From Halopelagius longus (GTDB lineage: Archaea > Halobacteriota > Halobacteria > Halobacteriales > Haloferacaceae), in contig NZ_FNKQ01000003.1 in NCBI RefSeq assembly GCF_900100875.1, forward strand, positions 682,001 to 746,000: a stretch of DNA of 64,000 bases. The letters are read 5' to 3'. Every line of letters starts with the position of its first letter. The stretch's first letter is position 1. A program made the position numbers and the translations under genes. Below, one piece after another: positions 1 to 64,000 of the stretch. The notes under the pieces were generated by a model that made no database searches, was not told where the DNA came from, and saw only the letters and a program-made list of their open reading frames with translations.

Positions 1-120
1 GCTACAGACAGAGGAATTACTCAACGTCCTTCCCCACCAACGATGCTTGGTACAGCGCGTGTTTCTCTTTCTGTGCTGGGAGAGATATATGGGTGTGTCA
101 GTAGTAGTGTCAGAGAACGG

Positions 121-312
121 ATGTCCGGTGTATCTCAACGCCGACTACTATTAATCGTCGTCGCAAGCGGTATCGCGGCGATTATGCAGGTATACAGAAT
201 AATCGTCGGTGAAGGAGATATCTGGGCAATCGTGGCTATTGTCGGATTCTCAGTCATCGCGCTTAGCTCGGGTTGGCAACTTTGGTCTCGGCACCGACCT
301 GACCATAATTAG
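121..312 (+). CDS. Small two-helix membrane protein
   Basis: A 63-residue protein of unknown function. Two hydrophobic stretches, about residues 8-28 and 35-52, suggest a hairpin in the membrane with a basic N-terminus (SQRR) and a basic, His-containing tail. An in-frame upstream ATG at 43 exists. I chose 121 because a TATA-like element (gatatatgg, about 83-91) lies some 30 bases before it, the usual spacing for a leaderless or short-leader haloarchaeal transcript. No family recognised. Confidence 0.55.
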   Translation: MSGVSQRRLLLIVVASGIAAIMQVYRIIVGEGDIWAIVAIVGFSVIALSSGWQLWSRHRPDHN

Positions 313-731
313 GGAAATGCGCAGTCGTACTGTTCGGCTGATTCTCCCTCTACGCTGCAAAAAAGAAGTCACGCGTCAAAATCAGCCTCCGGGTCGTGGT
401 GCCCGGTTCGGACTTCCGGACGCGGGCGGGTCCGACCGCCTCCCTCGACGCCGCGGAGAGATGGGCCGAAAGCAGGGAGTCCGCGGCGAAGGAGGGCGCG
501 ACGCGATACCGTCGAGACGTCGCTTCTCGGGTCGAACCAGGCAGGAACTCTCCGTCTCGCCCGGTAGTCGTTCGTGAGAGCGCCGGTGGGACGCCGGATT
601 CGCTCGGATTTCGCGTGAGACGCCTGAAACTGCCGTTCGGAAGCGATCGAGCGTCGAAAGGGAGGTTCGGAGAGATCGCCGCGAACAACGGCATAAAGTA
701 GATGTCGCTATACAAAATTCGGTTCGGCGGG
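313..731. other. Convergent intergenic stretch without recognised gene
   Basis: This 419-base gap lies between a plus-strand gene and the 3' end of a minus-strand operon. An open frame at 396-701 (plus, GTG start) has no promoter-like sequence before it and a composition typical of random high-GC frames. I see no tRNA, repeat or mobile element. Confidence 0.5.
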
Positions 732-1940
732 CTACGTCGCCTCCACGAACTCGTGGAGTTTCTCGGCCATCGCCTCGGCGAACTCGTCGTCGTTGATGTC
801 GGCGTCGAGTTCGACGAGTTCGACGCTCTCCGAGAGGTTCTCCCGAATCGCCTCGAAGAGGGCCTCGTCCGCCTCCGGGTGGTCGAAGTCCTCGCCCTCG
901 GCGTCGAGCATCGAGACGCTTCGGAGGGGGAGAAACAGGGCCGTCGGCCCGGCGGCGTCGCCGAGTTTCTCCGCGAGGATGCGACCGAGTTCCGCGTTCT
1001 CCTCGGGCGTCGTCCGCATCAGCGTCACCGTCGGGTTGTGGACGTGGAGGTGCCTGTCGCGAAACTCCTCGGGCACGTCCTCCTTCGGGCCGAAGTTCAC
1101 CATGTCGAGTGCGCCGACGGAGACCACCTGCGGGATGCCGCGTTCGCCCGCCGCCTCCAAGCGGTCGGGCCCGGCGCTGAGGACGCCGCCGACGAGTTCG
1201 TCCGCCAGTTCGGTCGTCGTCGCGTCGAGGACGGCGTCGACGACGCCCTGTTCGACGAGGTTCTCCATCGCCTCGCCGCCGGTGCCGGTGGCGTGGAAGA
1301 CGATGCACTCGTAGCCGCGGTCCTCCAACCACGCCCGCGCCGCCTTCACGCAGGGCGTCGTCACCCCGAACATCGTGACGGCGACGGTCGGACTGTCGGT
1401 CACCTCGACGTCCGCCTCGTTGGTCACCATGCCGACCATCGCGAGGGCGGCGTTCGAGATGATGCGGCGGGAGAGTTGGTTCAACCCCTCGATGTCGGCG
1501 ACGGAGTATATCATCGTGATGTCGCGCGCGCCCACGTACGGGCGCGTGTCGCCGGAGGCCATCGTCGAGACGACGAGTTTCGGGACGCCGTACGGAAGCG
1601 CCCGCATGGCCGTCGTGACGACGGAGGTGTTTCCGGACCCGCCGAGGCCGAGAACGCCGTCTAAGACGCCTTCGTCGTGCAGTTCTTCGACGACGCGGGC
1701 GGCCCCGCGACCCATCGCGTCCATCGACTCCCCCCGGTCGCCCGACTCGCGGAGCGATTCGATCGTCGTCCCCGCGTAGTCCGCGACGTCGGCGTTCGTC
1801 GTGTCCGGTTCGAAGGCGGGGTCGCCCATCACGCCCACGTCCACGACGTGAACGTCCACGCCGTGGTCGGTCAACACGTCGCGGGCGAACGCGAACTCCT
1901 CGCCCTTCGTGTCGAGGGTGCCGACGAGTGCGACGGTCAC
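732..1940 (-). CDS. UPF0261 / Tm-1-like ATP-binding protein
   Basis: A 402-residue member of UPF0261, the family of the N-terminal nucleotide-binding half of the plant antiviral protein Tm-1. The N-terminus has the family pattern VALVGTLDTKGEE, and a glycine-rich LGLGGSGNTS loop lies near residue 100. Cytosolic; the biochemical reaction is unknown. It starts with GTG overlapping the cupin stop by four bases (GTGA), so it is the last gene of a three-gene operon. Known from the family: Tm-1 joins this domain to a TIM barrel of the kind encoded by the first gene of this operon. Inference: the two proteins act together. Confidence 0.88.
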   Translation of the reverse strand: MTVALVGTLDTKGEEFAFARDVLTDHGVDVHVVDVGVMGDPAFEPDTTNADVADYAGTTIESLRESGDRGESMDAMGRGAARVVEELHDEGVLDGVLGLGGSGNTSVVTTAMRALPYGVPKLVVSTMASGDTRPYVGARDITMIYSVADIEGLNQLSRRIISNAALAMVGMVTNEADVEVTDSPTVAVTMFGVTTPCVKAARAWLEDRGYECIVFHATGTGGEAMENLVEQGVVDAVLDATTTELADELVGGVLSAGPDRLEAAGERGIPQVVSVGALDMVNFGPKEDVPEEFRDRHLHVHNPTVTLMRTTPEENAELGRILAEKLGDAAGPTALFLPLRSVSMLDAEGEDFDHPEADEALFEAIRENLSESVELVELDADINDDEFAEAMAEKLHEFVEAT

Positions 1941-2371
1941 GTGCCGTCACCTCCGGCGTCTCGCGTCGGCAGTTCCCCCGGCGGGACGACGGTGCACTCT
2001 GGCATCTCGCGGAGTTCGTCTTCGGGTCCCGGCGGCGCGTACACCGCGAGGAGACTGAGCGTCTTCCACCCCGTGTTGACCGTGCTGTGGGGAACGCCGC
2101 GGGGGACGAACACCACCTCGCCGGCTTCGATATCGCGCGTCTCCTCGCCGACGGTCTGTTCGCCCTCGCCGTCGAGGACGTAGAGAATCTCGTCGCTCTC
2201 GGGGTGGTCGTGCCGTTCGTGGCCCTTGCCCGGTTCGAGTCGCACGACGCCCGCGCTGAACCGCTCGGAACCGGTCACCTCGGGGGTGTTGAGCCACTTG
2301 AGGACGCCCCAGTCGAACACCAGACTCTCGACGTCGTCCGGCGAGACGAACCGCGTCTCGTCGTCGCTCAT
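1937..2371 (-). CDS. Single-domain cupin protein
   Basis: A 144-residue cupin. The first metal motif reads GKGHERHDHPESDE, with HxH and the later Glu; the second reads VPRGVPHSTVN, with the final His. All expected metal-ligand positions are therefore present. Small cupins of this type bind a divalent metal and a small carboxylic or sugar ligand; the substrate cannot be read from the sequence. The ATG at 2371 overlaps the stop of the upstream TIM-barrel gene (ATGA), and the gene's own stop overlaps the next start, so the three genes are translationally coupled. An in-frame extension to 2506 lies inside the upstream gene and was rejected. Confidence 0.88.
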   Translation of the reverse strand: MSDDETRFVSPDDVESLVFDWGVLKWLNTPEVTGSERFSAGVVRLEPGKGHERHDHPESDEILYVLDGEGEQTVGEETRDIEAGEVVFVPRGVPHSTVNTGWKTLSLLAVYAPPGPEDELREMPECTVVPPGELPTRDAGGDGT

Positions 2372-3201
2372 AGCGAGATGTCCTTGAACTCGCGGGCTTG
2401 GTTCTCGATGGCCTCCTCGGTGGGGAGGCGTTCGATGCTGGATGCGCCGAAGAACCCGACGACGCCCTCCGTGTTCTCGATGACGTGCCGGGCGTCGTCG
2501 GGCCACGCTATCGGCCCGCCGTGGCAGATGACCATCACGTCCTCGTTCGCCTCGACGGCCGCGTCGCGTATCGCCTGCACCCGGTCTGCGGCCGTATCGA
2601 GGTCCAACGCCGTCTCCGCGCCGATGTCGCCGGAGGTGGTCAGGCCCATGTGCGCGACGATTACGTCCGCGCCCGCCTCGGCCATCTGCCGCGCCTGTTC
2701 CTCGTCGAAGACGTACGGACAGGTGAGCATCCCCCGGTCGCTCGCCTCCCGAATCATCTCGACCTCCTCGTCGTAGCCCATCCCGGTCTCTTCCAGGTTC
2801 CGCCGGAACTGGCTGTCTTCGTCGATGAGACCGACCGTCGGGAAGTTCTGGACGCCGGAGAAGCCCTGCCGCTTCAGTTTCTCGACGAACACGTCCATCT
2901 GCCGGAACGGGTCCGTGCCGTTGACCCCCGCGAGAACGGGCGTGTCCTCGACGACCGGAAGCACCTCGTGGCCCATCTCGACGACGATTTCGTTCGCGTC
3001 GCCGTACGGGAGGAGGCCGGCCAGAGACCCCCGACCGTTCATCCGGTACCGACCGGAGTTGTAGATGATGAGGAGGTCGACGCCCCCGCGTTCGGCGAAC
3101 TTCGCCGAGATTCCCGTCCCGGCCCCCGCGCCGATTATCGGATCGCCCGACGCTACGGTGTTCCGAAGCCGTGCCAACGAATCCTGTCTCTCGAACTCCA
3201 T
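2368..3201 (-). CDS. PEP-hydrolase-family TIM-barrel protein (Tm-1 C-terminal-like)
   Basis: A 277-residue TIM-barrel protein of the family often called phosphoenolpyruvate hydrolase (PF09370). Visible blocks are IIGAGAGTGISAKFAE at the N-terminus, IYNSGRYRMNGRGSLAG, VLAGVNGTDPF, GVQNFPTVGLID and CHGGPIAWP near the C-terminus. Despite the family name, the reaction is not firmly established. The ATG at 3201 lies 20-30 bases after a minus-strand TATA-like element, so the messenger is probably leaderless; longer frames are rejected. It is the first gene of an operon with a cupin and UPF0261, both joined by four-base overlaps. Confidence 0.85.
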   Translation of the reverse strand: MEFERQDSLARLRNTVASGDPIIGAGAGTGISAKFAERGGVDLLIIYNSGRYRMNGRGSLAGLLPYGDANEIVVEMGHEVLPVVEDTPVLAGVNGTDPFRQMDVFVEKLKRQGFSGVQNFPTVGLIDEDSQFRRNLEETGMGYDEEVEMIREASDRGMLTCPYVFDEEQARQMAEAGADVIVAHMGLTTSGDIGAETALDLDTAADRVQAIRDAAVEANEDVMVICHGGPIAWPDDARHVIENTEGVVGFFGASSIERLPTEEAIENQAREFKDISL

Positions 3202-3220
3202 GAGTGCATCATGGACGTAG

Positions 3221-3230
3221 ATTATGTTAA
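3221..3230 (-). promoter_or_regulatory. TATA-like promoter of the TIM-barrel/cupin/UPF0261 operon
   Basis: Read on the minus strand this is ttaacataat, ending 20 bases before the ATG at 3201. The spacing fits a leaderless haloarchaeal transcript. Confidence 0.5.
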
Positions 3231-3310
3231 CTCGTTGCAATTTTGTCGGCGCGCGTGAACGTTCCCGCCCGGTCCGCCGACGCGAAACTCGCCGGACGGA
3301 ACCACGCCGA

Positions 3311-3318
3311 CTTTTATT
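3311..3318 (+). promoter_or_regulatory. TATA box of the DUF5783 gene
   Basis: cttttatt lies about 25 bases before the ATG at 3340, which leaves almost no leader. Confidence 0.5.
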
Positions 3319-3339
3319 CGCGACGGCGAACGTCCGGGT

Positions 3340-3657
3340 ATGGCCGACTTCGACCCAGAGAAGTTCGAGGACAAGTACGTCCACTACTTCCCCGAACTTC
3401 AGCGCGCGTACAAGAACGCCTTCGAGACGATGAACGAGGAGTACGACTCGACGCTGATTCACGGCATCGACCAGGAGATTCTCAACGAGTCCGAACCGAT
3501 GTACGAGGACGGCGAGTTCCGCATCGACCTGCCCGAGAACCCCCACGAACGACTGACGAGCGTCGTCGTGGACGACGAGAAACTCGACGCGACGCTCGAG
3601 CGCTACACAGACGAGATTCGGGCCGAACTCCGGCGCGTCTTCGGCCTACAGTCCTGA
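3340..3657 (+). CDS. DUF5783 family protein
   Basis: A 105-residue acidic, soluble protein matching the haloarchaeal DUF5783 type (MADFDPEKFEDKYVHYFP start). No catalytic motif, cysteine or membrane segment is visible; the helix-rich, charged sequence suggests a small helical domain. It is followed after 38 bases by the NifU-like gene on the same strand and may share its transcript. Function unknown. Confidence 0.8.
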   Translation: MADFDPEKFEDKYVHYFPELQRAYKNAFETMNEEYDSTLIHGIDQEILNESEPMYEDGEFRIDLPENPHERLTSVVVDDEKLDATLERYTDEIRAELRRVFGLQS

Positions 3658-3695
3658 ACCAAAGGCCTAAGCCGGTTCGTCTCGAACCCCGAACC

Positions 3696-4058
3696 ATGAG
3701 TACGGACGCGACCGACGGAGACGACGACCTCAAAGACCGGGTCACGAACTTCCTCCGCCGGAACTTCCCGCAGATTCAGATGCACGGTGGCTCCGCGGCC
3801 ATCCAGCACCTCGACCGCGAGTCGGGCGAAGTCACCATCATGCTCGGCGGCGCTTGCTCCGGATGCGGTATCTCGCCGATGACCATTCAGGCCATCAAGA
3901 GCCGCATGGTCAAGGAGATTCCCGAGATAAACAAGGTCAACGCCGAAACCGGAATGGGCGGCGACGGCGGTCACGGCGGCGGCATGTCTCCGTCGTTCCC
4001 CGGCGACACCGAAGGCGACGACGGCGAGAGCGACGAAGGGCCGCAGGCTCCCTTCTGA
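3696..4058 (+). CDS. NifU C-terminal-domain iron-sulfur scaffold protein
   Basis: A 120-residue NifU-like (Nfu) protein. The core has QMHGGSAAI and the scaffold motif ACSGCGIS, whose CxxC pair binds a bridging Fe-S cluster in known Nfu proteins. The last 35 residues are Gly-, Asp- and Glu-rich and probably disordered. Role by family: holding and delivering Fe-S clusters to apoproteins in the cytosol. The ATG at 3696 follows a 38-base gap after the DUF5783 gene. Longer in-frame extension upstream overlaps that gene and was rejected. Confidence 0.9.
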   Translation: MSTDATDGDDDLKDRVTNFLRRNFPQIQMHGGSAAIQHLDRESGEVTIMLGGACSGCGISPMTIQAIKSRMVKEIPEINKVNAETGMGGDGGHGGGMSPSFPGDTEGDDGESDEGPQAPF

Positions 4059-4182
4059 ACGCCGCGGATACCTCGATTTTTCCGTTTTCGCACCCCGACA
4101 AGCGGTGCGACTGCGCCGCACGTAGCGGGAGCGAACGGGCGAGAACAGGAAGTTTATCCCGCGTTCGCCCGCACTGCGGGGT

Positions 4183-5721
4183 ATGACCGAGTCGCCCGAC
4201 AACGTCCTCTTCGTCGTGATGGACACGGTCCGGAAGGACCACCTCACGCCGTACGGCTACGAGAAGCCCACGACGCCGGCGCTTGAATCGTTCGCGGAGG
4301 AGGCGACGGTGTTCGAACAGGCCGTCGCCCCCGCGCCGTGGACGCTCCCGGTCCACGCGTCGCTTTTCACCGGGATGTACCCGAGCCACCACGGGGCCGA
4401 CCAGGAGAACCCCTACTTGGAGGGCGCGACGACGCTCGCACAGACGCTCTCGCGGGCGGGGTACGACACCGCGTGTTACTCCTCGAACGCGTGGATTACG
4501 CCGTACACCCACCTCACCGACGGCTTCGACGACCAGAACAACTTCTTCGAGGTGATGCCCGGCGACTTCCTGTCTGGCCCCCTCGCGAAGGCGTGGAAGA
4601 CGATGAACGACAACGAAGCGCTCCGCGCCATCGCGGACAAACTCGTCAGCCTCGGCAACACCGCCCACGAGTACCTCGCCGGCGGTGAGGGCGCGGACTC
4701 GAAGACGCCCGCCGTAATCGACCAGACGAAGTCGTTCATCGACGACTCCGAGGAGTTCTTCGCGTTCATCAACCTGATGGACGCGCACCTGCCGTACCAC
4801 CCGCCCGAGGAGTTCGCCGAGGAGTTCGCCCCCGGCGTCGATTCCACGGAGATATGCCAGAACTCCAAGGAGTACAACTCCGGTGCGCGCGACATCGACG
4901 ACGAGGAGTGGGAGGCCATCCGGGGCCTGTACGACGCCGAAATCGCGCACATCGACGACCAACTCGGTCGCCTGTTCGACTGGCTGAAGGAGACGGGCCG
5001 GTGGGACGACACGATGGTCGTCGTCTGCGCGGACCACGGCGAACTCCACGGCGAACACGACCTGTACGGCCACGAGTTCTGTCTGTACGACCCCCTCGTG
5101 AACGTCCCCCTGATGGTCAAGCACCCGAAACTGGACGAGGACCGCCGCGAGGACCAAGTGGAACTCGTCGACCTCTATCACACCGTCCTCGACGCCCTCG
5201 ACGTCGAAGGGGGCGCGCCCGCGGACCCCGGCGACGACGCCGTCGCACTCGACCGAACCCGGTCGCTGCTCTCGCAGTCGTACCGCGAGTTCGCCGAGGC
5301 GGCGAACGACGACCCCGGCCAAATCGGCGACGGCGAGTACGCCTTCGTGGAGTACTCCCGCCCGGTGGTCGAACTGAAGCAGTTAGAGGAGAAGGCCTCG
5401 GACGCGGGTATCACGCTCCCGAAGGAGTCGCGGTTCTACTCGCGGATGCGCGCCGCCCGCCGGACGGACGCGAAGTACGTCCGCATCGACCGCATCGAGG
5501 ACGAGGCGTACCGCCTCGACACCGACCCCGAGGAGACGACGAACCTCGCGGGCGAGGGCGACGCGGAGATCGAGGCGACGGAGGCGATGCTCTCGGAGTT
5601 CGAGGCGGCCGTCGGCGGCGCGTGGACCGACGCCTTGGACGACGAGGTGTCCGACGACACCGTCGAGGAGATGGACGAAGACGCCCAAGAGCGCCTCAGG
5701 GACCTCGGATACCTCGAATAG
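4183..5721 (+). CDS. Sulfatase-family (alkaline phosphatase fold) hydrolase
   Basis: A 512-residue protein of the sulfatase/alkaline phosphatase superfamily. Metal-binding blocks are visible: VVMDTVRKDH with Asp14, NLMDAHLPYHPP, and CADHGELHGEHDLYGHE. No signal peptide is present. The usual sulfatase signature C/S-x-P-S-R is replaced by T54-L-P-V-H in PWTLPVHASLFTG. It therefore lacks the Cys or Ser converted to formylglycine. Thr in that place acts as nucleophile in related phosphodiesterases and phosphoglycerol transferases, so sulfate ester hydrolysis is doubtful. A TATA-like gtttatc lies about 27 bases before the ATG. It could process a phosphodiester of lipid or surface glycan. Confidence 0.8.
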   Translation: MTESPDNVLFVVMDTVRKDHLTPYGYEKPTTPALESFAEEATVFEQAVAPAPWTLPVHASLFTGMYPSHHGADQENPYLEGATTLAQTLSRAGYDTACYSSNAWITPYTHLTDGFDDQNNFFEVMPGDFLSGPLAKAWKTMNDNEALRAIADKLVSLGNTAHEYLAGGEGADSKTPAVIDQTKSFIDDSEEFFAFINLMDAHLPYHPPEEFAEEFAPGVDSTEICQNSKEYNSGARDIDDEEWEAIRGLYDAEIAHIDDQLGRLFDWLKETGRWDDTMVVVCADHGELHGEHDLYGHEFCLYDPLVNVPLMVKHPKLDEDRREDQVELVDLYHTVLDALDVEGGAPADPGDDAVALDRTRSLLSQSYREFAEAANDDPGQIGDGEYAFVEYSRPVVELKQLEEKASDAGITLPKESRFYSRMRAARRTDAKYVRIDRIEDEAYRLDTDPEETTNLAGEGDAEIEATEAMLSEFEAAVGGAWTDALDDEVSDDTVEEMDEDAQERLRDLGYLE

Positions 5722-5779
5722 GCGAACGGACGCGCGAAGAAGAGGACCCCCACACGACCGAACGCTGATTTTCCTCCGT

Positions 5780-6106
5780 TTACGCCGCGAAGCGGAGTCC
5801 GACCACTCCGGCGACGATGGCGGTGAGACAGACGAGTCGGACCGGCGACGTGGACTCGCCGAACAGGACGATGCCGAGGACGACGGTGCCGACTGCGCCG
5901 ACGCCGGTCCAGACGGCGTAGGCCGTCCCCACGGGCAACACTTCGACGGCCTTGGCGAGGCCGGCCATGCTCACGACGAGGGCGACGACCACCACCGCCG
6001 TCGCGCGGAGGTTCGAGAAGCCGTCGGCGTACTCCAATCCGACCGCCCACACCGTCTCGAAGCAGGCGGCCGCGAGGAGGACCAGCCACGCGGTCTGTTG
6101 GTTCAC
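5780..6106 (-). CDS. SMR-family small multidrug/guanidinium exporter
   Basis: A 108-residue, four-helix membrane protein of the small multidrug resistance family. The helix-1 motif ACFETVWAVGLEYADGF has the proton/substrate-binding Glu, and LPVGTAYAVWTGVGAVGTV is typical of the Gdx/SugE branch, so guanidinium-type export is more likely than broad drug export. Works as a dual-topology dimer in known members. I prefer the GTG at 6106, which gives normal family length. A frame starting at 6160 adds 18 residues rich in Pro and charged residues and sits just after the panE stop. Co-directional with panE and possibly co-transcribed. Confidence 0.85.
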   Translation of the reverse strand: MNQQTAWLVLLAAACFETVWAVGLEYADGFSNLRATAVVVVALVVSMAGLAKAVEVLPVGTAYAVWTGVGAVGTVVLGIVLFGESTSPVRLVCLTAIVAGVVGLRFAA

Positions 6107-6167
6107 GCTCGCCGGTTCGGGCGGCGGCGTCTTGACGGGTGCGGAATCGTCCCGGCGCACTCGGCGG

Positions 6168-7064
6168 TCAGCGAACGCCGCGCCCCGCCTCCCACGCGCG
6201 CAGGAGGCCCGCCAGCGTCCGATTCGTCGGCGCGTCGATTCCGTGTCGGTCGGCGCGTTCGACCACCTCGCCGTGGATGGCCTCCACCTCGGTCCGTCGG
6301 CCCGCGTCCACGTCCTGCAGCATCGACGACCGGTTTTCGGCGGTGTCCGACACCACCTCCACGAGTGCGGCGCGCGCCCCGCGGTAGGTTAGCGGGACGC
6401 CCTCGGCGCGGGCGACGCGGACCGTCTCGCGCGCCGCGCGGTGCGCCACCTCGGCGGCCGGCCCGTCGGCGAGCGAGCCGTTCTCGACGCGCGCGAGGGC
6501 GGTCACGGCGTTGATACCGGCGTTGACGGCCAACTTCTCCCAGCGACGGCGCGGCATGTCCGTCGCCACGAGGGTCCGAAGGCCGGCGTCGCGGAACGCC
6601 TTGCCGACGCGTTCGGCGGCGGGGTCGCTGCCGCCGGTTCGCGCGCCCAGCACCACCCGCCCGACGCCGGTGCACGCGACGCGTCCGGGTTCGCGGAGGT
6701 GCGCGCCGTAGGTGGCCGTCCCCGCGAGCACCGTCGTATCGAGCCTCGACGCGAGCGTCTCCTCGGTCAGGCCGTTCTGCAACGAGAGGACGGCGTCGAA
6801 CTCCCCGGTGGCGAGCGTTTCGGCGGCGGCGGCGGTGTCGAACGACTTCACCGTCACCACCGCGAGGTCGGCGGTCCGTCCCTCGCCGTCGGTGGTCGCG
6901 TCCGGGGCGACGCGGGCCGCCGCCGCGCCGGTGACCGAGAGGCCGTCTGCTCTCACCTGCGAGACGTGCGGGTCGCGCCCGACGAGCGTCACGTCGTGGA
7001 CGCGGGCCAACAGGCCGCCGACGAGCGACCCGAGGCTCCCCGCGCCGAAGACGAGAATCTCCAT
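6168..7064 (-). CDS. panE: 2-dehydropantoate 2-reductase (ketopantoate reductase)
   Basis: A 298-residue NADP-dependent ketopantoate reductase. The dinucleotide loop GAGSLGS is at residues 7-13, and the conserved block KLAVNAGINAVTAL, about residue 200, carries the catalytic Lys and substrate-binding Asn. It converts 2-dehydropantoate to pantoate, the precursor used for coenzyme A in archaea through pantoate kinase. Length and both domains are complete. The SMR gene follows on the same strand. Confidence 0.9.
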   Translation of the reverse strand: MEILVFGAGSLGSLVGGLLARVHDVTLVGRDPHVSQVRADGLSVTGAAAARVAPDATTDGEGRTADLAVVTVKSFDTAAAAETLATGEFDAVLSLQNGLTEETLASRLDTTVLAGTATYGAHLREPGRVACTGVGRVVLGARTGGSDPAAERVGKAFRDAGLRTLVATDMPRRRWEKLAVNAGINAVTALARVENGSLADGPAAEVAHRAARETVRVARAEGVPLTYRGARAALVEVVSDTAENRSSMLQDVDAGRRTEVEAIHGEVVERADRHGIDAPTNRTLAGLLRAWEAGRGVR

Positions 7065-7124
7065 GCTCGACTCGACTGCGACCCCGCGGAAAAAGCAGTT
7101 GGATGCCGCCTCGGCGCTCCGCGA

Positions 7125-7427
7125 CTAGTCCTCGGTCCAGTACATCAGTTCCTCTTTCTCCGTCCCGCAGTTCGGACAGGTGTCCGGGAGGGGCTCCTCC
7201 TCGTCGTCTAACTCGCCCATCTCGCCGCAGTTCGTGCACCGCCACATCAGTTCGGCCTCGCCGAACTCGTGCCCGGAGCGTTCGTGCTCGACGGACATCT
7301 TGTCGATTCCCTCCTCCGTGGTGACGAAGAAGCCGTCCGTGTCGAACCCGCGGATGTTGCCGAGGGGACGGCCGTCTTCCGTGTACACTGTCATGCCGAC
7401 TTTCGGTTGGGGGCTTTCTTCGGACAT
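7125..7427 (-). CDS. Rubredoxin-like zinc-ribbon protein with PRC-like N-terminus
   Basis: A 100-residue protein in two parts. The N-terminal half, KVGMTVYTEDGRPLGNIRGFD, resembles a small beta-barrel of PRC type. The C-terminal half has two CxxC knuckles, WRCTNCGEMGE and DTCPNCGTEKEELMYW, the spacing of rubredoxin-like metal sites. Probably cytosolic, binding zinc or iron; the partner is unknown. I chose the ATG at 7427; an in-frame ATG at 7448 would add seven residues. It is followed on the same strand by panE. Confidence 0.8.
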   Translation of the reverse strand: MSEESPQPKVGMTVYTEDGRPLGNIRGFDTDGFFVTTEEGIDKMSVEHERSGHEFGEAELMWRCTNCGEMGELDDEEEPLPDTCPNCGTEKEELMYWTED

Positions 7428-7552
7428 GGACGGGGGTTCGCTCGCCAATCAGATAACTCTCCCCGCCGACATTTTAAGGGGCCGCCGCGATAGCGGGCGA
7501 GAAACGCGAGAGAACGGAGAGCGGTCGGTAGTAGAGCAGTCGAGGTGACGTA

Positions 7553-7641
7553 CCGCGAGGCGACTGAAAAGGAGTCTCGCGGCTTTTTGGTCCAGATTTT
7601 TGCGTCGAGGGTGAGCGAAGCGAACCCGAGACGTAAAAAGG
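7553..7641 (-). repeat. Copy A of a two-copy structured 3'-flank element
   Basis: This lies just after the polC stop. It consists of a stem pairing 7553-7559 with 7576-7582, a 20-base core (ctttttggtccagatttttg, 7583-7602), a second imperfect stem 7603-7633, and gtaaaaagg at 7633-7641. The core and gtaaaaagg recur at 41192-41334, also just after a minus-strand stop codon. Confidence 0.6.
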
Positions 7642-7646
7642 TGGGC

Positions 7647-10600
7647 TCACATGAAGTCCGAAATCTTCGAGGCTTTGTTCTTGTCGTTCTCGAAGATGGA
7701 CTCCAGACTCTTCTCTAACACTTCGAGTCGCTGTTTCGTGTAGTCGCGACAGCCGAACTCCTCGGCCACCTGAATCGCGGTGTCCATGTACTTGTTCACC
7801 GACCCGCGGTGGACGGTCAGGTTCACACGGCCGCCGCACTCGCGGCAGTCGCCGGTCAACGGCATCCGGCGGTACTTCTCGCCGCAGTCGAGACACCGCG
7901 TCTCCTGTCGGGCGAACGCCCGGAGGTTGCCGATGAGGTCCGGCAGGAAGTGGTACTCGATGACGCGTTCGGCCACGTCGGTTTCGTCCACGGCGCGGAG
8001 TTTCCGCGACAGTTCCAACTGCGCGTCCATCTTCTCCATCATCGACCCGAGCGTCTTGTACGCCGAGAGGTCGGGTCCGAGGGCGATGTCCGTCGTGTCG
8101 TGGGTGTGGTCGAACCCGCGGTACTCGTCGTCGGTGCCGAGGGTGTCCTCGCCGAGTTGGATGAGGTCCTCCACCTCGCCGGGGTCGGCCATCTCCAACG
8201 TCGCCTCGTAGAAGTCGAGGGGGTACCGCCGGACGATGTCCATGTTGTGCGCCTCGTCGTCGATTTCGGAGGGATCGATGCGCGAGGACATCACGAGGGG
8301 CGCGTCCATCTGCCCCCCGCGCTTGTCCGGGAGGAACTGTTTCGAGAAGTTGAGCAGTCCGTCCATGAGCAGCATCACGCAGTCCTCGTCACCGTCGCAA
8401 TTGCGACGTTTCGCGGCGTGGAAGTACGGATGCGCGTATCCGACCGCTGCCGACGTGAATCCGACGACGCGGCCGACGACGGCCGCGGAGGTGTGGGGGG
8501 CCATCCCGAAGACGAGTTCGCCGATGAGGTCGTCGCGTTCCTCCACCTCGTAGAAGGGGTCGAGGTCGTAGAACTGGGTGAGAAGGTCGTCCACGAAGTC
8601 GGCCGTCTTCAGCATGTGCTCGGCCGCGCCGTCCGAGAGGACGATGTCCTGCACTTTGAGTTCGACCAGTTGGTCGTCGAACTGGAGGGGTTCGCCGTCG
8701 ATGTCGGTGTCGTACCCGAGTCCGCGGAAGTGCTCGGCGGTCACGCCGAGTTCCTCGGGGCGGACGGCGGTGACGGGCAGGTCCGTCATGTCGTAGCGGA
8801 CGGTGCCGTCCTTGAACGAGGAGACGCCGTTCTTCGCCCGCAGGATGCCCTTCTCGATGGGTTCGGGCGTCTTGTTCGAGGAGGTGAGACCTTTCACGCC
8901 CTTCAGGATGGGGAACGACGACTCGCGTTCGCCGACGTTCTCCAACGCCTCGCGGAGTTCCGTCGAGAGGTCGATCTGGAACCAGTCGGGACTCTCGACT
9001 TCGCGTTCGCACCGGTCGCAGTAGACGCGCCCGGACTCGTCGGGTTCGCGGACGGTGCCGCACTCCTCGCACTCGTAGTACGGTTCCGTGTGGGCGTCGC
9101 AGTTCGGACACTTCGATTTGAACGTGTGGGTGCCGCAGTCGGGGCACTCCCTGTCGCCGACGCGGACGTTCACCTCGCCGCGGGTACCCTCGTCGTTTCG
9201 GGCGCGGGCGGCCTCGCTCACGTCGCGTTGGTTGCCGCCCATCTCGCCGATGGGAAAGAGGGTGTGGACCGCCGGCGAGAGGTCGCGCGACTCTGACTTC
9301 TCCGGGCGACCCATCCGGTTGCCGATGCGCGTCGGCGCGCGTTCGCGAATCTCGAAGGGTGCCACCTCGTTGACGACCTTCACCGCGTTCTCGCCGCCGT
9401 CCCACTGCCGGGCCTCCGGCGAGATATCGTCGCTCTCCCACGTCCGTTCGAGGTCGGTCGTCAGTCCGAGAGAGCGAACGAGGGGACGCCACTCGGGGAC
9501 GCGAATCGTCTCGTCGGACTGGGAGTGTTCGACCAGCAAGCGTTCGAGGACGCTCCGGACCGTCTCCGTGCGTTCGAGTTCGAGGACGCCGTCGCCGCCC
9601 TCGGGGCCTTCGGGGCGGACGGCCACTCCGCCGTCGGCCTTCGCGTCCACGACGCGCCCGTCCGCGGCGGCGTCCGCAAGCGTCTCGAACTGCTCGACGC
9701 TCACGTCGTGCCAGAGGTACGTGTAGTCGGGGTGGAGGGGGCAGTCGTACTCGGCGGCCCACTCGAAGGCGTCCTCCGGCGAGGGGTGTTCGAGGTCCAC
9801 GCTCGGGTCGTCCTCGAACGCCTGCACGGGCGCGCCCGCGGCCTCGAACTCCTGAATCCACCACTCGAAGACGTACGAGGCGGGTGCCAGCGGGTGGTTG
9901 TTCTCGACGAACTCGCCGAAGTTGACGAGGTACTCGCCCAGATCGAGGATCTTCTCGACTCCGTTTCTGACTTCGAGGGCCTCCTCGGGGTCGTCGATGC
10001 GGCGCACGTCGCCGTTGGCGAGTCGGACCGTCGGCCCCTCGATGGAGTCGACGGGGACGACGCCGCCCGCCTTCCCGGGGCGTTCGGTCTTTATCTGCGT
10101 CCCGGTGGCGAGGAAGTCGTCCACGAGATGCATCGTCGCGGGGTGGACGCCCGCCGTCGCGAATCCGTGGTTCCGGGACCGGCCGTAGCGGAGTCTGAAC
10201 CCGCCCTCGGCGCTGGGATGGCCGAAGACCGGGCGGCCGGCGATGAGGTCGCGGAGGTACTTCGTCGCCGGTTCGACGCGGGCGGGGCCGGCGGGGTCCG
10301 CGGGCGAGTCGTCCTCCGCCTCCTCTTTTGCGCCGTCCTCGCTCTCCTCTGCGGCGTCCGCGTCGGCGTCGGCGTCGTCCGTTTCTTCGTCCTTGTCGCC
10401 GTCCTTGCCGATGGTGCCGTCGATGAGGTCCTGGAGCCACGGCCAATCGACTTCGTCGAGTTGGCGGGTGTACCGCTGAATCTTCGGAGCCTTGAGGGCG
10501 ATACCCTCGGCCATGACGAGACACATGCCGCCGCGGGCGGAGTTCGTGTCCACCCGCTCTAAGTCGCGGAAGCCCGACACCTCCTCGTCGCCCGTCGCCT

Positions 10601-11246
10601 CGCCGTCGAGCATGATGGGCATGTGCTCGGCGATGAACTTCGTCTCCTTGTCCTTCGGCGAGTACTGGAGGCCGGTCTCCTTGTCGTAGAGGGCGATTTC
10701 CTCGGCGTAGCGTTCGACCTCGACGTCTCTGGCCCTGTACTCCTCGATACCGAGGAGCGAGCGAGCGTAGTCGGCGACGAGAACCGAGAGGGCCTGCGCC
10801 GTCCCGCCGGCGGAGCGAATCGGGCCGGCGTAGTAGACGTTGACGAACTCGGTGCCGTCGTCGTTCTCAAGAATCTCGACGCGGTCGATGCCCTCGATGG
10901 GGGCGGCGACGACGCCCTCGGTGAGGAGGGCGACGGCCGTCCGAACCGCGCCCTCGACTTTGCCCTCGCGGGAGTCGTAGTCGCCGACGCTCCCCTCCAC
11001 GAAGTCCGTGACGAGTTCGAGGGCGGCCTCCTCGCGGGACATCTGCCCTTCGAGTTCGCGGACGCGTTCGGCGACGCCCGGGATGCCGAGGATGTTCTCC
11101 ACCCGGTCGGCCATGTCCTTTGCGACCGGAATCTCGACTTCGGTCTCCGGGTCGTACCCCTGCGCCTTCGCCGCGCGCGCGGTGTCGAACGCTTCGTCGA
11201 GGCGGTCTTCGATGCGCGTGAAGTACCGTTCGTCGTCCTTTCTCAC
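7647..11246 (-). CDS. polC: DNA polymerase D large (catalytic) subunit DP2
   Basis: A 1199-residue catalytic subunit of archaeal replicative polymerase D. Key parts: the N-terminal block YYAGPIRSAGGTAQA near residue 150; a zinc-ribbon region with repeated CxxC pairs (CPDCGTH, CPNCDAH, CEECG, CDRC) near residues 690-750; the catalytic double-psi-barrel motif NCDGDEDCVMLLMD near 955; and a last zinc site CLDCG...CRECGG. About 55 residues around 275-335 are almost pure Asp/Glu/Ala and probably a disordered salt-adapted insertion. No intein interrupts the active-site motif. It starts three bases after the PPC-domain gene, so they form an operon. Confidence 0.97.
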   Translation of the reverse strand: MRKDDERYFTRIEDRLDEAFDTARAAKAQGYDPETEVEIPVAKDMADRVENILGIPGVAERVRELEGQMSREEAALELVTDFVEGSVGDYDSREGKVEGAVRTAVALLTEGVVAAPIEGIDRVEILENDDGTEFVNVYYAGPIRSAGGTAQALSVLVADYARSLLGIEEYRARDVEVERYAEEIALYDKETGLQYSPKDKETKFIAEHMPIMLDGEATGDEEVSGFRDLERVDTNSARGGMCLVMAEGIALKAPKIQRYTRQLDEVDWPWLQDLIDGTIGKDGDKDEETDDADADADAAEESEDGAKEEAEDDSPADPAGPARVEPATKYLRDLIAGRPVFGHPSAEGGFRLRYGRSRNHGFATAGVHPATMHLVDDFLATGTQIKTERPGKAGGVVPVDSIEGPTVRLANGDVRRIDDPEEALEVRNGVEKILDLGEYLVNFGEFVENNHPLAPASYVFEWWIQEFEAAGAPVQAFEDDPSVDLEHPSPEDAFEWAAEYDCPLHPDYTYLWHDVSVEQFETLADAAADGRVVDAKADGGVAVRPEGPEGGDGVLELERTETVRSVLERLLVEHSQSDETIRVPEWRPLVRSLGLTTDLERTWESDDISPEARQWDGGENAVKVVNEVAPFEIRERAPTRIGNRMGRPEKSESRDLSPAVHTLFPIGEMGGNQRDVSEAARARNDEGTRGEVNVRVGDRECPDCGTHTFKSKCPNCDAHTEPYYECEECGTVREPDESGRVYCDRCEREVESPDWFQIDLSTELREALENVGERESSFPILKGVKGLTSSNKTPEPIEKGILRAKNGVSSFKDGTVRYDMTDLPVTAVRPEELGVTAEHFRGLGYDTDIDGEPLQFDDQLVELKVQDIVLSDGAAEHMLKTADFVDDLLTQFYDLDPFYEVEERDDLIGELVFGMAPHTSAAVVGRVVGFTSAAVGYAHPYFHAAKRRNCDGDEDCVMLLMDGLLNFSKQFLPDKRGGQMDAPLVMSSRIDPSEIDDEAHNMDIVRRYPLDFYEATLEMADPGEVEDLIQLGEDTLGTDDEYRGFDHTHDTTDIALGPDLSAYKTLGSMMEKMDAQLELSRKLRAVDETDVAERVIEYHFLPDLIGNLRAFARQETRCLDCGEKYRRMPLTGDCRECGGRVNLTVHRGSVNKYMDTAIQVAEEFGCRDYTKQRLEVLEKSLESIFENDKNKASKISDFM

Positions 11247-11249
11247 GGC

Positions 11250-11669
11250 TTACAACCAGAGGTCGAGGTCGGTCACGTCGTCGTGTTCCCGTTCGAGGGG
11301 TTCGTCGAACGCGCGGATGTACGCCTCGCCGGCGAAGACGGTGCCGGCGTTGAGGTGACCCGCGAGCGACTGCCCGCTTCGTCGGGAGAGGACCGCGTGG
11401 GTGTGGGCGAACGGTTCGCCGTCGAGGAGGGCGACGTTGCCGACGCAGGCGGCGACTTCGAGGGGTTCGTCGAACGTCACCGACCGGTACTCCTTCTCGT
11501 CTTGGTCGTAGAACCACACGTCGGCGTCCTGCACCGCGCCCATCGCGTTGAACCACGCCGACTCGACGTCTTCGAGTTCGGCGAACTCCTCTATCTCCTC
11601 GCGCCAGTCCGCGCCGTTGTCCAACGAGACGAGGAACTCGCGGCTGGACTCGACCTCCCGATAGTTCAT
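11250..11669 (-). CDS. PPC (DUF296) domain DNA-binding-type protein
   Basis: A 139-residue stand-alone PPC/DUF296 domain. The family signature is seen in AHTHAVLSRRSGQSLAGHLNAGTVF, here split as AHTHAVLSRRSGQ and LAGHLNAGTVF. In plants this domain trimerises and accompanies AT-hooks; prokaryotic versions lack the AT-hook, as does this one, and have no proven role. The ATG at 11669 was preferred to an upstream in-frame start at 11696. Its stop is three bases before polC. Confidence 0.85.
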   Translation of the reverse strand: MNYREVESSREFLVSLDNGADWREEIEEFAELEDVESAWFNAMGAVQDADVWFYDQDEKEYRSVTFDEPLEVAACVGNVALLDGEPFAHTHAVLSRRSGQSLAGHLNAGTVFAGEAYIRAFDEPLEREHDDVTDLDLWL

Positions 11670-11852
11670 GGGACGGACAACGAAGGACGCCACCAAAAAC
11701 TTTCAGACTCCTCGGTAGCCGTGACCCTCCGTCGTCTGCGTCCGCAAAAAAGCGGCACCGGCCCGTGCGGCGGACCGTCGAACGTCGTGCGCCGAACCGT
11801 CAGCACCGATTCGGGGACGTGCCCGCGCCCCCGCCTCGGCGGGCCCGAGCGT

Positions 11853-12020
11853 TCAGGCCCACTCCGGAAGCGACGGCGCGTCCTCTACCCGCATCGAAAT
11901 CCACGCCTCGTCGCGGGAGATGTCCGCGATGATGAACTCCGAACGGGAGGGGCTGGAGTCCACCGAGGCCATGACCTCGGCGCGCGTCGCACCGATGTTC
12001 GCCGTCGCATTCGGCGTCAT
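11853..12020 (-). CDS. Small conserved haloarchaeal protein (DUF7556-like)
   Basis: A 55-residue acidic protein, MTPNATANIGATRAEVMAS to the C-terminal PSLPEWA. It has no cysteine or membrane segment. I believe it belongs to a small haloarchaeal family annotated DUF7556, but that name is from memory. A strong minus-strand TATA box (tttatata, 12043-12050) sits about 26 bases before the ATG, and a perfect 15-base palindrome lies between them. Promoter and operator make this a real gene rather than a chance frame. Confidence 0.65.
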   Translation of the reverse strand: MTPNATANIGATRAEVMASVDSSPSRSEFIIADISRDEAWISMRVEDAPSLPEWA

Positions 12021-12023
12021 GTT

Positions 12024-12038
12024 TGTTACTGTGTAACA
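12024..12038. promoter_or_regulatory. Perfect palindrome, candidate repressor operator
   Basis: TGTTACTGTGTAACA is six-base arms around TGT. It lies between the TATA box (12043-12050) and the ATG (12020) of the minus-strand 55-residue gene, where a bound dimer would block transcription start. Confidence 0.55.
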
Positions 12039-12040
12039 CT

Positions 12041-12050
12041 CGTATATAAA
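12041..12050 (-). promoter_or_regulatory. TATA box of the 55-residue gene
   Basis: Minus-strand reading tttatatacg, centred about 26 bases before the ATG at 12020; one of the best TATA matches in the window. Confidence 0.65.
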
Positions 12051-12113
12051 CCCGTCGGAATGACTGTTCTCTTTGTAGGCGTACTCGGAAATATGTTCCA
12101 ACATTCGAGGAAA

Positions 12114-12132
12114 ATTCCACCGAGGGTGGAAT
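12114..12132. promoter_or_regulatory. Perfect 19-base inverted repeat in a divergent intergenic region
   Basis: ATTCCACC-gag-GGTGGAAT. It is midway between the 55-residue gene (minus) and the CBS protein gene (plus). It could be a dimer operator for either gene. Confidence 0.4.
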
Positions 12133-12287
12133 ACTTCGAGTCTCTCTGGAGGAGGTTCCGCCGTACGACCACCACGCGTTCGGAGCGGTTCGGCGACGGA
12201 GACGGTGGGGTTCGCGGCCGTCGCGTCCGCGGGAAATCGCCGCAGACGTTCGCAGACTACAAGAGGTGGCGGGCAGTATGGCGCGGT

Positions 12288-13133
12288 ATGCACGTAGCCG
12301 ACGCGATGACCCCCCGAGAGGACGTCGTTACGGTCGAACTCCCGGGGACGCGCGACGACGTTCTTGAATATCTCCAAGAGCGCGGCTTCTCCTCCGTTCC
12401 GGTCGTCAAGCAGGGCGAGGACAGAGAGGAGTACCGCGGGCTGATATCTCGGGAGGAACTCATCGAACACCCCGACGAGGACCAACTCGCCGTTCTGATG
12501 CGCGACGTTCCGACGACGACGCGCGACACGTCCGTCGAGGAGGTGGCCCGCCTGATGGTCGAGGAGGGCTTCCGGCGCATCCCCGTCGTGGACGGCGAAC
12601 TCGAAGGTATCGTCACCGTCACCGACGTAGTTCGCGCCATCGCCCGCGGCGAAGTCGAGTGCGACGCGACGGCCGACGAGGTGGCCACCCGCGACGTGAA
12701 CACGACGTGGGTCGAGACGCCGTTGACGGTGGCCGAACGCGAGATATACTACGCGAACGTCCCCTACGCCGTCGCACTCGACGAGGAGGGCGGGATAGCC
12801 GGCATCCTCACCGAGGTGGACATCATCGAAGTCGCCCGCGTCGTCGAGGGCGAGGACGGAACCGGCGACTCGGTGGCCGGACAGGAGGACGACTGGATGT
12901 GGGAGGGAATCCAAGGCGTCGGTAACCGCTACGTTCCGACCCGGAACGTGGAGATTCCCGTCGAACCCGTCTCGGAGTTCATGAGCACCGAGATGGTGAC
13001 CGTCTCGAAGCGGAAGTCCGCAAAGGAGGCCGCACAGTCGATGATAACCGAAGACATCGAGCAGATTCCGCTGATGGGCGGCGACCAACTGCTCGGCATC
13101 GTCCGCGACATCGACCTGTTGGAGGCACTGTAA
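12288..13133 (+). CDS. Four-CBS-domain regulatory protein
   Basis: A 281-residue protein made only of two CBS pairs (four repeats). Repeats begin near MHVADAMTPREDVVTV, LMRDVPTTTRDTSVEE, VATRDVNTTWVETPLT and FMSTEMVTVSKRKSA, each ending in a hydrophobic-Gly-hydrophobic strand such as GIVTVTDVV. CBS pairs bind adenosine nucleotides and sense energy state; no fused effector domain is present. The frame is open upstream to ATG 12092, but the family usually starts at this MHVADAM. Only one base separates its stop from glyS, so co-transcription with the synthetase is likely. Confidence 0.85.
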   Translation: MHVADAMTPREDVVTVELPGTRDDVLEYLQERGFSSVPVVKQGEDREEYRGLISREELIEHPDEDQLAVLMRDVPTTTRDTSVEEVARLMVEEGFRRIPVVDGELEGIVTVTDVVRAIARGEVECDATADEVATRDVNTTWVETPLTVAEREIYYANVPYAVALDEEGGIAGILTEVDIIEVARVVEGEDGTGDSVAGQEDDWMWEGIQGVGNRYVPTRNVEIPVEPVSEFMSTEMVTVSKRKSAKEAAQSMITEDIEQIPLMGGDQLLGIVRDIDLLEAL

Positions 13134-13134
13134 G

Positions 13135-14925
13135 ATGTCGGAGCGAACGGAAGGTGAACGACTCGCGGAACTGGCCAAGCGCCGCGGCTACTTCTTCGGG
13201 TCGAACGCCGCCTACGGCGGCGCGGCGGGCTTCTACACGTTCGGCCCGCAGGGCGCGGCCCTGAAGAGCAACGTCGAGGAGGCGTGGCGCGACCGGTTCA
13301 CGGTCAAGGAGGGGAACCTCGAAATCGAAGCGCCGACCATCATGCCCGAACCGGTCTTCGAGGCGTCGGGCCACCTCGACGGCTTCGACGACATGCTCGT
13401 CGAGTGTCCCGAGTGCGGCGAGTCCCACCGCGCGGACCACCTCATCGAGGACGAGACGGACGTCGAGGACGCCGAGTCCTACCCCGTCGAGGAAGTCGAG
13501 TCCCTCATCGCGGACAACGACCTGCGGTGTCCGAACTGCGGCGCGGAACTGGCGGGGGAGTCCGTCGAGGACTTCAACCTCATGTTCGAGACGAACATCG
13601 GCCCCGGCTCTTCGACGCCGGGCTACCTCCGCCCGGAGACGGCGCAGGGCATCTTCGTGGAGTTCCCGCGCATCAAGGAGTACGCCCGCAACAGTCTCCC
13701 GTTCGGCGTGACCCAGATCGGCCGGGCGTACCGAAACGAGATTTCGCCGCGCAAGAGCATCGTCCGCACCCGCGAGTTCACGCAGGCGGAGTTAGAGCAG
13801 TTCGTCGACCCCGAACGCGACGAACCCGACCTCTCGTCGGTCGAGGACGTCGAAGTCGTCCTCTACCCCGCCGAGGAGCAACAGAAGGACGACGGCGAGT
13901 ACGTCGAGACGACCATCGGCGAGGCCGTCGAGGAAGGCGTCATCGGCAACGCGTGGGTCGGCTACTTCCTCGGCATCGCCCAAGGGTGGTACGAGCGAAT
14001 CGGCGTGGACATGGACCGCTTCCGGTTCCGCCAACACCTCACCGGCGAACGCGCCCACTACGCCGCGGACTGCTGGGACGCAGAAAGCGAGGTGGACGGC
14101 GACTGGATCGAAATCGCGGGCTTCGCCTACCGCGGCGACTACGACCTCTCGAAACACGGCGAGTACGGCGACGACGAGTTCACCGTCTTCCGGCAGTACG
14201 ACGAACCGAAGACGGTCGAACGCGCCGTCGTGGAACCCGACATGAGCGTTCTCGGCCCCGAGTTCGGCGGGCAGGCCGCCGACATCGCGGAGGCGTTGGA
14301 GACGCTCGCCGAACGGGACCCCGACGCCTTCGAGGGCGACGAGGTGACGGTGGAAGTCGACGGCGAGGAGTTCGCCGTGGACGCCGACGTGGCGAACTTC
14401 CGCGTCGAAGAGCAGACCATCGCGGGCGAGCACATCACCCCGCACGTCGTCGAACCGTCGTTCGGCGTCGATAGGACCGTCTACACGCTCTTGGCGCACG
14501 CCTACAGCGAGGACGAGGTGGACGGCGAAGAGCGGACGTACCTCTCCTTAGAACCGGGCGTCGCCCCCACCGACGTGGGCGTGTTCCCCCTCGTCAGCAA
14601 CGTCGAGGAACTCATCGACCGCTCCGAGGACGTGGTCGAGCAACTGCGCGACGCCGGGTTCTCGGTCGTCTACGACGACTCCGGCAGCATCGGGCGGCGC
14701 TACCGCCGGCAGGACGAGGTGGGCACGCCGTTCTGCGTGACGGTGGACCGCGACGGCCTCGAGGGGGACGGCCCCGACAGCGTCACCGTCCGGGCGCGCG
14801 ACTCCGGGCGGCAGGTCCGAATTCCCGTCTCGGAACTCGTCGGCCAACTGCGCGCCCTCTCCGACGGCGACCGGTCGTTCGACGAGGTGGCCCAGCAGTA
14901 CGAGGAAGTCACCGCGGACGCCTAA
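13135..14925 (+). CDS. glyS: Glycine--tRNA ligase
   Basis: A 596-residue class II, archaeal/eukaryotic-type glycyl-tRNA synthetase. The N-terminal catalytic entry reads RRGYFFGSNAAYGGAAGFYT; motif 2 includes YRNEISPRKSIVRTREFTQ; motif 3 includes FGVDRTVYTLLAHAY. A zinc-like insertion has CPECGESHRADH and CPNCGAE. The C-terminal anticodon-binding domain (VEELIDRSEDVVEQLRDAGF onward) is complete. It charges tRNA-Gly with glycine in the cytosol. Preceded by a CBS protein with a one-base gap and followed seven bases later by a dolichol kinase gene. Confidence 0.96.
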   Translation: MSERTEGERLAELAKRRGYFFGSNAAYGGAAGFYTFGPQGAALKSNVEEAWRDRFTVKEGNLEIEAPTIMPEPVFEASGHLDGFDDMLVECPECGESHRADHLIEDETDVEDAESYPVEEVESLIADNDLRCPNCGAELAGESVEDFNLMFETNIGPGSSTPGYLRPETAQGIFVEFPRIKEYARNSLPFGVTQIGRAYRNEISPRKSIVRTREFTQAELEQFVDPERDEPDLSSVEDVEVVLYPAEEQQKDDGEYVETTIGEAVEEGVIGNAWVGYFLGIAQGWYERIGVDMDRFRFRQHLTGERAHYAADCWDAESEVDGDWIEIAGFAYRGDYDLSKHGEYGDDEFTVFRQYDEPKTVERAVVEPDMSVLGPEFGGQAADIAEALETLAERDPDAFEGDEVTVEVDGEEFAVDADVANFRVEEQTIAGEHITPHVVEPSFGVDRTVYTLLAHAYSEDEVDGEERTYLSLEPGVAPTDVGVFPLVSNVEELIDRSEDVVEQLRDAGFSVVYDDSGSIGRRYRRQDEVGTPFCVTVDRDGLEGDGPDSVTVRARDSGRQVRIPVSELVGQLRALSDGDRSFDEVAQQYEEVTADA

Positions 14926-14931
14926 TCGAGC

Positions 14932-15552
14932 GTGAGTCCTCCCGCCCCCGCCCGTCCGAGCAAGAGCGAGGTGAAGCGCCGCCTCGTCCACGCCTGCGGC
15001 GTCGGACTACCCCTCCCGTACCTGCTGGGCCTCCTGACGTGGCGAGAACTCGGCTGGATGATGCTCGGCCTCTCGGCCGTCGTCGCCGGACTGGAGGTGG
15101 TCCGACTGGTCGTCGGCCTCGACTGGAAGGTGTTCGACGAACTCACCCGCTCCTACGAGGAGACGAACCCCGCGGGGTACGCGCTGTACATCTTCAGCAC
15201 CACCGCCGTCGCCCTCCTGTTTCGACCGGAAATCGCCGTTCCCGGCATGCTGATGCTCGCCATCGGCGACCCGGTGAGCGGTCTGCTCGGCCGGACGCGG
15301 GAGGCGGGCGAACGGAAGCGCGTCTCGACGCTCGCGGCGATGTTCCTCGTCTGTCTCGGCGTCGGACTCCCGTTTCTCGTCCCCGCGGCGGGACTCGTCG
15401 TCGGGAGCGCCGCCGCCGTCGCGGGCGCGTTGGGCGCGACGCTCGCCGACGGCGTGAAACCCGTCGTCGCGGGCTACGTCGTCGACGACAACCTGTCGAT
15501 TCCGCCGACGGCCTGCCTCGCCATCGCGGGCGTCCTGTTCGCCGCGGGCTGA
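14932..15552 (+). CDS. Dolichol kinase / SEC59-like CTP-transferase
   Basis: A 206-residue polytopic membrane protein, about six helices, of the dolichol kinase/phosphatidate cytidylyltransferase group. Conserved blocks are IGDPVSGLLGRTR and GATLADGVKPVVAGYVVDDN, whose Asp and Lys residues bind the nucleotide in relatives. It would phosphorylate dolichol with CTP for N-glycosylation carriers, or act on another polyprenol. GTG start at 14932, seven bases after the glyS stop, so probably in the CBS-glyS operon. Confidence 0.8.
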   Translation: MSPPAPARPSKSEVKRRLVHACGVGLPLPYLLGLLTWRELGWMMLGLSAVVAGLEVVRLVVGLDWKVFDELTRSYEETNPAGYALYIFSTTAVALLFRPEIAVPGMLMLAIGDPVSGLLGRTREAGERKRVSTLAAMFLVCLGVGLPFLVPAAGLVVGSAAAVAGALGATLADGVKPVVAGYVVDDNLSIPPTACLAIAGVLFAAG

Positions 15553-15621
15553 GTCGGCGTCGGCGTCGCCATCGGCGGACGGCCACGGGGTGTTTTTACC
15601 GGCCGCGACGTACGTCACGGC

Positions 15622-16107
15622 ATGACAGTCTACGAGAGCGACCTGCCCGGCGTCGGCAAGAAACACGAGGTGGAGTTAGACGGCGGGGAGCGACTCGTCA
15701 TCGTCACGCACAACACCGGACGGCGCGAGGTGTTCCTGCGACCGGACCCCGACAGCGACTCCGAGAAACTGTTCGAGTTGTCCGACCAGTTGGCGCGGCA
15801 GGTGGGCACGTTGCTGGAGGGGGCGTACTTCCAACCCGTCCGGACGGAGGAGATAGAGACGAGGCTCGGCTATGACACCGTGTTGAACTGGGTCGAAGTG
15901 GGCGAAGACTCCCCCATCGCGGGGAAGACGCTGGCCGAGTCGGACTTCCGTAACGAGACGGGTGCGTCCGTCATCGCCGTCGAACGCGGCGAGGAGGTGT
16001 TCGCCTCGCCCGGCGGGGACACCCGAATCGAGGCGGGCGACACGCTGGTCGTCATCGGCGGGAAAGACGCCTGCGAGGAGTTCGAGGCGTACGTCGAGGA
16101 CGCGTAA
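15622..16107 (+). CDS. TrkA-C-domain regulatory subunit of cation:proton antiporter (KhtT-like)
   Basis: A 161-residue soluble protein. The C-terminal half is an RCK-C/TrkA-C domain (AGKTLAESDFRNETGASVIAV to EAGDTLVVIGGKDACEEFE). The N-terminal part matches the KhtT type of antiporter regulatory subunit (MTVYESDLPGVGKKHEVEL). In characterised pairs the subunit binds a nucleotide and gates K+ efflux through the membrane partner. The partner gene begins three bases after its stop. Confidence 0.9.
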   Translation: MTVYESDLPGVGKKHEVELDGGERLVIVTHNTGRREVFLRPDPDSDSEKLFELSDQLARQVGTLLEGAYFQPVRTEEIETRLGYDTVLNWVEVGEDSPIAGKTLAESDFRNETGASVIAVERGEEVFASPGGDTRIEAGDTLVVIGGKDACEEFEAYVEDA

Positions 16108-16110
16108 TCG

Positions 16111-17298
16111 ATGGCGGCGTCGCTGTTGTCGCTGGGCGAGTTGTTCGTCGTCGTCGCCGTCGCGGGCGCCGTCGCACTCCGCTTCGGCCTGTCGGTCATC
16201 CCCCTCTACGTCGTCGGCGGCGTCCTCGCCGGACCGTACGTCGCCGGGCGCGTGGGCCTCCCGTACGTCGAGGGCGGCGAGGTGGTGACGCTGTTCGCGG
16301 AGATGGGTATCGTCCTCCTGCTTTTCTTCCTCGGCTTGGAGTTCAGTCTGGACCGACTGCTCCAGTCGAAGCAGAACATCACGCGCGCGGGCGCGATAGA
16401 CATCGCGGTGAACCTCCCCGTCGGGGTGGCCATCGGCATCCTTCTGGGGTGGTCGGTGGTGGAGTCGCTACTCCTCGGCGGCATCGTCTACGTCTCCTCG
16501 TCGGCCATCATCACGAAGACGGTGATAGATCTCGGGTGGATAGCCAACCCCGAGTCGGAGCCGATCCTGGGCACCCTCGTCTTCGAGGACCTCGTGATGG
16601 CCGCCTACCTCGCGCTCGTCACCTCGCTGGTCGCCGGCGGCGAGGGGCTGGAATCCGTCGCCGAGGGTATCGCGATAGCGTTCGGCTTCCTCGGCGCGTT
16701 GCTCGTCGTCGTGCAGTACGGAACGGCCTTGTTCTCGCGCGTCCTCGACGTTTCTGACCCCGAACCGTTCGTCCTCCGGACGCTCGGCGTCGTCGTGCCC
16801 GTCGCGGGCGTCGCCCTCTCTCTGGGCGTCAGCGAGGCCGTCGCGGCGTTCTTCGTCGGGATGGGTTTCTCGACCAGCGGTCACCGCGAGCGAATCGAAC
16901 GCACGTTGACCCCCGTCAGGGACGTGTTCGCCGCCGTCTTCTTCTTCTGGATCGGCGTCGGCACCGATCCGCGACTGCTCGTCACCGTCGTCGTTCCCGT
17001 GGCCGTCGCCGTCGTCGCGACGACGCCGACGAAAGTGCTGACGGGCTACCTCGGCGGGCGGGTGTACGACCTCACGGCGCGGCGGTCGCTCCGCGTCGGC
17101 CTCGGGATGGTCCCGCGCGGGGAGTTCTCCCTCGTCATCGCGGCGTTGGCGGCGGGCGGGTCAACGCGGGTGATGCGGGAGGTCATCCCCGCCTTCGCCG
17201 TCGGCTACGTCCTCGTGATGAGCGCCCTCGGGACCGTGCTGATGGAGCGTTCCGACGCCGTGGAGCGACTGTTGCGCCGCGGCGACGCGCAGCCGTGA
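16111..17298 (+). CDS. CPA2-family cation:proton antiporter (KhtU-like)
   Basis: A 395-residue integral membrane protein with about 12 helices of the monovalent cation:proton antiporter-2 family. Typical blocks are EMGIVLLLFFLGLEFSLDRL, SSSAIITKTVIDLG, LVFEDLVMAAYLALV with the ion-site Asp, and GMVPRGEFSLVIAALA near the C-terminus. It has no C-terminal TrkA-N domain. The separate regulator encoded three bases upstream supplies the control. Likely role: K+ or Na+ exchange for protons in a high-salt cytoplasm. Confidence 0.92.
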   Translation: MAASLLSLGELFVVVAVAGAVALRFGLSVIPLYVVGGVLAGPYVAGRVGLPYVEGGEVVTLFAEMGIVLLLFFLGLEFSLDRLLQSKQNITRAGAIDIAVNLPVGVAIGILLGWSVVESLLLGGIVYVSSSAIITKTVIDLGWIANPESEPILGTLVFEDLVMAAYLALVTSLVAGGEGLESVAEGIAIAFGFLGALLVVVQYGTALFSRVLDVSDPEPFVLRTLGVVVPVAGVALSLGVSEAVAAFFVGMGFSTSGHRERIERTLTPVRDVFAAVFFFWIGVGTDPRLLVTVVVPVAVAVVATTPTKVLTGYLGGRVYDLTARRSLRVGLGMVPRGEFSLVIAALAAGGSTRVMREVIPAFAVGYVLVMSALGTVLMERSDAVERLLRRGDAQP

Positions 17299-17343
17299 GC
17301 GTTCAAGCCGCAGACATTTCACGGAGAGCGCCGAACGGAACGT

Positions 17344-17805
17344 GTGCGCACTCACGCCCGCCGCGAGCGACCCCTGTTACTCGGAGGCGGAGCGCTCGGG
17401 TTCGGACTCGGGGCGTTGTTCGACGTCCTCCTCTTTCACCTCGTCCTGCAGTGGCACCACCTGCTGTCGGCGCTGTACGCGCCGACGACGCTCTCGGGGT
17501 TGCGGACGAACGTCTACTTCGACGGCCTGTTCTCGCTGGGCGCACTCGGAGTGATGACCGTCGGCGCGGCGGCGGTGTGGCGCGCCGTCAACCGCGCCGA
17601 ACGGCCGCACTCGGGGACGCGACTCGTCGGGAGCGTCCTCGTCGGCGCGGGCCTGTTCAACGTCTTCGACGGCGTCATCGACCACTACGTGCTCCACATC
17701 CACGACGTGGTTCACGGGAGCGAGGCGCTGAACCCCCACTGGGTCGGCGCGAGTCTCCTCCTCGTGGGCGTCGGAATCTTGGTCCTCACCGAGTCCGCGG
17801 ACTGA
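17344..17805 (+). CDS. DUF2243 family membrane protein
   Basis: A 153-residue four-helix membrane protein. The histidine-rich conserved blocks FHLVLQWHHLLS, GLFNVFDGVIDHYVLHIHDV and NPHWVG identify DUF2243. The clustered His residues inside membrane segments suggest metal or heme binding, but the function is unknown. GTG start at 17344; an overlapping GTG at 17342 is in another frame. It lies 46 bases after the antiporter and may be a third member of that transcript. Confidence 0.85.
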   Translation: MRTHARRERPLLLGGGALGFGLGALFDVLLFHLVLQWHHLLSALYAPTTLSGLRTNVYFDGLFSLGALGVMTVGAAAVWRAVNRAERPHSGTRLVGSVLVGAGLFNVFDGVIDHYVLHIHDVVHGSEALNPHWVGASLLLVGVGILVLTESAD

Positions 17806-17903
17806 GGCGCCTCGCGCGCGGAGAGAACGCGCCGGAGAGCGCGGTTCGGCAAGGTTTGCATCCCCGAAAGCGTTTAATAGCCCACGGTCTGTTCGAACCA
17901 CCG

Positions 17904-18041
17904 ATGACGAGGCTCGCGGACGCCGGACGGTTCGGCGGTTCCGGAGCCACGCGTCTCGGCGGCACGACCGCCGAGGCGTCCGTTCTTCTTACTCCGTCGC
18001 AGACTGCGACGGTCCCGCGACGACGACGACCGGCCCGTTAG
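17904..18041 (+). CDS. Possible 45-residue leader or small protein upstream of argG
   Basis: An ATG ORF of 45 residues (MTRLADAGRFGGSGATRLGG to RRRRPAR), basic and without recognised family. In its favour, tttaat at 17873-17878 lies 26-31 bases before the ATG, as in leaderless haloarchaeal genes. The stop codon is embedded in the hairpin GGCCC-gtta-GGGCC (18033-18046). Against it, the sequence is low in hydrophobics and could be a chance frame. It is 140 bases upstream of argG, which has its own promoter. Confidence 0.35.
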   Translation: MTRLADAGRFGGSGATRLGGTTAEASVLLTPSQTATVPRRRRPAR

Positions 18042-18113
18042 GGCCAACTATACTACACATTCCGACGGTTTCGACGAAACGAACTCAACAGCCACTAGCG
18101 ACCCTATAGGCAT

Positions 18114-18141
18114 TTCTGTGCTATTATTTCGCTACACAGAA
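18114..18141. promoter_or_regulatory. Candidate operator upstream of argG
   Basis: TTCTGTG-N14-CACAGAA, perfect seven-base arms, immediately upstream of the argG TATA box. A second imperfect palindrome (ACACagaaccGTGT, 18134-18147) overlaps its right arm. Confidence 0.45.
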
Positions 18142-18146
18142 CCGTG

Positions 18147-18155
18147 TAATTTATA
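18147..18155 (+). promoter_or_regulatory. argG: argG TATA box
   Basis: taatttata is centred about 30 bases before the ATG at 18182. A ggaggt also lies at 18175-18180, two bases before the ATG, so it may fall at or before the start of the transcript and need not act as a ribosome site. Confidence 0.55.
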
Positions 18156-18181
18156 CGGGAGAGGACACGATTCGGAGGTAC

Positions 18182-19408
18182 ATGACAAGCGTGGCACTCG
18201 CGTTCTCCGGCGGACTCGACACGACAGTATGCGTCTCGCTCCTGAAAGAGGAGTACGGCTACGACGAGGTAGTCGGCGTGACCGTCGACGTCGGACAGCC
18301 GGAATCGGAGTTCGAGGAGGCGAAGGAGACGGCGGACGCGCACGGACTCGACCTGCACGTCGTCGACGCGAAAGACGAGTTCGCGGACCTGTGTTTCGAC
18401 TCGGTTCGCGCGAACGCGACGTACCAGGGTTACCCCCTCGGGACGGCGCTGGCGCGCCCGGTCATCGCCAACGCCATCCTCGACGTCGCACAGGAGGAGG
18501 GCTGCGACGCCCTCGCGCACGGGTGTACCGGGAAGGGCAACGACCAACTCCGCTTCGAGACGGTGTGGCGCGCCTCCGACCTCGACGTGGTCGCGCCCGT
18601 CCGCGAGATGGGCCTGACCCGCGAGTGGGAGAAGCAGTACGCCGACGAGAAGGGCCTGCCCGTCCAGAGCGGTAACGACGGCGTCTGGTCCATCGACACG
18701 AACCTCTGGAGTCGCTCCATCGAGGGCGGGGAACTCGAAGACCCGAGTTACGTCCCGCCGGAGGATATCTACGAGTGGACCGAGACGCCGCAGGGCGAGA
18801 CGGGCACCGTCGAAATCGCCTTCGAGGACGGCTACCCCGTCGCCGTCGACGGCGAGGAGATGGAGCCCGCTGACCTCATCGAACACCTCAACGAACTCGC
18901 CGGGCAGTACGGCGTCGGCCGCACCGACATGATGGAGGACCGCATGCTCGGCCTGAAGGTGCGCGAGAACTACGAGCACCCTGCGGCGACGACGCTTCTC
19001 ACCGCCCACGAAGCGCTCGAACAACTCGTCCTCACGAAGGAGGAGCGCGACTTCAAGGCGCAGGTGGACCAGCAGTGGTCGAACAAGGGGTATCAGGGCC
19101 TCGTGGACGCGCCCCTCGTGAAGGCGCTGGAGGGCTTCATCGCGGAGACGCAGACGAGAGTGACCGGCACGGTCACCATCAAGTTCGACGGCGGGCGCGC
19201 CCGCCCCGTCGCCCGCGAGTCCGAGTTCTCGGTGTACTCCGAGGAGGCCGCCTCGTTCAACACGAAGACGGTCGGCGACATCACCCAGGAGGACGCCACC
19301 GGCGTCGCGAAGTACCACGGCTTCCAGTCGCGCCTCGCGAACGCCGCCGTCGAGAACGCGACGAAGGACAAGCCCGAACTGTCCGCCGACGGCGGCGACG
19401 AGGAATAG
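18182..19408 (+). CDS. argG: Argininosuccinate synthase
   Basis: A 408-residue argininosuccinate synthase. The ATP pyrophosphatase loop AFSGGLDTTVCVSLL is at residues 6-20. Further substrate blocks are AHGCTGKGNDQLRFE and SGNDGVWSIDTNLWSRSIEG. It joins citrulline and aspartate using ATP. Full length. Four bases before argH, with its own promoter and a candidate operator. The rest of the arginine genes follow on the same strand. Confidence 0.97.
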   Translation: MTSVALAFSGGLDTTVCVSLLKEEYGYDEVVGVTVDVGQPESEFEEAKETADAHGLDLHVVDAKDEFADLCFDSVRANATYQGYPLGTALARPVIANAILDVAQEEGCDALAHGCTGKGNDQLRFETVWRASDLDVVAPVREMGLTREWEKQYADEKGLPVQSGNDGVWSIDTNLWSRSIEGGELEDPSYVPPEDIYEWTETPQGETGTVEIAFEDGYPVAVDGEEMEPADLIEHLNELAGQYGVGRTDMMEDRMLGLKVRENYEHPAATTLLTAHEALEQLVLTKEERDFKAQVDQQWSNKGYQGLVDAPLVKALEGFIAETQTRVTGTVTIKFDGGRARPVARESEFSVYSEEAASFNTKTVGDITQEDATGVAKYHGFQSRLANAAVENATKDKPELSADGGDEE

Positions 19409-19412
19409 ACGG

Positions 19413-20876
19413 ATGAGCGACGAGGAGTCGAGCGGCGTCGTCCGCCGCGACCGGTTCAGCGGCGGTCCCGCCCGCGAGTTCATGTCGAGTCTCGCGGCCG
19501 ACGAGCGCATCTTCGCGGCCGACGTGGCCGTCGACCGCGCGCACGTGGTGATGCTCGAAGAGCAGGGTATCGTCGAGTCCGAGGTGGCCGCCGACGTCCT
19601 CGCCGCCCTCGAAGACGTCGAGGCGGCGGGCCACGGCGCGCTTCCCGACGGCGAAGACGTCCACGAAGCCATCGAGACGGCCGTCATCGAGCGCGTCGGC
19701 CCCGACGGCGGGAAGATGCACACCGCCCGCAGTCGCAACGACGAGGTGGCCACCTGCATCCGCTACCGCTTACGCCGTGACCTCCTCGACGCCGTCGAAT
19801 CGACGCTAGCGCTCCGCGAGTCGTTGAGAGAGACTGCCGAGGAGCACCTCGAAACGGTGATGCCCGGCTACACGCACCTGCAACCCGCCCAACCGACCAC
19901 CGTCGCGCACTTCCTCCTGTCGTACGAGGCCGCGTTCGCCCGCGACACCGCCCGCCTGTTGGACGCCTACGACCGGACGAACGTCTCGCCCCTCGGCGCG
20001 GCGGCGTTCGCCGGCACGCCGTTCGACGTGGACCGCGAGAGGACGGCGGAACTGCTCGGCTTCGACGGCGTCCTCGGGAACTCGATGGACGCCTCCTCGG
20101 CGCGGGACTTCCTCGCGGAGTCCGTCTCGGCGCTTTCGACGCACGCGGTGACGCTCTCCGGCCTCGCGGAGGACCTCGTCGTCTTCGCCAACAAGGGCCA
20201 CGTCGAACTCTCGGACGACTACTCCTCTACGTCCTCCATCATGCCGCAGAAGGTCAACCCCGACACGCTCGAACTCGTCCGCGCCACCGCGGGCGACGCC
20301 GCGTCGGGACTGAACGGCCTGCTGACGACGCTGAAGGGACTTCCCCGCGCGTACAACCGCGACCTGCAACGCGCGACGCCGCACGCGTGGCGCGCGGTGG
20401 ACGACGTGTCGGCCGCGACGGAAGTCGCCGCGGGGGCCGTCGCCACCGCCGAGTGGCCCGAAGAGACCCTCGCGGACGCCGCCGCGGACGGCTTCTCGAC
20501 GGCGACGGGCGTCGCGGACGCCCTCGCGATGGCCGGACTGCCGTTCCGCACCGCCCACGAGGTGGTCGCGGAGGCGGCGAACCGCGCCGACGGCGAGACG
20601 CCGGACCTCGCAACACTTGACGCGGTCGCAGAGGACGTTTTAGGTGACACCCTGTTCGAATACGTGAGTCGTGAGCACGTCGAACGGACGCTCGACCCCG
20701 CCTACAGCGTCGCCAGTCGCGACTCCGCGGGCGGTCCCGCCCCGGAGGCCGTGGCGACGCAACTCGACGAGGCGGCGGCGCGTTTCGACGCTCACGAGGA
20801 GGGCCGCGCCGAACGCGCCGAGGCCCTCGAATCGGCAGACGGCCGACTCGCGGCGGAGGTGAACGCCCGTGTCTGA
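19413..20876 (+). CDS. argH: Argininosuccinate lyase
   Basis: A 487-residue fumarase/aspartase superfamily enzyme. The family signature appears as STSSIMPQKVNPDTLELVR, with TARSRNDEVATC and GYTHLQPAQPTTVAHF earlier. It splits argininosuccinate into arginine and fumarate as a tetramer. The frame and motifs are intact. Its 3' end overlaps a short GTG frame (20869-20982) that I do not accept as a gene. The next gene, lysW, has its own promoter after a 241-base gap. Confidence 0.97.
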   Translation: MSDEESSGVVRRDRFSGGPAREFMSSLAADERIFAADVAVDRAHVVMLEEQGIVESEVAADVLAALEDVEAAGHGALPDGEDVHEAIETAVIERVGPDGGKMHTARSRNDEVATCIRYRLRRDLLDAVESTLALRESLRETAEEHLETVMPGYTHLQPAQPTTVAHFLLSYEAAFARDTARLLDAYDRTNVSPLGAAAFAGTPFDVDRERTAELLGFDGVLGNSMDASSARDFLAESVSALSTHAVTLSGLAEDLVVFANKGHVELSDDYSSTSSIMPQKVNPDTLELVRATAGDAASGLNGLLTTLKGLPRAYNRDLQRATPHAWRAVDDVSAATEVAAGAVATAEWPEETLADAAADGFSTATGVADALAMAGLPFRTAHEVVAEAANRADGETPDLATLDAVAEDVLGDTLFEYVSREHVERTLDPAYSVASRDSAGGPAPEAVATQLDEAAARFDAHEEGRAERAEALESADGRLAAEVNARV

Positions 20877-21082
20877 CTCGACGCTCCCCTACCACCGGAC
20901 TCCCACCGCACGGACCGACGAAGAGCCACTTCGACGAGTGCCGCGACCGCCACGACCGCCGTCCCCTCTCGGGGACGAATAACATATGGAATCTGATGCA
21001 CTTTCCACACGGCCGGTCTGTTCGCCTCTTTGAAGCCGCGAGAGGCTTCTCCGTTCTTTTAATTTCGTTGATAAGTTCGATG

Positions 21083-21090
21083 GGTTTAAG
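21083..21090 (+). promoter_or_regulatory. TATA box of the lysW-argF operon
   Basis: ggtttaag lies 28-35 bases before the lysW ATG at 21118, suggesting a nearly leaderless transcript for the seven-gene operon. Confidence 0.45.
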
Positions 21091-21117
21091 TCTCTGGCTC
21101 GCTGAGCCGAAGATACG

Positions 21118-21297
21118 ATGGCAGAAACCATTACCGCCGAAGATCCGCTGAGTGGAGAGGAAATCGAGCTCCCCGCCGACGTCGAAGTCGGCGAAATCGT
21201 GGACAGCCCCGCCACGGGCGCGGAGTTGGAAGTCGTCTCTCTGGACCCCGTGACACTGGAAGAAGCGCCCGAACTCGAAGAGGACTGGGGCGAGTGA
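21118..21297 (+). CDS. lysW: Amino-group carrier protein LysW/ArgW, cysteine-free form
   Basis: A 59-residue acidic carrier. The family core (ELPADVEVGEIVDSP, then GAELEVVSLDP) and the invariant C-terminus EDWGE are intact; the terminal Glu side chain carries the growing intermediate. Most LysW proteins hold zinc with two CxxC pairs. Here the corresponding places read DPLSGEE and DSPATGAE, and the protein contains no cysteine at all. Inference: the fold is kept by salt-adapted acidic contacts instead of zinc. One base separates its stop from lysX. With argC, argB, argD, argE and argF it defines carrier-bound ornithine synthesis. Confidence 0.92.
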   Translation: MAETITAEDPLSGEEIELPADVEVGEIVDSPATGAELEVVSLDPVTLEEAPELEEDWGE

Positions 21298-21298
21298 G

Positions 21299-22168
21299 AT
21301 GAAGGTTGGGCTGCTCTACTCCCGGATTCGGAGAGACGAGAAGCTGCTCCTCTCGGAACTCCGCGAGCGCGGGCACGAGGTGGCGAAGATAGACGTCCGG
21401 AAAGAGCAGTTCAACATCAGCGAACCGCCGGCGGCGTTCGACGACGTGGACATCGTCGTGGACCGCTGTCTGGCGACCAGCCGGAGTCTGTACATCACGC
21501 AGTTCCTCGACGCCTACGACGTGCCCGTCGTCAACAGTTCCGAGACGGCCGACGTCTGCGCCGACAAGGTGAAAAACAGCCTCGCGCTGGAACGGGCGGG
21601 CGTCCCCACGCCGAACACGGAGGTTGCGTTCACCGTCGATTCGGCGATGGAGACCATCGAGAAGTTCGGCTACCCCTGCGTGTTGAAGCCCGTCGTCGGG
21701 TCGTGGGGACGGCTGATGGCGAAGGTGGACTCCGAATCGGCCGCCGAGGCCATCCTCGAACACAAGGCCACCCTCGGGCACTACCAGCACAAGGTGTTCT
21801 ACGTGCAGGAGTTCGTCGAGAAGCCCGGCCGCGACATCCGCGTGCTGGCCGTCGACGGCGAACCCGTCGCCGCGATGACTCGCTCCTCGGACCACTGGCT
21901 GACGAACGCCGCGAAGGGCGGCGAAGTCGAGGCCTTCGAGTTGGACGACAGAGCGCTCGAACTCGTCGAACAGGCGAGCGACGCCGTCGGCGGCGGACTG
22001 CTCGGCGTGGACCTGATGGAGACGGGAGATGACTACACCGTCCACGAAGTCAACCACACCGTCGAGTTCAAGGCGCTGAACGAGGCCGTCGACGTGGACG
22101 TGCCCGCGGAAGTCGTCGATTGGCTGGAAGCGAAGGCCGACGAACACGTCGCGGAGGCCACCGCATGA
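21299..22168 (+). CDS. lysX: Glutamate--LysW ligase (ArgX/LysX), ATP-grasp
   Basis: A 289-residue RimK-like ATP-grasp ligase. Visible blocks are VNSSETADVCADKVKNSLALERAG at the domain junction, CVLKPVVGSWGRLMAKV for nucleotide binding, YVQEFVEKPGRDIRVL and the metal-binding VHEVNHTVEFK. It attaches the alpha-amino group of glutamate (or alpha-aminoadipate) to the LysW terminal Glu. The setting among argC-F points to glutamate and arginine. The stop overlaps the argC start (ATGA). Confidence 0.92.
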   Translation: MKVGLLYSRIRRDEKLLLSELRERGHEVAKIDVRKEQFNISEPPAAFDDVDIVVDRCLATSRSLYITQFLDAYDVPVVNSSETADVCADKVKNSLALERAGVPTPNTEVAFTVDSAMETIEKFGYPCVLKPVVGSWGRLMAKVDSESAAEAILEHKATLGHYQHKVFYVQEFVEKPGRDIRVLAVDGEPVAAMTRSSDHWLTNAAKGGEVEAFELDDRALELVEQASDAVGGGLLGVDLMETGDDYTVHEVNHTVEFKALNEAVDVDVPAEVVDWLEAKADEHVAEATA

Positions 22169-23214
22169 CGGCAGGCGAGACGTACACCGCCGCCGTCGTC
22201 GGCGGAAGCGGCTTCACCGGCGGGGAACTGCTCCGCCTGCTCTACCAGCATCCGAACTTCGACGTGGTACAGGCGACGAGTCGCTCCAAGGAGCGGAAGA
22301 CCGTCGGCCACGTCCACCCGAACCTGCGGGAGATGGACCTCCGCTTCACCTCGCCGGAGGACCTCGAATCCGTGGACGTGCTGTTCGCGGCGACGCCCCA
22401 CGGCGTCTCCATGCAGCAGATAGACGAGTTTCAGGACGCCGCCGGTACCGTCGTCGACCTCTCTGCGGACTTCCGCCTGAACTCCGAGGAGCAGTACGAC
22501 GAGTGGTACGACGGGCACGACTGCCCCGAGTACTTAGAGAAGTCGGAGTACGCCCTGCCGGAGATAAACCGCGAGAGCCTGCCCGGCGCGGACCTCATCG
22601 CCTCCGGCGGGTGCAACGCGACGGCGACCATCCTCGGCCTCAAGCCCCTCTTGGACGCCGGCCACCTCTCGGGCGACGAGCAGATAGTCGTCGACGTGAA
22701 GGTCGGATCCTCGGAGGGCGGCGCGGGCGGCGGCGACGCCTCCAGCCACCCCGAACGGTCGGGCATCGTCCGCCCCTATGCGCCGACCGGCCACCGCCAC
22801 GAGGCCGAAATCGAGGAGTTCCTCGGCGTCTCGGTGTCGTTCACTGTCCACGCCGTCGACATGGTTCGCGGCGCCAGCGCCACCTGCCACGTCTTCCCCG
22901 ACGCGCCCGTCTCGAAGGGCGACCTCTGGAAGGCGTACCGCGGGTCGTACGCCGACGAACCGTTCATGCGCACCGTCGCCGGGGGCGGCGGCGTCTACCG
23001 CTACCCCGAACCGAAGGCCGTCGCCGGGACGAACTACGGCGAAGTCGGCTTCGAGTTGGACCCCGGCAACCGCCGCGTCGTGGTCTTCTCGGCCATCGAC
23101 AACATGATGAAAGGCTCCGCGGGGCAGGCCGTCCACGGCGCGAACGTCGCCCTCGGATTGGAGGAGACGGCCGGACTGGAGTTCACCGGTCTCCACCCCG
23201 TCGGAGCGCCCTAG
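22165..23214 (+). CDS. argC: LysW-glutamyl-phosphate reductase (ArgC type)
   Basis: A 349-residue N-acetyl-gamma-glutamyl-phosphate reductase family enzyme acting here on the LysW-bound substrate. The NADP-binding start reads VVGGSGFTGGELLRLL; the catalytic cysteine lies in ASGGCNATATILGL; further conserved blocks are KVGSSEGGAGGG and HRHEAEIEEFLG. The ATG at 22165 overlaps the lysX stop by four bases; a longer frame from 22120 lies in lysX. Third step of the carrier-bound pathway. Confidence 0.94.
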   Translation: MTAGETYTAAVVGGSGFTGGELLRLLYQHPNFDVVQATSRSKERKTVGHVHPNLREMDLRFTSPEDLESVDVLFAATPHGVSMQQIDEFQDAAGTVVDLSADFRLNSEEQYDEWYDGHDCPEYLEKSEYALPEINRESLPGADLIASGGCNATATILGLKPLLDAGHLSGDEQIVVDVKVGSSEGGAGGGDASSHPERSGIVRPYAPTGHRHEAEIEEFLGVSVSFTVHAVDMVRGASATCHVFPDAPVSKGDLWKAYRGSYADEPFMRTVAGGGGVYRYPEPKAVAGTNYGEVGFELDPGNRRVVVFSAIDNMMKGSAGQAVHGANVALGLEETAGLEFTGLHPVGAP

Positions 23215-23234
23215 ACTGACCGACCACAAACACG

Positions 23235-24206
23235 ATGCACACCACAGACACCACCGACGCACGCGAAGCGCGCGAGTCGAACGACTCGGAGACACACGAG
23301 ATGCTCGCAGACGGAGGCGAGACCGACCTCCGAGACGAGAGTCCGGACCCGCCGAGCGACGACCCGCCGGTCGTCGTGAAGATAGGCGGCGCGCGCGCCG
23401 TGGACCCGGCCGGTGCGGTGCAGGACGTGGCGCACCTCGTCGCCAACGGCCGCGAGGTGGTCGTCGTCCACGGCGGTTCGACCGCCGTAGACGAGACGCT
23501 CGAAGAACTCGGCGAGGAACCCACCTACGTCGAGACGCCGGGCGGCGTGGTCGGTCGTTTCACCGACGAGCGCACGATGGAGGTGTTCAACATGGTGATG
23601 CCCGGGAAACTCAACACGGACATCGTCGCCACCCTGCGGGAGGCGGGCGTGGACGCCCTCGGTCTCTCGGGCGTCGACGGCGGCCTCCTCACGGGGCCCC
23701 GCAAGTCCGCCGTCCGCGTTATCGAGGACGGCAAGAAGAAGATAAAGCGCGGCGACCACTCGGGGAAGATTACCGACGTGAACGACTCGCTCCTGACGAC
23801 GCTCTTGGGCGACGGCTACGTCCCCGTCGTCACCGTCCCGATGCTGGCCGACGACGGCGTTCCCGTCAACGCCGACGCAGACAGGGCGGCGGCGGCAGTC
23901 GCCGGCGCACTCGGCGCGCAACTGGTCGTCCTCACGGACGTTGCGGGCGTCTACGAGGACCCCGACGACGACGCGACGCTCATCGAGTCGGTCAGGACCG
24001 CCGCCGAGTTCGACGCCCTCGAAGAGGCCGCGGAGGGCTTCATGACGAAGAAGGTCATGGCGGCGAAGGAGGCGCTCTCCGGCGGCGCGACGGAGGTCAT
24101 CGTCGCCGACGCGAACAACCGCGACCCCATCGTGGAGGCGCTTTCGGGCGGCGGGACGCACGTGTACGATACGGCTCTCGACGAGGAGGAGGTGACCGCC
24201 GAATGA
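23235..24206 (+). CDS. argB: LysW-glutamate kinase (ArgB/LysZ type)
   Basis: An amino-acid kinase of 323 residues as drawn. The kinase core begins VVVKIGGARAVDPAGAV and continues with VVVHGGSTAVDETLEEL, GLSGVDGGLLTGPRK and ALGAQLVVLTDVAGVYEDP. It phosphorylates the carrier-bound glutamate. About 45 acidic residues precede the core, more than the family needs. ATG 23301 (MLADGGETD) is an alternative start, so the N-terminus is uncertain. Twenty bases after argC, and its stop overlaps the argD start. Confidence 0.92.
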   Translation: MHTTDTTDAREARESNDSETHEMLADGGETDLRDESPDPPSDDPPVVVKIGGARAVDPAGAVQDVAHLVANGREVVVVHGGSTAVDETLEELGEEPTYVETPGGVVGRFTDERTMEVFNMVMPGKLNTDIVATLREAGVDALGLSGVDGGLLTGPRKSAVRVIEDGKKKIKRGDHSGKITDVNDSLLTTLLGDGYVPVVTVPMLADDGVPVNADADRAAAAVAGALGAQLVVLTDVAGVYEDPDDDATLIESVRTAAEFDALEEAAEGFMTKKVMAAKEALSGGATEVIVADANNRDPIVEALSGGGTHVYDTALDEEEVTAE

Positions 24207-25339
24207 GCGGCTTCGTCTTCTCGGAGAAGCCCATCGAAATCGAGTCCGGCGAGGGCGCGCACCTGTACAGCCCCGACGGCGCCGAGTACCTCGACTTCGG
24301 CGCGTCGTACGCCGTCGCCGCCCTCGGCCACTCCCACCCCGCCGTCACCGAGGCGATACGGGAGCAGGCGGCCAAACTGACGTACGTGCAGGCGTCGTAC
24401 CCCGTCGCCGCCCGCACCGAACTGTACGAGAAACTCGCGACGCTCGCGCCCGGCGATCTCTCGAACGTCTGGCTCTGTAACTCCGGCACCGAGGCCAACG
24501 AGGCGGCGATGAAGTTCGCCCGGTCGGCGACCGGACGCTCGAAGGTGATCGCCACGAAGCGCGCGTTCCACGGCCGCACGATGGGTTCCTTGGCGATGAC
24601 GTGGAAAGACGAGTACAAGCGGCCGTACGAACCGCTGGCGGGCGACGTGGAGTTCGTCACCTACGGCGACGCCGAGGAACTGCGCGAGGCCGTAGACGAG
24701 GAGACGGCCGCCGTCTTCCTCGAACCCGTGCAGGGCGAGGGGGGCATCCACCCCGCGACGGCGGAGTACCTCGAAGTCGCCCGCGAGGCGACCGAAGACG
24801 TCGGCGCGGCCCTCGTCTTCGACGAGATTCAGACGGGCGTCGGCCGTACCGGCACGCTCTGGGCGTGCGAACAGGTCGGCGTCGTCCCCGACGCGATAAC
24901 GTCCGCGAAGGGCATCGCCAACGGCCTCCCCCTCGGAGCGACGATGGTCGCTGATTGGATAGCCGAAAACCCCGGCAACCACGGGTCCACCTTTAGCGGC
25001 GGCCCCGTCGTCTGCGCCGCGGCGAACGCGACGCTCGACACCATCGTCGAGGAGGACCTGCCCGGCCACGCCGCCGAGGTGGGCGAGTACCTCCGCTCCG
25101 AGATAGAACGCGTCGCCGAGGAGGAGGACCTACCGGTGCGGGAGGTTCGCGGCAACGGCCTGATGATAGGGATACAGGTCAAGCGCGGCGCGAACCGCGT
25201 GCTGAAGAACCTCGCGCTGAAGGAGCAGATTCTCGCGCTCCCCGCCGGTCGGACCGTCGTGCGCCTCCTCCCGCCGTTGACGATAGAGGAGTCCCACGCC
25301 GACCGGTTCGTCGAGTCGTTCGCGGAGGTGCTGAGATGA
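24203..25339 (+). CDS. argD: LysW-semialdehyde aminotransferase (ArgD/LysJ type)
   Basis: A 378-residue class III PLP aminotransferase. Blocks: CNSGTEANEAAMKFAR, FHGRTMGSLAMTWK, LVFDEIQTGVGRTGTLWACE and the PLP lysine in ITSAKGIANGLPLGATM. It aminates the carrier-bound semialdehyde using glutamate, giving LysW-ornithine. The ATG overlaps the argB stop, and the argE start overlaps its stop, giving tight translational coupling. Confidence 0.94.
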   Translation: MSGFVFSEKPIEIESGEGAHLYSPDGAEYLDFGASYAVAALGHSHPAVTEAIREQAAKLTYVQASYPVAARTELYEKLATLAPGDLSNVWLCNSGTEANEAAMKFARSATGRSKVIATKRAFHGRTMGSLAMTWKDEYKRPYEPLAGDVEFVTYGDAEELREAVDEETAAVFLEPVQGEGGIHPATAEYLEVAREATEDVGAALVFDEIQTGVGRTGTLWACEQVGVVPDAITSAKGIANGLPLGATMVADWIAENPGNHGSTFSGGPVVCAAANATLDTIVEEDLPGHAAEVGEYLRSEIERVAEEEDLPVREVRGNGLMIGIQVKRGANRVLKNLALKEQILALPAGRTVVRLLPPLTIEESHADRFVESFAEVLR

Positions 25340-26409
25340 GCATCGAACTCGACCACGACGCCTTCGAAGTGCAGGAGGGACTGACCGAGGGCCTGACCGA
25401 GGCGCAGACGCTGCTTGCTGACCTCGTCTCCATCCCCTCGCAGTCGGGCGACGAGGCGGCCGCGGCGGAGCGTCTCAAGGAGTACTTCGAGGAACACGAC
25501 CGCGAGGTGTGGATAGACGAGGTGGGCAACGTGCGCGCGCCCGCCGACGACTCGGTGCTTCTGACCTCTCACATCGACACCGTGCCGGGCGACGTGCCCG
25601 TGAAAGTCGAAGACGGCGTGCTGTGGGGCCGCGGAAGCGTGGACGCCACCGGACCGCTGGCGGCGATGGCCGTCGCCGCCGTCCAAACCGGCGTCTCGTT
25701 CGTCGGCGTCGTCGGCGAGGAGACGAACTCCCGCGGCGCGTGGCACCTCGTCGAGGACCGCGAGGAGCCCGGCGCCGTCGTCAACGGCGAACCCTCCGGG
25801 TGGGACGGAATCACCCTCGGCTACCGGGGGTTCCTCTCGGGAACGTACGTCGCCACGAGCGAACTCGGCCACTCCTCCCGGCCGGAGAACAACGCCATCC
25901 AGTCGGCCGTCAACTGGTGGTCCCGCGTCGCGGAGTTCTTCGACGCGGACGAGTCCGACGGCGTCTTCGACACCGTGACGACGAAGCCCGTCAAATTCGA
26001 CGGCGGCCCCACGGAGGACGGACTGGCGGTGGAGGCGACGGTGGACGTGCAGTTCCGCGTCCCCCCGCGTCTCACCATCGACGACGTGCGCGAAGTCGCC
26101 GAGGGCGAACTCACGCGCGGGAGCGTCCACTGGGAGAAGCCCATCCCGCCCGTGATGACGAGTCCCCGAACCGAGGTGGCGCGGGCGTTCCGCGTCGCCA
26201 TCCGGCAGGCGGAGGGCGAACCCCGCTTGCTTCGGAAGACCGGAACCAGCGACATGAACATCTTCGCCGGGGAGTGGGACTGCCCCATGGCGACGTACGG
26301 CCCCGGCGACTCGGACCTCGATCACTCGCCGAACGAACACTTGGACCTCGCGGAGTACGACAGTTCCATCGAGGTACTGACGGACGTCTGCGAGACGCTC
26401 ACAGACTAA
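25336..26409 (+). CDS. argE: LysW-ornithine hydrolase (ArgE/LysK type)
   Basis: A 357-residue M20-family metallohydrolase. Zinc ligands are visible in LTSHIDTVPGD, WGRGSVDATGPLAAM and the catalytic GEETNSRGA. It releases ornithine from the carrier protein, regenerating LysW. Placement after argD and before argF fits this step. The N-terminal 20 residues are charged and variable. Confidence 0.93.
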   Translation: MSIELDHDAFEVQEGLTEGLTEAQTLLADLVSIPSQSGDEAAAAERLKEYFEEHDREVWIDEVGNVRAPADDSVLLTSHIDTVPGDVPVKVEDGVLWGRGSVDATGPLAAMAVAAVQTGVSFVGVVGEETNSRGAWHLVEDREEPGAVVNGEPSGWDGITLGYRGFLSGTYVATSELGHSSRPENNAIQSAVNWWSRVAEFFDADESDGVFDTVTTKPVKFDGGPTEDGLAVEATVDVQFRVPPRLTIDDVREVAEGELTRGSVHWEKPIPPVMTSPRTEVARAFRVAIRQAEGEPRLLRKTGTSDMNIFAGEWDCPMATYGPGDSDLDHSPNEHLDLAEYDSSIEVLTDVCETLTD

Positions 26410-26424
26410 CTGGAGACTATCCGG

Positions 26425-27321
26425 ATGCTCGAAACCGACCACTTCCTCGACATCGACGACGTGACGACGGACGAACTGGAGACGATACTCGACCGCGCCG
26501 CGGCGATAAAGAGCGGCGCGGACGACGCTCGACTCCCCGAGCGAACGCTCGGGATGCTGTTCGAGAAGCCGAGCACCCGGACGCGAATCTCCTTCGAGAC
26601 GGGCATGACCCAACTCGGCGGCCACGCCGTCTTCCTCGGCCCCGACGACATCCAACTGGGTCACGGCGAACCCTTATCCGACACTTCGCGCGTGCTCTCG
26701 CGGTACGTGGACGCGGTGATGGCGCGCCTGTTCTCCCACGAGGACCTCGTGGAGATAGCCGAGTACGCCGACGTGCCGGTCGTCAACGGCCTGACCGACG
26801 ACGCCCACCCCTGCCAGACGCTCGCGGACCTTCTGACCATCAGGGAACAGTTCGGCGGGTTCGACGGCGTGCAGGCGGCGTGGGTCGGCGACGGTAACAA
26901 CGTCGGCCAGTCGTTCGTCGTCGGCGCGGCGATGGCCGGACTCGACCTGACGGTGGCGACGCCGCCCGACTACGGCATGTCCGAGAAGTGCGTCGAACAG
27001 GCCGCCGAGTTGGGTCACGAACCGACCATCGTGGACACGCCGGAGGAGGCCGTCGAAGGCGCCGACGTGGTGTACACCGACGTGTGGATTTCGATGGGAC
27101 AGGAGTCCGAACGCGACGAGAAACTGCAGGCGTTCGAGGGGTATCAGGTGAACGAGGACCTCCTCTCCGGCACGGACGCGAAGGTGATGCACTGCCTGCC
27201 CGCCCACCGCGGCGAGGAGATAACAGACGACGTTCTCGAATCGGACCGCGCCCTCGTGTGGGACCAAGCGGAGAACCGCCTGCACGCCCAGAAGGGGCTG
27301 TTGGTGGAGTTGCTCGAGTAG
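26425..27321 (+). CDS. argF: Ornithine carbamoyltransferase
   Basis: A 298-residue carbamoyltransferase. The carbamoyl-phosphate motif EKPSTRTRISFE is at about residues 50-61; HPCQTLADLLT and the ornithine motif HCLPAHRGEE follow. It makes citrulline from ornithine and carbamoyl phosphate, feeding argG at the other end of the cluster. Fifteen bases after argE and last in the operon; the next gene is an unrelated MFS transporter. Confidence 0.96.
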   Translation: MLETDHFLDIDDVTTDELETILDRAAAIKSGADDARLPERTLGMLFEKPSTRTRISFETGMTQLGGHAVFLGPDDIQLGHGEPLSDTSRVLSRYVDAVMARLFSHEDLVEIAEYADVPVVNGLTDDAHPCQTLADLLTIREQFGGFDGVQAAWVGDGNNVGQSFVVGAAMAGLDLTVATPPDYGMSEKCVEQAAELGHEPTIVDTPEEAVEGADVVYTDVWISMGQESERDEKLQAFEGYQVNEDLLSGTDAKVMHCLPAHRGEEITDDVLESDRALVWDQAENRLHAQKGLLVELLE

Positions 27322-27432
27322 CGGACCGGGTGTATCGGAACCGGAGTAACCGGCCCCTTTCGTGGTTTCTTACCCGGCGGCGGCCCTCGCGGAGCGTAGA
27401 GACCGACCGCCGGTCACTCGGAGTTTCGTCGG

Positions 27433-28605
27433 ATGAGATGGAGATACCGAGAGACGGTTCTGACGCTCTGTACCGTCGCGTTCTTCGTGACGATGGTCGG
27501 ACGACTGGCGATAAGCCCGCTCATCCCGGACATCGCCGCCGAGTTGGACATCTCGAACTCCCTCATCGGCGGGGCGTTGACGGCGATGTGGGTCGCGTAC
27601 GCCGCCGTCCAGTTTCCGAGCGGCGTCCTCGCGGACCGGTTCGGCGAACGCGTCGTCGTCCTCGTGTCCGTGGCCGGTACCGGCCTCACGACGCTCCTGA
27701 TAGCCGTCGCGCCGGGATTCGCCGTGTTCCTCCTCGGGACTATCCTGCTGGGGGCCGCGGCGGGCCTGCACTACAGCGTCGCTACCGCGCTCATCACCCG
27801 GACGTACGACGACATCGGCAAGGCCATCGGCCTGCACAACTCCGGCGGCCCCCTCGCGGGACTCGTGACGCCCGTCGCCGTCACGTGGGTCGCCGTCTCC
27901 CACGGGTGGCGGACGGCCGTCGGACTCGTCGCGGCCCTCGCCGCGCCCGTCGCCGCCCTCTTCTGGTGGCGGATTCGCCCGACCGAACCGCGACGGCCCG
28001 AGCAACCGATGCGAGAGCGGTTCGACCTCGGACCGATACTGACGCTTCTCTCCCGGCCGAGTATCGCCTTCACGAGCGTCGTCGCCACCCTCGCGGACTT
28101 CACGTGGCAGGCGTTGGCATCCTTCCTCCCGACGTTCTTCGTCCAGCATCACGGCTACTCGCAGACGATGGCGGGGACGCTCTTCGCGGGCTACTTCGTC
28201 GCGCAGGGAGTCCTGCAGGTCGGCGTCGGCGAACTCGCCGACCGATTCGGCCGCGACGCGGCGGCGGGGACGTGCATGGTCGCCGGCATCGCCGGCTTCG
28301 CCGTCCTCCTAGCCGGGCCCGGCCTGCCGTGGACGTGGGCCGGCATCGGCCTCCTCGGACTCGGGATGGGGTGGGGCGCGGCGGTGTTCCCCCGATTCAT
28401 GGACAACCTCTCGGCGGCCGAGCAGAGTTCCGGGTTCGGCCTGATTCGGACGACGTACATGGCCGTCGCCGCATCGGGGTCAGTCGTCGTCGGAGTTCTC
28501 GCGGACCTCTTCGGGTGGACCGTCTCGTTCGGCTTCCTGATGGCGCTTCTCGCCGTCGCCGGCGGGTTGCTCGCCGGGAACAGGGTTCTCGGACTCGACT
28601 ACTGA
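27433..28605 (+). CDS. MFS transporter
   Basis: A 390-residue major facilitator with 12 predicted helices. The cytoplasmic loop motif ADRFGERVVVL follows helix 2, and a second copy, LADRFGRDAAAGT, follows helix 8, showing the duplicated six-plus-six design. The start is ambiguous between ATG 27433 and ATG 27438 in another frame; 27433 gives the continuous protein. Substrate not identifiable. It lies 111 bases after argF; whether it is co-transcribed is unclear. Confidence 0.88.
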   Translation: MRWRYRETVLTLCTVAFFVTMVGRLAISPLIPDIAAELDISNSLIGGALTAMWVAYAAVQFPSGVLADRFGERVVVLVSVAGTGLTTLLIAVAPGFAVFLLGTILLGAAAGLHYSVATALITRTYDDIGKAIGLHNSGGPLAGLVTPVAVTWVAVSHGWRTAVGLVAALAAPVAALFWWRIRPTEPRRPEQPMRERFDLGPILTLLSRPSIAFTSVVATLADFTWQALASFLPTFFVQHHGYSQTMAGTLFAGYFVAQGVLQVGVGELADRFGRDAAAGTCMVAGIAGFAVLLAGPGLPWTWAGIGLLGLGMGWGAAVFPRFMDNLSAAEQSSGFGLIRTTYMAVAASGSVVVGVLADLFGWTVSFGFLMALLAVAGGLLAGNRVLGLDY

Positions 28606-28614
28606 GGCGATTCG

Positions 28615-28989
28615 CTACTCGTCGGCGTCGTCAGGCGAATCCTGACTGCTTGCCGAACCCTGTTCGGCAACGTCGCGAGACTCGGTCTGGTGGGCCGACG
28701 AACGTCGTTCGTCGACACCGTCGCCGCCCGACTCCGCGGCGAGTTGAATCGCGCGGGAGATGACGTACAGGAGGACGACGCCCGCGCCGACGGCGAGGAC
28801 GAACTGGCCGAGGACGGCGAACGGGGCACCGACCCACGAGGGACCGAAGAGGAACGCGGCGGCGAACGGGAGGAGTGCCACGCCGACGAACACCACTGTC
28901 AGTTCGGCGATGGGGCGCGCTTCGTAGTACAGTCGATGCAGGTCGATATCGCCGGTTTCCGGGTCGATGAGCGGATTGGAGGGCGGCAT
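28615..28989 (-). CDS. Conserved haloarchaeal two-helix membrane protein
   Basis: A 124-residue protein. An N-terminal segment (PSNPLIDPETGDIDLHRLYYEARP) is followed by two membrane helices, about residues 30-50 and 56-82. A polar Ser/Asp/Glu tail of about 40 residues is probably disordered. No known domain recognised. It faces the MFS gene tail to tail. Confidence 0.7.
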   Translation of the reverse strand: MPPSNPLIDPETGDIDLHRLYYEARPIAELTVVFVGVALLPFAAAFLFGPSWVGAPFAVLGQFVLAVGAGVVLLYVISRAIQLAAESGGDGVDERRSSAHQTESRDVAEQGSASSQDSPDDADE

Positions 28990-29046
28990 CCGTCAGCCAG
29001 TTTCGGCGGCACACATATCAATCGGGCGGAACGTGCCGACTGAGGA

Positions 29047-29805
29047 TTACTCCCCGTCGGCCCACGCGGGCCGTTCGACGCTCACGTTTCCGACCGCTTC
29101 GAGCGAGTAGCGGGGTGCGACGCGGAACTCCTCACCCGAGGCGTCGGTGCCCTCGGCCGCGCCGCGGAACTCGTAGACGAGGCCGTCGCTTCCGACGAGA
29201 ACCTGCGACCGGAACGTCGAGACGTTCCAGTCGCCGAACGCGTCCGCCGAGAGGTCCGACTCGTCGGCTTCGAGGACGACCAGCGTCTCGCCGTCGCGTT
29301 CGACGGTGCCGACGGGTTCGTGGTCGGCGGCGCGGAGGAACTGCGCGAGTCTGTCGTCGCGGACGAACGAGTCGGGGACGGCGGCGGCGTCTTTCGACCG
29401 AGGGGCCGTCCGCACGTCGGTGTCGTTCCCGCGGTGGGTCCTGACGTGCATCGTCTCGCCGTCGAGGAACACCTCCCTGTCGGGGCCGGACGTGTTCACG
29501 TCGTACCGAACGCGAGAGCGGTCGGCGGTGGCCCGCACGGACTCGTCGCCACCGATACTGTTCGTCCGCAGGGCGAACCCCTCGCCGTAGAGTGCGGCGC
29601 GGTTCGCGTCGATGAGGGCGTCCGCGTCGACGCCCGACTCGGAGACGCCCGGCGGGAGCTCCTCGGGGAGCGACTCCGACGGCGACACCCACTCGCTCCC
29701 GGCGGTGGGCGAGTCCGAGAGTGCGTTACACCCCGAGAGGACGAGGAGGAGGGCGACTGCGACAGTGACGGTGGAGGTTCGGGGACGCACGGAGAGAAGT
29801 GACAT
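29047..29805 (-). CDS. Predicted lipoprotein (DUF7537-like)
   Basis: A 252-residue protein with an N-terminal signal of about 25 residues ending in the lipobox VLSGC. The mature part begins with a Ser/Glu/Pro linker followed by a beta-rich domain (ALYGEGFALRTNSIGG, MHVRTHRGND, QVLVGSDGLVYEFRG). It resembles haloarchaeal lipoproteins grouped under DUF7537, named from memory. Probably anchored on the outer face of the cell membrane. Function unknown. Confidence 0.75.
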   Translation of the reverse strand: MSLLSVRPRTSTVTVAVALLLVLSGCNALSDSPTAGSEWVSPSESLPEELPPGVSESGVDADALIDANRAALYGEGFALRTNSIGGDESVRATADRSRVRYDVNTSGPDREVFLDGETMHVRTHRGNDTDVRTAPRSKDAAAVPDSFVRDDRLAQFLRAADHEPVGTVERDGETLVVLEADESDLSADAFGDWNVSTFRSQVLVGSDGLVYEFRGAAEGTDASGEEFRVAPRYSLEAVGNVSVERPAWADGE

Positions 29806-29846
29806 TTCGGTGCCACAAATAGGTTCGCAGGGGGAGTTCGCTCCGT

Positions 29847-30179
29847 TCAGCGGAGTGCGTCGCGGAACGTCGGGTACGTCAGTCCCAGCACCGCGCCGTA
29901 GACGAGGTGGCCGACGAGACTCGTGACGTTCACGTTCGGAAGCGGCGGGTTCGCCGGCGACCCGACGGCGGAGAGCCAGATAGGCACCACCACGACGGCG
30001 AGGACGGCCCAGACGGCCATGCCGTATGCGATGCCGAGTCCGACGCTCTTCCCCGTCGTCAGATCCGTTCGCGTCGCCGCGATAGCGGCGAAGACGACGC
30101 CGAGTACCGCGCCGTGGGCCACGTGGATGGTGAATCCGGTCGCGCCGCCGGAGAGGAAGTACATCGAGGGGATGGCCAC
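29847..30179 (-). CDS. Small polytopic membrane protein, probably shortened N-terminus
   Basis: A roughly 110-residue membrane protein with three visible helices and the conserved end LPNVNVTSLVGHLVYGAVLG. I place the start at a GTG (30179); ATG 30164 is also possible. The frame is open further upstream and reads ALDGLVAIEVAIPSMYF, overlapping the mscS 3' end. Related proteins, as far as I recall, have an extra N-terminal helix between the two halves of that sequence. A deletion or a missed start is therefore possible. Function unknown. Confidence 0.55.
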   Translation of the reverse strand: MAIPSMYFLSGGATGFTIHVAHGAVLGVVFAAIAATRTDLTTGKSVGLGIAYGMAVWAVLAVVVVPIWLSAVGSPANPPLPNVNVTSLVGHLVYGAVLGLTYPTFRDALR

Positions 30180-30211
30180 CTCGATGGCGACGAGTCCATC
30201 GAGCGCGACGG

Positions 30212-31051
30212 TCAGACGACGCTGATAGCCTCGCCGCCGAGGCGTTCCGTCACGGACTGGACGAAGTCGGAGCGCGTCGCCACGAAGTTCGCCCGCGAGG
30301 GGTCCGCAATCCAGAAGCGCGCTTCGAGTTCGACCGCCGAGTCGCCGAGTTCGGTGACGAGGACGGTCGGTTCGGGGTCGGTCAGAATCTCGGGGTTCTT
30401 CGCCGCCTCTTCGAGGACGACGGCGCGGACGCGAGAGACGTCCTCGTCGTAGCCGACACCGAACGCGACGCGTTGGCGGAGGGTGTCGTAGGCGACGGGG
30501 TTCGTCACGGCGTTGCCCGCGAGTTCCGAGTTGGGGACGGTGACGCGTTCGTTGTCGAACGTCCGGATGCGGGAGACGCGCAGGTCGATGTCCTCGACGC
30601 GGCCCGCCCGTTCGTTCCACTCCACCCAGTCGCCCACCTCGAACGGTTCGTCCTTCAGGATGAACACGCCCGCGACGAAGTTGCTCAACAGGTCCTGCGC
30701 GGCGAACCCGAGGGCCAGAGAGAGCGCACCGGCGACGGTGCCGAACGCGGCGATGACGCTTCCGAACCCGGCGACGGTGAACGCGAGGGCCAAGGCGAGC
30801 ACGAAGACCAGCGCGTGCGTCACGTCCGTCGAGAGGCTCTGTACCGTCGCGTCGAAGCCGCGCTCTCTCACCAGTCGCCCCACCAAGGGGACGACGACCA
30901 GTCGGCCGAGCGTCCACACCAAGAGCAACGCCAGGACGAAGGCGACGACGCGCCCCACGAGCATTCCGTACGACCGGAGCAGTTCCGCGACGGACGACGG
31001 AATCGGGCCGCCCTGAGCGACGGGAGAGGACGCGGCGAGGGAGAACGGCAT
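30212..31051 (-). CDS. mscS: MscS-family mechanosensitive channel
   Basis: A 279-residue small-conductance mechanosensitive channel. Three N-terminal helices end in the pore-lining helix FGTVAGALSLALGFAAQDLLSN. The beta domain carries the typical FILKDEPFEVGDWVEWN, followed by GRVEDIDLRVSRIRTFDNE and VPNSELAGNAVTN. It releases solutes on hypo-osmotic shock. The ATG at 31051 was chosen because the 52 residues upstream are atypical for the family and overlap the divergent helicase promoter. Confidence 0.92.
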   Translation of the reverse strand: MPFSLAASSPVAQGGPIPSSVAELLRSYGMLVGRVVAFVLALLLVWTLGRLVVVPLVGRLVRERGFDATVQSLSTDVTHALVFVLALALAFTVAGFGSVIAAFGTVAGALSLALGFAAQDLLSNFVAGVFILKDEPFEVGDWVEWNERAGRVEDIDLRVSRIRTFDNERVTVPNSELAGNAVTNPVAYDTLRQRVAFGVGYDEDVSRVRAVVLEEAAKNPEILTDPEPTVLVTELGDSAVELEARFWIADPSRANFVATRSDFVQSVTERLGGEAISVV

Positions 31052-31157
31052 TCGCACGCCGGTACGCCCGTCCGCCTGTTCGGGATTTTGGCTCCGTTCG
31101 CGACTGTATCCATCTCCGGACAGTCTCGCTCGGAACCGTATTCCCCCAACCGGGACG

Positions 31158-31163
31158 TTATAA
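31158..31163 (+). promoter_or_regulatory. TATA box of the XPD-like helicase gene
   Basis: ttataa lies 24-29 bases before GTG 31187. This spacing supports the GTG rather than the in-frame ATG 31208 as the start of a leaderless messenger. Confidence 0.5.
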
Positions 31164-31186
31164 CCGATGACGGGCAAAGGACGGAC

Positions 31187-33364
31187 GTGGCAGAGACGAG
31201 CGGGCACATGCGGTTCTTCCCGTACGAACGGCCGTATCCGAATCAGCGCGAGGCGATGTCGGGCATCGCCGAGGCGCTAGACGAGGAGCGAGACGTGCTC
31301 ATCGAGGGCGCGCCGGGGACGGGGAAGACGCTCTCGGCGTTGGTTCCGGCGTTGGAGTACGCACAGAGCGAGGACAAGACGGTGGTCATCACGACGAACG
31401 TCCACCAGCAGATGCGCCAGTTCGTCGAGGACGCGCGGGCCATCACCCGCGAGGAACCCATCCGCGCCGTCGTGTTCAAGGGGAAATCGTCGATGTGTCA
31501 CATCGACGTGGAGTACCAGGAGTGTCAGACCCTCCGCGACACGACGCGCAGTTTAGTCGAGAAAGAGGAGGACCGCGAGGAACTGTCGGAGCAGGCGAAC
31601 GCACTCGTCGAACGGATGCGGGAGGGCGAACAGGGCGCGGCGGAGGCCCGAACCGCCGTGACGGACGAACTCGACGAGTTAGACGAGGAACTCGAAGAAC
31701 TGCGGGAGGGGAACATCTGCGAGTACTACCACAACAACCTCACCGAGAACACCGACGAGTTCTTCCAGTGGCTGTTCGACGACGTGCGGACGCCCGACGA
31801 CATCTACGAGTACGCCGACCAGCGGAAACTCTGCGGCTACGAGCTTTTGAAAGAGGGGATGGAGGAGGTGGACTTGGTGGTCTGCAACTACCACCACCTG
31901 TTGGACCCGAACATCCGCGAGCAGTTCTTCCGCTGGTTGAACCGCGACCCCGAGGACGTCATCACCGTCTTCGACGAGGCGCACAACATCGAGTCGGCCG
32001 CCCGCGACCACGCGAGTCGGAGCCTCACCGAGAACACGCTCGAACAGGCGCTGAGCGAACTGGAAGACGCGGACGACTCCCGCACGGAGTCGGCGCGGAA
32101 CGTCCTCTCGGCCTTCCTCGGTGCGCTCCGGGAAACGTACGACGACGCCCTCGGCTTCGGCGAGAGAGAACAGGTCGGCGACGACTGGCACGACCTCTCC
32201 ATCGCCAACCGCGACAGGCGCGACGAGTTGACGCTGACGTTCCTCGACCGCTACGAGGGCCGCGGCATCGACACGGAGGTGGACCTCGCCCTCCAGTTGG
32301 GCAAGCGCCTCGACAGGGAGTACGAGGAGGCGTACAAGGACGGCGAGACGACGACCAGAAAGGAGTGTCAGACCCTGCAGGCCGCGGAGTTCGTCGCGGC
32401 GTGGATGGCCGACGGCGCGAAACTCGGCCAGCACCCGATGTGCTCGGTCCGGCGCGACGGCGGCACCGAGGAGGTGTACGGCCGCGCGGAACTGTACACC
32501 TGCATCCCACGCGAGGTGACGGAGACGCTGTTCGAGGAGGTGCACGCGAGCATCCTGATGAGCGCGACGCTCCGCCCGTTCGACGTGGCCGAGGACGTTC
32601 TCGGCCTCTCGGACCCGAAGACGATGGCCTACGGGTTGGAGTACCCCGAGGAGAACCGCCGGACGCTGGCCGTCGAGACGCCCGCCCTGTTCAAGAGCGA
32701 ACGCGAGGAACCGCGGACGCAAGAGAAACTGACGGACGTGCTCGCGGACGCCTCCCGGTTCACGCCGGGGAACACGCTCGTGTTCTTCCCGTCGTACTCC
32801 GAGGCCGAACGCTACCACGAACGACTCACGGAGCGGATGGACGTGACCGACCGACTCCTCTTGGACGAGGCGGGCACGCCCACCGAGGAACTGCGGCAGA
32901 CGTTCGTAGCGCACGACGGTGCCGTCCTCTTGACCTCCCTGTGGGGAACGCTCGCGGAGGGCGTGAGCTTCGACGGCGACGACGCGCGAACCGTCGTCGT
33001 CGTGGGCGTCCCCTACCCGCACCTCTCGGAACGGATGGAGGCGATACAGGACGCCTACGACAGGGCGTACGGCGACAGGCGGGAGGCGGGGTGGCGCTAC
33101 GCCGTCGAGATTCCGACGATTCGGAAGACGCGGCAGGCCCTCGGGCGCGTCATCCGGTCGCCGGAGGACTTCGGCGTGCGCGTCGTCGCGGACAAACGCT
33201 ACACGCGGGCGAGTTCCGAGATGGGCAAGTACGGCGTCCGTTCGACGTTCCCCCCGGAGGAGCGCGCGGAACTCGTAGACGTCGCGCCGGGGAAACTGAA
33301 GTTCGCGATGCTGAACTTCTACGCCGACCACGACGCCTACGACGGCGCGCCGCCGAGCCCCTGA
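31187..33364 (+). CDS. XPD/DinG-family ATP-dependent DNA helicase
   Basis: A 725-residue superfamily 2 helicase. Walker A reads EGAPGTGKTLSALVPAL; the DEAH box is VFDEAHNIES; helicase motif VI lies in RQALGRVIRSPEDFGVR. Cysteines between motifs Ia and II (MCHIDVEYQECQ, NICEYY, KLCGYE) have the arrangement of the XPD iron-sulfur cluster. It unwinds DNA 5' to 3' in known members, serving excision repair. I use GTG 31187, seven residues before ATG 31208, because of the TATA spacing. uvrB lies about 5 kb away on the other strand. Confidence 0.93.
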   Translation: MAETSGHMRFFPYERPYPNQREAMSGIAEALDEERDVLIEGAPGTGKTLSALVPALEYAQSEDKTVVITTNVHQQMRQFVEDARAITREEPIRAVVFKGKSSMCHIDVEYQECQTLRDTTRSLVEKEEDREELSEQANALVERMREGEQGAAEARTAVTDELDELDEELEELREGNICEYYHNNLTENTDEFFQWLFDDVRTPDDIYEYADQRKLCGYELLKEGMEEVDLVVCNYHHLLDPNIREQFFRWLNRDPEDVITVFDEAHNIESAARDHASRSLTENTLEQALSELEDADDSRTESARNVLSAFLGALRETYDDALGFGEREQVGDDWHDLSIANRDRRDELTLTFLDRYEGRGIDTEVDLALQLGKRLDREYEEAYKDGETTTRKECQTLQAAEFVAAWMADGAKLGQHPMCSVRRDGGTEEVYGRAELYTCIPREVTETLFEEVHASILMSATLRPFDVAEDVLGLSDPKTMAYGLEYPEENRRTLAVETPALFKSEREEPRTQEKLTDVLADASRFTPGNTLVFFPSYSEAERYHERLTERMDVTDRLLLDEAGTPTEELRQTFVAHDGAVLLTSLWGTLAEGVSFDGDDARTVVVVGVPYPHLSERMEAIQDAYDRAYGDRREAGWRYAVEIPTIRKTRQALGRVIRSPEDFGVRVVADKRYTRASSEMGKYGVRSTFPPEERAELVDVAPGKLKFAMLNFYADHDAYDGAPPSP

Positions 33365-33439
33365 CGCCGAGTCGCGGGAGGGTGTGCTAACCGCTACCAC
33401 TTCGAACGGCTCATACGCGTTCGGCCCAACACGGACACG

Positions 33440-34807
33440 ATGAGCACCCAGCCCCCCGGACCGAAGGGCGTGCCGGTGTTCGGCAGCAGTCGGCACTACG
33501 CGAGGGACCCCTTCACCTTCCTGACGAACGTGGCCGAGGCGTACGGCGACGTGATCCACTTCGGACTCGGACCCATCGACACGTACATGCTCACCAACCC
33601 CGCCGACGTAGAGCGGGTGTTGGTGACCGAGGACGCGAAGTTCCACAAGCCGGACTTCCAAGACGACGCCATCGGAACGCTCCTCGGAGACGGCCTGCTC
33701 CTGAGCGAGGGCGAGACGTGGCGCAAACAGCGCGAACTCGCGAAACCGGCGTTCGACCCGCGGCGCATCGCGTCGCTGTCCGGCGTGATGACCGACCACG
33801 CGACGGCGATGGTCGAGGAGTGGGAAGACGGCGACGTACGCGACGTGCAGTTGGAGATGGCGCGCGTCACGGTGAAGATTATCGTCGAGGCGATGTTCGG
33901 GGCGAGCATCGACGACGAACGGACGCGGGTGGTCCAAGCGAACCTCGAACCGTTGGGGAGGCGCTTCGAGCCCGACCCGTTCCGCTTTCTCGTCCCCGAC
34001 TGGGCCCCGACGAAGGAGAACCGCGAGTACAAGCGGTCCGTGCGGGTTCTCGAAGGTATCATCGACGAGATAGTGGCCGAACGGACGGGAACCGAGAGCG
34101 ACCCCTCGGCGACGGTCACCGACGCGCCGGAGGAGAGAGCGCCGAGGGACCTCCTGTCGGTGCTCCTGCGCGCGAAGAAGCGGGGCGACCAGACCGACGA
34201 GCAACTCCGCGACGAGATGATGACGATGCTACTCGCGGGCCACGACACGACGGCATTGACGCTGACGTACGCGTGGTACCTGCTGTCGCAACACCCCGAG
34301 GCGGAGGCGAAGGTTCACGAGGAACTCGACGCCGTCTGCGGCGGCGAGACGCCGACGATGGCCGACGTGCGGCGGTTCGACTACATCGAGCGGGTGTTAC
34401 AGGAGGCGATGCGACTCTACCCGCCGGTGTACGTCATCTTCCGCGAACCGCAGGTGGACGTACGCCTCGGCGGCTATCGCGTGCCCGAAGGCTCCGCGGT
34501 GATGCTGCCGCAGTGGGTCGTCCACCGGTCGCCGCGGTGGTACGACTCGCCCGAGGAGTTCGACCCCGACAGGTGGCTCCCCGAACGGCGCGCGAAGCGC
34601 CCGCGGTTCTCGTACTTCCCGTTCGGCGGCGGGCCGCGCCACTGCATCGGCAAGCAGTTCTCGATGCTCGAAGCGCAACTGATACTCGGCACCGTCGCTC
34701 AGCGGTACGAACTGGAGTACGTCCGCGAGAAACCGTTCGACCTGCGCGGGTCGCTGACGATGCACCCCGACGAACCGATGGGGATGCGACTGCGGGCGCG
34801 CGATTAA
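33440..34807 (+). CDS. Cytochrome P450
   Basis: A complete 455-residue P450. The I-helix oxygen motif is LLAGHDTTALTL; the K-helix ExxR is in EAMRLYPPVY; the heme-thiolate loop is FPFGGGPRHCIGKQFS with the axial Cys. No membrane anchor is visible. Sequence style is of the CYP4/CYP102-like fatty-acid hydroxylase group; haloarchaeal members have been named CYP174, but I cannot assign the family. No ferredoxin or reductase gene is adjacent. Its 3' end overlaps the convergent RNA-ligase-like gene by four bases. Confidence 0.93.
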   Translation: MSTQPPGPKGVPVFGSSRHYARDPFTFLTNVAEAYGDVIHFGLGPIDTYMLTNPADVERVLVTEDAKFHKPDFQDDAIGTLLGDGLLLSEGETWRKQRELAKPAFDPRRIASLSGVMTDHATAMVEEWEDGDVRDVQLEMARVTVKIIVEAMFGASIDDERTRVVQANLEPLGRRFEPDPFRFLVPDWAPTKENREYKRSVRVLEGIIDEIVAERTGTESDPSATVTDAPEERAPRDLLSVLLRAKKRGDQTDEQLRDEMMTMLLAGHDTTALTLTYAWYLLSQHPEAEAKVHEELDAVCGGETPTMADVRRFDYIERVLQEAMRLYPPVYVIFREPQVDVRLGGYRVPEGSAVMLPQWVVHRSPRWYDSPEEFDPDRWLPERRAKRPRFSYFPFGGGPRHCIGKQFSMLEAQLILGTVAQRYELEYVREKPFDLRGSLTMHPDEPMGMRLRARD

Positions 34808-35304
34808 CCCCGAAGCGGCAACCGCGCCGCCGCCTCTCGGTAGCGGGCGTCCCAGACGGCGAGTTCGTTCACCGTCCAGCGCACGTCGTCTATCTCTCTG
34901 TCGGCCAACGCCTCGGCGTCGGCTACCCGCCCGCCGCGGGCCAGCGTCACGTGCGGCGTGTACTCGTCGGCCTCCATCCCCTCGACGACGCCGAACTCCC
35001 GGCAGAGGTCGTAATGTAAGTCGGAGAGTCCAGAGCTCTCGATTCGGAGGTAGACGACCGGCCCCTCCCCGCGGGTGGGCCGTTCGAAGAAGTCGATGCC
35101 GTCCGTCCGCACCTCGAACGGCGGCCGCCCCGAAAGCACCGAACGCAGTCGCTCTCTGACGTGCGGGAGCGAATCCTCGCCCTCCAGTCGCTTGACGACG
35201 AGCGTGTGCCGCTCTCGGACCTTCTCGAACGGCGAGAGAAGCGGAAACAGGTCCTCGGCGAGTCGTTCGACGCTCCCCGGGGCGAGGATGTTCAGGCTGA
35301 ACAC
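34804..35304 (-). CDS. 2'-5' RNA ligase / LigT-like 2H phosphoesterase
   Basis: A 166-residue 2H-family protein. The second catalytic motif PHVTLARGG fits HxTx. The first reads RHTLVVKR, so the Thr is shifted (H-T-L rather than H-x-T) and may be degenerate. Proteins of this family ligate RNA ends in vitro or cleave 2',3'-cyclic phosphates; the physiological role in archaea is unclear. It converges on the P450 gene with a four-base overlap. Confidence 0.8.
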   Translation of the reverse strand: MFSLNILAPGSVERLAEDLFPLLSPFEKVRERHTLVVKRLEGEDSLPHVRERLRSVLSGRPPFEVRTDGIDFFERPTRGEGPVVYLRIESSGLSDLHYDLCREFGVVEGMEADEYTPHVTLARGGRVADAEALADREIDDVRWTVNELAVWDARYREAAARLPLRG

Positions 35305-35347
35305 GTCTTCGAGTGACCCCGGCGTGTGAAGAACGCGTCGGGACGCG

Positions 35348-36202
35348 TCAATCGAACAGGTAGCCCCCGGCGGCGACGTGGTGTTCGAAGCTGACGGCGA
35401 CGGCCGAGGGGTCGGCCTTCGGGGGGAGCGCGGTCGTACAGACGGCGACGACGGAGACGGCGTCGGCCGACCGGCCCTGCCAACTGACGGTGTAGCCGTC
35501 TTCCTTTAATCCGGTCACCGGCGGCGAATCCCACGTCTTCGGGGCCTTCGGTCGGACCGTTCCGGTGTCGAGGGGCGCGTCCGCGGAGACGACGACGGAC
35601 TGACCGCCGGACAGCACCGTGTACCTGCCAGCCTGAGACGGCTTCACGTCGCCGTCGGGGGTGTTGTGGACGAGATTCAGCGACCCGGCGAACCCGAGGT
35701 TGACGCCGAGTGCGCGGACGCGAACGCTCGTCTTCGGTTCGTACCCGCCCGGAAGTTCCGGCAGTCGGGCCGTCTCCGTCAGGGGGCGCGCGCCCGCCCA
35801 CAGAAGCCACGCGTCTATCCTGTCGCCGTCGGGCCTCTCGCCGAGGTGGTAGCGCGCGACGGCGAAGTCGGCGCGAACGAGTCCGTCGCCGTCGTCGGTC
35901 CACGACTCGCGTCCGGTCGTGAACTCCTCCGTCCACGCGGTCACGAACGACGAGTCGTCCGGCGGACTCCGGGCCCCGAAGATGCCGTGGTCTCCGTACC
36001 GCGCCCGCATCTCGTCGCGGTAGTCGCGGAACGCCGCGGCGTCGAGGCCCGACCCGTCGAACTGGTTCGACCCGCCGCCCTCGGAGGAGATGGCGCGGGG
36101 GGCGGCGCACCCGGCGGCGGAGGCGAGTCCGAGTGCGGCGACGGTGCCGCCGAGTCGGCGGAGGAAGTGCCGTCTGTTCGGAGAGGAGGGCTCTCGTGTC
36201 AT
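35348..36202 (-). CDS. Tat-exported lipoprotein of unknown function
   Basis: A 284-residue secreted protein. The twin-arginine signal NRRHFLRRLGG and a hydrophobic stretch end in a lipobox, ASAAGC, so it is folded before export and lipid-anchored outside. The mature domain has no motif I recognise; WLLWAGARPL and VSFEHHVAAGGYLFD are distinctive. I chose ATG 36202 rather than TTG 36217; a gttatat element on the minus strand lies about 25 bases upstream. Named only from its export signals. Confidence 0.7.
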   Translation of the reverse strand: MTREPSSPNRRHFLRRLGGTVAALGLASAAGCAAPRAISSEGGGSNQFDGSGLDAAAFRDYRDEMRARYGDHGIFGARSPPDDSSFVTAWTEEFTTGRESWTDDGDGLVRADFAVARYHLGERPDGDRIDAWLLWAGARPLTETARLPELPGGYEPKTSVRVRALGVNLGFAGSLNLVHNTPDGDVKPSQAGRYTVLSGGQSVVVSADAPLDTGTVRPKAPKTWDSPPVTGLKEDGYTVSWQGRSADAVSVVAVCTTALPPKADPSAVAVSFEHHVAAGGYLFD

Positions 36203-36324
36203 CTGGAGACTGTTCAACTATAGCGGATATAACGTCATCGACGGAGAACGAACGGCGAGTCGAACGTCGATATTTGTGCCGCCCACGGGACACGCTTAAT
36301 GTTGCTCGACGGTAACGTTTCACT

Positions 36325-37467
36325 ATGGCAAGCGTCTTCCGCACGCTGGGACGGCTATCGGCCCGCGGGCCGCCGGACTGGTTGGTCACCGCACTGACCG
36401 CCGTCGTCGCCGTCGCAGTCGCCCTCCTCGTCCTCCCTCCCGACCCGGTGGTAGTGGTCGGCGCAGTGATTCTGGCGCTCGCCGTCACCACCCTCTACAG
36501 CGCCGTCGAGTTCGTCCAAGCGTACGAGCGTCGGGCGCTGACCGTCCTCGGTCGGTACCGGAAGCTGCTCGAACCGGGGTTGAACGTCGTCCCGCCGTTC
36601 GTCTCGAAGACGTACCGCTTCGACATGCGGACGCAGACGCTCGACGTGCCGCCGCAGGAGGCCATCACGGAGGACAACTCGCCGGTCACCGCCGACGCCG
36701 TCGTCTACATCAGGGTGATGGACGCAAAGCGGGCGTTCCTCGAAGTCGACGACTACGAGCGGGCCGTGTCGAACCTCGCACAGACGACGCTCCGGGCCGT
36801 CATCGGCGACATGGAACTCGACGAGACGCTGTCGCGCCGCGAGGAGATAAACCGCCGAATCCGCGAGGAACTCGACGAACCCACCGACGAGTGGGGCGTC
36901 CGCGTCGAGAGCGTCGAGGTCCGCGAGGTGAAGCCGTCGATGGAAGTCCAAAGCGCGATGGAACAGCAGGCGGGCGCCGAACGCCGCCGCCGCGCGATGA
37001 TTCTCGAAGCGCAGGGTGAGCGTCGCTCTGCCGTCGAACGCGCAGAGGGTGAGAAGCAGTCGAACATCATCCGCGCGCAGGGCGAAAAGCAGAGCCAGAT
37101 TCTCGAAGCGCAGGGCGACGCCATCTCGACGGTCCTGCGCGCGCGGTCCGCCGAGTCGATGGGCGAACGCGCCATCGTCGAACGGGGGATGGAGAGTCTC
37201 GCTCGCATCGGCGAGTCGCCCTCGACGACGTACGTCCTCCCGCAGGAACTCACCTCGCTTCTCGGGCGCTACGGCCGGCAACTCACCGACAGCGACCTAC
37301 AGGAGTCGGCGGCGTTGGAGAGCAACGACTTCGACGCCGAGACGCAGGAACTCCTCGGACTGAACGACGTCGAGGAGATTCTGGCCGGGACGAACGGCGA
37401 CATCGGAAACGGCGAGAACATCGCCGGGCGGTCCGACGCCACGGAGAGCGAGTACGAGGAGCGCTGA
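36325..37467 (+). CDS. SPFH/Band 7 (stomatin-like) membrane protein
   Basis: A 380-residue stomatin/prohibitin-type protein. An N-terminal hydrophobic region (about residues 17-55, two helices) precedes the SPFH domain (YERRALTVLGRYRKLLEPGL to VREVKPSMEVQSAMEQQ). A long Ala/Glu/Arg coiled coil with repeated EAQGE/RAQGEKQS units follows. Such proteins form cages on the membrane that organise proteases or transporters. No NfeD partner gene is adjacent. The acidic tail is variable. Confidence 0.9.
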   Translation: MASVFRTLGRLSARGPPDWLVTALTAVVAVAVALLVLPPDPVVVVGAVILALAVTTLYSAVEFVQAYERRALTVLGRYRKLLEPGLNVVPPFVSKTYRFDMRTQTLDVPPQEAITEDNSPVTADAVVYIRVMDAKRAFLEVDDYERAVSNLAQTTLRAVIGDMELDETLSRREEINRRIREELDEPTDEWGVRVESVEVREVKPSMEVQSAMEQQAGAERRRRAMILEAQGERRSAVERAEGEKQSNIIRAQGEKQSQILEAQGDAISTVLRARSAESMGERAIVERGMESLARIGESPSTTYVLPQELTSLLGRYGRQLTDSDLQESAALESNDFDAETQELLGLNDVEEILAGTNGDIGNGENIAGRSDATESEYEER

Positions 37468-37468
37468 C

Positions 37469-38068
37469 TCACCCGCGCGCGTTCGTCCGCGACACCGACG
37501 AGACAGCCGCGAGGTCCAACACCTCTTCTGCGAACCGTTCGACGCGGGTCCAGTCGGTGTACTCGTAGTCCCGTCGCGGGTCAGTATCGCCGCCCATCTT
37601 CGCGACGATTCTCCGCATGACGAACCGCTTGAGGAAGCCGTACTCGCCGTACTTCAACGCGCCGCCGACCGTCGCCGTCCGGTCGGGCGACCACCGCGCG
37701 TTCGCGGTGAACCGTTCGACGTACTCTTCGGCCTTCTCCCGAATCTCCGGGTCGTCGCTGGCCGCCGAGAGACTGACAGAGAAAAAGCCCGAGGGAACCG
37801 AACGGAGCGCGTTTCGGTGGTTCTCGGCGAACTCCGAGACGGACCGCTGGTGGGACCCGCCGTGTATCGACCCGCCGACGAAGACGGCGTCGAACGACGC
37901 GGGGTCGACGTCCGCGTGCGGGGCGTCGAGGTTCACGAGCGTCGTCTCCGCGCCGCGCCGGTCGGCGACGACGGCGATTCGCTCTGCGACCGCCCGCGTC
38001 TGTCCCTCGGTCGTGGCGTAGGCGACGAGTACCGTTCCGGAGTCGGACGGGGGAGCGGAGGCGTCCAT
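37469..38068 (-). CDS. Flavodoxin-like protein of the HemG type
   Basis: A 199-residue flavodoxin-fold protein. The FMN phosphate loop reads VAYATTEGQTRAVAERIA, and GGSIHGGSHQRSVSEFAENH is typical of HemG-like protoporphyrinogen dehydrogenases. It could oxidise protoporphyrinogen to protoporphyrin for heme, with flavin as cofactor; another electron carrier role is possible. I start at ATG 38068; 38095 would add nine basic residues. Its 3' end lies one base from the convergent SPFH gene. Confidence 0.78.
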   Translation of the reverse strand: MDASAPPSDSGTVLVAYATTEGQTRAVAERIAVVADRRGAETTLVNLDAPHADVDPASFDAVFVGGSIHGGSHQRSVSEFAENHRNALRSVPSGFFSVSLSAASDDPEIREKAEEYVERFTANARWSPDRTATVGGALKYGEYGFLKRFVMRRIVAKMGGDTDPRRDYEYTDWTRVERFAEEVLDLAAVSSVSRTNARG

Positions 38069-38156
38069 ACCGGGCGCAACGCGGCGAACCCTCAAGGCTC
38101 TACGGCGACGTTCGGGTTCGGGAGAGAGTCAGTCCGCGAGACGGGAACGGCCGCGG

Positions 38157-38540
38157 TCACTCCGAGAGCGTCCGCCCGACGAGCGAACGTTCGTTCTCGT
38201 AGGTGAGACAGTCCGTCGCCGACGACGGCGAGAGCCACGTCCGGTCGTCTATCTCTTCGTCGGGGACGAATCGGTACGCCTCGACCAACGACATCCGCCA
38301 GACGAAGACGCCTTTCGGTCCCTGCCGACCGGCGTCGTACTGGTAGCGCCCGGCGAAGGGGCCGCACTCGACGGCGCACCGCGTCTCCTCGCGAACCTCG
38401 CGGACGGCCGTCTCGACCAGCGACTCGCCCGGTTCGAGTTTCCCCTTCGGGAGCACCCAGTCGTCGTACCGCGGTCGGTGGACGAGACAGAGGCGGCCGT
38501 CGCCCCGGCGGAGCAACCCGCCCGCGGCGAACGTCACCAC
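38157..38540 (-). CDS. NUDIX hydrolase
   Basis: A 127-residue single NUDIX domain. The box GKLEPGESLVETAVREVREET matches G-x5-E-x7-R-E-x-x-E-E with the metal-binding Glu residues in place. It hydrolyses a nucleoside diphosphate linked to another group; the substrate cannot be told. Its ATG is two bases from the uvrB stop on the same strand, so it is probably read with uvrB and may act in nucleotide-pool sanitation. Confidence 0.88.
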   Translation of the reverse strand: MVTFAAGGLLRRGDGRLCLVHRPRYDDWVLPKGKLEPGESLVETAVREVREETRCAVECGPFAGRYQYDAGRQGPKGVFVWRMSLVEAYRFVPDEEIDDRTWLSPSSATDCLTYENERSLVGRTLSE

Positions 38541-38542
38541 GG

Positions 38543-40633
38543 TCAGAACTCGTCCGGCGGCGCGAGTCCGTCGTCGGGGTCGCTCTCGGGGGCGACGCCC
38601 TCCTCCTCGTCCAAGTCGAACTCCTCGCGCAGTTTCCGGATTCTGTCGCGGATGTCGGCGGCGAGTTCGAATTCGAGGTTGTCGGCGGCCTCCTGCATCC
38701 GGTCTCGGAGGTAGGCGACCTGCTGTTTGGCCTCCTCCTCGTTTCCGGGGGCGTCGCCCGTCGCCTTCGAGGTGTCCGTCTTGCTCCCGGGGAGGTTCGT
38801 CTCGCCGACGGCCTTCTCGATGGTCGTCGGTTCGTAGCCGTGTTCCTCGTTGAACTCCTGTTGGATTTCGCGGCGGCGTTGGGTCTCCTCGATGGCCGAC
38901 TCCATCGCGTCGGTCCGCTTGTCGGCGTACAGAACCACCTCGCCTTCGACGTTGCGGGCGGCGCGACCCATCGTCTGAATCAGCGTCGTCTCCGACCTGA
39001 GGAAGCCCTCTTGGTCGGCGTCGAGGATGGCGACCAAGGAGACTTCGGGGATGTCGAGACCCTCCCGGAGGAGGTTGATGCCGACCAGCACGTCGATTTC
39101 CCCGAGGCGTAAGTCGCGGATGAGTTCGTGGCGTTCGAGCGTGTCCGTCTCGTCGTGCATGTAGGCGACGGAGACGCCCGACTCTTCGAGGTACTCGGTG
39201 AGGTCCTCGGCCATCCGCTTGGTCAGGGTGGTGACGAGGGTTCGCTCGCCGCGTTCGATTCGCTCGTCGATGCGGTCCATCAGGTCGTCCACCTGTCCGG
39301 TGGCGTCCTCGACTTCCACCTTCGGGTCCACGAGGTGCGTCGGGCGGACGATCTGCTCGGCAATCTGCTCGGACTGTTCGCGTTCGTAGTCGCCCGGCGT
39401 CGCACTCACGAACAGTTTCTTGTCCGTCTTCTCTTGGAACTCCTCGAACGTCAGCGGGCGGTTGTCGTACGCCGTCGGGAGGCGGAAGCCGTTCTCCACG
39501 AGGGAGTCCTTCCGCGATTTGTCGCCCGCGAACTGACCTTTGATCTGCGGGAGCGTCTGGTGGGACTCGTCGACGACGGTGAGGAAGTCGTCGGGGAAGT
39601 AATCGAGCAGGGTGTACGGCGGGTCGCCCGAGTCGCGGTCGGACATGTGGACGGAGTAGTTCTCGATGCCCGAACAGTAGCCCGTCTCCCTGAGCATCTC
39701 GATGTCGAAGGTGGTCCGCTCTTCGATTCGCTGGGCGGCGACGAGGTCACCCTGTCGTTCGAAGTAGCGGACGCGTTGCTCCTTCAGTTCCTCTATCTCC
39801 GAGATGGCCTGCTCTAACTTGTCCTCGGGGATGGAGTAGTGCTCCGCCGGGTGGACGAGGACGGCGGGTTCCTCGGAGACGACCTCCCCCTGCAGGGGGT
39901 CGAGCTTCATCATGCGGTCTATCTCGTCGCCCCAGAACTCGATGCGGACGGCGTAGCGACCGTACATCGGGAACACCTCGACGGTGTCGCCGCGGACGCG
40001 GAAGGTACCCTGCTGGAAGTCCACGTCGTTTCGCTCGTAGTTGAGGTCGACGAGTCGGCCGAGCAGTTCGTCCCGGTCGATTCGGTCGCCGACTTCCAGA
40101 CGGAGGGACATGTCGGTGTAGTTCTTCGGGTCGCCGAGGCCGTAGATGGCCGAGACGGAGGCGACGACGATGACGTCGTCGCGGGTGAGGAGCGAACGCG
40201 TCGCGGAGTGTCGCAGGCGGTCTATCTCCTCGTTTATCGACATGTCCTTGTCGATGTAGGTGTCCGTCTGTTCGACGTACGCCTCCGGTTGGTAGTAGTC
40301 GTAGTAGGAGACGAAGTACTCCACCGCGTTGTCGGGGAAGAGGTTCCGGAACTCCTCGTACAGTTGGGCGGCGAGCGTCTTGTTGTGGGCGATGACGAGC
40401 GTCGGCTTCTGAATCTCCTCTATCAGCCACGAGACGGTGTTGGTCTTGCCGGACCCGGTGACGCCGAGGAGCGTCTGGGTGTCCATCCCCTGTTCGTAGC
40501 CGCGAGCTAGCTTCTCTATGGCCTCCGGTTGGTCACCGGCGGGGTCGAACGGGGCGTCCACGCGGAAGTCGCGGTCCGCCGCCGGGCGGTCGGGAGAGAG
40601 CGGTCCCTTCTCCGAACCGGACGTGTCGCTCAT
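38543..40633 (-). CDS. uvrB: UvrABC system protein B
   Basis: A 696-residue UvrB. Walker A is [17 protein letters not shown]; the damage-verifying beta-hairpin region is [13 protein letters not shown]; the DESH box is [12 protein letters not shown]; motif VI is [14 protein letters not shown]-terminal UVR segment that binds UvrC ([20 protein letters not shown]) is present. It verifies DNA damage in bacterial-type nucleotide excision repair, acquired by haloarchaea. A NUDIX gene follows two bases downstream. Confidence 0.97.
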
Positions 40634-40801
40634 TGCTCGCCGGTACGTGTCCGACGTACTTGAGGGAGACGGTCATCGCCGTTTCGGCGGCGAGAGACGC
40701 GCGCGAGACCCCCCCGACCCCGCGAGAGTGGTCCGTCACGGGCGGCCGCAAAGGCGGCCGTCGGAGGAACTATTTTGCGAGGGGAATGGGAACGGCGACA
40801 C

Positions 40802-41071
40802 ATGGCGCACGAAGAACTCCAGAACGCGAGCGACGAACTCCGCGCGGCCGCCGAAGCGGCGTCCGGCGACCTGCAGTCGCGCATCTACGACCAGTCGAAC
40901 CAGTTGGCCGACCTCGCCGCCGCCGAACGCGGCCCGGACCACGGCCGACTCGCCCGACACATGAACGCACTCACCGAAATCAAAGAGGAGACGGACGGCG
41001 AAGTGAAAGAACGAGTCGAGTCGGCGTACGACCACGTGAAGGAGTACCGCTCCGGCGTCTCGGGCGTCTGA
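40802..41071 (+). CDS. Small helical haloarchaeal protein (DUF7553-like)
   Basis: An 89-residue, all-helical, acidic protein (MAHEELQNASDELRAAAEAA) without cysteine or membrane segment, probably forming a helical hairpin. Homologues are common in haloarchaea under the name DUF7553, recalled from memory. The element elsewhere called copy B begins about 120 bases downstream. Function unknown. Confidence 0.7.
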   Translation: MAHEELQNASDELRAAAEAASGDLQSRIYDQSNQLADLAAAERGPDHGRLARHMNALTEIKEETDGEVKERVESAYDHVKEYRSGVSGV

Positions 41072-41191
41072 CGGTCGTCAGACCCTCTCCCGCCCGAAAC
41101 CCCTCCGTTTCAAGTGGAGATTGAGAACAGTTCGCATCGGGTGGGAGTGCAGAAGCGGAAGGGTTGCGGAGGCGGTATCGGACACCGAGTC

Positions 41192-41334
41192 GTACCGGGA
41201 GCGAACGAAGTGAGCGACCGGCCTTTTTGGTCCAGATTTTTGGGGGGTTCGAGCGCGTCGCCGAACTGCGTTCGGCTGCCCACCGGACGAAGTCCGGTGA
41301 CGCCGGAGGCGCGCGAGGACCCCCTGTAAAAAGG
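41192..41334 (-). repeat. Copy B of the structured 3'-flank element
   Basis: This holds the same 20-base core (41223-41242) and terminal gtaaaaagg (41326-41334) as copy A. The left stem involves accgg...ccgg with gagcg repeats. The right part is longer and pairs ggggg (about 41243) with ccccc (about 41320), with an inner accggac...gtccggt hairpin. It ends seven bases before the stop codon of the gene at 41342. Confidence 0.6.
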
Positions 41335-41341
41335 GGAGGGC

Positions 41342-41962
41342 CTAGCAGACGTTCTTCGGCTTGACGCCCATCGACTCGAGCGTCTCGACGTACTCGTCGT
41401 AGGCGCCCTCCACGACGGCGTCGGCGGCGTCGCGGGCGACGTCCCAGTCGTCGTCGCCCTCGCACGTCTCGTCTAACGCCGCCGCGACTCGGTCGCGGGC
41501 GTCCTCGACGTCGCCGCGCAGGTCGCGAAACTCCGAGGCGGTGCGGGGGTCGGCGTCGCCGACGAAGAAGCCGACCATCTGCTCGACGTGTTTCTGCGCG
41601 ACGAGGTAGCGCCCGAGGAGGCCGCCGAGGCGGGGGACGGTGTCCTCGAACTCGGCGAGTCGGGCGTCCGTCTCGGGCGTCTCGCCGCGTTCGTGGTCGT
41701 CCGGCGCGACCGAGTCGGCGTGGTCGCGGGCCGTCGCCGCGAGTTCCTCGTAGAGCGATGCGGCGGCGTCGTCGTCCTCGTCGGCCGCCCACTCGTCGAG
41801 GACCGACGCGAGGGAGCGCGCGTCGTCCGCGGCGGCGGCGCGGACGGGACCGGCGTCCATCTCGCCGCCGGTGAGGGCGTACAGCGCCTTCGAGGAGCCG
41901 AGTCGGGAGAAGGGCGTCTCGTGGTCGTCGCGGAGTTCGTCGGCGAGGTCCTGACCGTTCAT
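41342..41962 (-). CDS. Helical haloarchaeal protein, possibly rubrerythrin/ferritin-like
   Basis: A 206-residue, helix-rich, acidic protein (MNGQDLADELRDDHETPFSR). Regular Glu/His-containing helices (LYEELAATARDHADSV, YLVAQKHVEQMVGFF) suggest a four-helix bundle, and I recall relatives labelled rubrerythrin family, but I do not see two clear ExxH metal motifs. Two cysteines occur near the C-terminus. ATG at 41962; the frame stays open upstream into the promoter region of the divergent regulator. Function not established. Confidence 0.6.
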   Translation of the reverse strand: MNGQDLADELRDDHETPFSRLGSSKALYALTGGEMDAGPVRAAAADDARSLASVLDEWAADEDDDAAASLYEELAATARDHADSVAPDDHERGETPETDARLAEFEDTVPRLGGLLGRYLVAQKHVEQMVGFFVGDADPRTASEFRDLRGDVEDARDRVAAALDETCEGDDDWDVARDAADAVVEGAYDEYVETLESMGVKPKNVC

Positions 41963-42245
41963 ACCCCGTCGTACGGCGTATCGGACTTTGTAACCATCGA
42001 CATGGGGAACGCGATGGAAGTACGCGTCGCAGGGAGACGGTTCGGGCGTCGGATCCGAGCGAGACCCCCGAGCGCGTTTGAGACGCGCTATCACGGGCGA
42101 CGTTGCCCTTATCTACGTCTGGCTCCGAATGAAGTCAGATGCCGCCGTCCTTCCGTACCCCCCTACACGCGGACGTCGAACCACTACGGTCGCTTTCGTT
42201 CCGGAGCGACGACGCCCTCCTCTCGACTCCCACTTCCCGACTCCC

Positions 42246-45200
42246 ATGAGCATGACACCCCTCTCCGGTAGTTCGCGGGAACGACTGGACCTCGGTAGCG
42301 GTATCGAAGCGCTTCAATCGAGTCCCGAGTTCCGCGGGCCCGTCGAACCGTTCGACGGCCACTACTGCAACGACCACCTCGCGTTGATCTACGAGAGCAA
42401 AACCGAGCAGTACGCGGCCGTCGTCCCGTACCTGCGGCAGGGAATCGAGCGCGGCGAACGGTGTATGTGCGTCATCGACGACAGCACCGAGGCGGAGTTG
42501 CTCGCGGCCCTGCGCGGCGCGGGAATCGACGCGGACGCGGCCGTCGAGTCCGGGCAGTTGACGTTCCACACCGTCGAGGAGACGTACCTCAGAGACGGGA
42601 CGTTCGAGCCCGACGGGATGATAGACATCTACGGGGAGATTATCGAGGAGACCAAAGCGGAGTATCCGGCGCTCCGAATATCCGCCGAGATATCGTGGCT
42701 CGCGGAGGGCGGGACGCCGTTGGAGAAGTTCATGGAGTACGAATCGAGGATAAACGAACTCTTCGACGAGGAGGACTGCATCGCGCTCTGTCAGTACGAC
42801 CGGCGCTCGTTCCCCTCGGAGACCATCCGCGACGTCATCCGGACGCACCCCCACCTCATCTACGACGGGACGGTCTGTCACAACTTCTATCACGTGCCGC
42901 CGGAGGACTTCTTCGACCCCGACGACGCGGAGCAAGAAGTCGACCGGATGATGGGGACGCTACTGGACCGCACCGAGGCCAAAGTCGCCCTCGAAAGCCG
43001 CGAGCGGTTCCTACGGGAGATATACGACGCCACGGCGGACCCGTCGCTGTCGTTCGGCGCGAAAGTCGAGCGGTTGCTCGAACTGGGCCGAGCGTGGTTC
43101 GACCTCGACGTGGGCTACTTCGCGCTCACCGACGAGGACGAAGACGAGTTCGAGGTGATCGAAGCCGTCGGCTCACACGAGAAGATTCGACCGGGAGCGT
43201 CCGGCGACCTCTCCGTGTCGTACTGTCAGAACGTGCTGGAACTCGACGAACCGGTGAGCGTCCTCAACGCCGAGGAAGAGGGATGGACGGGCGACCCCGC
43301 CTACGACACGTACGGCCTCGAATCCTACTTCGGAACGTCGCTCGTCGTCGGCGGCAAGCAGTACGGGACGCTCTGTTTCGGCTCCGAGTCGTCGCGCGGG
43401 CGGCCGTTCACGCGGTCGGAGTACACCTTCTTGGAGCTGATGAGCCAGTGGGTCAGCTACGAACTCGAACGGAAGGAGCGCGAACGCTACCAGCGGAAAC
43501 TGTACGAGATAACGTCGAACCCCGACCAGACGTTCGAGGAGAAGATAGAGCGCCTGCTGGAACTCGGCTGCGAGCGGTTCGGACTCGAATACGGAATACT
43601 CGGCCGCTACGACGGCGACGATGCCGAGGTGGAGGCGACGGTCGGTCCCGCAGACGGAGGGGTGAGTCCGGGCGAGTTCCCCGTCCGACCGAAGGCGGGA
43701 CAGTACTGCCGGAAAGCCATGGACGCGGACGAACCGGTGGGCGCGCCCGACGTGCGGGAACTCGGCTGGGACGACGACCCGGTGTACCGGGAGTTAGGGT
43801 TCGAGTCGTACTTCGGCGTCAAAATCGCCACCGGGTCGGAACCGTACGGGACGCTCGCGTTCTGCGACACGTCGACCCGCGAGGACCCCTTCACCGACGC
43901 CGAGCACACGTTCTTGGAGTTGATGGGACAGTGGGTCAACTACGAGTTGGAGCAACGACGGCGGGAGGAGCAACTGGCCGCCCTCAACGAGATGAGCCGC
44001 GACCTGATGAACGTCGAGACGGTGTCGGAGATCGCGGAGACGACCGTCGAACACGCCCACGAGTCGCTTCGCCTTCCGCTGTCTGCGGTGGCGCTGTACG
44101 ACGCGGAGAACGGACGACTCGCGCCCGAGGCGCAGACGACGCGCGCGGAGGACGAACTGCCGACCGCGACGCTGTGTAACTCCACCTCCGGCCCGGTGTG
44201 GGAGGCGTTCGTCGCCGGCGAGATGCGCGCGATAGACGTCGGCGGCGACGACGGACTGCCGGCGAACGACCTGACGCAGATTCTGGTCGTTCCGCTCGAC
44301 CGGCAGGGCGTGTTCCTCACCGGGACCGCCTCCCCCGAGAAGTTCGACTCGCTCGAACGCGACTTCGTGGAGACGACGGCCGCGACGGTCGAATCCGCCT
44401 GCACCCGCGCCGACCGCGAGCAGTTGTTGCACGAACGCGAGGAGACGCTCGAAGACCAAAACGAGACGCTCGAGCGCCTCAACCGCATCAACACGACGAT
44501 CAGGAACATCGACCAAGCGCTCGTGCAGGCCTCGACCCGCGAGGAGATAGAGGAAGTCGCCTGCGAGCAGTTGGCGGACGTCGGCCCGTACGAACTCGCG
44601 TGGGTCGGCGAGCAGAACACGGTGAGCGACGTCATCGAACCGCGCACGTGGGCCGGCGACGAGAACGGGTACCTCCACGACGAACGGATGACGGTCGACG
44701 ACACCCCCGAAGGGCGCGGACCGGCGGGACGGGCCGTCGAGACGCGCGAACCGCAGGTCGTCAACGACATCCTGAGCGACCGATCGTTCGCGCCGTGGCG
44801 GCAGTCGGCGCTCAACCGGGGCTACCACGCCTGCATCGCGTTACCGCTGACTTACAAAGACACGCTCTACGGCATCCTCGCCGTGTACGCGGGGCAACCG
44901 GGCGTGTTCGACTCCTTAGAGCGGGCGGTGCTGACCGAACTGAGCGACACCATCGCCTACGCCATCAACGCCGTCGAGAGCAAGAAAGCGCTCGTGACCG
45001 ACGAGGTGACCGAACTTGAGTTCACGGTCGAAGATATCGGCTGCGGGATCACGGAGTTCGTCGAGCAGGCCGACTGTACCATGTCGCTGGAGAACCTCGT
45101 CTCGCAGGGCGACGGCGGCCTCCGCGCGTTCTTCTCGATGCACGGAACGACGACCGAGGAGATCCGCGAGTTCGCGCCGAAGTTCCCCACCGCCGACCTC

Positions 45201-45683
45201 ACGGTCGTCTCGGAGTTCTCCGAGGGCGACGACCGGGTGTGTCTGGTGGACGTGACGCTCACGGAGGACTCCCTCGCCGGAACCGTCCTCCAACACGGGG
45301 GGAGGCTCCGCCGCCTCGACGCCGACGACGGTAACGCGAGGGTGACGGTTGCGCTCGCGTCCGACGCCGCGGTGAGGGAGTTCGTGGAGATGTTCCGGAC
45401 GAGATACCCGAACGCGACGCTGCACGCCCAACACACCCGCCAACAGGTCCAGCGCACGTCGGCGGAGTTCCAATCCGAAGTGGTCGAAGAGCTCACCCCC
45501 CGACAGCTGGAAGTGCTCCAGACGGCCTACTTCAGCGGCTACTTCGAGAAGCCGCGCACCCGCACCGGCACCGAAATCGCCTCGTCGCTCGACATCTCGC
45601 AACCGACGCTGAACACGCACCTCCGGGCGGCCCAGCGCAAACTGTACCACCAACTCTTCGAGGAAGGACTGATCCAGGCCTGA
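42246..45683 (+). CDS. MEDS-GAF-HTH bacterio-opsin-activator-type regulator
   Basis: A 1145-residue cytosolic sensor-regulator. An N-terminal MEDS domain (about residues 40-220; HYCNDHLALIYESK) is followed by two near-duplicate GAF domains (about 250-405 and 415-570, sharing the pattern GLESYFGTSLVVGGKQYGTL / GFESYFGVKIATGSEPYGTL). A third and fourth GAF region spans 580-895 with a short coiled coil between. A bacterioopsin-activator-type domain and the C-terminal HTH_10 (LTPRQLEVLQTAYFSGYFE) complete it. Such proteins sense small ligands or redox state and activate transcription. ATG 42246 chosen; the frame is open further upstream. Confidence 0.9.
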   Translation: MSMTPLSGSSRERLDLGSGIEALQSSPEFRGPVEPFDGHYCNDHLALIYESKTEQYAAVVPYLRQGIERGERCMCVIDDSTEAELLAALRGAGIDADAAVESGQLTFHTVEETYLRDGTFEPDGMIDIYGEIIEETKAEYPALRISAEISWLAEGGTPLEKFMEYESRINELFDEEDCIALCQYDRRSFPSETIRDVIRTHPHLIYDGTVCHNFYHVPPEDFFDPDDAEQEVDRMMGTLLDRTEAKVALESRERFLREIYDATADPSLSFGAKVERLLELGRAWFDLDVGYFALTDEDEDEFEVIEAVGSHEKIRPGASGDLSVSYCQNVLELDEPVSVLNAEEEGWTGDPAYDTYGLESYFGTSLVVGGKQYGTLCFGSESSRGRPFTRSEYTFLELMSQWVSYELERKERERYQRKLYEITSNPDQTFEEKIERLLELGCERFGLEYGILGRYDGDDAEVEATVGPADGGVSPGEFPVRPKAGQYCRKAMDADEPVGAPDVRELGWDDDPVYRELGFESYFGVKIATGSEPYGTLAFCDTSTREDPFTDAEHTFLELMGQWVNYELEQRRREEQLAALNEMSRDLMNVETVSEIAETTVEHAHESLRLPLSAVALYDAENGRLAPEAQTTRAEDELPTATLCNSTSGPVWEAFVAGEMRAIDVGGDDGLPANDLTQILVVPLDRQGVFLTGTASPEKFDSLERDFVETTAATVESACTRADREQLLHEREETLEDQNETLERLNRINTTIRNIDQALVQASTREEIEEVACEQLADVGPYELAWVGEQNTVSDVIEPRTWAGDENGYLHDERMTVDDTPEGRGPAGRAVETREPQVVNDILSDRSFAPWRQSALNRGYHACIALPLTYKDTLYGILAVYAGQPGVFDSLERAVLTELSDTIAYAINAVESKKALVTDEVTELEFTVEDIGCGITEFVEQADCTMSLENLVSQGDGGLRAFFSMHGTTTEEIREFAPKFPTADLTVVSEFSEGDDRVCLVDVTLTEDSLAGTVLQHGGRLRRLDADDGNARVTVALASDAAVREFVEMFRTRYPNATLHAQHTRQQVQRTSAEFQSEVVEELTPRQLEVLQTAYFSGYFEKPRTRTGTEIASSLDISQPTLNTHLRAAQRKLYHQLFEEGLIQA

Positions 45684-45801
45684 CCCGCGCCGGCGGGTCG
45701 CACCCGAACGCCTTATCCGGCCGCACTGCGCAGTGAGATCATCCCGAGAACGCCCGGCAGACGGTTTTTTCGCCGCTCTCTCGGAGTCAGACGCCACTAG
45801 T

Positions 45802-45844
45802 CTAGATAGATAGCCCCCGGAGTTTCGGACGGCTCTCTATCTAG
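45802..45844. promoter_or_regulatory. Long stem-loop between the regulator and the HalOD1 gene
   Basis: CTAGATAGA-t-AGCC pairs with GGCT-c-TCTATCTAG across a 15-base loop: 13 pairs with one mismatch. It ends 40 bases before the HalOD1 ATG and begins 118 bases after the regulator's stop. It could be a terminator, an operator or a leader structure. Confidence 0.45.
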
Positions 45845-45884
45845 CTGTAAGCGCTATTCCGGAAGGGGCCCTGGAGTAGAGTGA

Positions 45885-46151
45885 ATGAGTCAGTGCACGC
45901 GCGATGGTAATACGTACTCTCTCGGTCAGGACGAACCTCTCAGTCTCACTGTCGTGAAGACGGTCGCGGACGCCGAAGGCGTCGAACCGACGGCCCTCCG
46001 CCCCCTCTACTCCGCCGTCGACCCCGACGCGTTGGATTCGCTCTTCGAGTCGGAGGGCGGACCGGCCTTCGGAGGGGAGGTTCAGTTCCAGTACCACGGG
46101 TACGAGGTCTGCGTCCACGGCGACGGGCGAGTGACGCTCACCCCCGCGTAA
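45885..46151 (+). CDS. HalOD1 output-domain protein
   Basis: An 88-residue protein consisting of one HalOD1 domain (DEPLSLTVVKTVADAEGVEPTALRPLYSAVDPDALDSLF), an output domain found in haloarchaeal signalling proteins, either alone or fused to receiver domains. It ends in a beta-hairpin, VQFQYHGYEVCVHGDGRVTL. It lies 200 bases after the large GAF regulator; whether it is its partner is unknown. A long stem-loop precedes it. Confidence 0.85.
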   Translation: MSQCTRDGNTYSLGQDEPLSLTVVKTVADAEGVEPTALRPLYSAVDPDALDSLFESEGGPAFGGEVQFQYHGYEVCVHGDGRVTLTPA

Positions 46152-46307
46152 GCGAGTCTTCGATCTGCGGTCTACGGTCTGCGGTCGTCCGGGCAAAGTC
46201 GAGCGGAGTCGCTGCGGTGGAAACGACGCGATACCGGGTGTCGGCGCTCCGGGCGCGGTGGAACCGCCGACGCAAAAACGGAGAAGTCGAATCGGGGTTC
46301 GAGTCGA

Positions 46308-47177
46308 TTACTCGTCGCCGGAGCCGGTTTCGATGGGCGCGCCGACGAGGTTGCCCCACTCGGTCCACGACCCGTCGTAGTTGACGGTGTTCTCGTAGCC
46401 GAGCAGTTCGTGGAGCGCGAACCACGCGATGGACGAACGCTCGCCGATGCGGCAGTACGCGACGGTCGTCTCGTCGCCGTCGATGCCCTCGTCGGCGTAC
46501 AGTTCGCGGAGTTCCTCCGGCGACTTGAACGTGCCGTCGTCGTTGACCGTCGCCGCCCACGAGATGTTGCTCGCGCCGGGGACGTGGCCGCCGCGCTGGG
46601 CCGTCTCCTGCAGTCCCGGGGGCGCGAGAATCTCGCCGGAGAACTCCTCGGGCGAGCGAACGTCCACGAGGGGCAGGCCCTTGTTCACCGCGTTCTCGAC
46701 GTCGTCGCGGTAGGCGCGGATGCCCTCGAAGGGACCTTTCGCCGTGTAGTCGACGGAGTCGAACTCCGGTTCCTCGTCCGTGAGGGGGTAGTCGTTCTCG
46801 ACCCAGTAGTCGCGGCCGCCGTCGAGGAGTTTCACGTCGTCGTGGCCGTAGTACTTGAACTGCCAGTACGTGTAGGCGGCGAACCAGTTCGAGTTGTCGC
46901 CGTAGAGGACCACCGTCGAGTCGTCGGAGATGCCGTGGGAACCCAGCAGTTCCTCGAAGTCGTCCTTCGAGAGGATGTCGCGCGTCTGCTGGTCCTGCAG
47001 TTGCGTCTCCCAGTTGAAGCCGATCGCGCCGGGGGCGTGACCCTCGTCGTACGCCTCCGTGTCGACGTCGACTTCTACGAGGCGATACTCGGGGTCGTCG
47101 CTTTGGAACTCGTCGAGGTGCTCCTCGACCCAGTCCGCCGAGACGAGAACGTCCTTCGCGTAGCCGTCGTCTGTCAT
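46308..47177 (-). CDS. Two-domain thiosulfate sulfurtransferase (rhodanese)
   Basis: A 289-residue tandem rhodanese. The N-terminal, inactive domain spans about residues 8-130 (YRLVEVDVDTEAYDEGHAPGA). The C-terminal catalytic domain holds the active cysteine in YCRIGERSS. It moves sulfane sulfur from thiosulfate to an acceptor. The loop CRIGERS is of the thiosulfate type. Divergent from a second rhodanese 240 bases away, pointing to a small sulfur-transfer locus. Confidence 0.92.
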   Translation of the reverse strand: MTDDGYAKDVLVSADWVEEHLDEFQSDDPEYRLVEVDVDTEAYDEGHAPGAIGFNWETQLQDQQTRDILSKDDFEELLGSHGISDDSTVVLYGDNSNWFAAYTYWQFKYYGHDDVKLLDGGRDYWVENDYPLTDEEPEFDSVDYTAKGPFEGIRAYRDDVENAVNKGLPLVDVRSPEEFSGEILAPPGLQETAQRGGHVPGASNISWAATVNDDGTFKSPEELRELYADEGIDGDETTVAYCRIGERSSIAWFALHELLGYENTVNYDGSWTEWGNLVGAPIETGSGDE

Positions 47178-47417
47178 ACGTACACGCCTTCGTACTCGAA
47201 TGGCTTAATCCCCACAGCCACGGCGTGTACTGCCCACCATCGTGTCAACAGGAATTTCTTGCCGGATTATCGGTCGCTCGCGGCACGGAGTAACCGCGGG
47301 ACAGTCACAGGGACGAACAGGTCCCGAACTACCGGCAATATCATCGACTTTCTCTGACAGTTGGCCACGTCGTCCCGAACGGGCGAGTCTAAGGAGGCCC
47401 CGCGACAACGGGACGGT

Positions 47418-48206
47418 ATGAGCGAGAACGTCGTCGTGTCCGCCGAGTGGCTCGACGAGCGACTGGAGGAGGTTCGGGTGATAGACGTGCGCGACGCGTG
47501 GGAGTTCGACGGCATCGGGCACGTTCCCGGCGCGGTGAACGTGCCGTTCGACTCCTTTCGGAGCCCCGAGGGCGACGAGGGGATGCTCCCCGGCGTCGAG
47601 ACGTGGGAGGAACTGTTGAGCGAGGCGGGCGTGGCGGCGGACGACGACGTCGTCGCCTACGACGACACCCACGGCGTCTTCGCCGCGCGGTTTCTCGTCA
47701 CCGCGGAACTGTACGGCCACCCGCCCGAGCGTCTGCACCTCCTGGACGGCGACTACAGTTCGTGGAACCGCGAACGCGAGACGACGAGCGACGAAACCGA
47801 GGTGGCGGCGACGGAGTACGTCGTCCGGAAGCCGGAATCGACCCCGCTCGTCGGCTACGAGTACGTGTTGGACGCCCTCGACGACGAGGACACCGTCGTC
47901 GTGGACACCCGCGAGGAGTGGGAGTACGACGAGGCGCACCTCCCCGGCGCGGTGAACCTCGATTGGCGCGAACTCGTGGACGACGAGACGCGGGGGCTGA
48001 AACCCCGCGACGAACTCGAAGCCACCCTCGAATCGAGCGGTATCGAGCGCGGGCGGCCGGTGGTGCTGTACTGCAACACCGCCCGGCGAATCAGCCACAC
48101 CTACACCGTTCTCCGGCATCTCGGCTACGAGAACGTCGCGTTCTACGAGGGGAGCCTCACCGAGTGGGAGGAGCGCGACGGCCCCCTCGTCAGCGCCGAC
48201 GACTGA
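47418..48206 (+). CDS. Two-domain sulfurtransferase (rhodanese)
   Basis: A 262-residue tandem rhodanese. The first domain (VIDVRDAWEFDGIGHVPGAV) lacks an active cysteine and has DDTHGVFA in that place. The second has the active loop YCNTARRIS. This loop differs from that of the neighbouring divergent rhodanese (CRIGERS), so the two probably use different donors or acceptors. ATG 47418 gives the expected N-terminus. Confidence 0.9.
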   Translation: MSENVVVSAEWLDERLEEVRVIDVRDAWEFDGIGHVPGAVNVPFDSFRSPEGDEGMLPGVETWEELLSEAGVAADDDVVAYDDTHGVFAARFLVTAELYGHPPERLHLLDGDYSSWNRERETTSDETEVAATEYVVRKPESTPLVGYEYVLDALDDEDTVVVDTREEWEYDEAHLPGAVNLDWRELVDDETRGLKPRDELEATLESSGIERGRPVVLYCNTARRISHTYTVLRHLGYENVAFYEGSLTEWEERDGPLVSADD

Positions 48207-48212
48207 GCCGAG

Positions 48213-49376
48213 TCACTCGGCGTCGGTTCCGGGCGTCTCCTCGCCCGAGTCGCCCGCAGAGCGCGGTTCGTCCTCCGCGAGGGGTTCGTCCTCCGCGAGG
48301 GGTTCGGTCCCCGCGACGGACTCGCTCTCCGTCGTCTCCGGTGTCTCCGTCGTTCCCGCCGTCTCCTCTGTTTCCGCCGTCTCTTCGGCCGCCCCGCCGT
48401 TCAGTTCCTCCGAGAGGAGCGTCGCCGACTCGACGACGAGTCCGACGACGAGTGGGCCGGCGACGATGCCGATGGGGCCGAGGGTGAGCAGGCCGCCGAA
48501 GAAGCCGACGAAGTAGAGGCTGCCGGGGATGTCGGCCGTCCGGCGCGCCAGGCGCGGGCGGATGAGCACGTCGGGGAGCCAGCCGATGACGAACCCGCCG
48601 CCGAGGACGACGAGGAGGGCTTGGACCGTCTGGCCGACGGCGAGGTGGTACGCCCCGAGACCCGCGAGCAGGAAACTCGGGCCGACGATGGGGACGAACT
48701 GGAGGACGGCGGCGACGGTGGCGAGCGTCACGGCGTACTCGTAACCGAGGAGGTAGAACACCGGAAGCGCGAGGACGAACGTCCCGGCGGCGGTGGCCGC
48801 CTGCAGGACGTATATCGCGAGGAGCGTCTCGCGGGCGCGGCCGTTGAGCGCCTCGGCCACGCCGCGGTACGACGGCGGGACGACGGCCAACGCCGCGCTC
48901 CGGGCCTCCTCCTCGTAGAACAGAAGCGAGAACACGAGGAGCGTAAACAGCGTCGCCTTCAGCAGAAGCACCGGCGCGGCGGCGGCGGACTGCCGTGCGA
49001 CCGCCTGTAGCCACACCGAGACGAGCGTTATCAGTTGGTCGATCGTCGCCTCGTAGACGAAGCCGAACAGTTCGACGTGGATGACCTCGGGGACGAGTTC
49101 GAACAGTTCCAAGAGGGTATCGAGTCGGAGGACGACGGCGACGGCCAACGGGGAGAGGACGGCGACCGTCGCGAGGAAGGCGAACGCCGTCGCCGCCGCA
49201 CTCGCCCACCGCCGGGAGAGGCCCCGAGCGACGAGTCGGCGGCGAACCGGCGAGAGGAGGTACGCGACGGTGATGGCGAAGAAGACGGTCCCGACGACCT
49301 GCCAGAGGAGGACGCCCGCCGCGACCGAGAGAAGCACGAACAGACCGCCCAAAACGTAGCGGCGGTTTAGAGACAT
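48213..49376 (-). CDS. AI-2E-family (PerM-like) membrane transporter
   Basis: A 387-residue membrane protein with about eight helices of the AI-2E/PerM family. The conserved C-terminal helices include LQFVPIVGPSFLLAGLGAYHL and FVIGWLPDVLIRPRLA. Some family members act as Na+/H+ antiporters or export small molecules; the substrate is unknown here. The last 65 residues are Glu/Thr-rich and contain direct repeats (LAEDEPLAEDEP), encoded by a tandem 18-base repeat near 48270-48306. The tail is probably disordered and variable. Confidence 0.88.
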   Translation of the reverse strand: MSLNRRYVLGGLFVLLSVAAGVLLWQVVGTVFFAITVAYLLSPVRRRLVARGLSRRWASAAATAFAFLATVAVLSPLAVAVVLRLDTLLELFELVPEVIHVELFGFVYEATIDQLITLVSVWLQAVARQSAAAAPVLLLKATLFTLLVFSLLFYEEEARSAALAVVPPSYRGVAEALNGRARETLLAIYVLQAATAAGTFVLALPVFYLLGYEYAVTLATVAAVLQFVPIVGPSFLLAGLGAYHLAVGQTVQALLVVLGGGFVIGWLPDVLIRPRLARRTADIPGSLYFVGFFGGLLTLGPIGIVAGPLVVGLVVESATLLSEELNGGAAEETAETEETAGTTETPETTESESVAGTEPLAEDEPLAEDEPRSAGDSGEETPGTDAE

Positions 49377-49489
49377 GGCACCAGATTAGCGTAGGGGAAG
49401 AAAACGGTTCCCCTGACTGTCTCGTTCGGCCGCCCGGCCGCGCCGCCGTGCGATTGCCGACGCGGGCGCGCGACCGGAGGTCACGGGTG

Positions 49490-49496
49490 TTAAATA
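49490..49496 (+). promoter_or_regulatory. TATA box of the thiamine transporter operon
   Basis: ttaaata lies 24-30 bases before the thiB ATG at 49520, giving a leaderless messenger. GGGT and ACCC arms flank it (gggtgttaaatacaaccc), a weak candidate for a regulator site. Confidence 0.5.
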
Positions 49497-49519
49497 CAAC
49501 CCAGTATAATCACTCGGTA

Positions 49520-50656
49520 ATGAAACGACGAACCTTCCTCCGGGCGGCGGGCGTCGGCGGCGTCGCGGGACTCGCGGGATGCTCCGGCGGCGGCGGCGGG
49601 GACGCAACGGAGACGACGGGCGAGGGTACCCAAACGACCGAAGCGGCCGGAACGACGACGGGCGCGGCGGGCGATGAGTCGTCGGAACTCGTCGTCGCGA
49701 CGTACGGCGCGTTCGTGGATTCGCCGAGTTCGAGTCCGGGCGCGTGGTTGAAAGAGACGTTCGAGTCCGAGAACGACGCGACGATACGCTACGAGACGCC
49801 GGACTCGGGCGTCAACCACTACATCGAGCGAGCGATGCGCGGCGAGGACGTCGCGGCGGACCTGTACGTCGGCCTCGACGTGAACATGCTCATCCGCATC
49901 GACGAGAAACTCGATAAACCGCTCTTTACCGCCGCCGACGGCCTCTCCCGTCGCGGCGACGTGAAGGAGTCCTTGGAGTTCGACCCGCAGGGACGCGCCG
50001 TCCCGTACGACACCGGGTACATCTCGCTGGTGTACGACGAGACGCAGGAAGACGGCGGGTTCGCCGCGCCGAAGACGTTCGACGGCCTCCTGCGCGAGGA
50101 ATTCTCCGGCGACTTGTTGACGCAGAATCCGACGTCGAGTGCGACGGGGCAGGCGTTCCTCCTCCACACGGTGAAGGCGAAGGGCGAGGACGGCTACCTC
50201 GACTACTGGAAGCAGTTGAAGCAGAACGACGTGCGCGTCCTCGGCGACTGGGAGTCGTCGTACGCCGCCTACTCGAACGGCGAAGCGCCGATGGTCGTCT
50301 CCTACTCGACGGACCAAGTGTACGCGAACGAGTCCGGCGAGGACCTCTCGAAGCACCAAGTTCGGTTCCTGAACGACCAAGGCTACGCCAACCCCGAGGG
50401 GATGGCGCTGTTCGACGGGACGGACCGCTCGGAACTGGCGCGAACGTTCATGGACTTCGTGCTCCGACCCGAAGTCCAGTCGGAAATCGCCGTGCGGAAC
50501 GTCCAGTTCCCCGCGACGACCACCGCGGAACTGCCCGAGGAGTTCGCCAAGTACGCGAAGGAACCGCCCGAGGCGGTCACCTTTTCGTACGACCGACTGA
50601 AAGGAAATCTCAGTGAGTGGACGGACGCGTGGGCCCAGCAGTTCGCCAGCAAGTGA
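49520..50656 (+). CDS. thiB: Thiamine ABC transporter substrate-binding lipoprotein
   Basis: A 378-residue binding protein exported by the Tat route. MKRRTFLRAAG carries the twin arginines and LAGC the lipobox; a Gly/Thr linker follows. The mature domain matches ThiB in several places: ADLYVGLDVNML, AVPYDTGYISLVYD, QNPTSSATGQAFLL and WESSYAAYSNGEAPMVVSYST. It captures thiamine, or a phosphate form, outside the cell and delivers it to the permease encoded next. Leaderless start supported by the TATA box. Confidence 0.9.
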   Translation: MKRRTFLRAAGVGGVAGLAGCSGGGGGDATETTGEGTQTTEAAGTTTGAAGDESSELVVATYGAFVDSPSSSPGAWLKETFESENDATIRYETPDSGVNHYIERAMRGEDVAADLYVGLDVNMLIRIDEKLDKPLFTAADGLSRRGDVKESLEFDPQGRAVPYDTGYISLVYDETQEDGGFAAPKTFDGLLREEFSGDLLTQNPTSSATGQAFLLHTVKAKGEDGYLDYWKQLKQNDVRVLGDWESSYAAYSNGEAPMVVSYSTDQVYANESGEDLSKHQVRFLNDQGYANPEGMALFDGTDRSELARTFMDFVLRPEVQSEIAVRNVQFPATTTAELPEEFAKYAKEPPEAVTFSYDRLKGNLSEWTDAWAQQFASK

Positions 50657-50657
50657 C

Positions 50658-52385
50658 GTGGGCGGCGGCGGCCCGTTCGGCGCGGCGGTTCGGTGGGCCG
50701 AGCGACGCGCACTCGCTCTCGTAGCCGCCGCCACGGCGTTCGTCCTCCTCGTCGTCTTCTACTACCCGGTGGCGACGGTGTTCGCCGACGCCGTCCTCGT
50801 CGAGGGGCGACTGTCGGCGGAGCCCCTTTTAGAGATTCTCACCTCCGAGTTCTACCTCCGGGACATCATCTGGTTCACCGCGTATCAGGCGTTTCTCTCC
50901 ACCGTCGCCTCCGTCGCACTCGGCCTGCCGGGGGCGTGGATTCTCTCGCGCTTCGAGTTTCCCGGCCGCGAGACGCTCCGCTCTCTGACCATCCTCCCGT
51001 TCGTCATGCCCTCGATAATGGTCGCCATCGGCTTCGTGGCGACGTTCGGTGGGAACGGGACGCTCAACGGGGTCCTCGGGCTGCTCGGACTGCCGGAGGT
51101 GAACCTGCTGTACACGCTCCCCGCGATAATCGTCGCGCACGCGTTCTACAACGCCCCCCTCGTCGCCCGCGTCGTCACGTCGGCGTGGGAGAGCGTGGAC
51201 GCCTCCGCCGTGGAGACGGCGCGCAGTCTGGGCGCGTCGCCCGCGCGGGCGTTCCGCGACGTGGTGCTCCCGCAGTTGCTCCCGGCCGTCGCGGTGGGGG
51301 CGACGCTGACGTTCATCTTCACGTTCGCCTCCTTCCCCATCGTCCTCGCCCTCGGCGGGTTCCAACTCGCGACGGTGGAGGTGTTCATCTACTCGCAGGT
51401 GCAGAATCTGGAGTACGGCCGGGCGGCGTCGCTCGCGGCGATAGAGACGGCGATTTCGCTCGGTCTGACGTACGCCTACCTCCGGTACGAGGGGCGACAG
51501 CGCGGGGCGGGACAGGGCGCGCGTCCGCTTCCGCGCCGCCGCCTCTCGCCGCCGGACCTGTCGCTCCGAGAACTCCTCCCCCGCGTCGGCGCCGCGGCGT
51601 ACGCCGCCGTCGTCGTCGCGGTGTTTCTCGTCCCCATCGCGTCGATGGCGTACGCGAGCGTCACCGGCCCGCAGGGCGGACTGACGCTCGACAACTACCT
51701 GTTCCTGCTCGAACGCCAGCGCACGGGGGCGTCGTTTCAGGTGCGTCCGCTCCCGGCCGTCCGCAACTCGCTGATATTCGGCGTCGCCACCCTCGCCGCC
51801 GCCCTGCCGATGGGCGTCGTGATGGCCGTGTTGACGACGCGGCGGTTCCGCGGCCGGAAAGTCGTGGACGCCCTCGCGATGGCACCGCTCGCGGTGTCGG
51901 GCATCGTCGTCGGACTCGGCTTGCTCCGGGGACTCGTCTTCGGCGTCGAGGCGTTCGGACGGGAGGTGCAGGTGACGGGCGCGGCGGCCATCGTCGCCGC
52001 CCACGCCGTCGGCGCGTACCCGTTCGTGACGCGCACCGTCGCGCCCCTCTTGGGGAACCTCGACCCGCGACTCGTCGAGTCCGCGCGCAGTCTCGGCGCG
52101 TCGCGGGCGCGCGCCCTCCTCGACGTTGAACTTCCGCTGGTCGCTTCGGGCGTCGTCGCCGGCGCGGCGTTCGCCTTCGCCATCAGCGTCGGCGAGTTCG
52201 ACTCGACGGTCATCCTCGCGGAGGGGTCGGCCAGTTACACGATGCCCGTCGCCGTGGAGCGATACCTCGGGCGGCGACTCGGTCCGGCGACGGCGATGGG
52301 ATGCATCCTGCTTTTCGTGACGAGCCTGAGTTTCGTCGTGATAGAGCGGTTCGGCGGCCGGTACCGCGGCGGAGGCGGGTTGTAG
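50658..52385 (+). CDS. thiP: Thiamine ABC transporter permease
   Basis: A 575-residue fused permease with two halves of about six helices each. Each half has the EAA loop that docks on the ATPase: ETARSLGASPARAFRDVVLPQ and ESARSLGASRARALLDVELPL. The doubled form is typical of ThiP and related iron permeases. I start at GTG 50658, one base after the thiB stop; a GTG at 50613 would overlap thiB by 44 bases. Confidence 0.9.
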   Translation: MGGGGPFGAAVRWAERRALALVAAATAFVLLVVFYYPVATVFADAVLVEGRLSAEPLLEILTSEFYLRDIIWFTAYQAFLSTVASVALGLPGAWILSRFEFPGRETLRSLTILPFVMPSIMVAIGFVATFGGNGTLNGVLGLLGLPEVNLLYTLPAIIVAHAFYNAPLVARVVTSAWESVDASAVETARSLGASPARAFRDVVLPQLLPAVAVGATLTFIFTFASFPIVLALGGFQLATVEVFIYSQVQNLEYGRAASLAAIETAISLGLTYAYLRYEGRQRGAGQGARPLPRRRLSPPDLSLRELLPRVGAAAYAAVVVAVFLVPIASMAYASVTGPQGGLTLDNYLFLLERQRTGASFQVRPLPAVRNSLIFGVATLAAALPMGVVMAVLTTRRFRGRKVVDALAMAPLAVSGIVVGLGLLRGLVFGVEAFGREVQVTGAAAIVAAHAVGAYPFVTRTVAPLLGNLDPRLVESARSLGASRARALLDVELPLVASGVVAGAAFAFAISVGEFDSTVILAEGSASYTMPVAVERYLGRRLGPATAMGCILLFVTSLSFVVIERFGGRYRGGGGL

Positions 52386-52437
52386 ATGCGACGGGACGAC
52401 GCGAAGCGAACCGACGACAACGGAGACGGAGACTAAG

Positions 52438-53670
52438 ATGCGACTCGAACTCGACGACGTGCGGAGGGAGTACGGCGGGACGACTGCGCTCGCGGACGTG
52501 AGCCTCGATATCGAGGACGGCGAGTTCTTCACCCTCGTCGGCCCCTCGGGGTGCGGGAAGACGACGACGCTCCGCCTCGTGGCGGGCTTCGAAGAACCCA
52601 CCGCGGGGTCGGTTCGCTTCGACGGGCGGGAGATGCGCGGCGTGCCGCCCGAGGAACGCGGCGTCGGCGTCGTCTTCCAGAACTACGCGCTCTTCCCGCA
52701 CATGACCGTCGGCGAGAACGTCGCCTACGGCCTCCGCTTTGCGGACGCGCCGGGGGGCGTCTCAGACGAGGAACGCGTCGCGGAGTTGCTGGAGTTGGTC
52801 GGCCTCCCGGAGGCGGCCGACAGGGACCCGACCGAGTTGTCCGGCGGCCAACAGCAGCGAATCGCCCTCGCGCGGGCACTCGCGCCGGGCCCGAACCTCC
52901 TCCTTTTGGACGAACCGATGAGCGCACTCGACGCGCAACTGCGCGAACGACTGCGCGCGACGGTCAAGGAGATTCAGTCGGAACTCGAAATCACGACGCT
53001 GTACGTCACCCACGACCAAGAGGAGGCGTTGGCCGTCTCCGACCGAATCGCGGTGATGAGCGACGGCCGGGTCGAACAGGTCGGCGCGCCGCGGGAGGTG
53101 TACCGCCGGCCGCGGAGTCGGTTCGTCGCGGAGTTCGTCGGCGACAACAACGTGTTCGTCGGGCGCGCCGAAGAATCAACATCTCCACACGAAACAAAGG
53201 GGTTGGACGGGAGAACGGACGACGGGGCGGCCGAGTCGGAGGTTCGTATTACTATCGGGAACGAGACATATATCGTCCGGACCGACCGGGACATCGAGGC
53301 GGGCGACCGGGTGACGTTCTGCGTTCGACCGGAACAGATTCGCGTCCTCGCGGGGGGGTCCGACGACGGGGCGGACTCGGACGAGGGCGGGGCGCCGAGG
53401 GCGGAAACCGCCGACGGCGGCGAACCGACGGACTGCGGGGAGAAGACCGACGGCCGGGCGGCGACGGACCGCACGACGAACGCGGCGACGTCCCCGGAGA
53501 ACCGACTACGGGGGCGGGTGGCGGACGCGGAGTTCCTCGGCGAGACGACTCGCGTCCGAGTGGACTGCGACGGACACCGGATAACGCTCCGGACGGCGGA
53601 CCCCCTCGACGGAGTCGTCGAAGTCGGATTCGACGCGGCGGACGCCCGCGTCGTCGAAGTGGGCGAGTGA
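52438..53670 (+). CDS. thiQ: Thiamine ABC transporter ATP-binding protein
   Basis: A 410-residue ABC ATPase. Walker A VGPSGCGKTTTLRL, Q-loop VVFQNYALFP, signature LSGGQQQRIALARAL, Walker B LLLLDEPMSALD and the H-loop THDQEEA are all present. The C-terminal part has two TOBE-like strands, interrupted by about 55 acidic, low-complexity residues (around 305-355) absent from ordinary ThiQ or PotA. It energises thiBP. Fifty-two bases after thiP. Confidence 0.9.
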   Translation: MRLELDDVRREYGGTTALADVSLDIEDGEFFTLVGPSGCGKTTTLRLVAGFEEPTAGSVRFDGREMRGVPPEERGVGVVFQNYALFPHMTVGENVAYGLRFADAPGGVSDEERVAELLELVGLPEAADRDPTELSGGQQQRIALARALAPGPNLLLLDEPMSALDAQLRERLRATVKEIQSELEITTLYVTHDQEEALAVSDRIAVMSDGRVEQVGAPREVYRRPRSRFVAEFVGDNNVFVGRAEESTSPHETKGLDGRTDDGAAESEVRITIGNETYIVRTDRDIEAGDRVTFCVRPEQIRVLAGGSDDGADSDEGGAPRAETADGGEPTDCGEKTDGRAATDRTTNAATSPENRLRGRVADAEFLGETTRVRVDCDGHRITLRTADPLDGVVEVGFDAADARVVEVGE

Positions 53671-53693
53671 GAAGCGAGACGGAACCGAGGCGG

Positions 53694-54374
53694 TCAGAGC
53701 GCGACGCCGACGGTGAGAAGCGTCCCGTACGTCCGGTAGCGTTCGACCATCTCCTCGCGGGACTCCCAGTCGTCGGTGGGGAACTCCGCTGCGGGCGGAA
53801 TCTCTATCTCCCTGTCGGGGACGTTGTCCTGTTCGGCGACGTGCAGTCCGGCGTCGCGGAACGCCTCGCGGTACTCCGCGGCGGACCACCGGGTCATCTC
53901 CACGGAGATGAACTCCTGCCACTCGTGGGAGTGGACGTTCTCCTCGTAGTAGTTGACGGCGCAGAAGAACGTGCCGCCGGGGCGGAGGACGCGCGCGACT
54001 TCTTCGAGGGTGTGGTGCGGGTCGGCGGCGTAGTAGAACGCCTCCATGCTCCAGACGTGGTCGATACTGTCGTCTGCGAAGGGGAGTTCGTCGAAGTCGC
54101 CGACGAGGAATCCGACCGCCTCGTCGTCGGTGTACGACTGCGCGTTCCGCGCCATCTCCGGCGACCCGTCGAGGCCGTACACGCGGCCGGCGTCCTTCGT
54201 CTCGCGGAGGGCGCGGCCGGCGTATCCGCTTCCGCACCCCAAGTCGAGAACCACGTCGCCCTCCTCTATGGGCATGCGCGCGAGGGCGTGCTTCGCGGTG
54301 TGCCAGTGGCGGTCCTCCATCCCCTTGTCGCGGCCGTCGGCGGCCCACGCGTCGAACTCCTCTCGAACGCTCAT
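53694..54374 (-). CDS. SAM-dependent methyltransferase
   Basis: A 226-residue class I methyltransferase. Motif I is VVLDLGCGSGYAGRAL; motif II/III includes GRVYGLDGSPEMARNA and VGDFDELPFADDSIDHVWSM; RVLRPGGTFFCAVNYY follows. It resembles the UbiE/type-11 group. The substrate is unknown. ATG 54374 preferred to 54392. It converges on the thiQ gene with a 23-base gap. Confidence 0.85.
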   Translation of the reverse strand: MSVREEFDAWAADGRDKGMEDRHWHTAKHALARMPIEEGDVVLDLGCGSGYAGRALRETKDAGRVYGLDGSPEMARNAQSYTDDEAVGFLVGDFDELPFADDSIDHVWSMEAFYYAADPHHTLEEVARVLRPGGTFFCAVNYYEENVHSHEWQEFISVEMTRWSAAEYREAFRDAGLHVAEQDNVPDREIEIPPAAEFPTDDWESREEMVERYRTYGTLLTVGVAL

Positions 54375-54465
54375 ACCGGAAGGAGGGACCACCGCGACTA
54401 AATCTCCCGGATTCCGGCCGGCGACGTGGCGCGTCCTTTATCAGTCGTACTCCCAACGGGGGCAT

Positions 54466-54924
54466 ATGGGACGTGGACGACGGTACGCCCTCTCGGATTC
54501 GGCGCAACAGGTAGTCGGCGGGTTCCTCCTCGCCGGACCGTTCGTCGTCACCGAGGAAGTGTGGGTACTCGCCCGGCAGATGTCGGGATTGCAGGCCCTC
54601 CTGACCGTCGTCATCGTGTTCTCCGTCGGGTACGGAACGCTGTACAAGGCCGACGACGAGAGGGACCCGGACAGGGAGGACGACGTGGCCGGGGTTCCCG
54701 TCCGGTTCATCTCCCTGATACTCGTCTCCTACCTCTCGGTGTTCCTCCTCGCCGTCTCGTTCAACGCGCCGGGGACGTTCCTGAGCGATTTGGCGAACGA
54801 CGGGGGCCACGTCGCACTCGGCATCGAGTTGGAGTGGGACGTCATCTCGGTGACGCTGAAGGCGATAAGCATCGGGTCGGTGTTCAGCGTCATCGGCGCG
54901 GCGACGGCCGACACGCTGTTTTGA
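54466..54924 (+). CDS. DUF2391 (TIGR02587-like) integral membrane protein
   Basis: A 152-residue membrane protein with four predicted helices. The N-terminal block QQVVGGFLLAGPFVVTEEVWVLA and the third helix VRFISLILVSYLSVFLLAVS are typical of the DUF2391 family. No catalytic motif. A ctttatc element lies about 25-30 bases before the ATG at 54466. Function unknown. Confidence 0.8.
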   Translation: MGRGRRYALSDSAQQVVGGFLLAGPFVVTEEVWVLARQMSGLQALLTVVIVFSVGYGTLYKADDERDPDREDDVAGVPVRFISLILVSYLSVFLLAVSFNAPGTFLSDLANDGGHVALGIELEWDVISVTLKAISIGSVFSVIGAATADTLF

Positions 54925-55030
54925 GCGGCCGGTCGGCGAGGCGATTCGATGGAAAAACCGCACGGCAGCGTCGGAGACTGTCGATTTCTCGCACCCGCAT
55001 AATTAAGTTCGCTCGCTCGCAGTCTTGCGT

Positions 55031-55609
55031 ATGGATTACACCCTCGCCATCGAAAACACGCCGGAGACGATTCCCGGCGGGACAGGTATCCTGCTCCTCC
55101 ATCCGAGCATCGGCGAGACGGACCGCATCGACACGGACTTTCTGAAGACCGATACGGACCACTTCCTCGTCGTCTCCACGCGCACGACGGCGCGGGAAGT
55201 CGAACAGAAACTCGAACACTACGACGTAGACGAGTCCCGCGCGGTCATCCTCGACACCCTGTCGGTCGAACGGGGCTACTCCCGGCGCGGGAGCGACAAC
55301 GTCCACTACGTCTCCTCGCCCGACGATTTGGACGGTATCGTCACGCAGACGCGTCGCTTCCTCGAATCCCACGAGGGGAAGGTGCGCGTCAGCGTCGATT
55401 CGGTGACCGAGATGGCGTACTACGCCGACGTCGACAGGGCGTTGCGGGCGACGGAGGAACTCCTCGAACTCCTCGAAGAACACGACGCCGTCGGCCTGTT
55501 CCACCTCTCGAACGAGGTGCACGGCGAGGAGACGGTCGGACGCTTCCGCGAACTGTTCGACCACGTCATCGAACTCGCCGTGGACGGAACCGTCACCGGC
55601 GACTTCTGA
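55031..55609 (+). CDS. KaiC/RecA-like protein with degenerate nucleotide site
   Basis: A 192-residue haloarchaeal protein. The N-terminal strand-loop (YTLAIENTPETIPGGTGILL) lies where a RecA-type Walker A would be, but the loop lacks GKT/S. Later strands (HFLVVSTRTTAREVEQKL, RAVILDTLSVERGYSR, VGLFHLSNEVHGEET) follow the KaiC-like core. It may bind without hydrolysing a nucleotide. Homologues are named DUF7090 as far as I recall. ATG 55031; a TTG at 55025 is less likely. Confidence 0.7.
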   Translation: MDYTLAIENTPETIPGGTGILLLHPSIGETDRIDTDFLKTDTDHFLVVSTRTTAREVEQKLEHYDVDESRAVILDTLSVERGYSRRGSDNVHYVSSPDDLDGIVTQTRRFLESHEGKVRVSVDSVTEMAYYADVDRALRATEELLELLEEHDAVGLFHLSNEVHGEETVGRFRELFDHVIELAVDGTVTGDF

Positions 55610-55682
55610 ACCGACGGCGACAGACCGACCACGAGAAGCCGACTCCGAGAAACCGACCGCGACCGGACCCCGCCGAAGCGCG

Positions 55683-56543
55683 CTACTCCTCCGACGATTC
55701 GCCCGCCGACTCCGAGTCGTCCGCTAACTCCGAGTCGTCCGCCGACTCCGTCGCCTCCGAACGCTCGTCGAGTCGTTCGAACGTCTTCCGCGCCCACCGA
55801 ACGCCGTAGGACGCGCCGTACTCCACGTACGCCTGCGTGTCGAGTGCCGCGAACGGCGCGGGCAGTTCGCGGCCGTGCTTGACGGCCGAACACGCGAACT
55901 CCGTCGCGTCCGCGAACGACGTCTGCCCGCGCGCGACTTCCCGCGGCAGGTTCGTCAGTCGCCCCTCCAGTCGCGCCCCGGCGTCGGTCCACGCGTCGTG
56001 CAGTCGAGGGCGTTCGTCGGCCCACGACTCGAACGTCGGGCGCGTCTGGAGGCCCAACCACGCCTCGTAGAGGGCCGTCGCTATCTGGTACACCTCGTTC
56101 GGCGGAAGGGGAACCGCGTCGTCGAGTTCGCGGTACTGCTCCCCGAAAAACGGCAGGAAGTGCTCGGGCGCGCCCGTCCCGAGTTGGACGAACGCCTCCG
56201 CCAAGAGGAAATCGAGGAACTCCTCGGGCGTCCCCTCGGCGCGCGCCTTCGCGAACACCGTCGGCGGGACGGTCTGTCGGGTCCAGACGACGGTGCCGTC
56301 GCCCGGCATGCCGACGGTGAAGTCGGTGCTCGCGTAGCGAACGAGCAGTTGCGGCGCGTCGTCGGGGAGCCACTCGGCGGGGTACGTCGCCGGGTCCAGA
56401 GAGTCGGCTACGAGGCCGAGGTCCTCCGCCGCGGCGGGCGGTATCGTCTCGAAATCCGCCGCCACGTCGAGGACGAGGCTGTCGGGTGCGTGCTCGTCTC
56501 GGACGGCGGCGACGTCGTCGGGGAGTTCGCGCGTCTCGAACAT
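55683..56543 (-). CDS. Conserved haloarchaeal protein of unknown function
   Basis: A 286-residue soluble acidic protein (MFETRELPDDVAAVRDEHAP). Conserved-looking blocks include LLVRYASTDFTVGMPGDGTVVW, NEVYQIATALYEAWLGLQTRP and AYVEYGASYGVRWARKTFERL. No catalytic motif or membrane segment. The last 30 residues are Asp/Ser/Glu repeats (ESADDSELADDSE) and disordered. Downstream of the 29-residue ORF and the oap genes on the same strand, it may belong to the origin neighbourhood. Confidence 0.7.
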   Translation of the reverse strand: MFETRELPDDVAAVRDEHAPDSLVLDVAADFETIPPAAAEDLGLVADSLDPATYPAEWLPDDAPQLLVRYASTDFTVGMPGDGTVVWTRQTVPPTVFAKARAEGTPEEFLDFLLAEAFVQLGTGAPEHFLPFFGEQYRELDDAVPLPPNEVYQIATALYEAWLGLQTRPTFESWADERPRLHDAWTDAGARLEGRLTNLPREVARGQTSFADATEFACSAVKHGRELPAPFAALDTQAYVEYGASYGVRWARKTFERLDERSEATESADDSELADDSESAGESSEE

Positions 56544-56570
56544 CTGTTCGGTGTAGGGGTTCGAGGCCCT

Positions 56571-56660
56571 TCAGCCGAACGCGATGACCGCGATGAGCGC
56601 GATGGAGAGGACGGCCGAGACGCCGACGGTTCCGAGGACGAGTTTGGTCGCCTTACTCAT
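56571..56660 (-). CDS. 29-residue single-helix membrane peptide
   Basis: A very short ORF (MSKATKLVLGTVGVSAVLSI to IAFG). It has a basic N-terminus and one hydrophobic helix of about 22 residues. A minus-strand TATA box (ctttaagc, 56684-56691) stands 24-31 bases before the ATG, which argues for a real gene. It sits alone between oapC and the conserved gene at 55683-56543. Function unknown; a small membrane regulator is one option. Confidence 0.6.
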   Translation of the reverse strand: MSKATKLVLGTVGVSAVLSIALIAVIAFG

Positions 56661-56683
56661 GGTATCACCCATTTCGCCGCGGT

Positions 56684-56691
56684 GCTTAAAG
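56684..56691 (-). promoter_or_regulatory. TATA box of the 29-residue ORF
   Basis: Minus-strand ctttaagc, centred about 27 bases before the ATG at 56660. Confidence 0.5.
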
Positions 56692-56801
56692 CCTTCAATA
56701 TCGACGGAACGCGCCGGAATCACAACCTCGCTCGTCTCGACTGCGACTGCAGGAAGAGCGCGGAGCGAGTCGGCGAGAAGCGGAGACGACCGGTCGTCAG
56801 T

Positions 56802-57860
56802 TCACTCGTCGGGTTCGCCATCCCACGAGTCGGGGACTTCGATGACGTAGCGTCCGTCCTCGCGCAGCGAGATGATGTACTCGGTGCGGTCGTACAGTTC
56901 CATCAGGTTCAGTTCGTACTCGCCGGGCGCGACGATTTTGATGCTCTCGAACTGGCTGTTCAGCTCCTCCCGCAGTTCGTCGAGCTCCGGTCGCTCGTCG
57001 CTCTGCGGTTCGATGACGGTGCCGTCGGCGTCGGTCGGCGGTCCGTCCGCCTCCTCGACCGCCGCGCGGTCCGCCGCCGCCGCTATCTCGTCCGGGGAGA
57101 CGACCGCGCTTCTGGCGCTCGCCTGCGCGGAGTCCTCGCGGTCGGGGTCGGGTTCGCCGGGCGCGGGCGCGTTTGTCGGCGTCTGCGGACTCCGTTCGTC
57201 GGGGGCCTGCGGCGAGTCGCTCGCCGAGGGCGACCCGGACTCGGGTTCGGCGCTCGAAGCGGACTCCGAGGCCGAAGCCGACGCGGACTCTCCCTCGGAC
57301 GAGGAGTCGGTACCGCGGGAGCTCACCCAGTCGCGGACCGACTTGCCCGCGCGGTTCGCACGGCCCGAGAGGCCGCCGCCGCCCTCCGCCGCCTCGGGCG
57401 AGGCGTCGCTCCGGGTCGCTTCGTCCGGCGCGTTCGACGCCGGTCGGTCGTCGTCCTCGACGTCGGCGGCGCGTTCCGCGGTGCGCGCCCACGTCGGGGA
57501 CTTCTCGTCCTCGGACCGGGTCCGACGGTCCGCCGACGTCTCCGAGGCGGAGCCGCCGGGTTCGGGTCCGGTCGCCGGCGAGTCGGTCGAGGCGGTTTCG
57601 CTTCGGCGAGTCGAGTCGGTATCGGACTGCGTGCGGTCGGCCGCCGAACTCCGGTCGGCGTCTGTCGGTGTCGAAGCGGAACTCGGGGAGGGGCGGTCCG
57701 TCCCCTCGGTTCGCGTCGAGGACGCCGCACCGTCGGTGGACCCCGAGCTGCCGGACGGACGGAACTGGAACTTGTTCCCGCCGCAGTTGGGGCACCCCGA
57801 TAGCATCTCCTTCGAGCCGTCGGGGAACACCTTACCGCAGTTCGTACATTGGTGGGGCAT
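56802..57860 (-). CDS. oapC: Origin-associated zinc-ribbon protein OapC (ArvC-type)
   Basis: A 352-residue protein. The N-terminal zinc ribbon is HQCTNCGKVFPDGSKEM followed by GCPNCGGNKF. About 220 residues of Ser/Asp/Glu low complexity follow. A conserved C-terminal domain then reads ELNSQFESIKIVAPGEYELN and YIISLREDGRYVIEVPDSW. Members of this family lie beside haloarchaeal origins with oapA and oapB and are thought to form an Arv system around a small GTPase. A gap of 138 bases separates it from oapB on the same strand. Confidence 0.9.
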   Translation of the reverse strand: MPHQCTNCGKVFPDGSKEMLSGCPNCGGNKFQFRPSGSSGSTDGAASSTRTEGTDRPSPSSASTPTDADRSSAADRTQSDTDSTRRSETASTDSPATGPEPGGSASETSADRRTRSEDEKSPTWARTAERAADVEDDDRPASNAPDEATRSDASPEAAEGGGGLSGRANRAGKSVRDWVSSRGTDSSSEGESASASASESASSAEPESGSPSASDSPQAPDERSPQTPTNAPAPGEPDPDREDSAQASARSAVVSPDEIAAAADRAAVEEADGPPTDADGTVIEPQSDERPELDELREELNSQFESIKIVAPGEYELNLMELYDRTEYIISLREDGRYVIEVPDSWDGEPDE

Positions 57861-57998
57861 CTGTGTGGTCGGTGAGTGTGTGTGGGTGGTGTGCCGGTCT
57901 ATCGCTCCGCGTTCGCGTGCGCGTCGCGCGTCCGTCGCTCCCCCGGTTCGAGCCGTCTCGAACGAGGGAACTCGTGTCGCGTGCGTGCGCGCGTTCGA

Positions 57999-58394
57999 TC
58001 AGCGTCGGGAGACGAGCGCGCTGATGAGGTTCTCGTCTTTGTGGAGCGTCTCTATCTGATTCGCCGGGCCGATGACGGTGAGCTTCTTCGTCTCCTCCGA
58101 GCCCATCAGTCGGCCGAGGAACCCTTGGCTCCCGGCCTTCGACTGCGGATACGTCTCTATCTCGATACCGTTGAACTCGTCGGGGCTGATCTCCGTCATC
58201 GTCACCTCGATGAGCTTCGACTCCTCGTCCGGCGACAGTCCCTCTTCGAGGATGACGATGTTGCCGTCGCGGACGCCGTCGAGGATGAGCCTGATCTTCT
58301 CCATGCTGGTCAGGCCCTCCATGCGGGCGCCGCTTATGAGGTCGATTTGAACTCCGTCCGTGTTGCCGGGTGTGACTTCAGGCATGATACTCAC
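57999..58394 (-). CDS. oapB: Origin-associated protein OapB (DUF2073, ArvB-type)
   Basis: A 131-residue soluble protein of DUF2073 (GVQIDLISGARMEGLTSMEKI, IVILEEGLSPDEESKLIEVT). It contains no enzyme motif; the family is thought to pair with the OapA GTPase. The GTG at 58394 overlaps the oapA stop (GTGA); ATG 58385 is an alternative three residues in. Part of the oapA-oapB transcript reading away from the origin. Confidence 0.9.
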   Translation of the reverse strand: MSIMPEVTPGNTDGVQIDLISGARMEGLTSMEKIRLILDGVRDGNIVILEEGLSPDEESKLIEVTMTEISPDEFNGIEIETYPQSKAGSQGFLGRLMGSEETKKLTVIGPANQIETLHKDENLISALVSRR

Positions 58395-59032
58395 CCGAAG
58401 TACTCCGCGATCTTGTCGTACACTTCGTCCATATTGTTTCCTTCCAGCGCCGAGAGTGGAACGGTCTCGTGTTGCGGGAACGCGTTCGCGATGCGCTGGA
58501 CGTTCGAGTCTTCGAGGTCGGTCTTGTTCGCGAAGATGAGCACCGGTAGGTCCTGACTCTCGATGATCCCGATGAGCATCGTATTCACTTGCGTGAACGG
58601 GTCCTCCGTGCTGTCGAGGACGTAGATGACGCCGTCGACGTCTTCGCGCAACCAGTGCATGGCCTCGGCGACACCCTCGGTCGCCTCTCGGGAGCGACGA
58701 ACGGCGTCGTCCTTCTCCATGTCGTGGTCGAGGAACTCCTTGTAGTCCACCTTCGTGGTGACACCGGGAGTGTCGACGATGTCGATCGTGACTTTCTTGC
58801 CGTTGCGCTCGATTTCCACGTTCTCCTTCCGACGCGCGCGGCGCGTCTCGTGAGGGATGTGGCTCTCGGGCCCGATGGCGTCACCGGTCCAGTCGCGTGC
58901 AATACGGTTCGCAAGGGTCGTTTTTCCGGCGTTCGGCGGTCCGTAAATGCCGATCCGTCTCGGCTCTGCGTCCGAGAACATCCGGTCGACGACCCGTGAG
59001 ATACTGTCTCTTAAATCTGTGAGCAGACCCAT
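58391..59032 (-). CDS. oapA: Origin-associated Era-like GTPase OapA (ArvA-type)
   Basis: A 213-residue small GTPase. G1 GIYGPPNAGKTTLANRI, G3 DIVDTPGVTTKVDY, G4 IFANKTDLED; G5 probably VPLSALEGNN. It is the gene nearest the origin on this side and leads the oapA-oapB transcript. The ATG at 59032 is preceded by ggaggctagg, a good ribosome site, and a TATA-like gtgtttaag about 70 bases upstream, so unlike many neighbours this messenger has a leader. An open frame to 59086 covers that leader and was rejected. Confidence 0.92.
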   Translation of the reverse strand: MGLLTDLRDSISRVVDRMFSDAEPRRIGIYGPPNAGKTTLANRIARDWTGDAIGPESHIPHETRRARRKENVEIERNGKKVTIDIVDTPGVTTKVDYKEFLDHDMEKDDAVRRSREATEGVAEAMHWLREDVDGVIYVLDSTEDPFTQVNTMLIGIIESQDLPVLIFANKTDLEDSNVQRIANAFPQHETVPLSALEGNNMDEVYDKIAEYFG

Positions 59033-59202
59033 CCTAGCCTCCCGCACCTCCCGACTCCGTCGTGGAGGGGCGTATGGAGGTACCACATTTCCGGGCCCAC
59101 TTAAACACTACGTCAGACGGCAGTCATTTTCACACCTCATTTATTCGAATTGAAATAGGTTTAACAGGGCGTTAGGACCTCGTACTCCGCCGTTCGACCC
59201 GA

Positions 59203-59244
59203 AGTAGTACCGTCCGTCGTCCGAGTAGTACCGTCCGTCGTCCG
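59203..59244. repeat. Perfect 2 x 21-base tandem repeat in the origin region
   Basis: Two adjacent copies of agtagtaccg-tccgtcgtccg (59203-59223, 59224-59244), identical at every base, between oapA and the recognition boxes. Confidence 0.75.
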
Positions 59245-59514
59245 ACCGGTCCACGTTCGCCGCCGCGCCGACGGACGACGCCCGGTCGAACCGACGTCCT
59301 CCCGACACGTCTCGACGCCCTAGTTTCGGGTGGAGAGCCGTCGAATCTCGTCGCCTCGGCGTCGTTCCGATACGTTCCTCGGCCGCGGAACGACTCCCTC
59401 GACCGAAGGACGGGACTAACTGACACCTAAATTGGGATAGTCACCGCGCGCGCGAGTTCGGTCTGAAGGAAGACGGTCGAATCGATCCAGGTCCGCTACC
59501 GTCCGACTCGCTCC

Positions 59515-59536
59515 GCCCCTCCGTTTCGATTCGAAC
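59515..59536 (-). promoter_or_regulatory. ORB-like box, outer left
   Basis: Minus strand: gttcgaatcgaaac then ggaggggc. Has the dyad and the G-tail of a recognition box, with a few changes from the two identical boxes. Confidence 0.55.
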
Positions 59537-59590
59537 CGTCTCGGAACGGGCGAGGTGAGAAAGGGAAAAGAAACGAAGCGACGGTGGAGG

Positions 59591-59658
59591 CGACGGGAGA
59601 GACGGGACGGCGGTAGAAACGAGACGACGGGAGAGACAGGACGGCGGTGAGAACGGAG
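59591..59658. repeat. Imperfect 2 x 34-base direct repeat, purine-rich strand
   Basis: Units 59591-59624 and 59625-59658 both begin cgacgggagagac and differ at a few positions. The plus strand over about 59540-59700 is strongly purine-biased (repeated gaga, ggga, aaag). Confidence 0.6.
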
Positions 59659-59827
59659 GAAGGTGAACACGAACGCGACGGTGAACGCACGGGGCACGCA
59701 GGACGGACGAGAGAACACGGTGGGTCGAACGGACGCACTGGACACGAAAGGGAGGGCCCGTCGGACGGAGAGACGGAGAAGGCGAGCGGGACGGAGAGCG
59801 AATCCGAGCCGATCGGCGGAACACCCC

Positions 59828-59851
59828 CACCCCTTCGTTTCGACTGGAAAC
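59828..59851 (-). promoter_or_regulatory. Origin recognition box (left of AT-rich segment)
   Basis: Minus strand: GTTTCcagtcGAAAC followed by GAAGGGGTG. Identical over 24 bases to the box at 60200-60223 but on the opposite strand. A g-rich run lies on its right side (59861-59873). Confidence 0.85.
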
Positions 59852-59884
59852 CCTCGTGAGGGTGGGGGGTGGGTCACCGAGTCG

Positions 59885-59985
59885 ACGGCTATGCTAGTTA
59901 ATACAACTAGCGACCCGGCCAATAATATCTCTCTTTTCTGTTCTACGGATACTGTTTCCACGGCAACGTGATAAAACCACCCGCT
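59885..59985. other. AT-rich segment, candidate DNA unwinding element
   Basis: Much richer in A and T than the surrounding DNA (aataatatctctcttttctg, 59920-59940). It contains a 17-base inverted repeat, CTAGTT-aatac-AACTAG (59894-59910), and lies between oppositely oriented boxes. Confidence 0.65.
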
Positions 59986-60023
59986 TCGAAAGACGGCTTC
60001 TACCCCCACCCGCCCTTTCGGCA

Positions 60024-60053
60024 GTTCCACCCGAAACGAAGGGGTGTGGGGGT
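60024..60053 (+). promoter_or_regulatory. Origin recognition box (right of AT-rich segment)
   Basis: gttccacccgaaac followed by gaaggggtg and an extended g-run. Opposite in direction to the left box. Confidence 0.8.
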
Positions 60054-60077
60054 ACTCCCCTACGTTTCGTGTCGAAC
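60054..60077 (-). promoter_or_regulatory. ORB-like box facing the preceding box
   Basis: Minus strand: gttcgacacgaaac then gtaggggagt. With the box at 60024 it forms a tail-to-tail pair whose G-tails meet at about 60053. Confidence 0.6.
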
Positions 60078-60199
60078 CCGAACCGACCTTCCGACGGAGC
60101 GTGTCCTCCGAGAACACTCGACACACTACGTCGCGAAATTGCAGATTCGAGCCGGAAAACGGCGGATACGTGCCTTCGCGTTCGAGCCGAACACCGTCG

Positions 60200-60223
60200 G
60201 TTTCCAGTCGAAACGAAGGGGTG
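60200..60223 (+). promoter_or_regulatory. Origin recognition box
   Basis: GTTTCcagtcGAAAC then GAAGGGGTG; exact match to the left box. Confidence 0.85.
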
Positions 60224-60287
60224 TAGCGTCCGAACGCGTCTCTCAGACCCGCCTGCGTTTTCGAACGCGAGTGTCGTCGTCGCCTCC

Positions 60288-60313
60288 GCGAGTGGAAACG
60301 AGGGTGGGGGTGG
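60288..60313 (+). promoter_or_regulatory. Degenerate ORB-like box with g-run
   Basis: gcgagtggaaacgagggt followed by gggggtgg; right half of the dyad and the G-tail are kept. Confidence 0.5.
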
Positions 60314-60409
60314 GAGCGACGAGACGGCGTGGAGTCGAAACGGTGGCCTCCTGGCGGGAAGGAACGCGGGATGAGACGGCCGTATCACACCGGCATCCGG
60401 GGAAGATAC

Positions 60410-60433
60410 GTTTGCAGTCGAAGTCTGGGGGCC
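60410..60433 (+). promoter_or_regulatory. Degenerate ORB-like box
   Basis: gtttgcagtcgaag then tctgggggcc; dyad centre and G-tail retained. Confidence 0.4.
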
Positions 60434-60708
60434 GATTCGCGGCGTCTATCGGTTTTTCGACTCTCTCAGTCCTCGACGAGAGTCGCCGCAGTCACCAAAC
60501 TCCATCCGAAATCTCCACTCGAGTGAACAGTCGAACGACGGTACCGGTGGGCATCGCGTACCGTTCAACGTTGATGCCGATAGACAATTTTTAGTACCAC
60601 CTGTTCGTCTGGTTCGTCTGCATCATCTGGACGCGCCGTCTTCGGTGCGACGGCGGAGTACCGGTGTCCTACACCGTCTTCCGCCGACTGTGCACCGTCT
60701 GCGGCCCG

Positions 60709-60730
60709 CTTTCCACTCGAAATTGGGGGG
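60709..60730 (+). promoter_or_regulatory. orc1: ORB-like box over the orc1 promoter
   Basis: ctttccactcgaaa then ttgggggg, ending nine bases before the orc1 ATG. It occupies the place where a leaderless orc1 transcript would have its TATA box and start, and no other TATA is seen there. Confidence 0.65.
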
Positions 60731-60739
60731 TATGCACGT

Positions 60740-62602
60740 ATGGACGAAGACACTCCGCGCGACAGGGACGCAGACGAAGACGGCACAGAGCGCGGCGGAC
60801 AGGAACCACAGCATAGTAGCGAACCGAACAGCGACGCATCGGACGACGACGAATCGAACAGCACCGCATCGAACAGTGACGCACCGACCGGGGAGGGATC
60901 GAAAAACGACGCATCGGCCGGCGACGACTCGACCGCGGACGGCGACTCGACCGCGGACGGCGACTCGGCCGCAGACGAGACTGCCGGTCGGACCGTCGAC
61001 GGCGACGAACGAGGCGGGCCGTCCCGCGGGACGCAGTCCGACGACGCGGCCGAACGGGGGTCGTCGGACCGCCGGCCGGAGTCCGGGGACGACCCGGTCA
61101 CGGCCGAAGACATCGACATCAGAGAGAGCATCGGCCCCTCCGCGGCGTCGGACGGGACGGACGACGGGTCGCCGGACGTGAGCCTCGACGAAGTCGTCCT
61201 CGACGACGACGACGGCGACAGTCGCGGCCTGTTCGACGACCTGCTGTCGGGCGAACCCATCTTCGAGAACAAGGAGGTTCTCCGCCCCTCGTACACGCCG
61301 CACGAACTCCCCCACAGAACCGAGCAGATAAATCAGATGGCGACGATTCTCGTCTCCGCCCTCCGCGGGGAGACGCCGTCGAACATCCTCATCTACGGGA
61401 AGACCGGGACCGGGAAGACGGCGAGCGCGAAGTTCGTCAGTCAGGAACTGGAATCGACCTCGCAGAAGTACGACGTTCCCTGCGAGGTGGAGTACATCAA
61501 CTGCGAGGTGACCGACACGCAGTACCGCGTCCTCGCACAGTTGGCAAACAAGTTCATCGAGAAGAACGAAGCGTACATCGAACGCGAACTCGACCGCCTC
61601 CGCGACTTGCGCGCCCGCGCCGCGGAGTCGGTGAACGAACTGACCGACACCGACTTCGACTCCGTCGCCGCCGTCGAACAGCGGATTTCGCAGCTCGAAG
61701 AGGACTTAGAGGAGATGGAGGCGGTGCCCATGACGGGGTGGCCGACCGACCGCGTGTACACGACGTTCTTCGACGCGGTGGACTACAACGAACGCGTCGT
61801 CGTCATCATGCTCGACGAGATAGACAAACTCGTCGAGAAATCGGGCGACGACACCCTCTATAACCTCTCGCGGATGAACTCCGAACTCGACAACTCCCGC
61901 ATCTCCATCATGGGTATCTCGAACGACCTGAAGTTCACCGACTTCCTCGACCCCCGCGTCAAATCCTCTCTCGGCGAGGAGGAGATCGTGTTCCCGCCGT
62001 ACGACGCGAACCAACTCCGCGACATCCTCCAACACCGCTCCGACGTGGCGTTCAAAGACGGCGCACTCACCGACGACGTCATCCCCCTCTGTGCCGCCTT
62101 CGCCGCGCAGGAACACGGCGACGCGCGGCGCGCACTCGACCTTCTGCGGACCGCGGGCGAACTCGCGGAACGCGGCCAGTCCGACACCGTCGAGGAGGCG
62201 CACGTCCGGCAGGCCCAAGACAAGATAGAACTCGACCGAGTGGTCGAAGTCGTCCGGACGCTCCCCACCCAGTCGAAGATCGTCCTCTTTTCGACCATCC
62301 TCTTGGAGAAGAACGGCGTCCGCAACATCAACACCGGCGAGGTGTTCAACATCTACAAGCGCCTCTGTGAGGAGATAGACGCCGACGTGCTCACCCAACG
62401 GCGCGTGACCGACCTCATCTCGGAACTCGACATGCTCGGCATCGTCAACGCCGTCGTCGTCTCGAAGGGACGCTACGGCCGCACGAAGGAGATCTCGCTT
62501 TCGGTCCCCATCGACGAAACCGAGGCGGTCCTCCTCTCGGACTCCCGACTCGGCGATATCGAGAACGCGCAACCGTTCGTCCAAGCCCGGTTCGACAACT
62601 AA
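60740..62602 (+). CDS. orc1: Orc1/Cdc6-family replication initiator
   Basis: A 620-residue AAA+ initiator. About 170 N-terminal residues are Asp/Ser/Thr-rich with direct repeats (DDSTADGDSTADGDSAADE) and look disordered. The AAA+ core follows: Walker A IYGKTGTGKTASA (residues 218-230), Walker B VVIMLDEIDKLVEK, sensor region ISIMGISNDLKF. The C-terminal winged helix (about 520-615) recognises the boxes. It binds the origin and loads the MCM helicase. ATG 60740 is used; a GTG near 61179 would remove the extension. Confidence 0.96.
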   Translation: MDEDTPRDRDADEDGTERGGQEPQHSSEPNSDASDDDESNSTASNSDAPTGEGSKNDASAGDDSTADGDSTADGDSAADETAGRTVDGDERGGPSRGTQSDDAAERGSSDRRPESGDDPVTAEDIDIRESIGPSAASDGTDDGSPDVSLDEVVLDDDDGDSRGLFDDLLSGEPIFENKEVLRPSYTPHELPHRTEQINQMATILVSALRGETPSNILIYGKTGTGKTASAKFVSQELESTSQKYDVPCEVEYINCEVTDTQYRVLAQLANKFIEKNEAYIERELDRLRDLRARAAESVNELTDTDFDSVAAVEQRISQLEEDLEEMEAVPMTGWPTDRVYTTFFDAVDYNERVVVIMLDEIDKLVEKSGDDTLYNLSRMNSELDNSRISIMGISNDLKFTDFLDPRVKSSLGEEEIVFPPYDANQLRDILQHRSDVAFKDGALTDDVIPLCAAFAAQEHGDARRALDLLRTAGELAERGQSDTVEEAHVRQAQDKIELDRVVEVVRTLPTQSKIVLFSTILLEKNGVRNINTGEVFNIYKRLCEEIDADVLTQRRVTDLISELDMLGIVNAVVVSKGRYGRTKEISLSVPIDETEAVLLSDSRLGDIENAQPFVQARFDN

Positions 62603-62633
62603 TAGTCATCACTGATGTAAGTCAACCAGTCTG

Positions 62634-62656
62634 AACCATTCGTTCGACTGGAACTT
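62634..62656 (-). promoter_or_regulatory. ORB-like box downstream of orc1
   Basis: Minus strand: aagttccagtcgaac then gaatggtt. It shares gttccagtcgaa with true boxes but has a one-base shorter dyad, and overlaps the sec11 stop codon. Confidence 0.35.
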
Positions 62657-63611
62657 ACGCGCCAGCGAGTCGCGGACCGAACGTCGTCTCCACCGTCGCG
62701 TTCCCGCCCGTATCGAGCGTTCTCACCTCGAGTAGTGTCTCCCGCGTGGACTCGAAGCGAAGGGGTTCGGAATCGACAATCGACGCGGGACCGTCAACCG
62801 ACGGTGACTCACCCACGGACGGTGACTCGTCCACGGCCGATGACTCGTCCACGGCCGATGACTCGCCCACGGACGATGGCTCGTCCACCGACGCCGGAGT
62901 ATCGACGGGCGTCGAGAGGAACAGTCCCGCGAGTTTCAGTCGGACGTAGCCGAGGTACGGGACGCGGATGTGGGCGACGCCCTCTATCCACTCCTTCTTG
63001 ACCGGTTCCGCGATATCGCTGGCTTGGTCGTACTGCGAGTTGGCGTCGCCCTTCGTGATGAACCCCGCGTGCGGCGCGGGGCAGTTGTCCAGTTCCGCGC
63101 AGTTGTCCGCGTTCACGTAGTCGGGGTTCGCCTCGCTGTACCAGTTTTCGCCCTCCTCGACCCAGAAGTGAGCGCGGTGGATTATCGGCGACCCGAACCG
63201 GGAGGGCGGGTCGTAGACGACGACGGACCCGTTGCCGCCGAGCGTTCGGTACCCCCTCTCCTCGCCGACTTCCACCGGAACCACGCCTGTCTGTTCGACG
63301 GCGTACTCCGGACTGAACCGGTCGGGGTCGCTGATGAAGACGAGGTCACCCCGCTCCATGTGCGGTTCCATGCTCCCGCTCTCGACGGCGACCATCGGCG
63401 GCCAGACGCCGCTAACGAGGTAGAGCAACAGGCCAATAGCGACGACGACGGAGAGACTGACCGCCACTTCGCGGACGAACACCAACGCCCCCGTCTCCGC
63501 CGTCCGAAGTCGAGTGAAGAAGTCGTCCGCATCCCCCGACTCCCCTCTCGCCTCGGGTGAGAGAGGCGGGGGGTCCGCGTCACCGCCCGACTCCTCCTCG
63601 TCGTGAGTCAT
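62655..63611 (-). CDS. sec11: Signal peptidase I (archaeal S26B type)
   Basis: A 318-residue membrane-anchored signal peptidase. One N-terminal helix (about residues 45-70) precedes the catalytic Ser in VESGSMEPHMERGDLV. SPIIHRAHFW supplies the His that replaces the bacterial Lys, and ITKGDANSQYD the conserved Asp region. It cleaves Sec signal peptides outside the cell. Between the catalytic part and the C-terminus lie about 40 residues of repeats (SSAVDESSAVDESPSVGES) from roughly 18-base DNA repeats at 62790-62900. Convergent with orc1. Confidence 0.92.
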   Translation of the reverse strand: MTHDEEESGGDADPPPLSPEARGESGDADDFFTRLRTAETGALVFVREVAVSLSVVVAIGLLLYLVSGVWPPMVAVESGSMEPHMERGDLVFISDPDRFSPEYAVEQTGVVPVEVGEERGYRTLGGNGSVVVYDPPSRFGSPIIHRAHFWVEEGENWYSEANPDYVNADNCAELDNCPAPHAGFITKGDANSQYDQASDIAEPVKKEWIEGVAHIRVPYLGYVRLKLAGLFLSTPVDTPASVDEPSSVGESSAVDESSAVDESPSVGESPSVDGPASIVDSEPLRFESTRETLLEVRTLDTGGNATVETTFGPRLAGA

Positions 63612-63727
63612 CGCTCCCGGCTTCGCCGTCGCCGGGTTTCAACTTTCTGGGCAGGGAGTCTCGTCCGACCGAGACGTTCCGTTCAGCGTTTCAATACGCT
63701 TTTCTTGTGCCTCCGCTTTCGACCGGT

Positions 63728-64000
63728 GTGCCTCTGGAGACGCCGTCGCGCATCGTGCAGGAACTCGCTCGTCACGGCTACAACGCCGAGAGGGAGGCCG
63801 TGACGCTCATCGCCGGTGCCGCCGACCCGGCGACTGCGCTGGCGCGCGCGGTGGAAGAAGCGGGCGACGACGCGTTCCGCGTCACCGCCGCCGACGTTCG
63901 GGCGGTCCTCGACGCGGCGCGTTCGGCGGACGCGGAGACGACGCCCTCGCCGACGGCGTCTCCGACCGGCGATTCGACACCCGCCCCCGACCCCTCCGTT
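63728..64000 (+). CDS. polB: DNA polymerase D small subunit DP1, N-terminal part
   Basis: The first 91 codons of a gene running off the window. GTG start; the protein begins PLETPSRIVQELARHGYNAE, with EREAVTLIAGAADPATALAR following, the N-terminal helical domain of haloarchaeal DP1. A Thr/Pro/Asp linker then begins. The phosphoesterase domain that gives 3'-5' exonuclease activity lies beyond the end. An AT-rich ttcaatacgctttt lies about 25-38 bases before the start. Its partner, the large subunit, is at 7647-11246. Confidence 0.85.
   Translation, partial: MPLETPSRIVQELARHGYNAEREAVTLIAGAADPATALARAVEEAGDDAFRVTAADVRAVLDAARSADAETTPSPTASPTGDSTPAPDPSV

Follow-up and report, generated by a model that had tools for sequence, protein, structure and literature searches.

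A gene of just 29 codons in the haloarchaeon Halopelagius longus encodes a predicted single-helix membrane microprotein. The pattern of its conservation across relatives shows it to be a real gene, under selection at the level of the protein. Of the 166 sampled genomes of its order, Halobacteriales, that carry DUF7089, 165 have it directly upstream of the DUF7089 gene and on the same strand. As far as can be judged from genomes with and without DUF7089, the dependence between the two appears to run one way: DUF7089 needs the microprotein, and the microprotein has a separate use. The gene was found in a stretch of 64,000 nucleotides, here called the window, and all coordinates below are positions in it.

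The open reading frame is on the minus strand, at 56571 to 56660 with the stop codon included. The ATG is at 56660-56658, the 29 codons occupy 56574-56660 and the TGA is at 56573-56571. The product is MSKATKLVLGTVGVSAVLSIALIAVIAFG, 29 amino acids long, identified from the reading frame itself, a profile match and a predicted structure. An alternative in-frame ATG at 56672 would give a 33-residue form. Such an ATG, within 15 nt upstream of the start, is present in just 6 of 188 homologous loci, which makes the 29-residue start the likely one.

Against the Pfam family PF24004 (Microp_archaea, "Archaeal microprotein") the microprotein scores 42.8 bits, with a curated gathering cut-off of 27. The match spans the whole model, residues 5-33 of the 33-residue form aligning with positions 1-29 of 29. 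The microprotein is a full-length member of this family, which is already catalogued. The earlier note on this DNA, which called very small archaeal membrane proteins poorly described, is right about function but not about the family, given its Pfam entry. None of the NCBIfam models reaches its cut-off on the microprotein. As a query against its own genome (E<=1) it returns one match.

The best Kyte-Doolittle mean over a 17-residue span is 2.7. AlphaFold2 models the 33-residue form as one helix, residues 7-32, with a mean pLDDT of 92.4. Together, hydropathy and model give the hydrophobic helix of about 20 residues expected of a single-pass membrane protein, membrane insertion being a prediction, and they agree with the single helix that had been claimed for this peptide. 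By the positive-inside rule, a lysine puts the N-terminus in the cytosol and leaves the hydrophobic C-terminus at the outer face. Because the microprotein has a conserved lysine, we infer a single-pass helix whose N-terminus, in the cytosol, is very short (MSxATK, the lysine included) and whose C-terminus is outside. The helical periodicity of conserved positions is not significant (p 0.36 for entropy, 0.81 for small residues). The test thus gives no support to a single conserved face for packing, and that candidate was rejected.

An ORF this short is below the usual gene cut-offs, and GC-rich DNA does yield long open frames by chance. The window has an example: a frame of 642 codons on the plus strand, at 55875-57803, antisense to DUF7089, the microprotein and oapC, which is almost certainly a GC-rich artefact. 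That the microprotein ORF is spurious as well has next to no probability, given its conservation, its codon-position pattern and the promoter geometry described below; a chance ORF was rejected on conservation. In 71 pairs of relatives, with no genome used twice, differences at codon positions 1, 2 and 3 number 301, 163 and 516, each of 2002 sites. The median dN/dS is 0.24, with one pair above 1, in a sample of 150 out of 570 eligible pairs, which are not independent of each other. Residues S2, T5, K6, V8 and T11 are nearly invariant in 42 microprotein sequences, and the N-terminal MSxATK is conserved. Homologues are conserved and their differences are mostly at third codon positions, so the ORF that was noted is a real microprotein.

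A homologue search with the peptide in haloarchaeal genomes, the check that had been proposed, does find conserved homologues. The 33-residue query matches 117 of the 119 genomes of the Haloferacaceae family sample, and all 104 of the 104 good assemblies. The two genomes without a match are assemblies of 56% and 89% completeness. In the order sample, PF24004 is above its cut-off in 127 of 195 genomes. At E<=1 this becomes 179 of 195, a threshold that takes in some chance matches; the model also rings, below cut-off, in 3 bacterial control genomes.

The Pfam model is insensitive. Several homologues recognised by position are weak or missed (G142 with E 0.105, G153 with E 0.0128, G165 with no match), and the score is likewise weak or missing for G209 and G253, which were found by position or with a wider profile. 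The loci with such poor scores are L169, L181, L174, L219 and L222.

In the phylum-level sample, PF24004 at E<=0.01 is found in 18 of 148 genomes, every one of them in the window's order, and none of the 148 holds a relative outside the order at that threshold. The wider profile, A1, has 4 weak matches outside the order among the same 148 genomes (E 0.003 to 0.1), which are probably chance. No plasmid-borne relatives were found at E<=1.

A TATA-like box, TTTAAG, is located at 56685 to 56690 on the minus strand, and its first base is 30 nt before the ATG. The box is conserved across homologous loci. The promoter survey covers 188 of these, 182 with DUF7089 and 6 without. In 166 of the 188 a TTTA box (TTTAH) starts 29-30 nt upstream of the ATG, which confirms the correct distance reported in the earlier note. 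Within 24-34 nt of the ATG a box is present in 172 loci, versus 1.3 on average over 50 mononucleotide shuffles. Thirteen of the 16 loci lacking a TTTA box have, by eye, a one-base variant in the same place (GTTA or CTTA); three genomes of family f10 have neither (also by eye).

The spacer behind the box diverges fast. Per-site differences are 0.22-0.62 for positions -22 to -1 and 0.01-0.10 for the box at -30 to -27, measured over 740 non-independent pairs. The base at -1 is a pyrimidine (C or T) in 99%. Leaderless transcripts are also common in H. volcanii, making up 72% of its protein-coding transcripts according to PMC4983044. The conserved box distance, the diverging spacer, the pyrimidine and this share together indicate that transcription starts at the ATG, and that the microprotein mRNA is almost certainly leaderless. 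The peptide had been said to have its own promoter. The promoter is real, but it serves the unit of microprotein and DUF7089, not the microprotein alone: we strongly infer a single leaderless mRNA that carries both.

The second gene of this unit encodes a DUF7089 protein (PF23363) of 286 amino acids, at 55683 to 56543 on the minus strand, with a 27-nt gap behind the stop codon of the microprotein. DUF7089 is found in 166 of the 195 genomes of the order sample. The 165 with the microprotein directly upstream consist of 153 from the DUF7089 tables, 3 reached via the microprotein (G004, G198, G279) and 9 added later. In the one left over, G204, the contig end removes the upstream side, and DUF7089 is represented by its C-terminal half alone. 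Looking exclusively at order genomes picked by DUF7089, adjacency is intact in 162 of the 162 that are readable.

Junction and neighbour statistics rest on a first set of 182 genomes, made up of 156 order genomes and 26 family genomes. The latter entered through a microprotein match, and are no test of the presence of the microprotein. DUF7089 is next downstream in 182 of 182 genomes of this set, and in 9 of 10 of a later set, where the tenth is a contig end. Stop and start are -8 to +10 nt apart in 161 of the 182. One-base overlaps of stop and start occur in 100, of which 93 are TGATG and 7 TAATG. The gap is above 20 nt in 18 genomes, ranging from 27 to 409 nt (the latter in G098).

According to PMC10666635, such short distances permit translational coupling, and around 20 nt almost abolishes it. 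For H. volcanii the same source gives the share of gene pairs that encode subunits of heteromeric complexes: 45.2% where the distance is this short and 5.6% where it exceeds 20 nt. The spacing that marks a coupled pair, from an 8-nt overlap to a 10-nt gap, is seen in the 161 genomes and is absent from the window. The 27-nt gap of the window's lineage is past the measured coupling range (PMC10666635), so coupling has probably been lost there. The 18 genomes with gaps over 20 nt also mean that strict coupling is not universal.

In the large-gap genomes a CTGAAG- or CTCAAG-like sequence is often seen, by eye, near -29 of DUF7089. Loci of Halobellus and Halogeometricum type (L009, L010, L198) have a long gap, for example 94 nt in L009 and 207 nt in L010, often with a CTGAAG-like element near -29 of the DUF7089 ATG. 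Perhaps DUF7089 has its own promoter where the gap is large.

Stops and starts that touch or overlap in most species, behind a leaderless start, are also what one would expect of an upstream cistron or leader. Its translation would then matter and its product would not, the ribosomes being handed on to DUF7089. This is very improbable. The amino acids are conserved far beyond what translated filler would be, as the codon positions and the five nearly invariant residues attest, so the sequence is not free apart from a control motif. The microprotein is kept even at the gaps of 27 to 409 nt. And where the ORF of a leader peptide should occur only before the gene it controls, 13 of 29 genomes without DUF7089 still have the microprotein. 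The leader peptide was rejected because the microprotein outlives DUF7089.

These 29 genomes of the order are 20 listed as lacking DUF7089 and 9 that are absent from the DUF7089 match table. Twelve of the 13 that keep the microprotein are G125, G127, G130, G186, G224, G244, G132, G146, G187, G201, G209 and G253; the thirteenth, G121, is counted by a weak match (E 0.0065). In 7 of the 13 (G127, G132, G146, G187, G201, G209, G253) the microprotein is directly behind oapC. In G125 and G130 its neighbour is, by eye, DUF7090, and the stretch shows no Arv gene. For G186, G224, G244 and G121, none of DUF7089, DUF7090 and the Arv genes was found near it. In the other 16 of the 29 no microprotein was found, and several of these are incomplete assemblies. 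Weak A1 matches in G136 and G230 were discarded, there being no such ORF in their loci.

That 13 of 29 keep the microprotein implies that it has another job without DUF7089. Conversely, at least G129 and G154 are nearly complete genomes that have kept ArvABC and lack both the microprotein and DUF7089, and the unit is therefore dispensable. In these two and in G277, DUF7090 follows within some 50 nt behind oapC, with the unit gone and ArvABC intact. A rearrangement just downstream of the microprotein is seen in L246 and L247 (G187 and G201). There the microprotein is still beside oapABC, and what follows it is a convergent gene pair that by eye looks glycerol-kinase-like and channel-like.

The AlphaFold model of DUF7089 is confident (mean pLDDT 93.6). 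Foldseek has no match for its fold at E<=0.001, and the sequence has no match in the PDB at E<=1. VIA-align returns low Z scores only. The best is an HtpX domain (Z 5.5, rmsd 2.8, 75 residues aligned), and among the 37 rows listed 22 are zinc metallopeptidases or relatives, as grouped from their titles. The HExxH motif is present in 1 of 182 DUF7089 proteins. Going by the model, DUF7089 is perhaps a catalytically dead zincin-like protein. This likeness is a hint and not a result, since such Z values may reflect just a common arrangement.

Upstream of the microprotein, all on the minus strand, are oapC (56802 to 57860, by profile match), oapB (57999 to 58394, by profile match) and oapA (58391 to 59086, a small GTPase by its GTPase match and its place before oapB). 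OapA, B and C have been renamed ArvA, B and C, the products of a vesiculation operon (PMC10927574). The peptide had been placed in an origin-associated cluster; that cluster is better named after the arvABC operon as published in PMC10927574. On the other side is a convergent neighbour, a DUF7090 protein (PF23365; 55031 to 55609, plus strand, by profile match), which is in the same stretch as the microprotein in 128 of 182 genomes. The window also has repeats of type TTCCANNCGAAACGAAGGGGTG at 59315-60733, in both orientations, between oapA and orc1. We take these to resemble the origin recognition boxes of a haloarchaeal replication origin.

The vicinity of oapC is common and is seen in many families. 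The suggestion that the peptide always follows oapC did not hold up, however: in 78 of 182 genomes oapC is upstream on the same strand at no more than 1.1 kb, and the constant neighbour is DUF7089. In a further 30 oapC is farther away and still inside the stretch examined, and in 74 it is outside, some of these having just 1.5 kb of flank. No oapC was seen next to the microprotein in the stretch for four Haloferax contigs and for 20 of 21 genomes of family f4. H. volcanii, a control genome, has PF24004 and DUF7089 both above their cut-offs, and its gene order is probably microprotein, DUF7089, DUF7090, judging from 4 of the 6 Haloferax contigs retrieved. As the main partner oapC was rejected on the count within 1.1 kb, and it is retained as a lead. 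For 126 genomes the places of both OapB and DUF7089 are listed; at most 5 kb separates the two in 94 of them, and at most 20 kb in 103. OapB itself is present in 190 of the 195 order genomes, including ones without the microprotein.

The microprotein might be a fourth, membrane-embedded component of ArvABC, for example a receptor for ArvA or ArvC, with DUF7089 as an added regulator. The frequent nearness of OapB to DUF7089 would fit this, as would the 7 DUF7089-less genomes with the microprotein behind oapC. PMC10927574 reports that in H. volcanii vesicle yield falls some threefold when arvA or arvB is deleted and rises 1.65-fold when arvC is; the term "small protein" is absent from its main text. 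We consider this reading unlikely. A component should be located with arvABC everywhere, and the counts for oapC and OapB, the Haloferax contigs and family f4 say otherwise. It should also share the phyletic range of ArvA and ArvB, whereas ArvA occurs across 14 archaeal phyla according to PMC10927574 and the PF24004 matches of the phylum-level sample are all in a single order. ArvABC is intact in genomes that have no microprotein. An inherited block near the origin explains the proximity equally well; in L192, by eye, the same order continues with DUF7090 and a methyltransferase-like gene.

In a more specific version the microprotein is the receptor in the membrane for ArvABC, the vesicle-forming GTPase system, and DUF7089 is a haloarchaeal addition, perhaps a scaffold that is metallopeptidase-like and inactive. 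We rate it as decidedly improbable. If true, this would be an archaeal equivalent of the small membrane adaptors that serve vesicle budding. Some role for the microprotein in vesiculation is possible.

It is also conceivable that the microprotein acts on an unrelated membrane protein, or on the lipid bilayer generally, and that its neighbours are simply inherited gene order. The four genomes that keep it away from both DUF7089 and the Arv genes point in this direction. Small proteins of Methanosarcina mazei are reported to act on unlinked membrane complexes (PMC10714827, PMC13370731). The adjacency to DUF7089 is unbroken in the 162 readable order genomes picked by DUF7089 while other neighbours such as DUF7090 change, which makes this reading doubtful.

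We prefer, tentatively and with somewhat less than even confidence, to see the microprotein as a single-pass membrane anchor or subunit whose partner is DUF7089 or, in genomes that have lost DUF7089, something else. The TGATG and TAGATG junctions suggest that in most species DUF7089 would be translated by termination-reinitiation behind the microprotein, so that the two would be made together. The small subunit or anchor would then hold or regulate the soluble DUF7089 protein at the membrane. For the second job, the best candidate partner may be some membrane process near ArvABC. This is a lead only, and a weaker one because gene order near the origin may be inherited without function and because ArvABC is also found in genomes that lack the microprotein.

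Present with a fixed promoter and start in most sampled haloarchaea, this 29-residue protein is a small and clean target for work on archaeal single-helix microproteins. The one-way dependence suggests a sequence for testing in an organism whose genetics are easy, and the recurrent place behind arvABC makes vesicle yield the obvious first phenotype. Judged by genome comparison, what is new here is the unit with DUF7089, the order-wide leaderless promoter geometry, the one-way dependence and the relation to arvABC. None of these was found in print in the main texts of open-licence papers. The names PF24004, DUF7089 and DUF7090 occur in no paper within that same scope; proteomic or Ribo-seq lists in supplements may therefore hold the peptide.

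Compared with PF24004, no difference was found, the match being whole-length and above the curated cut-off. The likeness to ArvABC (OapABC) is one of position: the microprotein adjoins it in the window and in many genomes, but it is often not adjacent, has a narrower range and is missing from some genomes with ArvABC. Bacterial CydX, KdpF and SpoVM are very short membrane or membrane-associated proteins for which the larger partner is known. Partners are known for the M. mazei small proteins too, whereas that of the microprotein is a candidate only. The likeness is that all of these are very short, belong to the membrane and act, the microprotein presumably, with a larger partner.

Follow-up and report, generated by a model that had tools for sequence, protein, structure and literature searches.

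The oriC1 replicators of haloarchaea are a well-described origin family, known from the work of Wu and colleagues (PMC3528665 and PMC3936714). In Haloarcula hispanica oriC1, mutation of either G-string abolishes ARS activity and the inner G-rich inverted repeat functions as an enhancer; the same organism possesses oriC2D, an ORB-rich region downstream of cdc6E for which initiator titration and negative control have been proposed (PMC3936714). In Sulfolobus, a conserved short motif termed ucm is placed midway between two ORBs and is bound by UBP (PMC12141716).

The locus under study is contained in a window of 64,000 nucleotides of Halopelagius longus DNA (contig NZ_FNKQ01000003.1, here C3, positions 682,001 to 746,000). 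It has in common with H. hispanica oriC1-cdc6A the inverted ORBs with extended G-strings, the AT-rich segment, the inner G-rich inverted repeat and the adjacent orc1/cdc6 gene. The G-rich repeat has its two halves here, whereas only one half is reported for Halogeometricum borinquense (PMC3936714). Two features, a central motif between the core boxes and a field of satellite boxes around the origin, are not found mentioned in the accessible sections of the haloarchaeal oriC1 descriptions (PMC3528665, PMC3936714). The coordinates are collected in Table 1.

Table 1. Genes, boxes and candidate elements of the oriC1 region (window positions unless preceded by C3)
Feature	Position	Strand	Basis
oapC (origin-associated protein C)	56802..57860	-	Pfam PF09845 E=2e-28
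oapB (origin-associated protein B)	57999..58385	-	Pfam PF09846 E=3e-43
Small Era-like GTPase gene, adjoins oapB	58391..59032	-	Pfam MMR_HSR1, NCBIfam small_GTP
orc1 initiator gene, 620 aa	60740..62602	+	NCBIfam NF001625 (ORC1-type replication protein) E=9e-196, Pfam Cdc6_C
dp1 (PolD small subunit), gene start, runs off window	63728..64000	+	NCBIfam NF003116 E=2e-294
Core ORB, left, extended G-string GGGGTGGGGGTG	59822..59850	-	core matrix 47.1 of 50.3 bits
Core ORB, right, extended G-string GGGGTGTGGGGG	60024..60052	+	core matrix 48.5 of 50.3 bits
AT-richer segment between core boxes, presumed unwinding element	59880..59990		50-mer AT 0.50-0.54 vs window 0.33
Inner G-rich inverted repeat, left half GGGTGGGGGGTGGG	59860..59873		sequence; words of the CCCCCACCC type found repeatedly between the boxes of relatives
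Inner G-rich inverted repeat, right half CCCCCACCCGCCC	60003..60015		sequence; conserved C-rich block beside right box
Central motif TACGGATACTGTT, family consensus TACGGRTWTGGTT	59944..59956	+	recurrence in relatives, fixed distance to right core box
ATAAAACCAC element, between central motif and right core box	59971..59980	+	recurrent 10-mer, 20/71 relatives; conserved columns downstream of central motif
Extra box, dyad identical to left core	60201..60224	+	satellite matrix 36.7, core matrix 32.5 bits
Moderate satellite-class box	60054..60077	-	satellite matrix 18.0 bits
Moderate satellite-class box	59513..59536	-	satellite matrix 18.8 bits
Weak satellite-class box, absent from the sequence-only reading	59313..59336	-	satellite matrix 16.0 bits
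Box just upstream of orc1 start; plus box there recurs in relatives	60710..60733	+	satellite matrix 23.0 bits
Weak satellite-class box downstream of orc1	62745..62768	+	satellite matrix 18.6 bits
Satellite box, ~19 kb left of core, convergent intergenic gap	41097..41120	-	satellite matrix 37.5 bits
Satellite box, ~7 kb left of core, inside ABC-transporter ATPase gene	53182..53205	+	satellite matrix 34.4 bits
Minus box of dp1 inverted pair, runs off window	63988..64000 (C3:745988-746011)	-	satellite matrix 36.0 bits
Degenerate plus partner in dp1, 57-58 bp further on	C3:746046	+	8.2 bits

Identity and gene neighbourhood of the origin

Synteny of orc1 with oapB and oapC, a conserved core pair in a layout common to relatives, and the turning point of the GC skew together lend strong support to the region being the main chromosomal origin, as a sequence-only reading of the window had proposed; on this evidence from sequence, it is almost certainly oriC1 of the main chromosome of H. 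longus. Cumulative GC skew, scanned over 183 kb of the contig, peaks at C3:743182, corresponding to window position 61182. The genes follow the order oapC-oapB-GTPase, a 1.65-kb intergenic region and orc1. The GTPase gene, the putative oapA of the sequence-only reading, showed no match to an OapA-specific model in Pfam and NCBIfam. The orc1 orthologue is present once per genome in 45 family and 59 class genomes, with a second, weaker match in two; judged by orc1, Halogeometricum limi and H. pallidum are the closest among named relatives. Five more Orc1/Cdc6-type genes are located on C2, C4, C5, C6 and C7 of the source genome (G000); beside these five, no oriC1-type box with one mismatch or fewer was found.

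Core pair and elements between the boxes

Boxes were scored with core and satellite matrices derived from the boxes of relatives, for which the reversed-sequence null reached at most -8.2 (core) and 2.9 (satellite). The two core boxes are ~196 bp apart, with the AT-rich segment between them, and both carry the halophile-specific extended G-string. Across 80 named oriC1 loci, the minus box of the recurring arrangement has a plus box ~200 bp further on; another plus box close to the start of orc1 and boxes downstream of orc1 belong to it too. Given the ~200-bp layout of the relatives and the essential role of the extended G-string in H. hispanica, 59829 (-) and 60025 (+) are likely to constitute the functional core pair. 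The sequence-only reading had pointed to two identical boxes in opposed orientation, and these are indeed 100% reverse-complementary over 25 nt (59828-59852 vs 60199-60223). Its model of Orc1 loading, which paired 59828 with 60200, did not hold up: relatives keep 59829/60025, these two are the only ones of the boxes concerned to carry the extended G-string, and 59828/60200 was thus rejected as the functional pair. The low score of the box at 60201 on the core matrix is due to the missing extended G-string.

An AT-rich segment between the boxes, as put forward in the same reading, is present at ~59880-59990, but the most AT-rich intergenic stretch lies outside the boxes, at 59115-59175 upstream of the GTPase gene. 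Within 2 mismatches, the central-motif consensus is found in 33 of 71 inter-box regions compared to 16 of 1420 shuffles, though visual selection of the pattern within this set of sequences inflates the count. The distance to the right core box, tightly held at a median of 69 bp in relatives and 68 bp here, is free from this effect. The likeness of the central motif to the Sulfolobus ucm (PMC12141716) is one of position between ORBs and not of compared letters. Repeats are also observed to the left of the core boxes: a purine-rich stretch immediately beside them (59587-59654) comprises three overlapping 34-nt direct repeats, and 59203-59244 of the origin intergenic region is a perfect 21-nt tandem duplication, AGTAGTACCGTCCGTCGTCCG.

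Nine or so boxes had initially been mapped in the origin region. Those at 59822, 60024, 60054, 60201, 60710 and 59513 score above the null, as does the additional box at 59313. The proposed boxes at 60288 (-7.1 on the core matrix, outside the best 28 on the satellite matrix) and 60410 (score of 4.6) were rejected as inseparable from background, so that seven boxes are supportable instead of nine. An equal frequency of the box across the chromosome, named at the outset as an objection, is not what is found: in the whole 3.87-Mb genome, good matches cluster round the origin, all three exact matches to TTCCANNNGAAACNNNGGGGT are in the origin region, and of the 10 matches with no more than one mismatch, 9 fall on C3 between 723 and 794 kb around the origin (reversed control, 0).

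Satellite boxes around oriC1

The satellites represent a class of their own. They consist of the same dyad as the core boxes plus GGGGT. The dyad is followed by GGGGTGKGGGGG in core boxes; in satellites, position +21 is T or C and the extended G-string is missing (p=3e-26). In the source genome, good matches other than those of the origin are nearly all on the origin contig, within ~65 kb of the origin. Further haloarchaeal genomes were searched with YTCSANNNGAAACGNAGGGGT at up to one mismatch, the reversed pattern serving as control. The controls gave almost no matches, and chance or composition as the source of the satellites was rejected on that ground. Counted among the matches listed for 34 near-complete genomes, with approximate chromosome lengths and hand-transcribed positions, satellite density falls steeply with distance, from ~20/Mb at 10-30 kb to ~0.04/Mb beyond 500 kb. 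For successive distances of 5-10, 10-30, 30-60, 60-100, 100-200, 200-500 and over 500 kb, the same counts amount per Mb, left/right of orc1, to 71/18, 21/19, 4/9, 4/3, 0.9/2.8, 0.9/0.7 and 0.09/0. Among the matches listed, 55 of 95 satellites are placed at 5-60 kb compared to 3.8% expected (p=1e-52), and with one genome per genus it is 41 of 67 (p=6e-41; 18 of 25 genera). At this stringency, the matches listed include no more than a few satellites for most genomes. An outward orientation bias, hinted at by the first 15 genomes, was gone with 34 (p about 0.2-0.8). Satellites are more often in the orc1 orientation on both sides, in a count over the 34 near-complete genomes that includes related genomes individually.

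At the site corresponding to the satellite within the ABC-transporter ATPase gene (window 53182), two other genomes (G022, G041) also have a box, which is located there in non-coding DNA beside the orthologous flanking permease gene. Tandem boxes 47 bp apart are observed in the source genome beside a CGI-121 family protein gene (C3:753708-753776; L106 8708-8776), and G001, G022 and G041 have such a pair in comparable locations. An identical 21-nt box is located off the origin contig in both genomes of the genus (G000 C1:165770, L122 9770; G001 C2:902424, L123 9424), outside called genes and, by composition-based gene calls, in a convergent gap in both. In Haloferax, box identity at three satellite positions is 0.99, 0.96 and 0.95, compared with 0.35-0.74 in the adjacent 50-bp flanks. 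A plus satellite followed by an inverted dyad preceded by AAGGGGT is seen in that genus (L029-L041) ~11.5 kb right of orc1. Regarding genomic setting, 116 satellites outside the origin region were classified with genes called by our own codon-composition script, related genomes being counted separately, so the statistics are rough: 48% are non-coding vs 17% expected, convergent gaps hold 25 and divergent gaps 0. Several satellites are inside coding sequences.

One coding case is dp1: ~4 kb to the right of the core, this gene harbors one minus and one plus box at a usual spacing of 57 bp. At sites selected by peptide alone, the prolines of the dp1 boxes are encoded by CCA in 48 of 50 cases vs 8% elsewhere in dp1 (p=2e-50), glutamate by GAA in 50 of 50 (vs 27%) and glycine by GGG in 46 of 50 (vs 24%). 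Rare synonymous codons are thus fixed in the boxes, and conservation extends to the DNA instead of being confined to the protein; on this codon use, conservation of the protein was rejected as an explanation for the boxes. The majority of dp1 genes close to the origin retain this spacing between their best plus and minus sites, even where these are degenerate. A single relocation event in one genus provides a comparison: in G030, orc1 and dp1 are separated by ~145 kb and the gene has no box left; G008, a member of that genus whose dp1 is also distant, has a degenerate plus box only. The dp1 genes of G002 and G058 are box-poor though near the origin, hence box loss is not exclusive to distance.

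Possible roles of the satellite field

The satellites are very probably functional Orc1-type sites, and their dyad, shared with the core boxes, suggests that Orc1 binds them. An ordinary oriC1 surrounded by non-functional relics or chance matches is highly improbable and already largely refuted; it would agree with oriC1 itself being a well-described family and with some satellites being degenerate and differing between genera, but it is at odds with the near-zero reversed control, the strong distance gradient, the conservation of Haloferax satellites amid diverged flanks and the rare synonymous codons fixed in dp1. Regulation of nearby genes by Orc1 through the satellites seems improbable. 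Many relatives have a box close to where orc1 starts, which makes autoregulation possible at that place, yet several satellites are within coding sequences, convergent gaps are over-represented, and transcription control is disfavored because none of the 116 classified satellites lies in a divergent gap. An auxiliary or back-up loading function, by which the satellites would start replication if the core were lost or would hold extra MCM, also has little probability. The dyad is that of the core, and in the inverted dp1 pair the tails face outward as they do in the core, but the satellites are devoid of the extended G-string essential for ARS activity of H. hispanica oriC1 (PMC3936714). Furthermore, the dp1 pair is too close for a comparable AT-rich segment.

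A partition or organisation system, in which Orc1 or a partner (e.g., an Oap protein) would mark the origin for segregation or folding in the manner of bacterial parS sites, appears rather unlikely, although several observations suit it: the satellites are origin-centred on both sides without significant outward orientation, they prefer non-coding and convergent places, and they include an inverted pair with fixed spacing. Bacterial parS sites occur in several copies concentrated around the origin. Several origin-centred copies are thus common to both, but the satellites share the initiator's own dyad. The gradient would fit a partition or organisation role equally well as titration.

It is reasonably probable that an origin-centred field of this distinct G-string-less class, extending over ~100-500 kb and placed partly in dp1, sets oriC1 firing or the organisation of the origin region. 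The statement in full, that oriC1 is accompanied by a satellite field acting as an Orc1-titration field to damp re-initiation, is offered as a tentative proposal. In E. coli, datA and DnaA-box clusters are initiator sites near the origin with a proposed role in restricting re-initiation. In contrast to datA, the archaeal Orc1-type boxes are arranged in a dispersed gradient instead of at one locus, and titration is what we infer for them. The oriC2D of H. hispanica (PMC3936714) similarly involves extra ORBs outside the origin, in one cluster beside oriC2, whereas singles and pairs are spread here over tens to hundreds of kb round oriC1 in many genera. Titration is our first choice because origin-adjacent sites double first after firing and because oriC2D sets a precedent. 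Orc1 most probably binds the two core ORBs, with their G-strings pointing outward, and loads MCM onto the AT-rich segment between them, in which the conserved central motif lies, as known oriC1 origins suggest. The satellites round oriC1, their density falling over roughly 100-500 kb, would take up Orc1; duplicated straight after firing, they would soak up Orc1, with the effect that immediate re-initiation may be lessened. Unless weaker sites are included, the few satellites per genome are a modest number for titration. Given the polyploidy of haloarchaea, tight once-per-cycle titration is less obviously needed.

The passages of open-access literature covered gave no mention of a dispersed initiator-box field round oriC1, and novelty of the satellite field is accordingly provisional. 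The proposed field bears on a poorly understood matter, the limitation of oriC1 firing in archaea that have several origins and many copies of the chromosome. The conserved graded boxes, present also in the tractable Haloferax, offer precise sites to delete or recode, and the dp1 pair is alterable through synonymous changes. If the proposal is true, replication control would be overlaid on protein-coding sequence.
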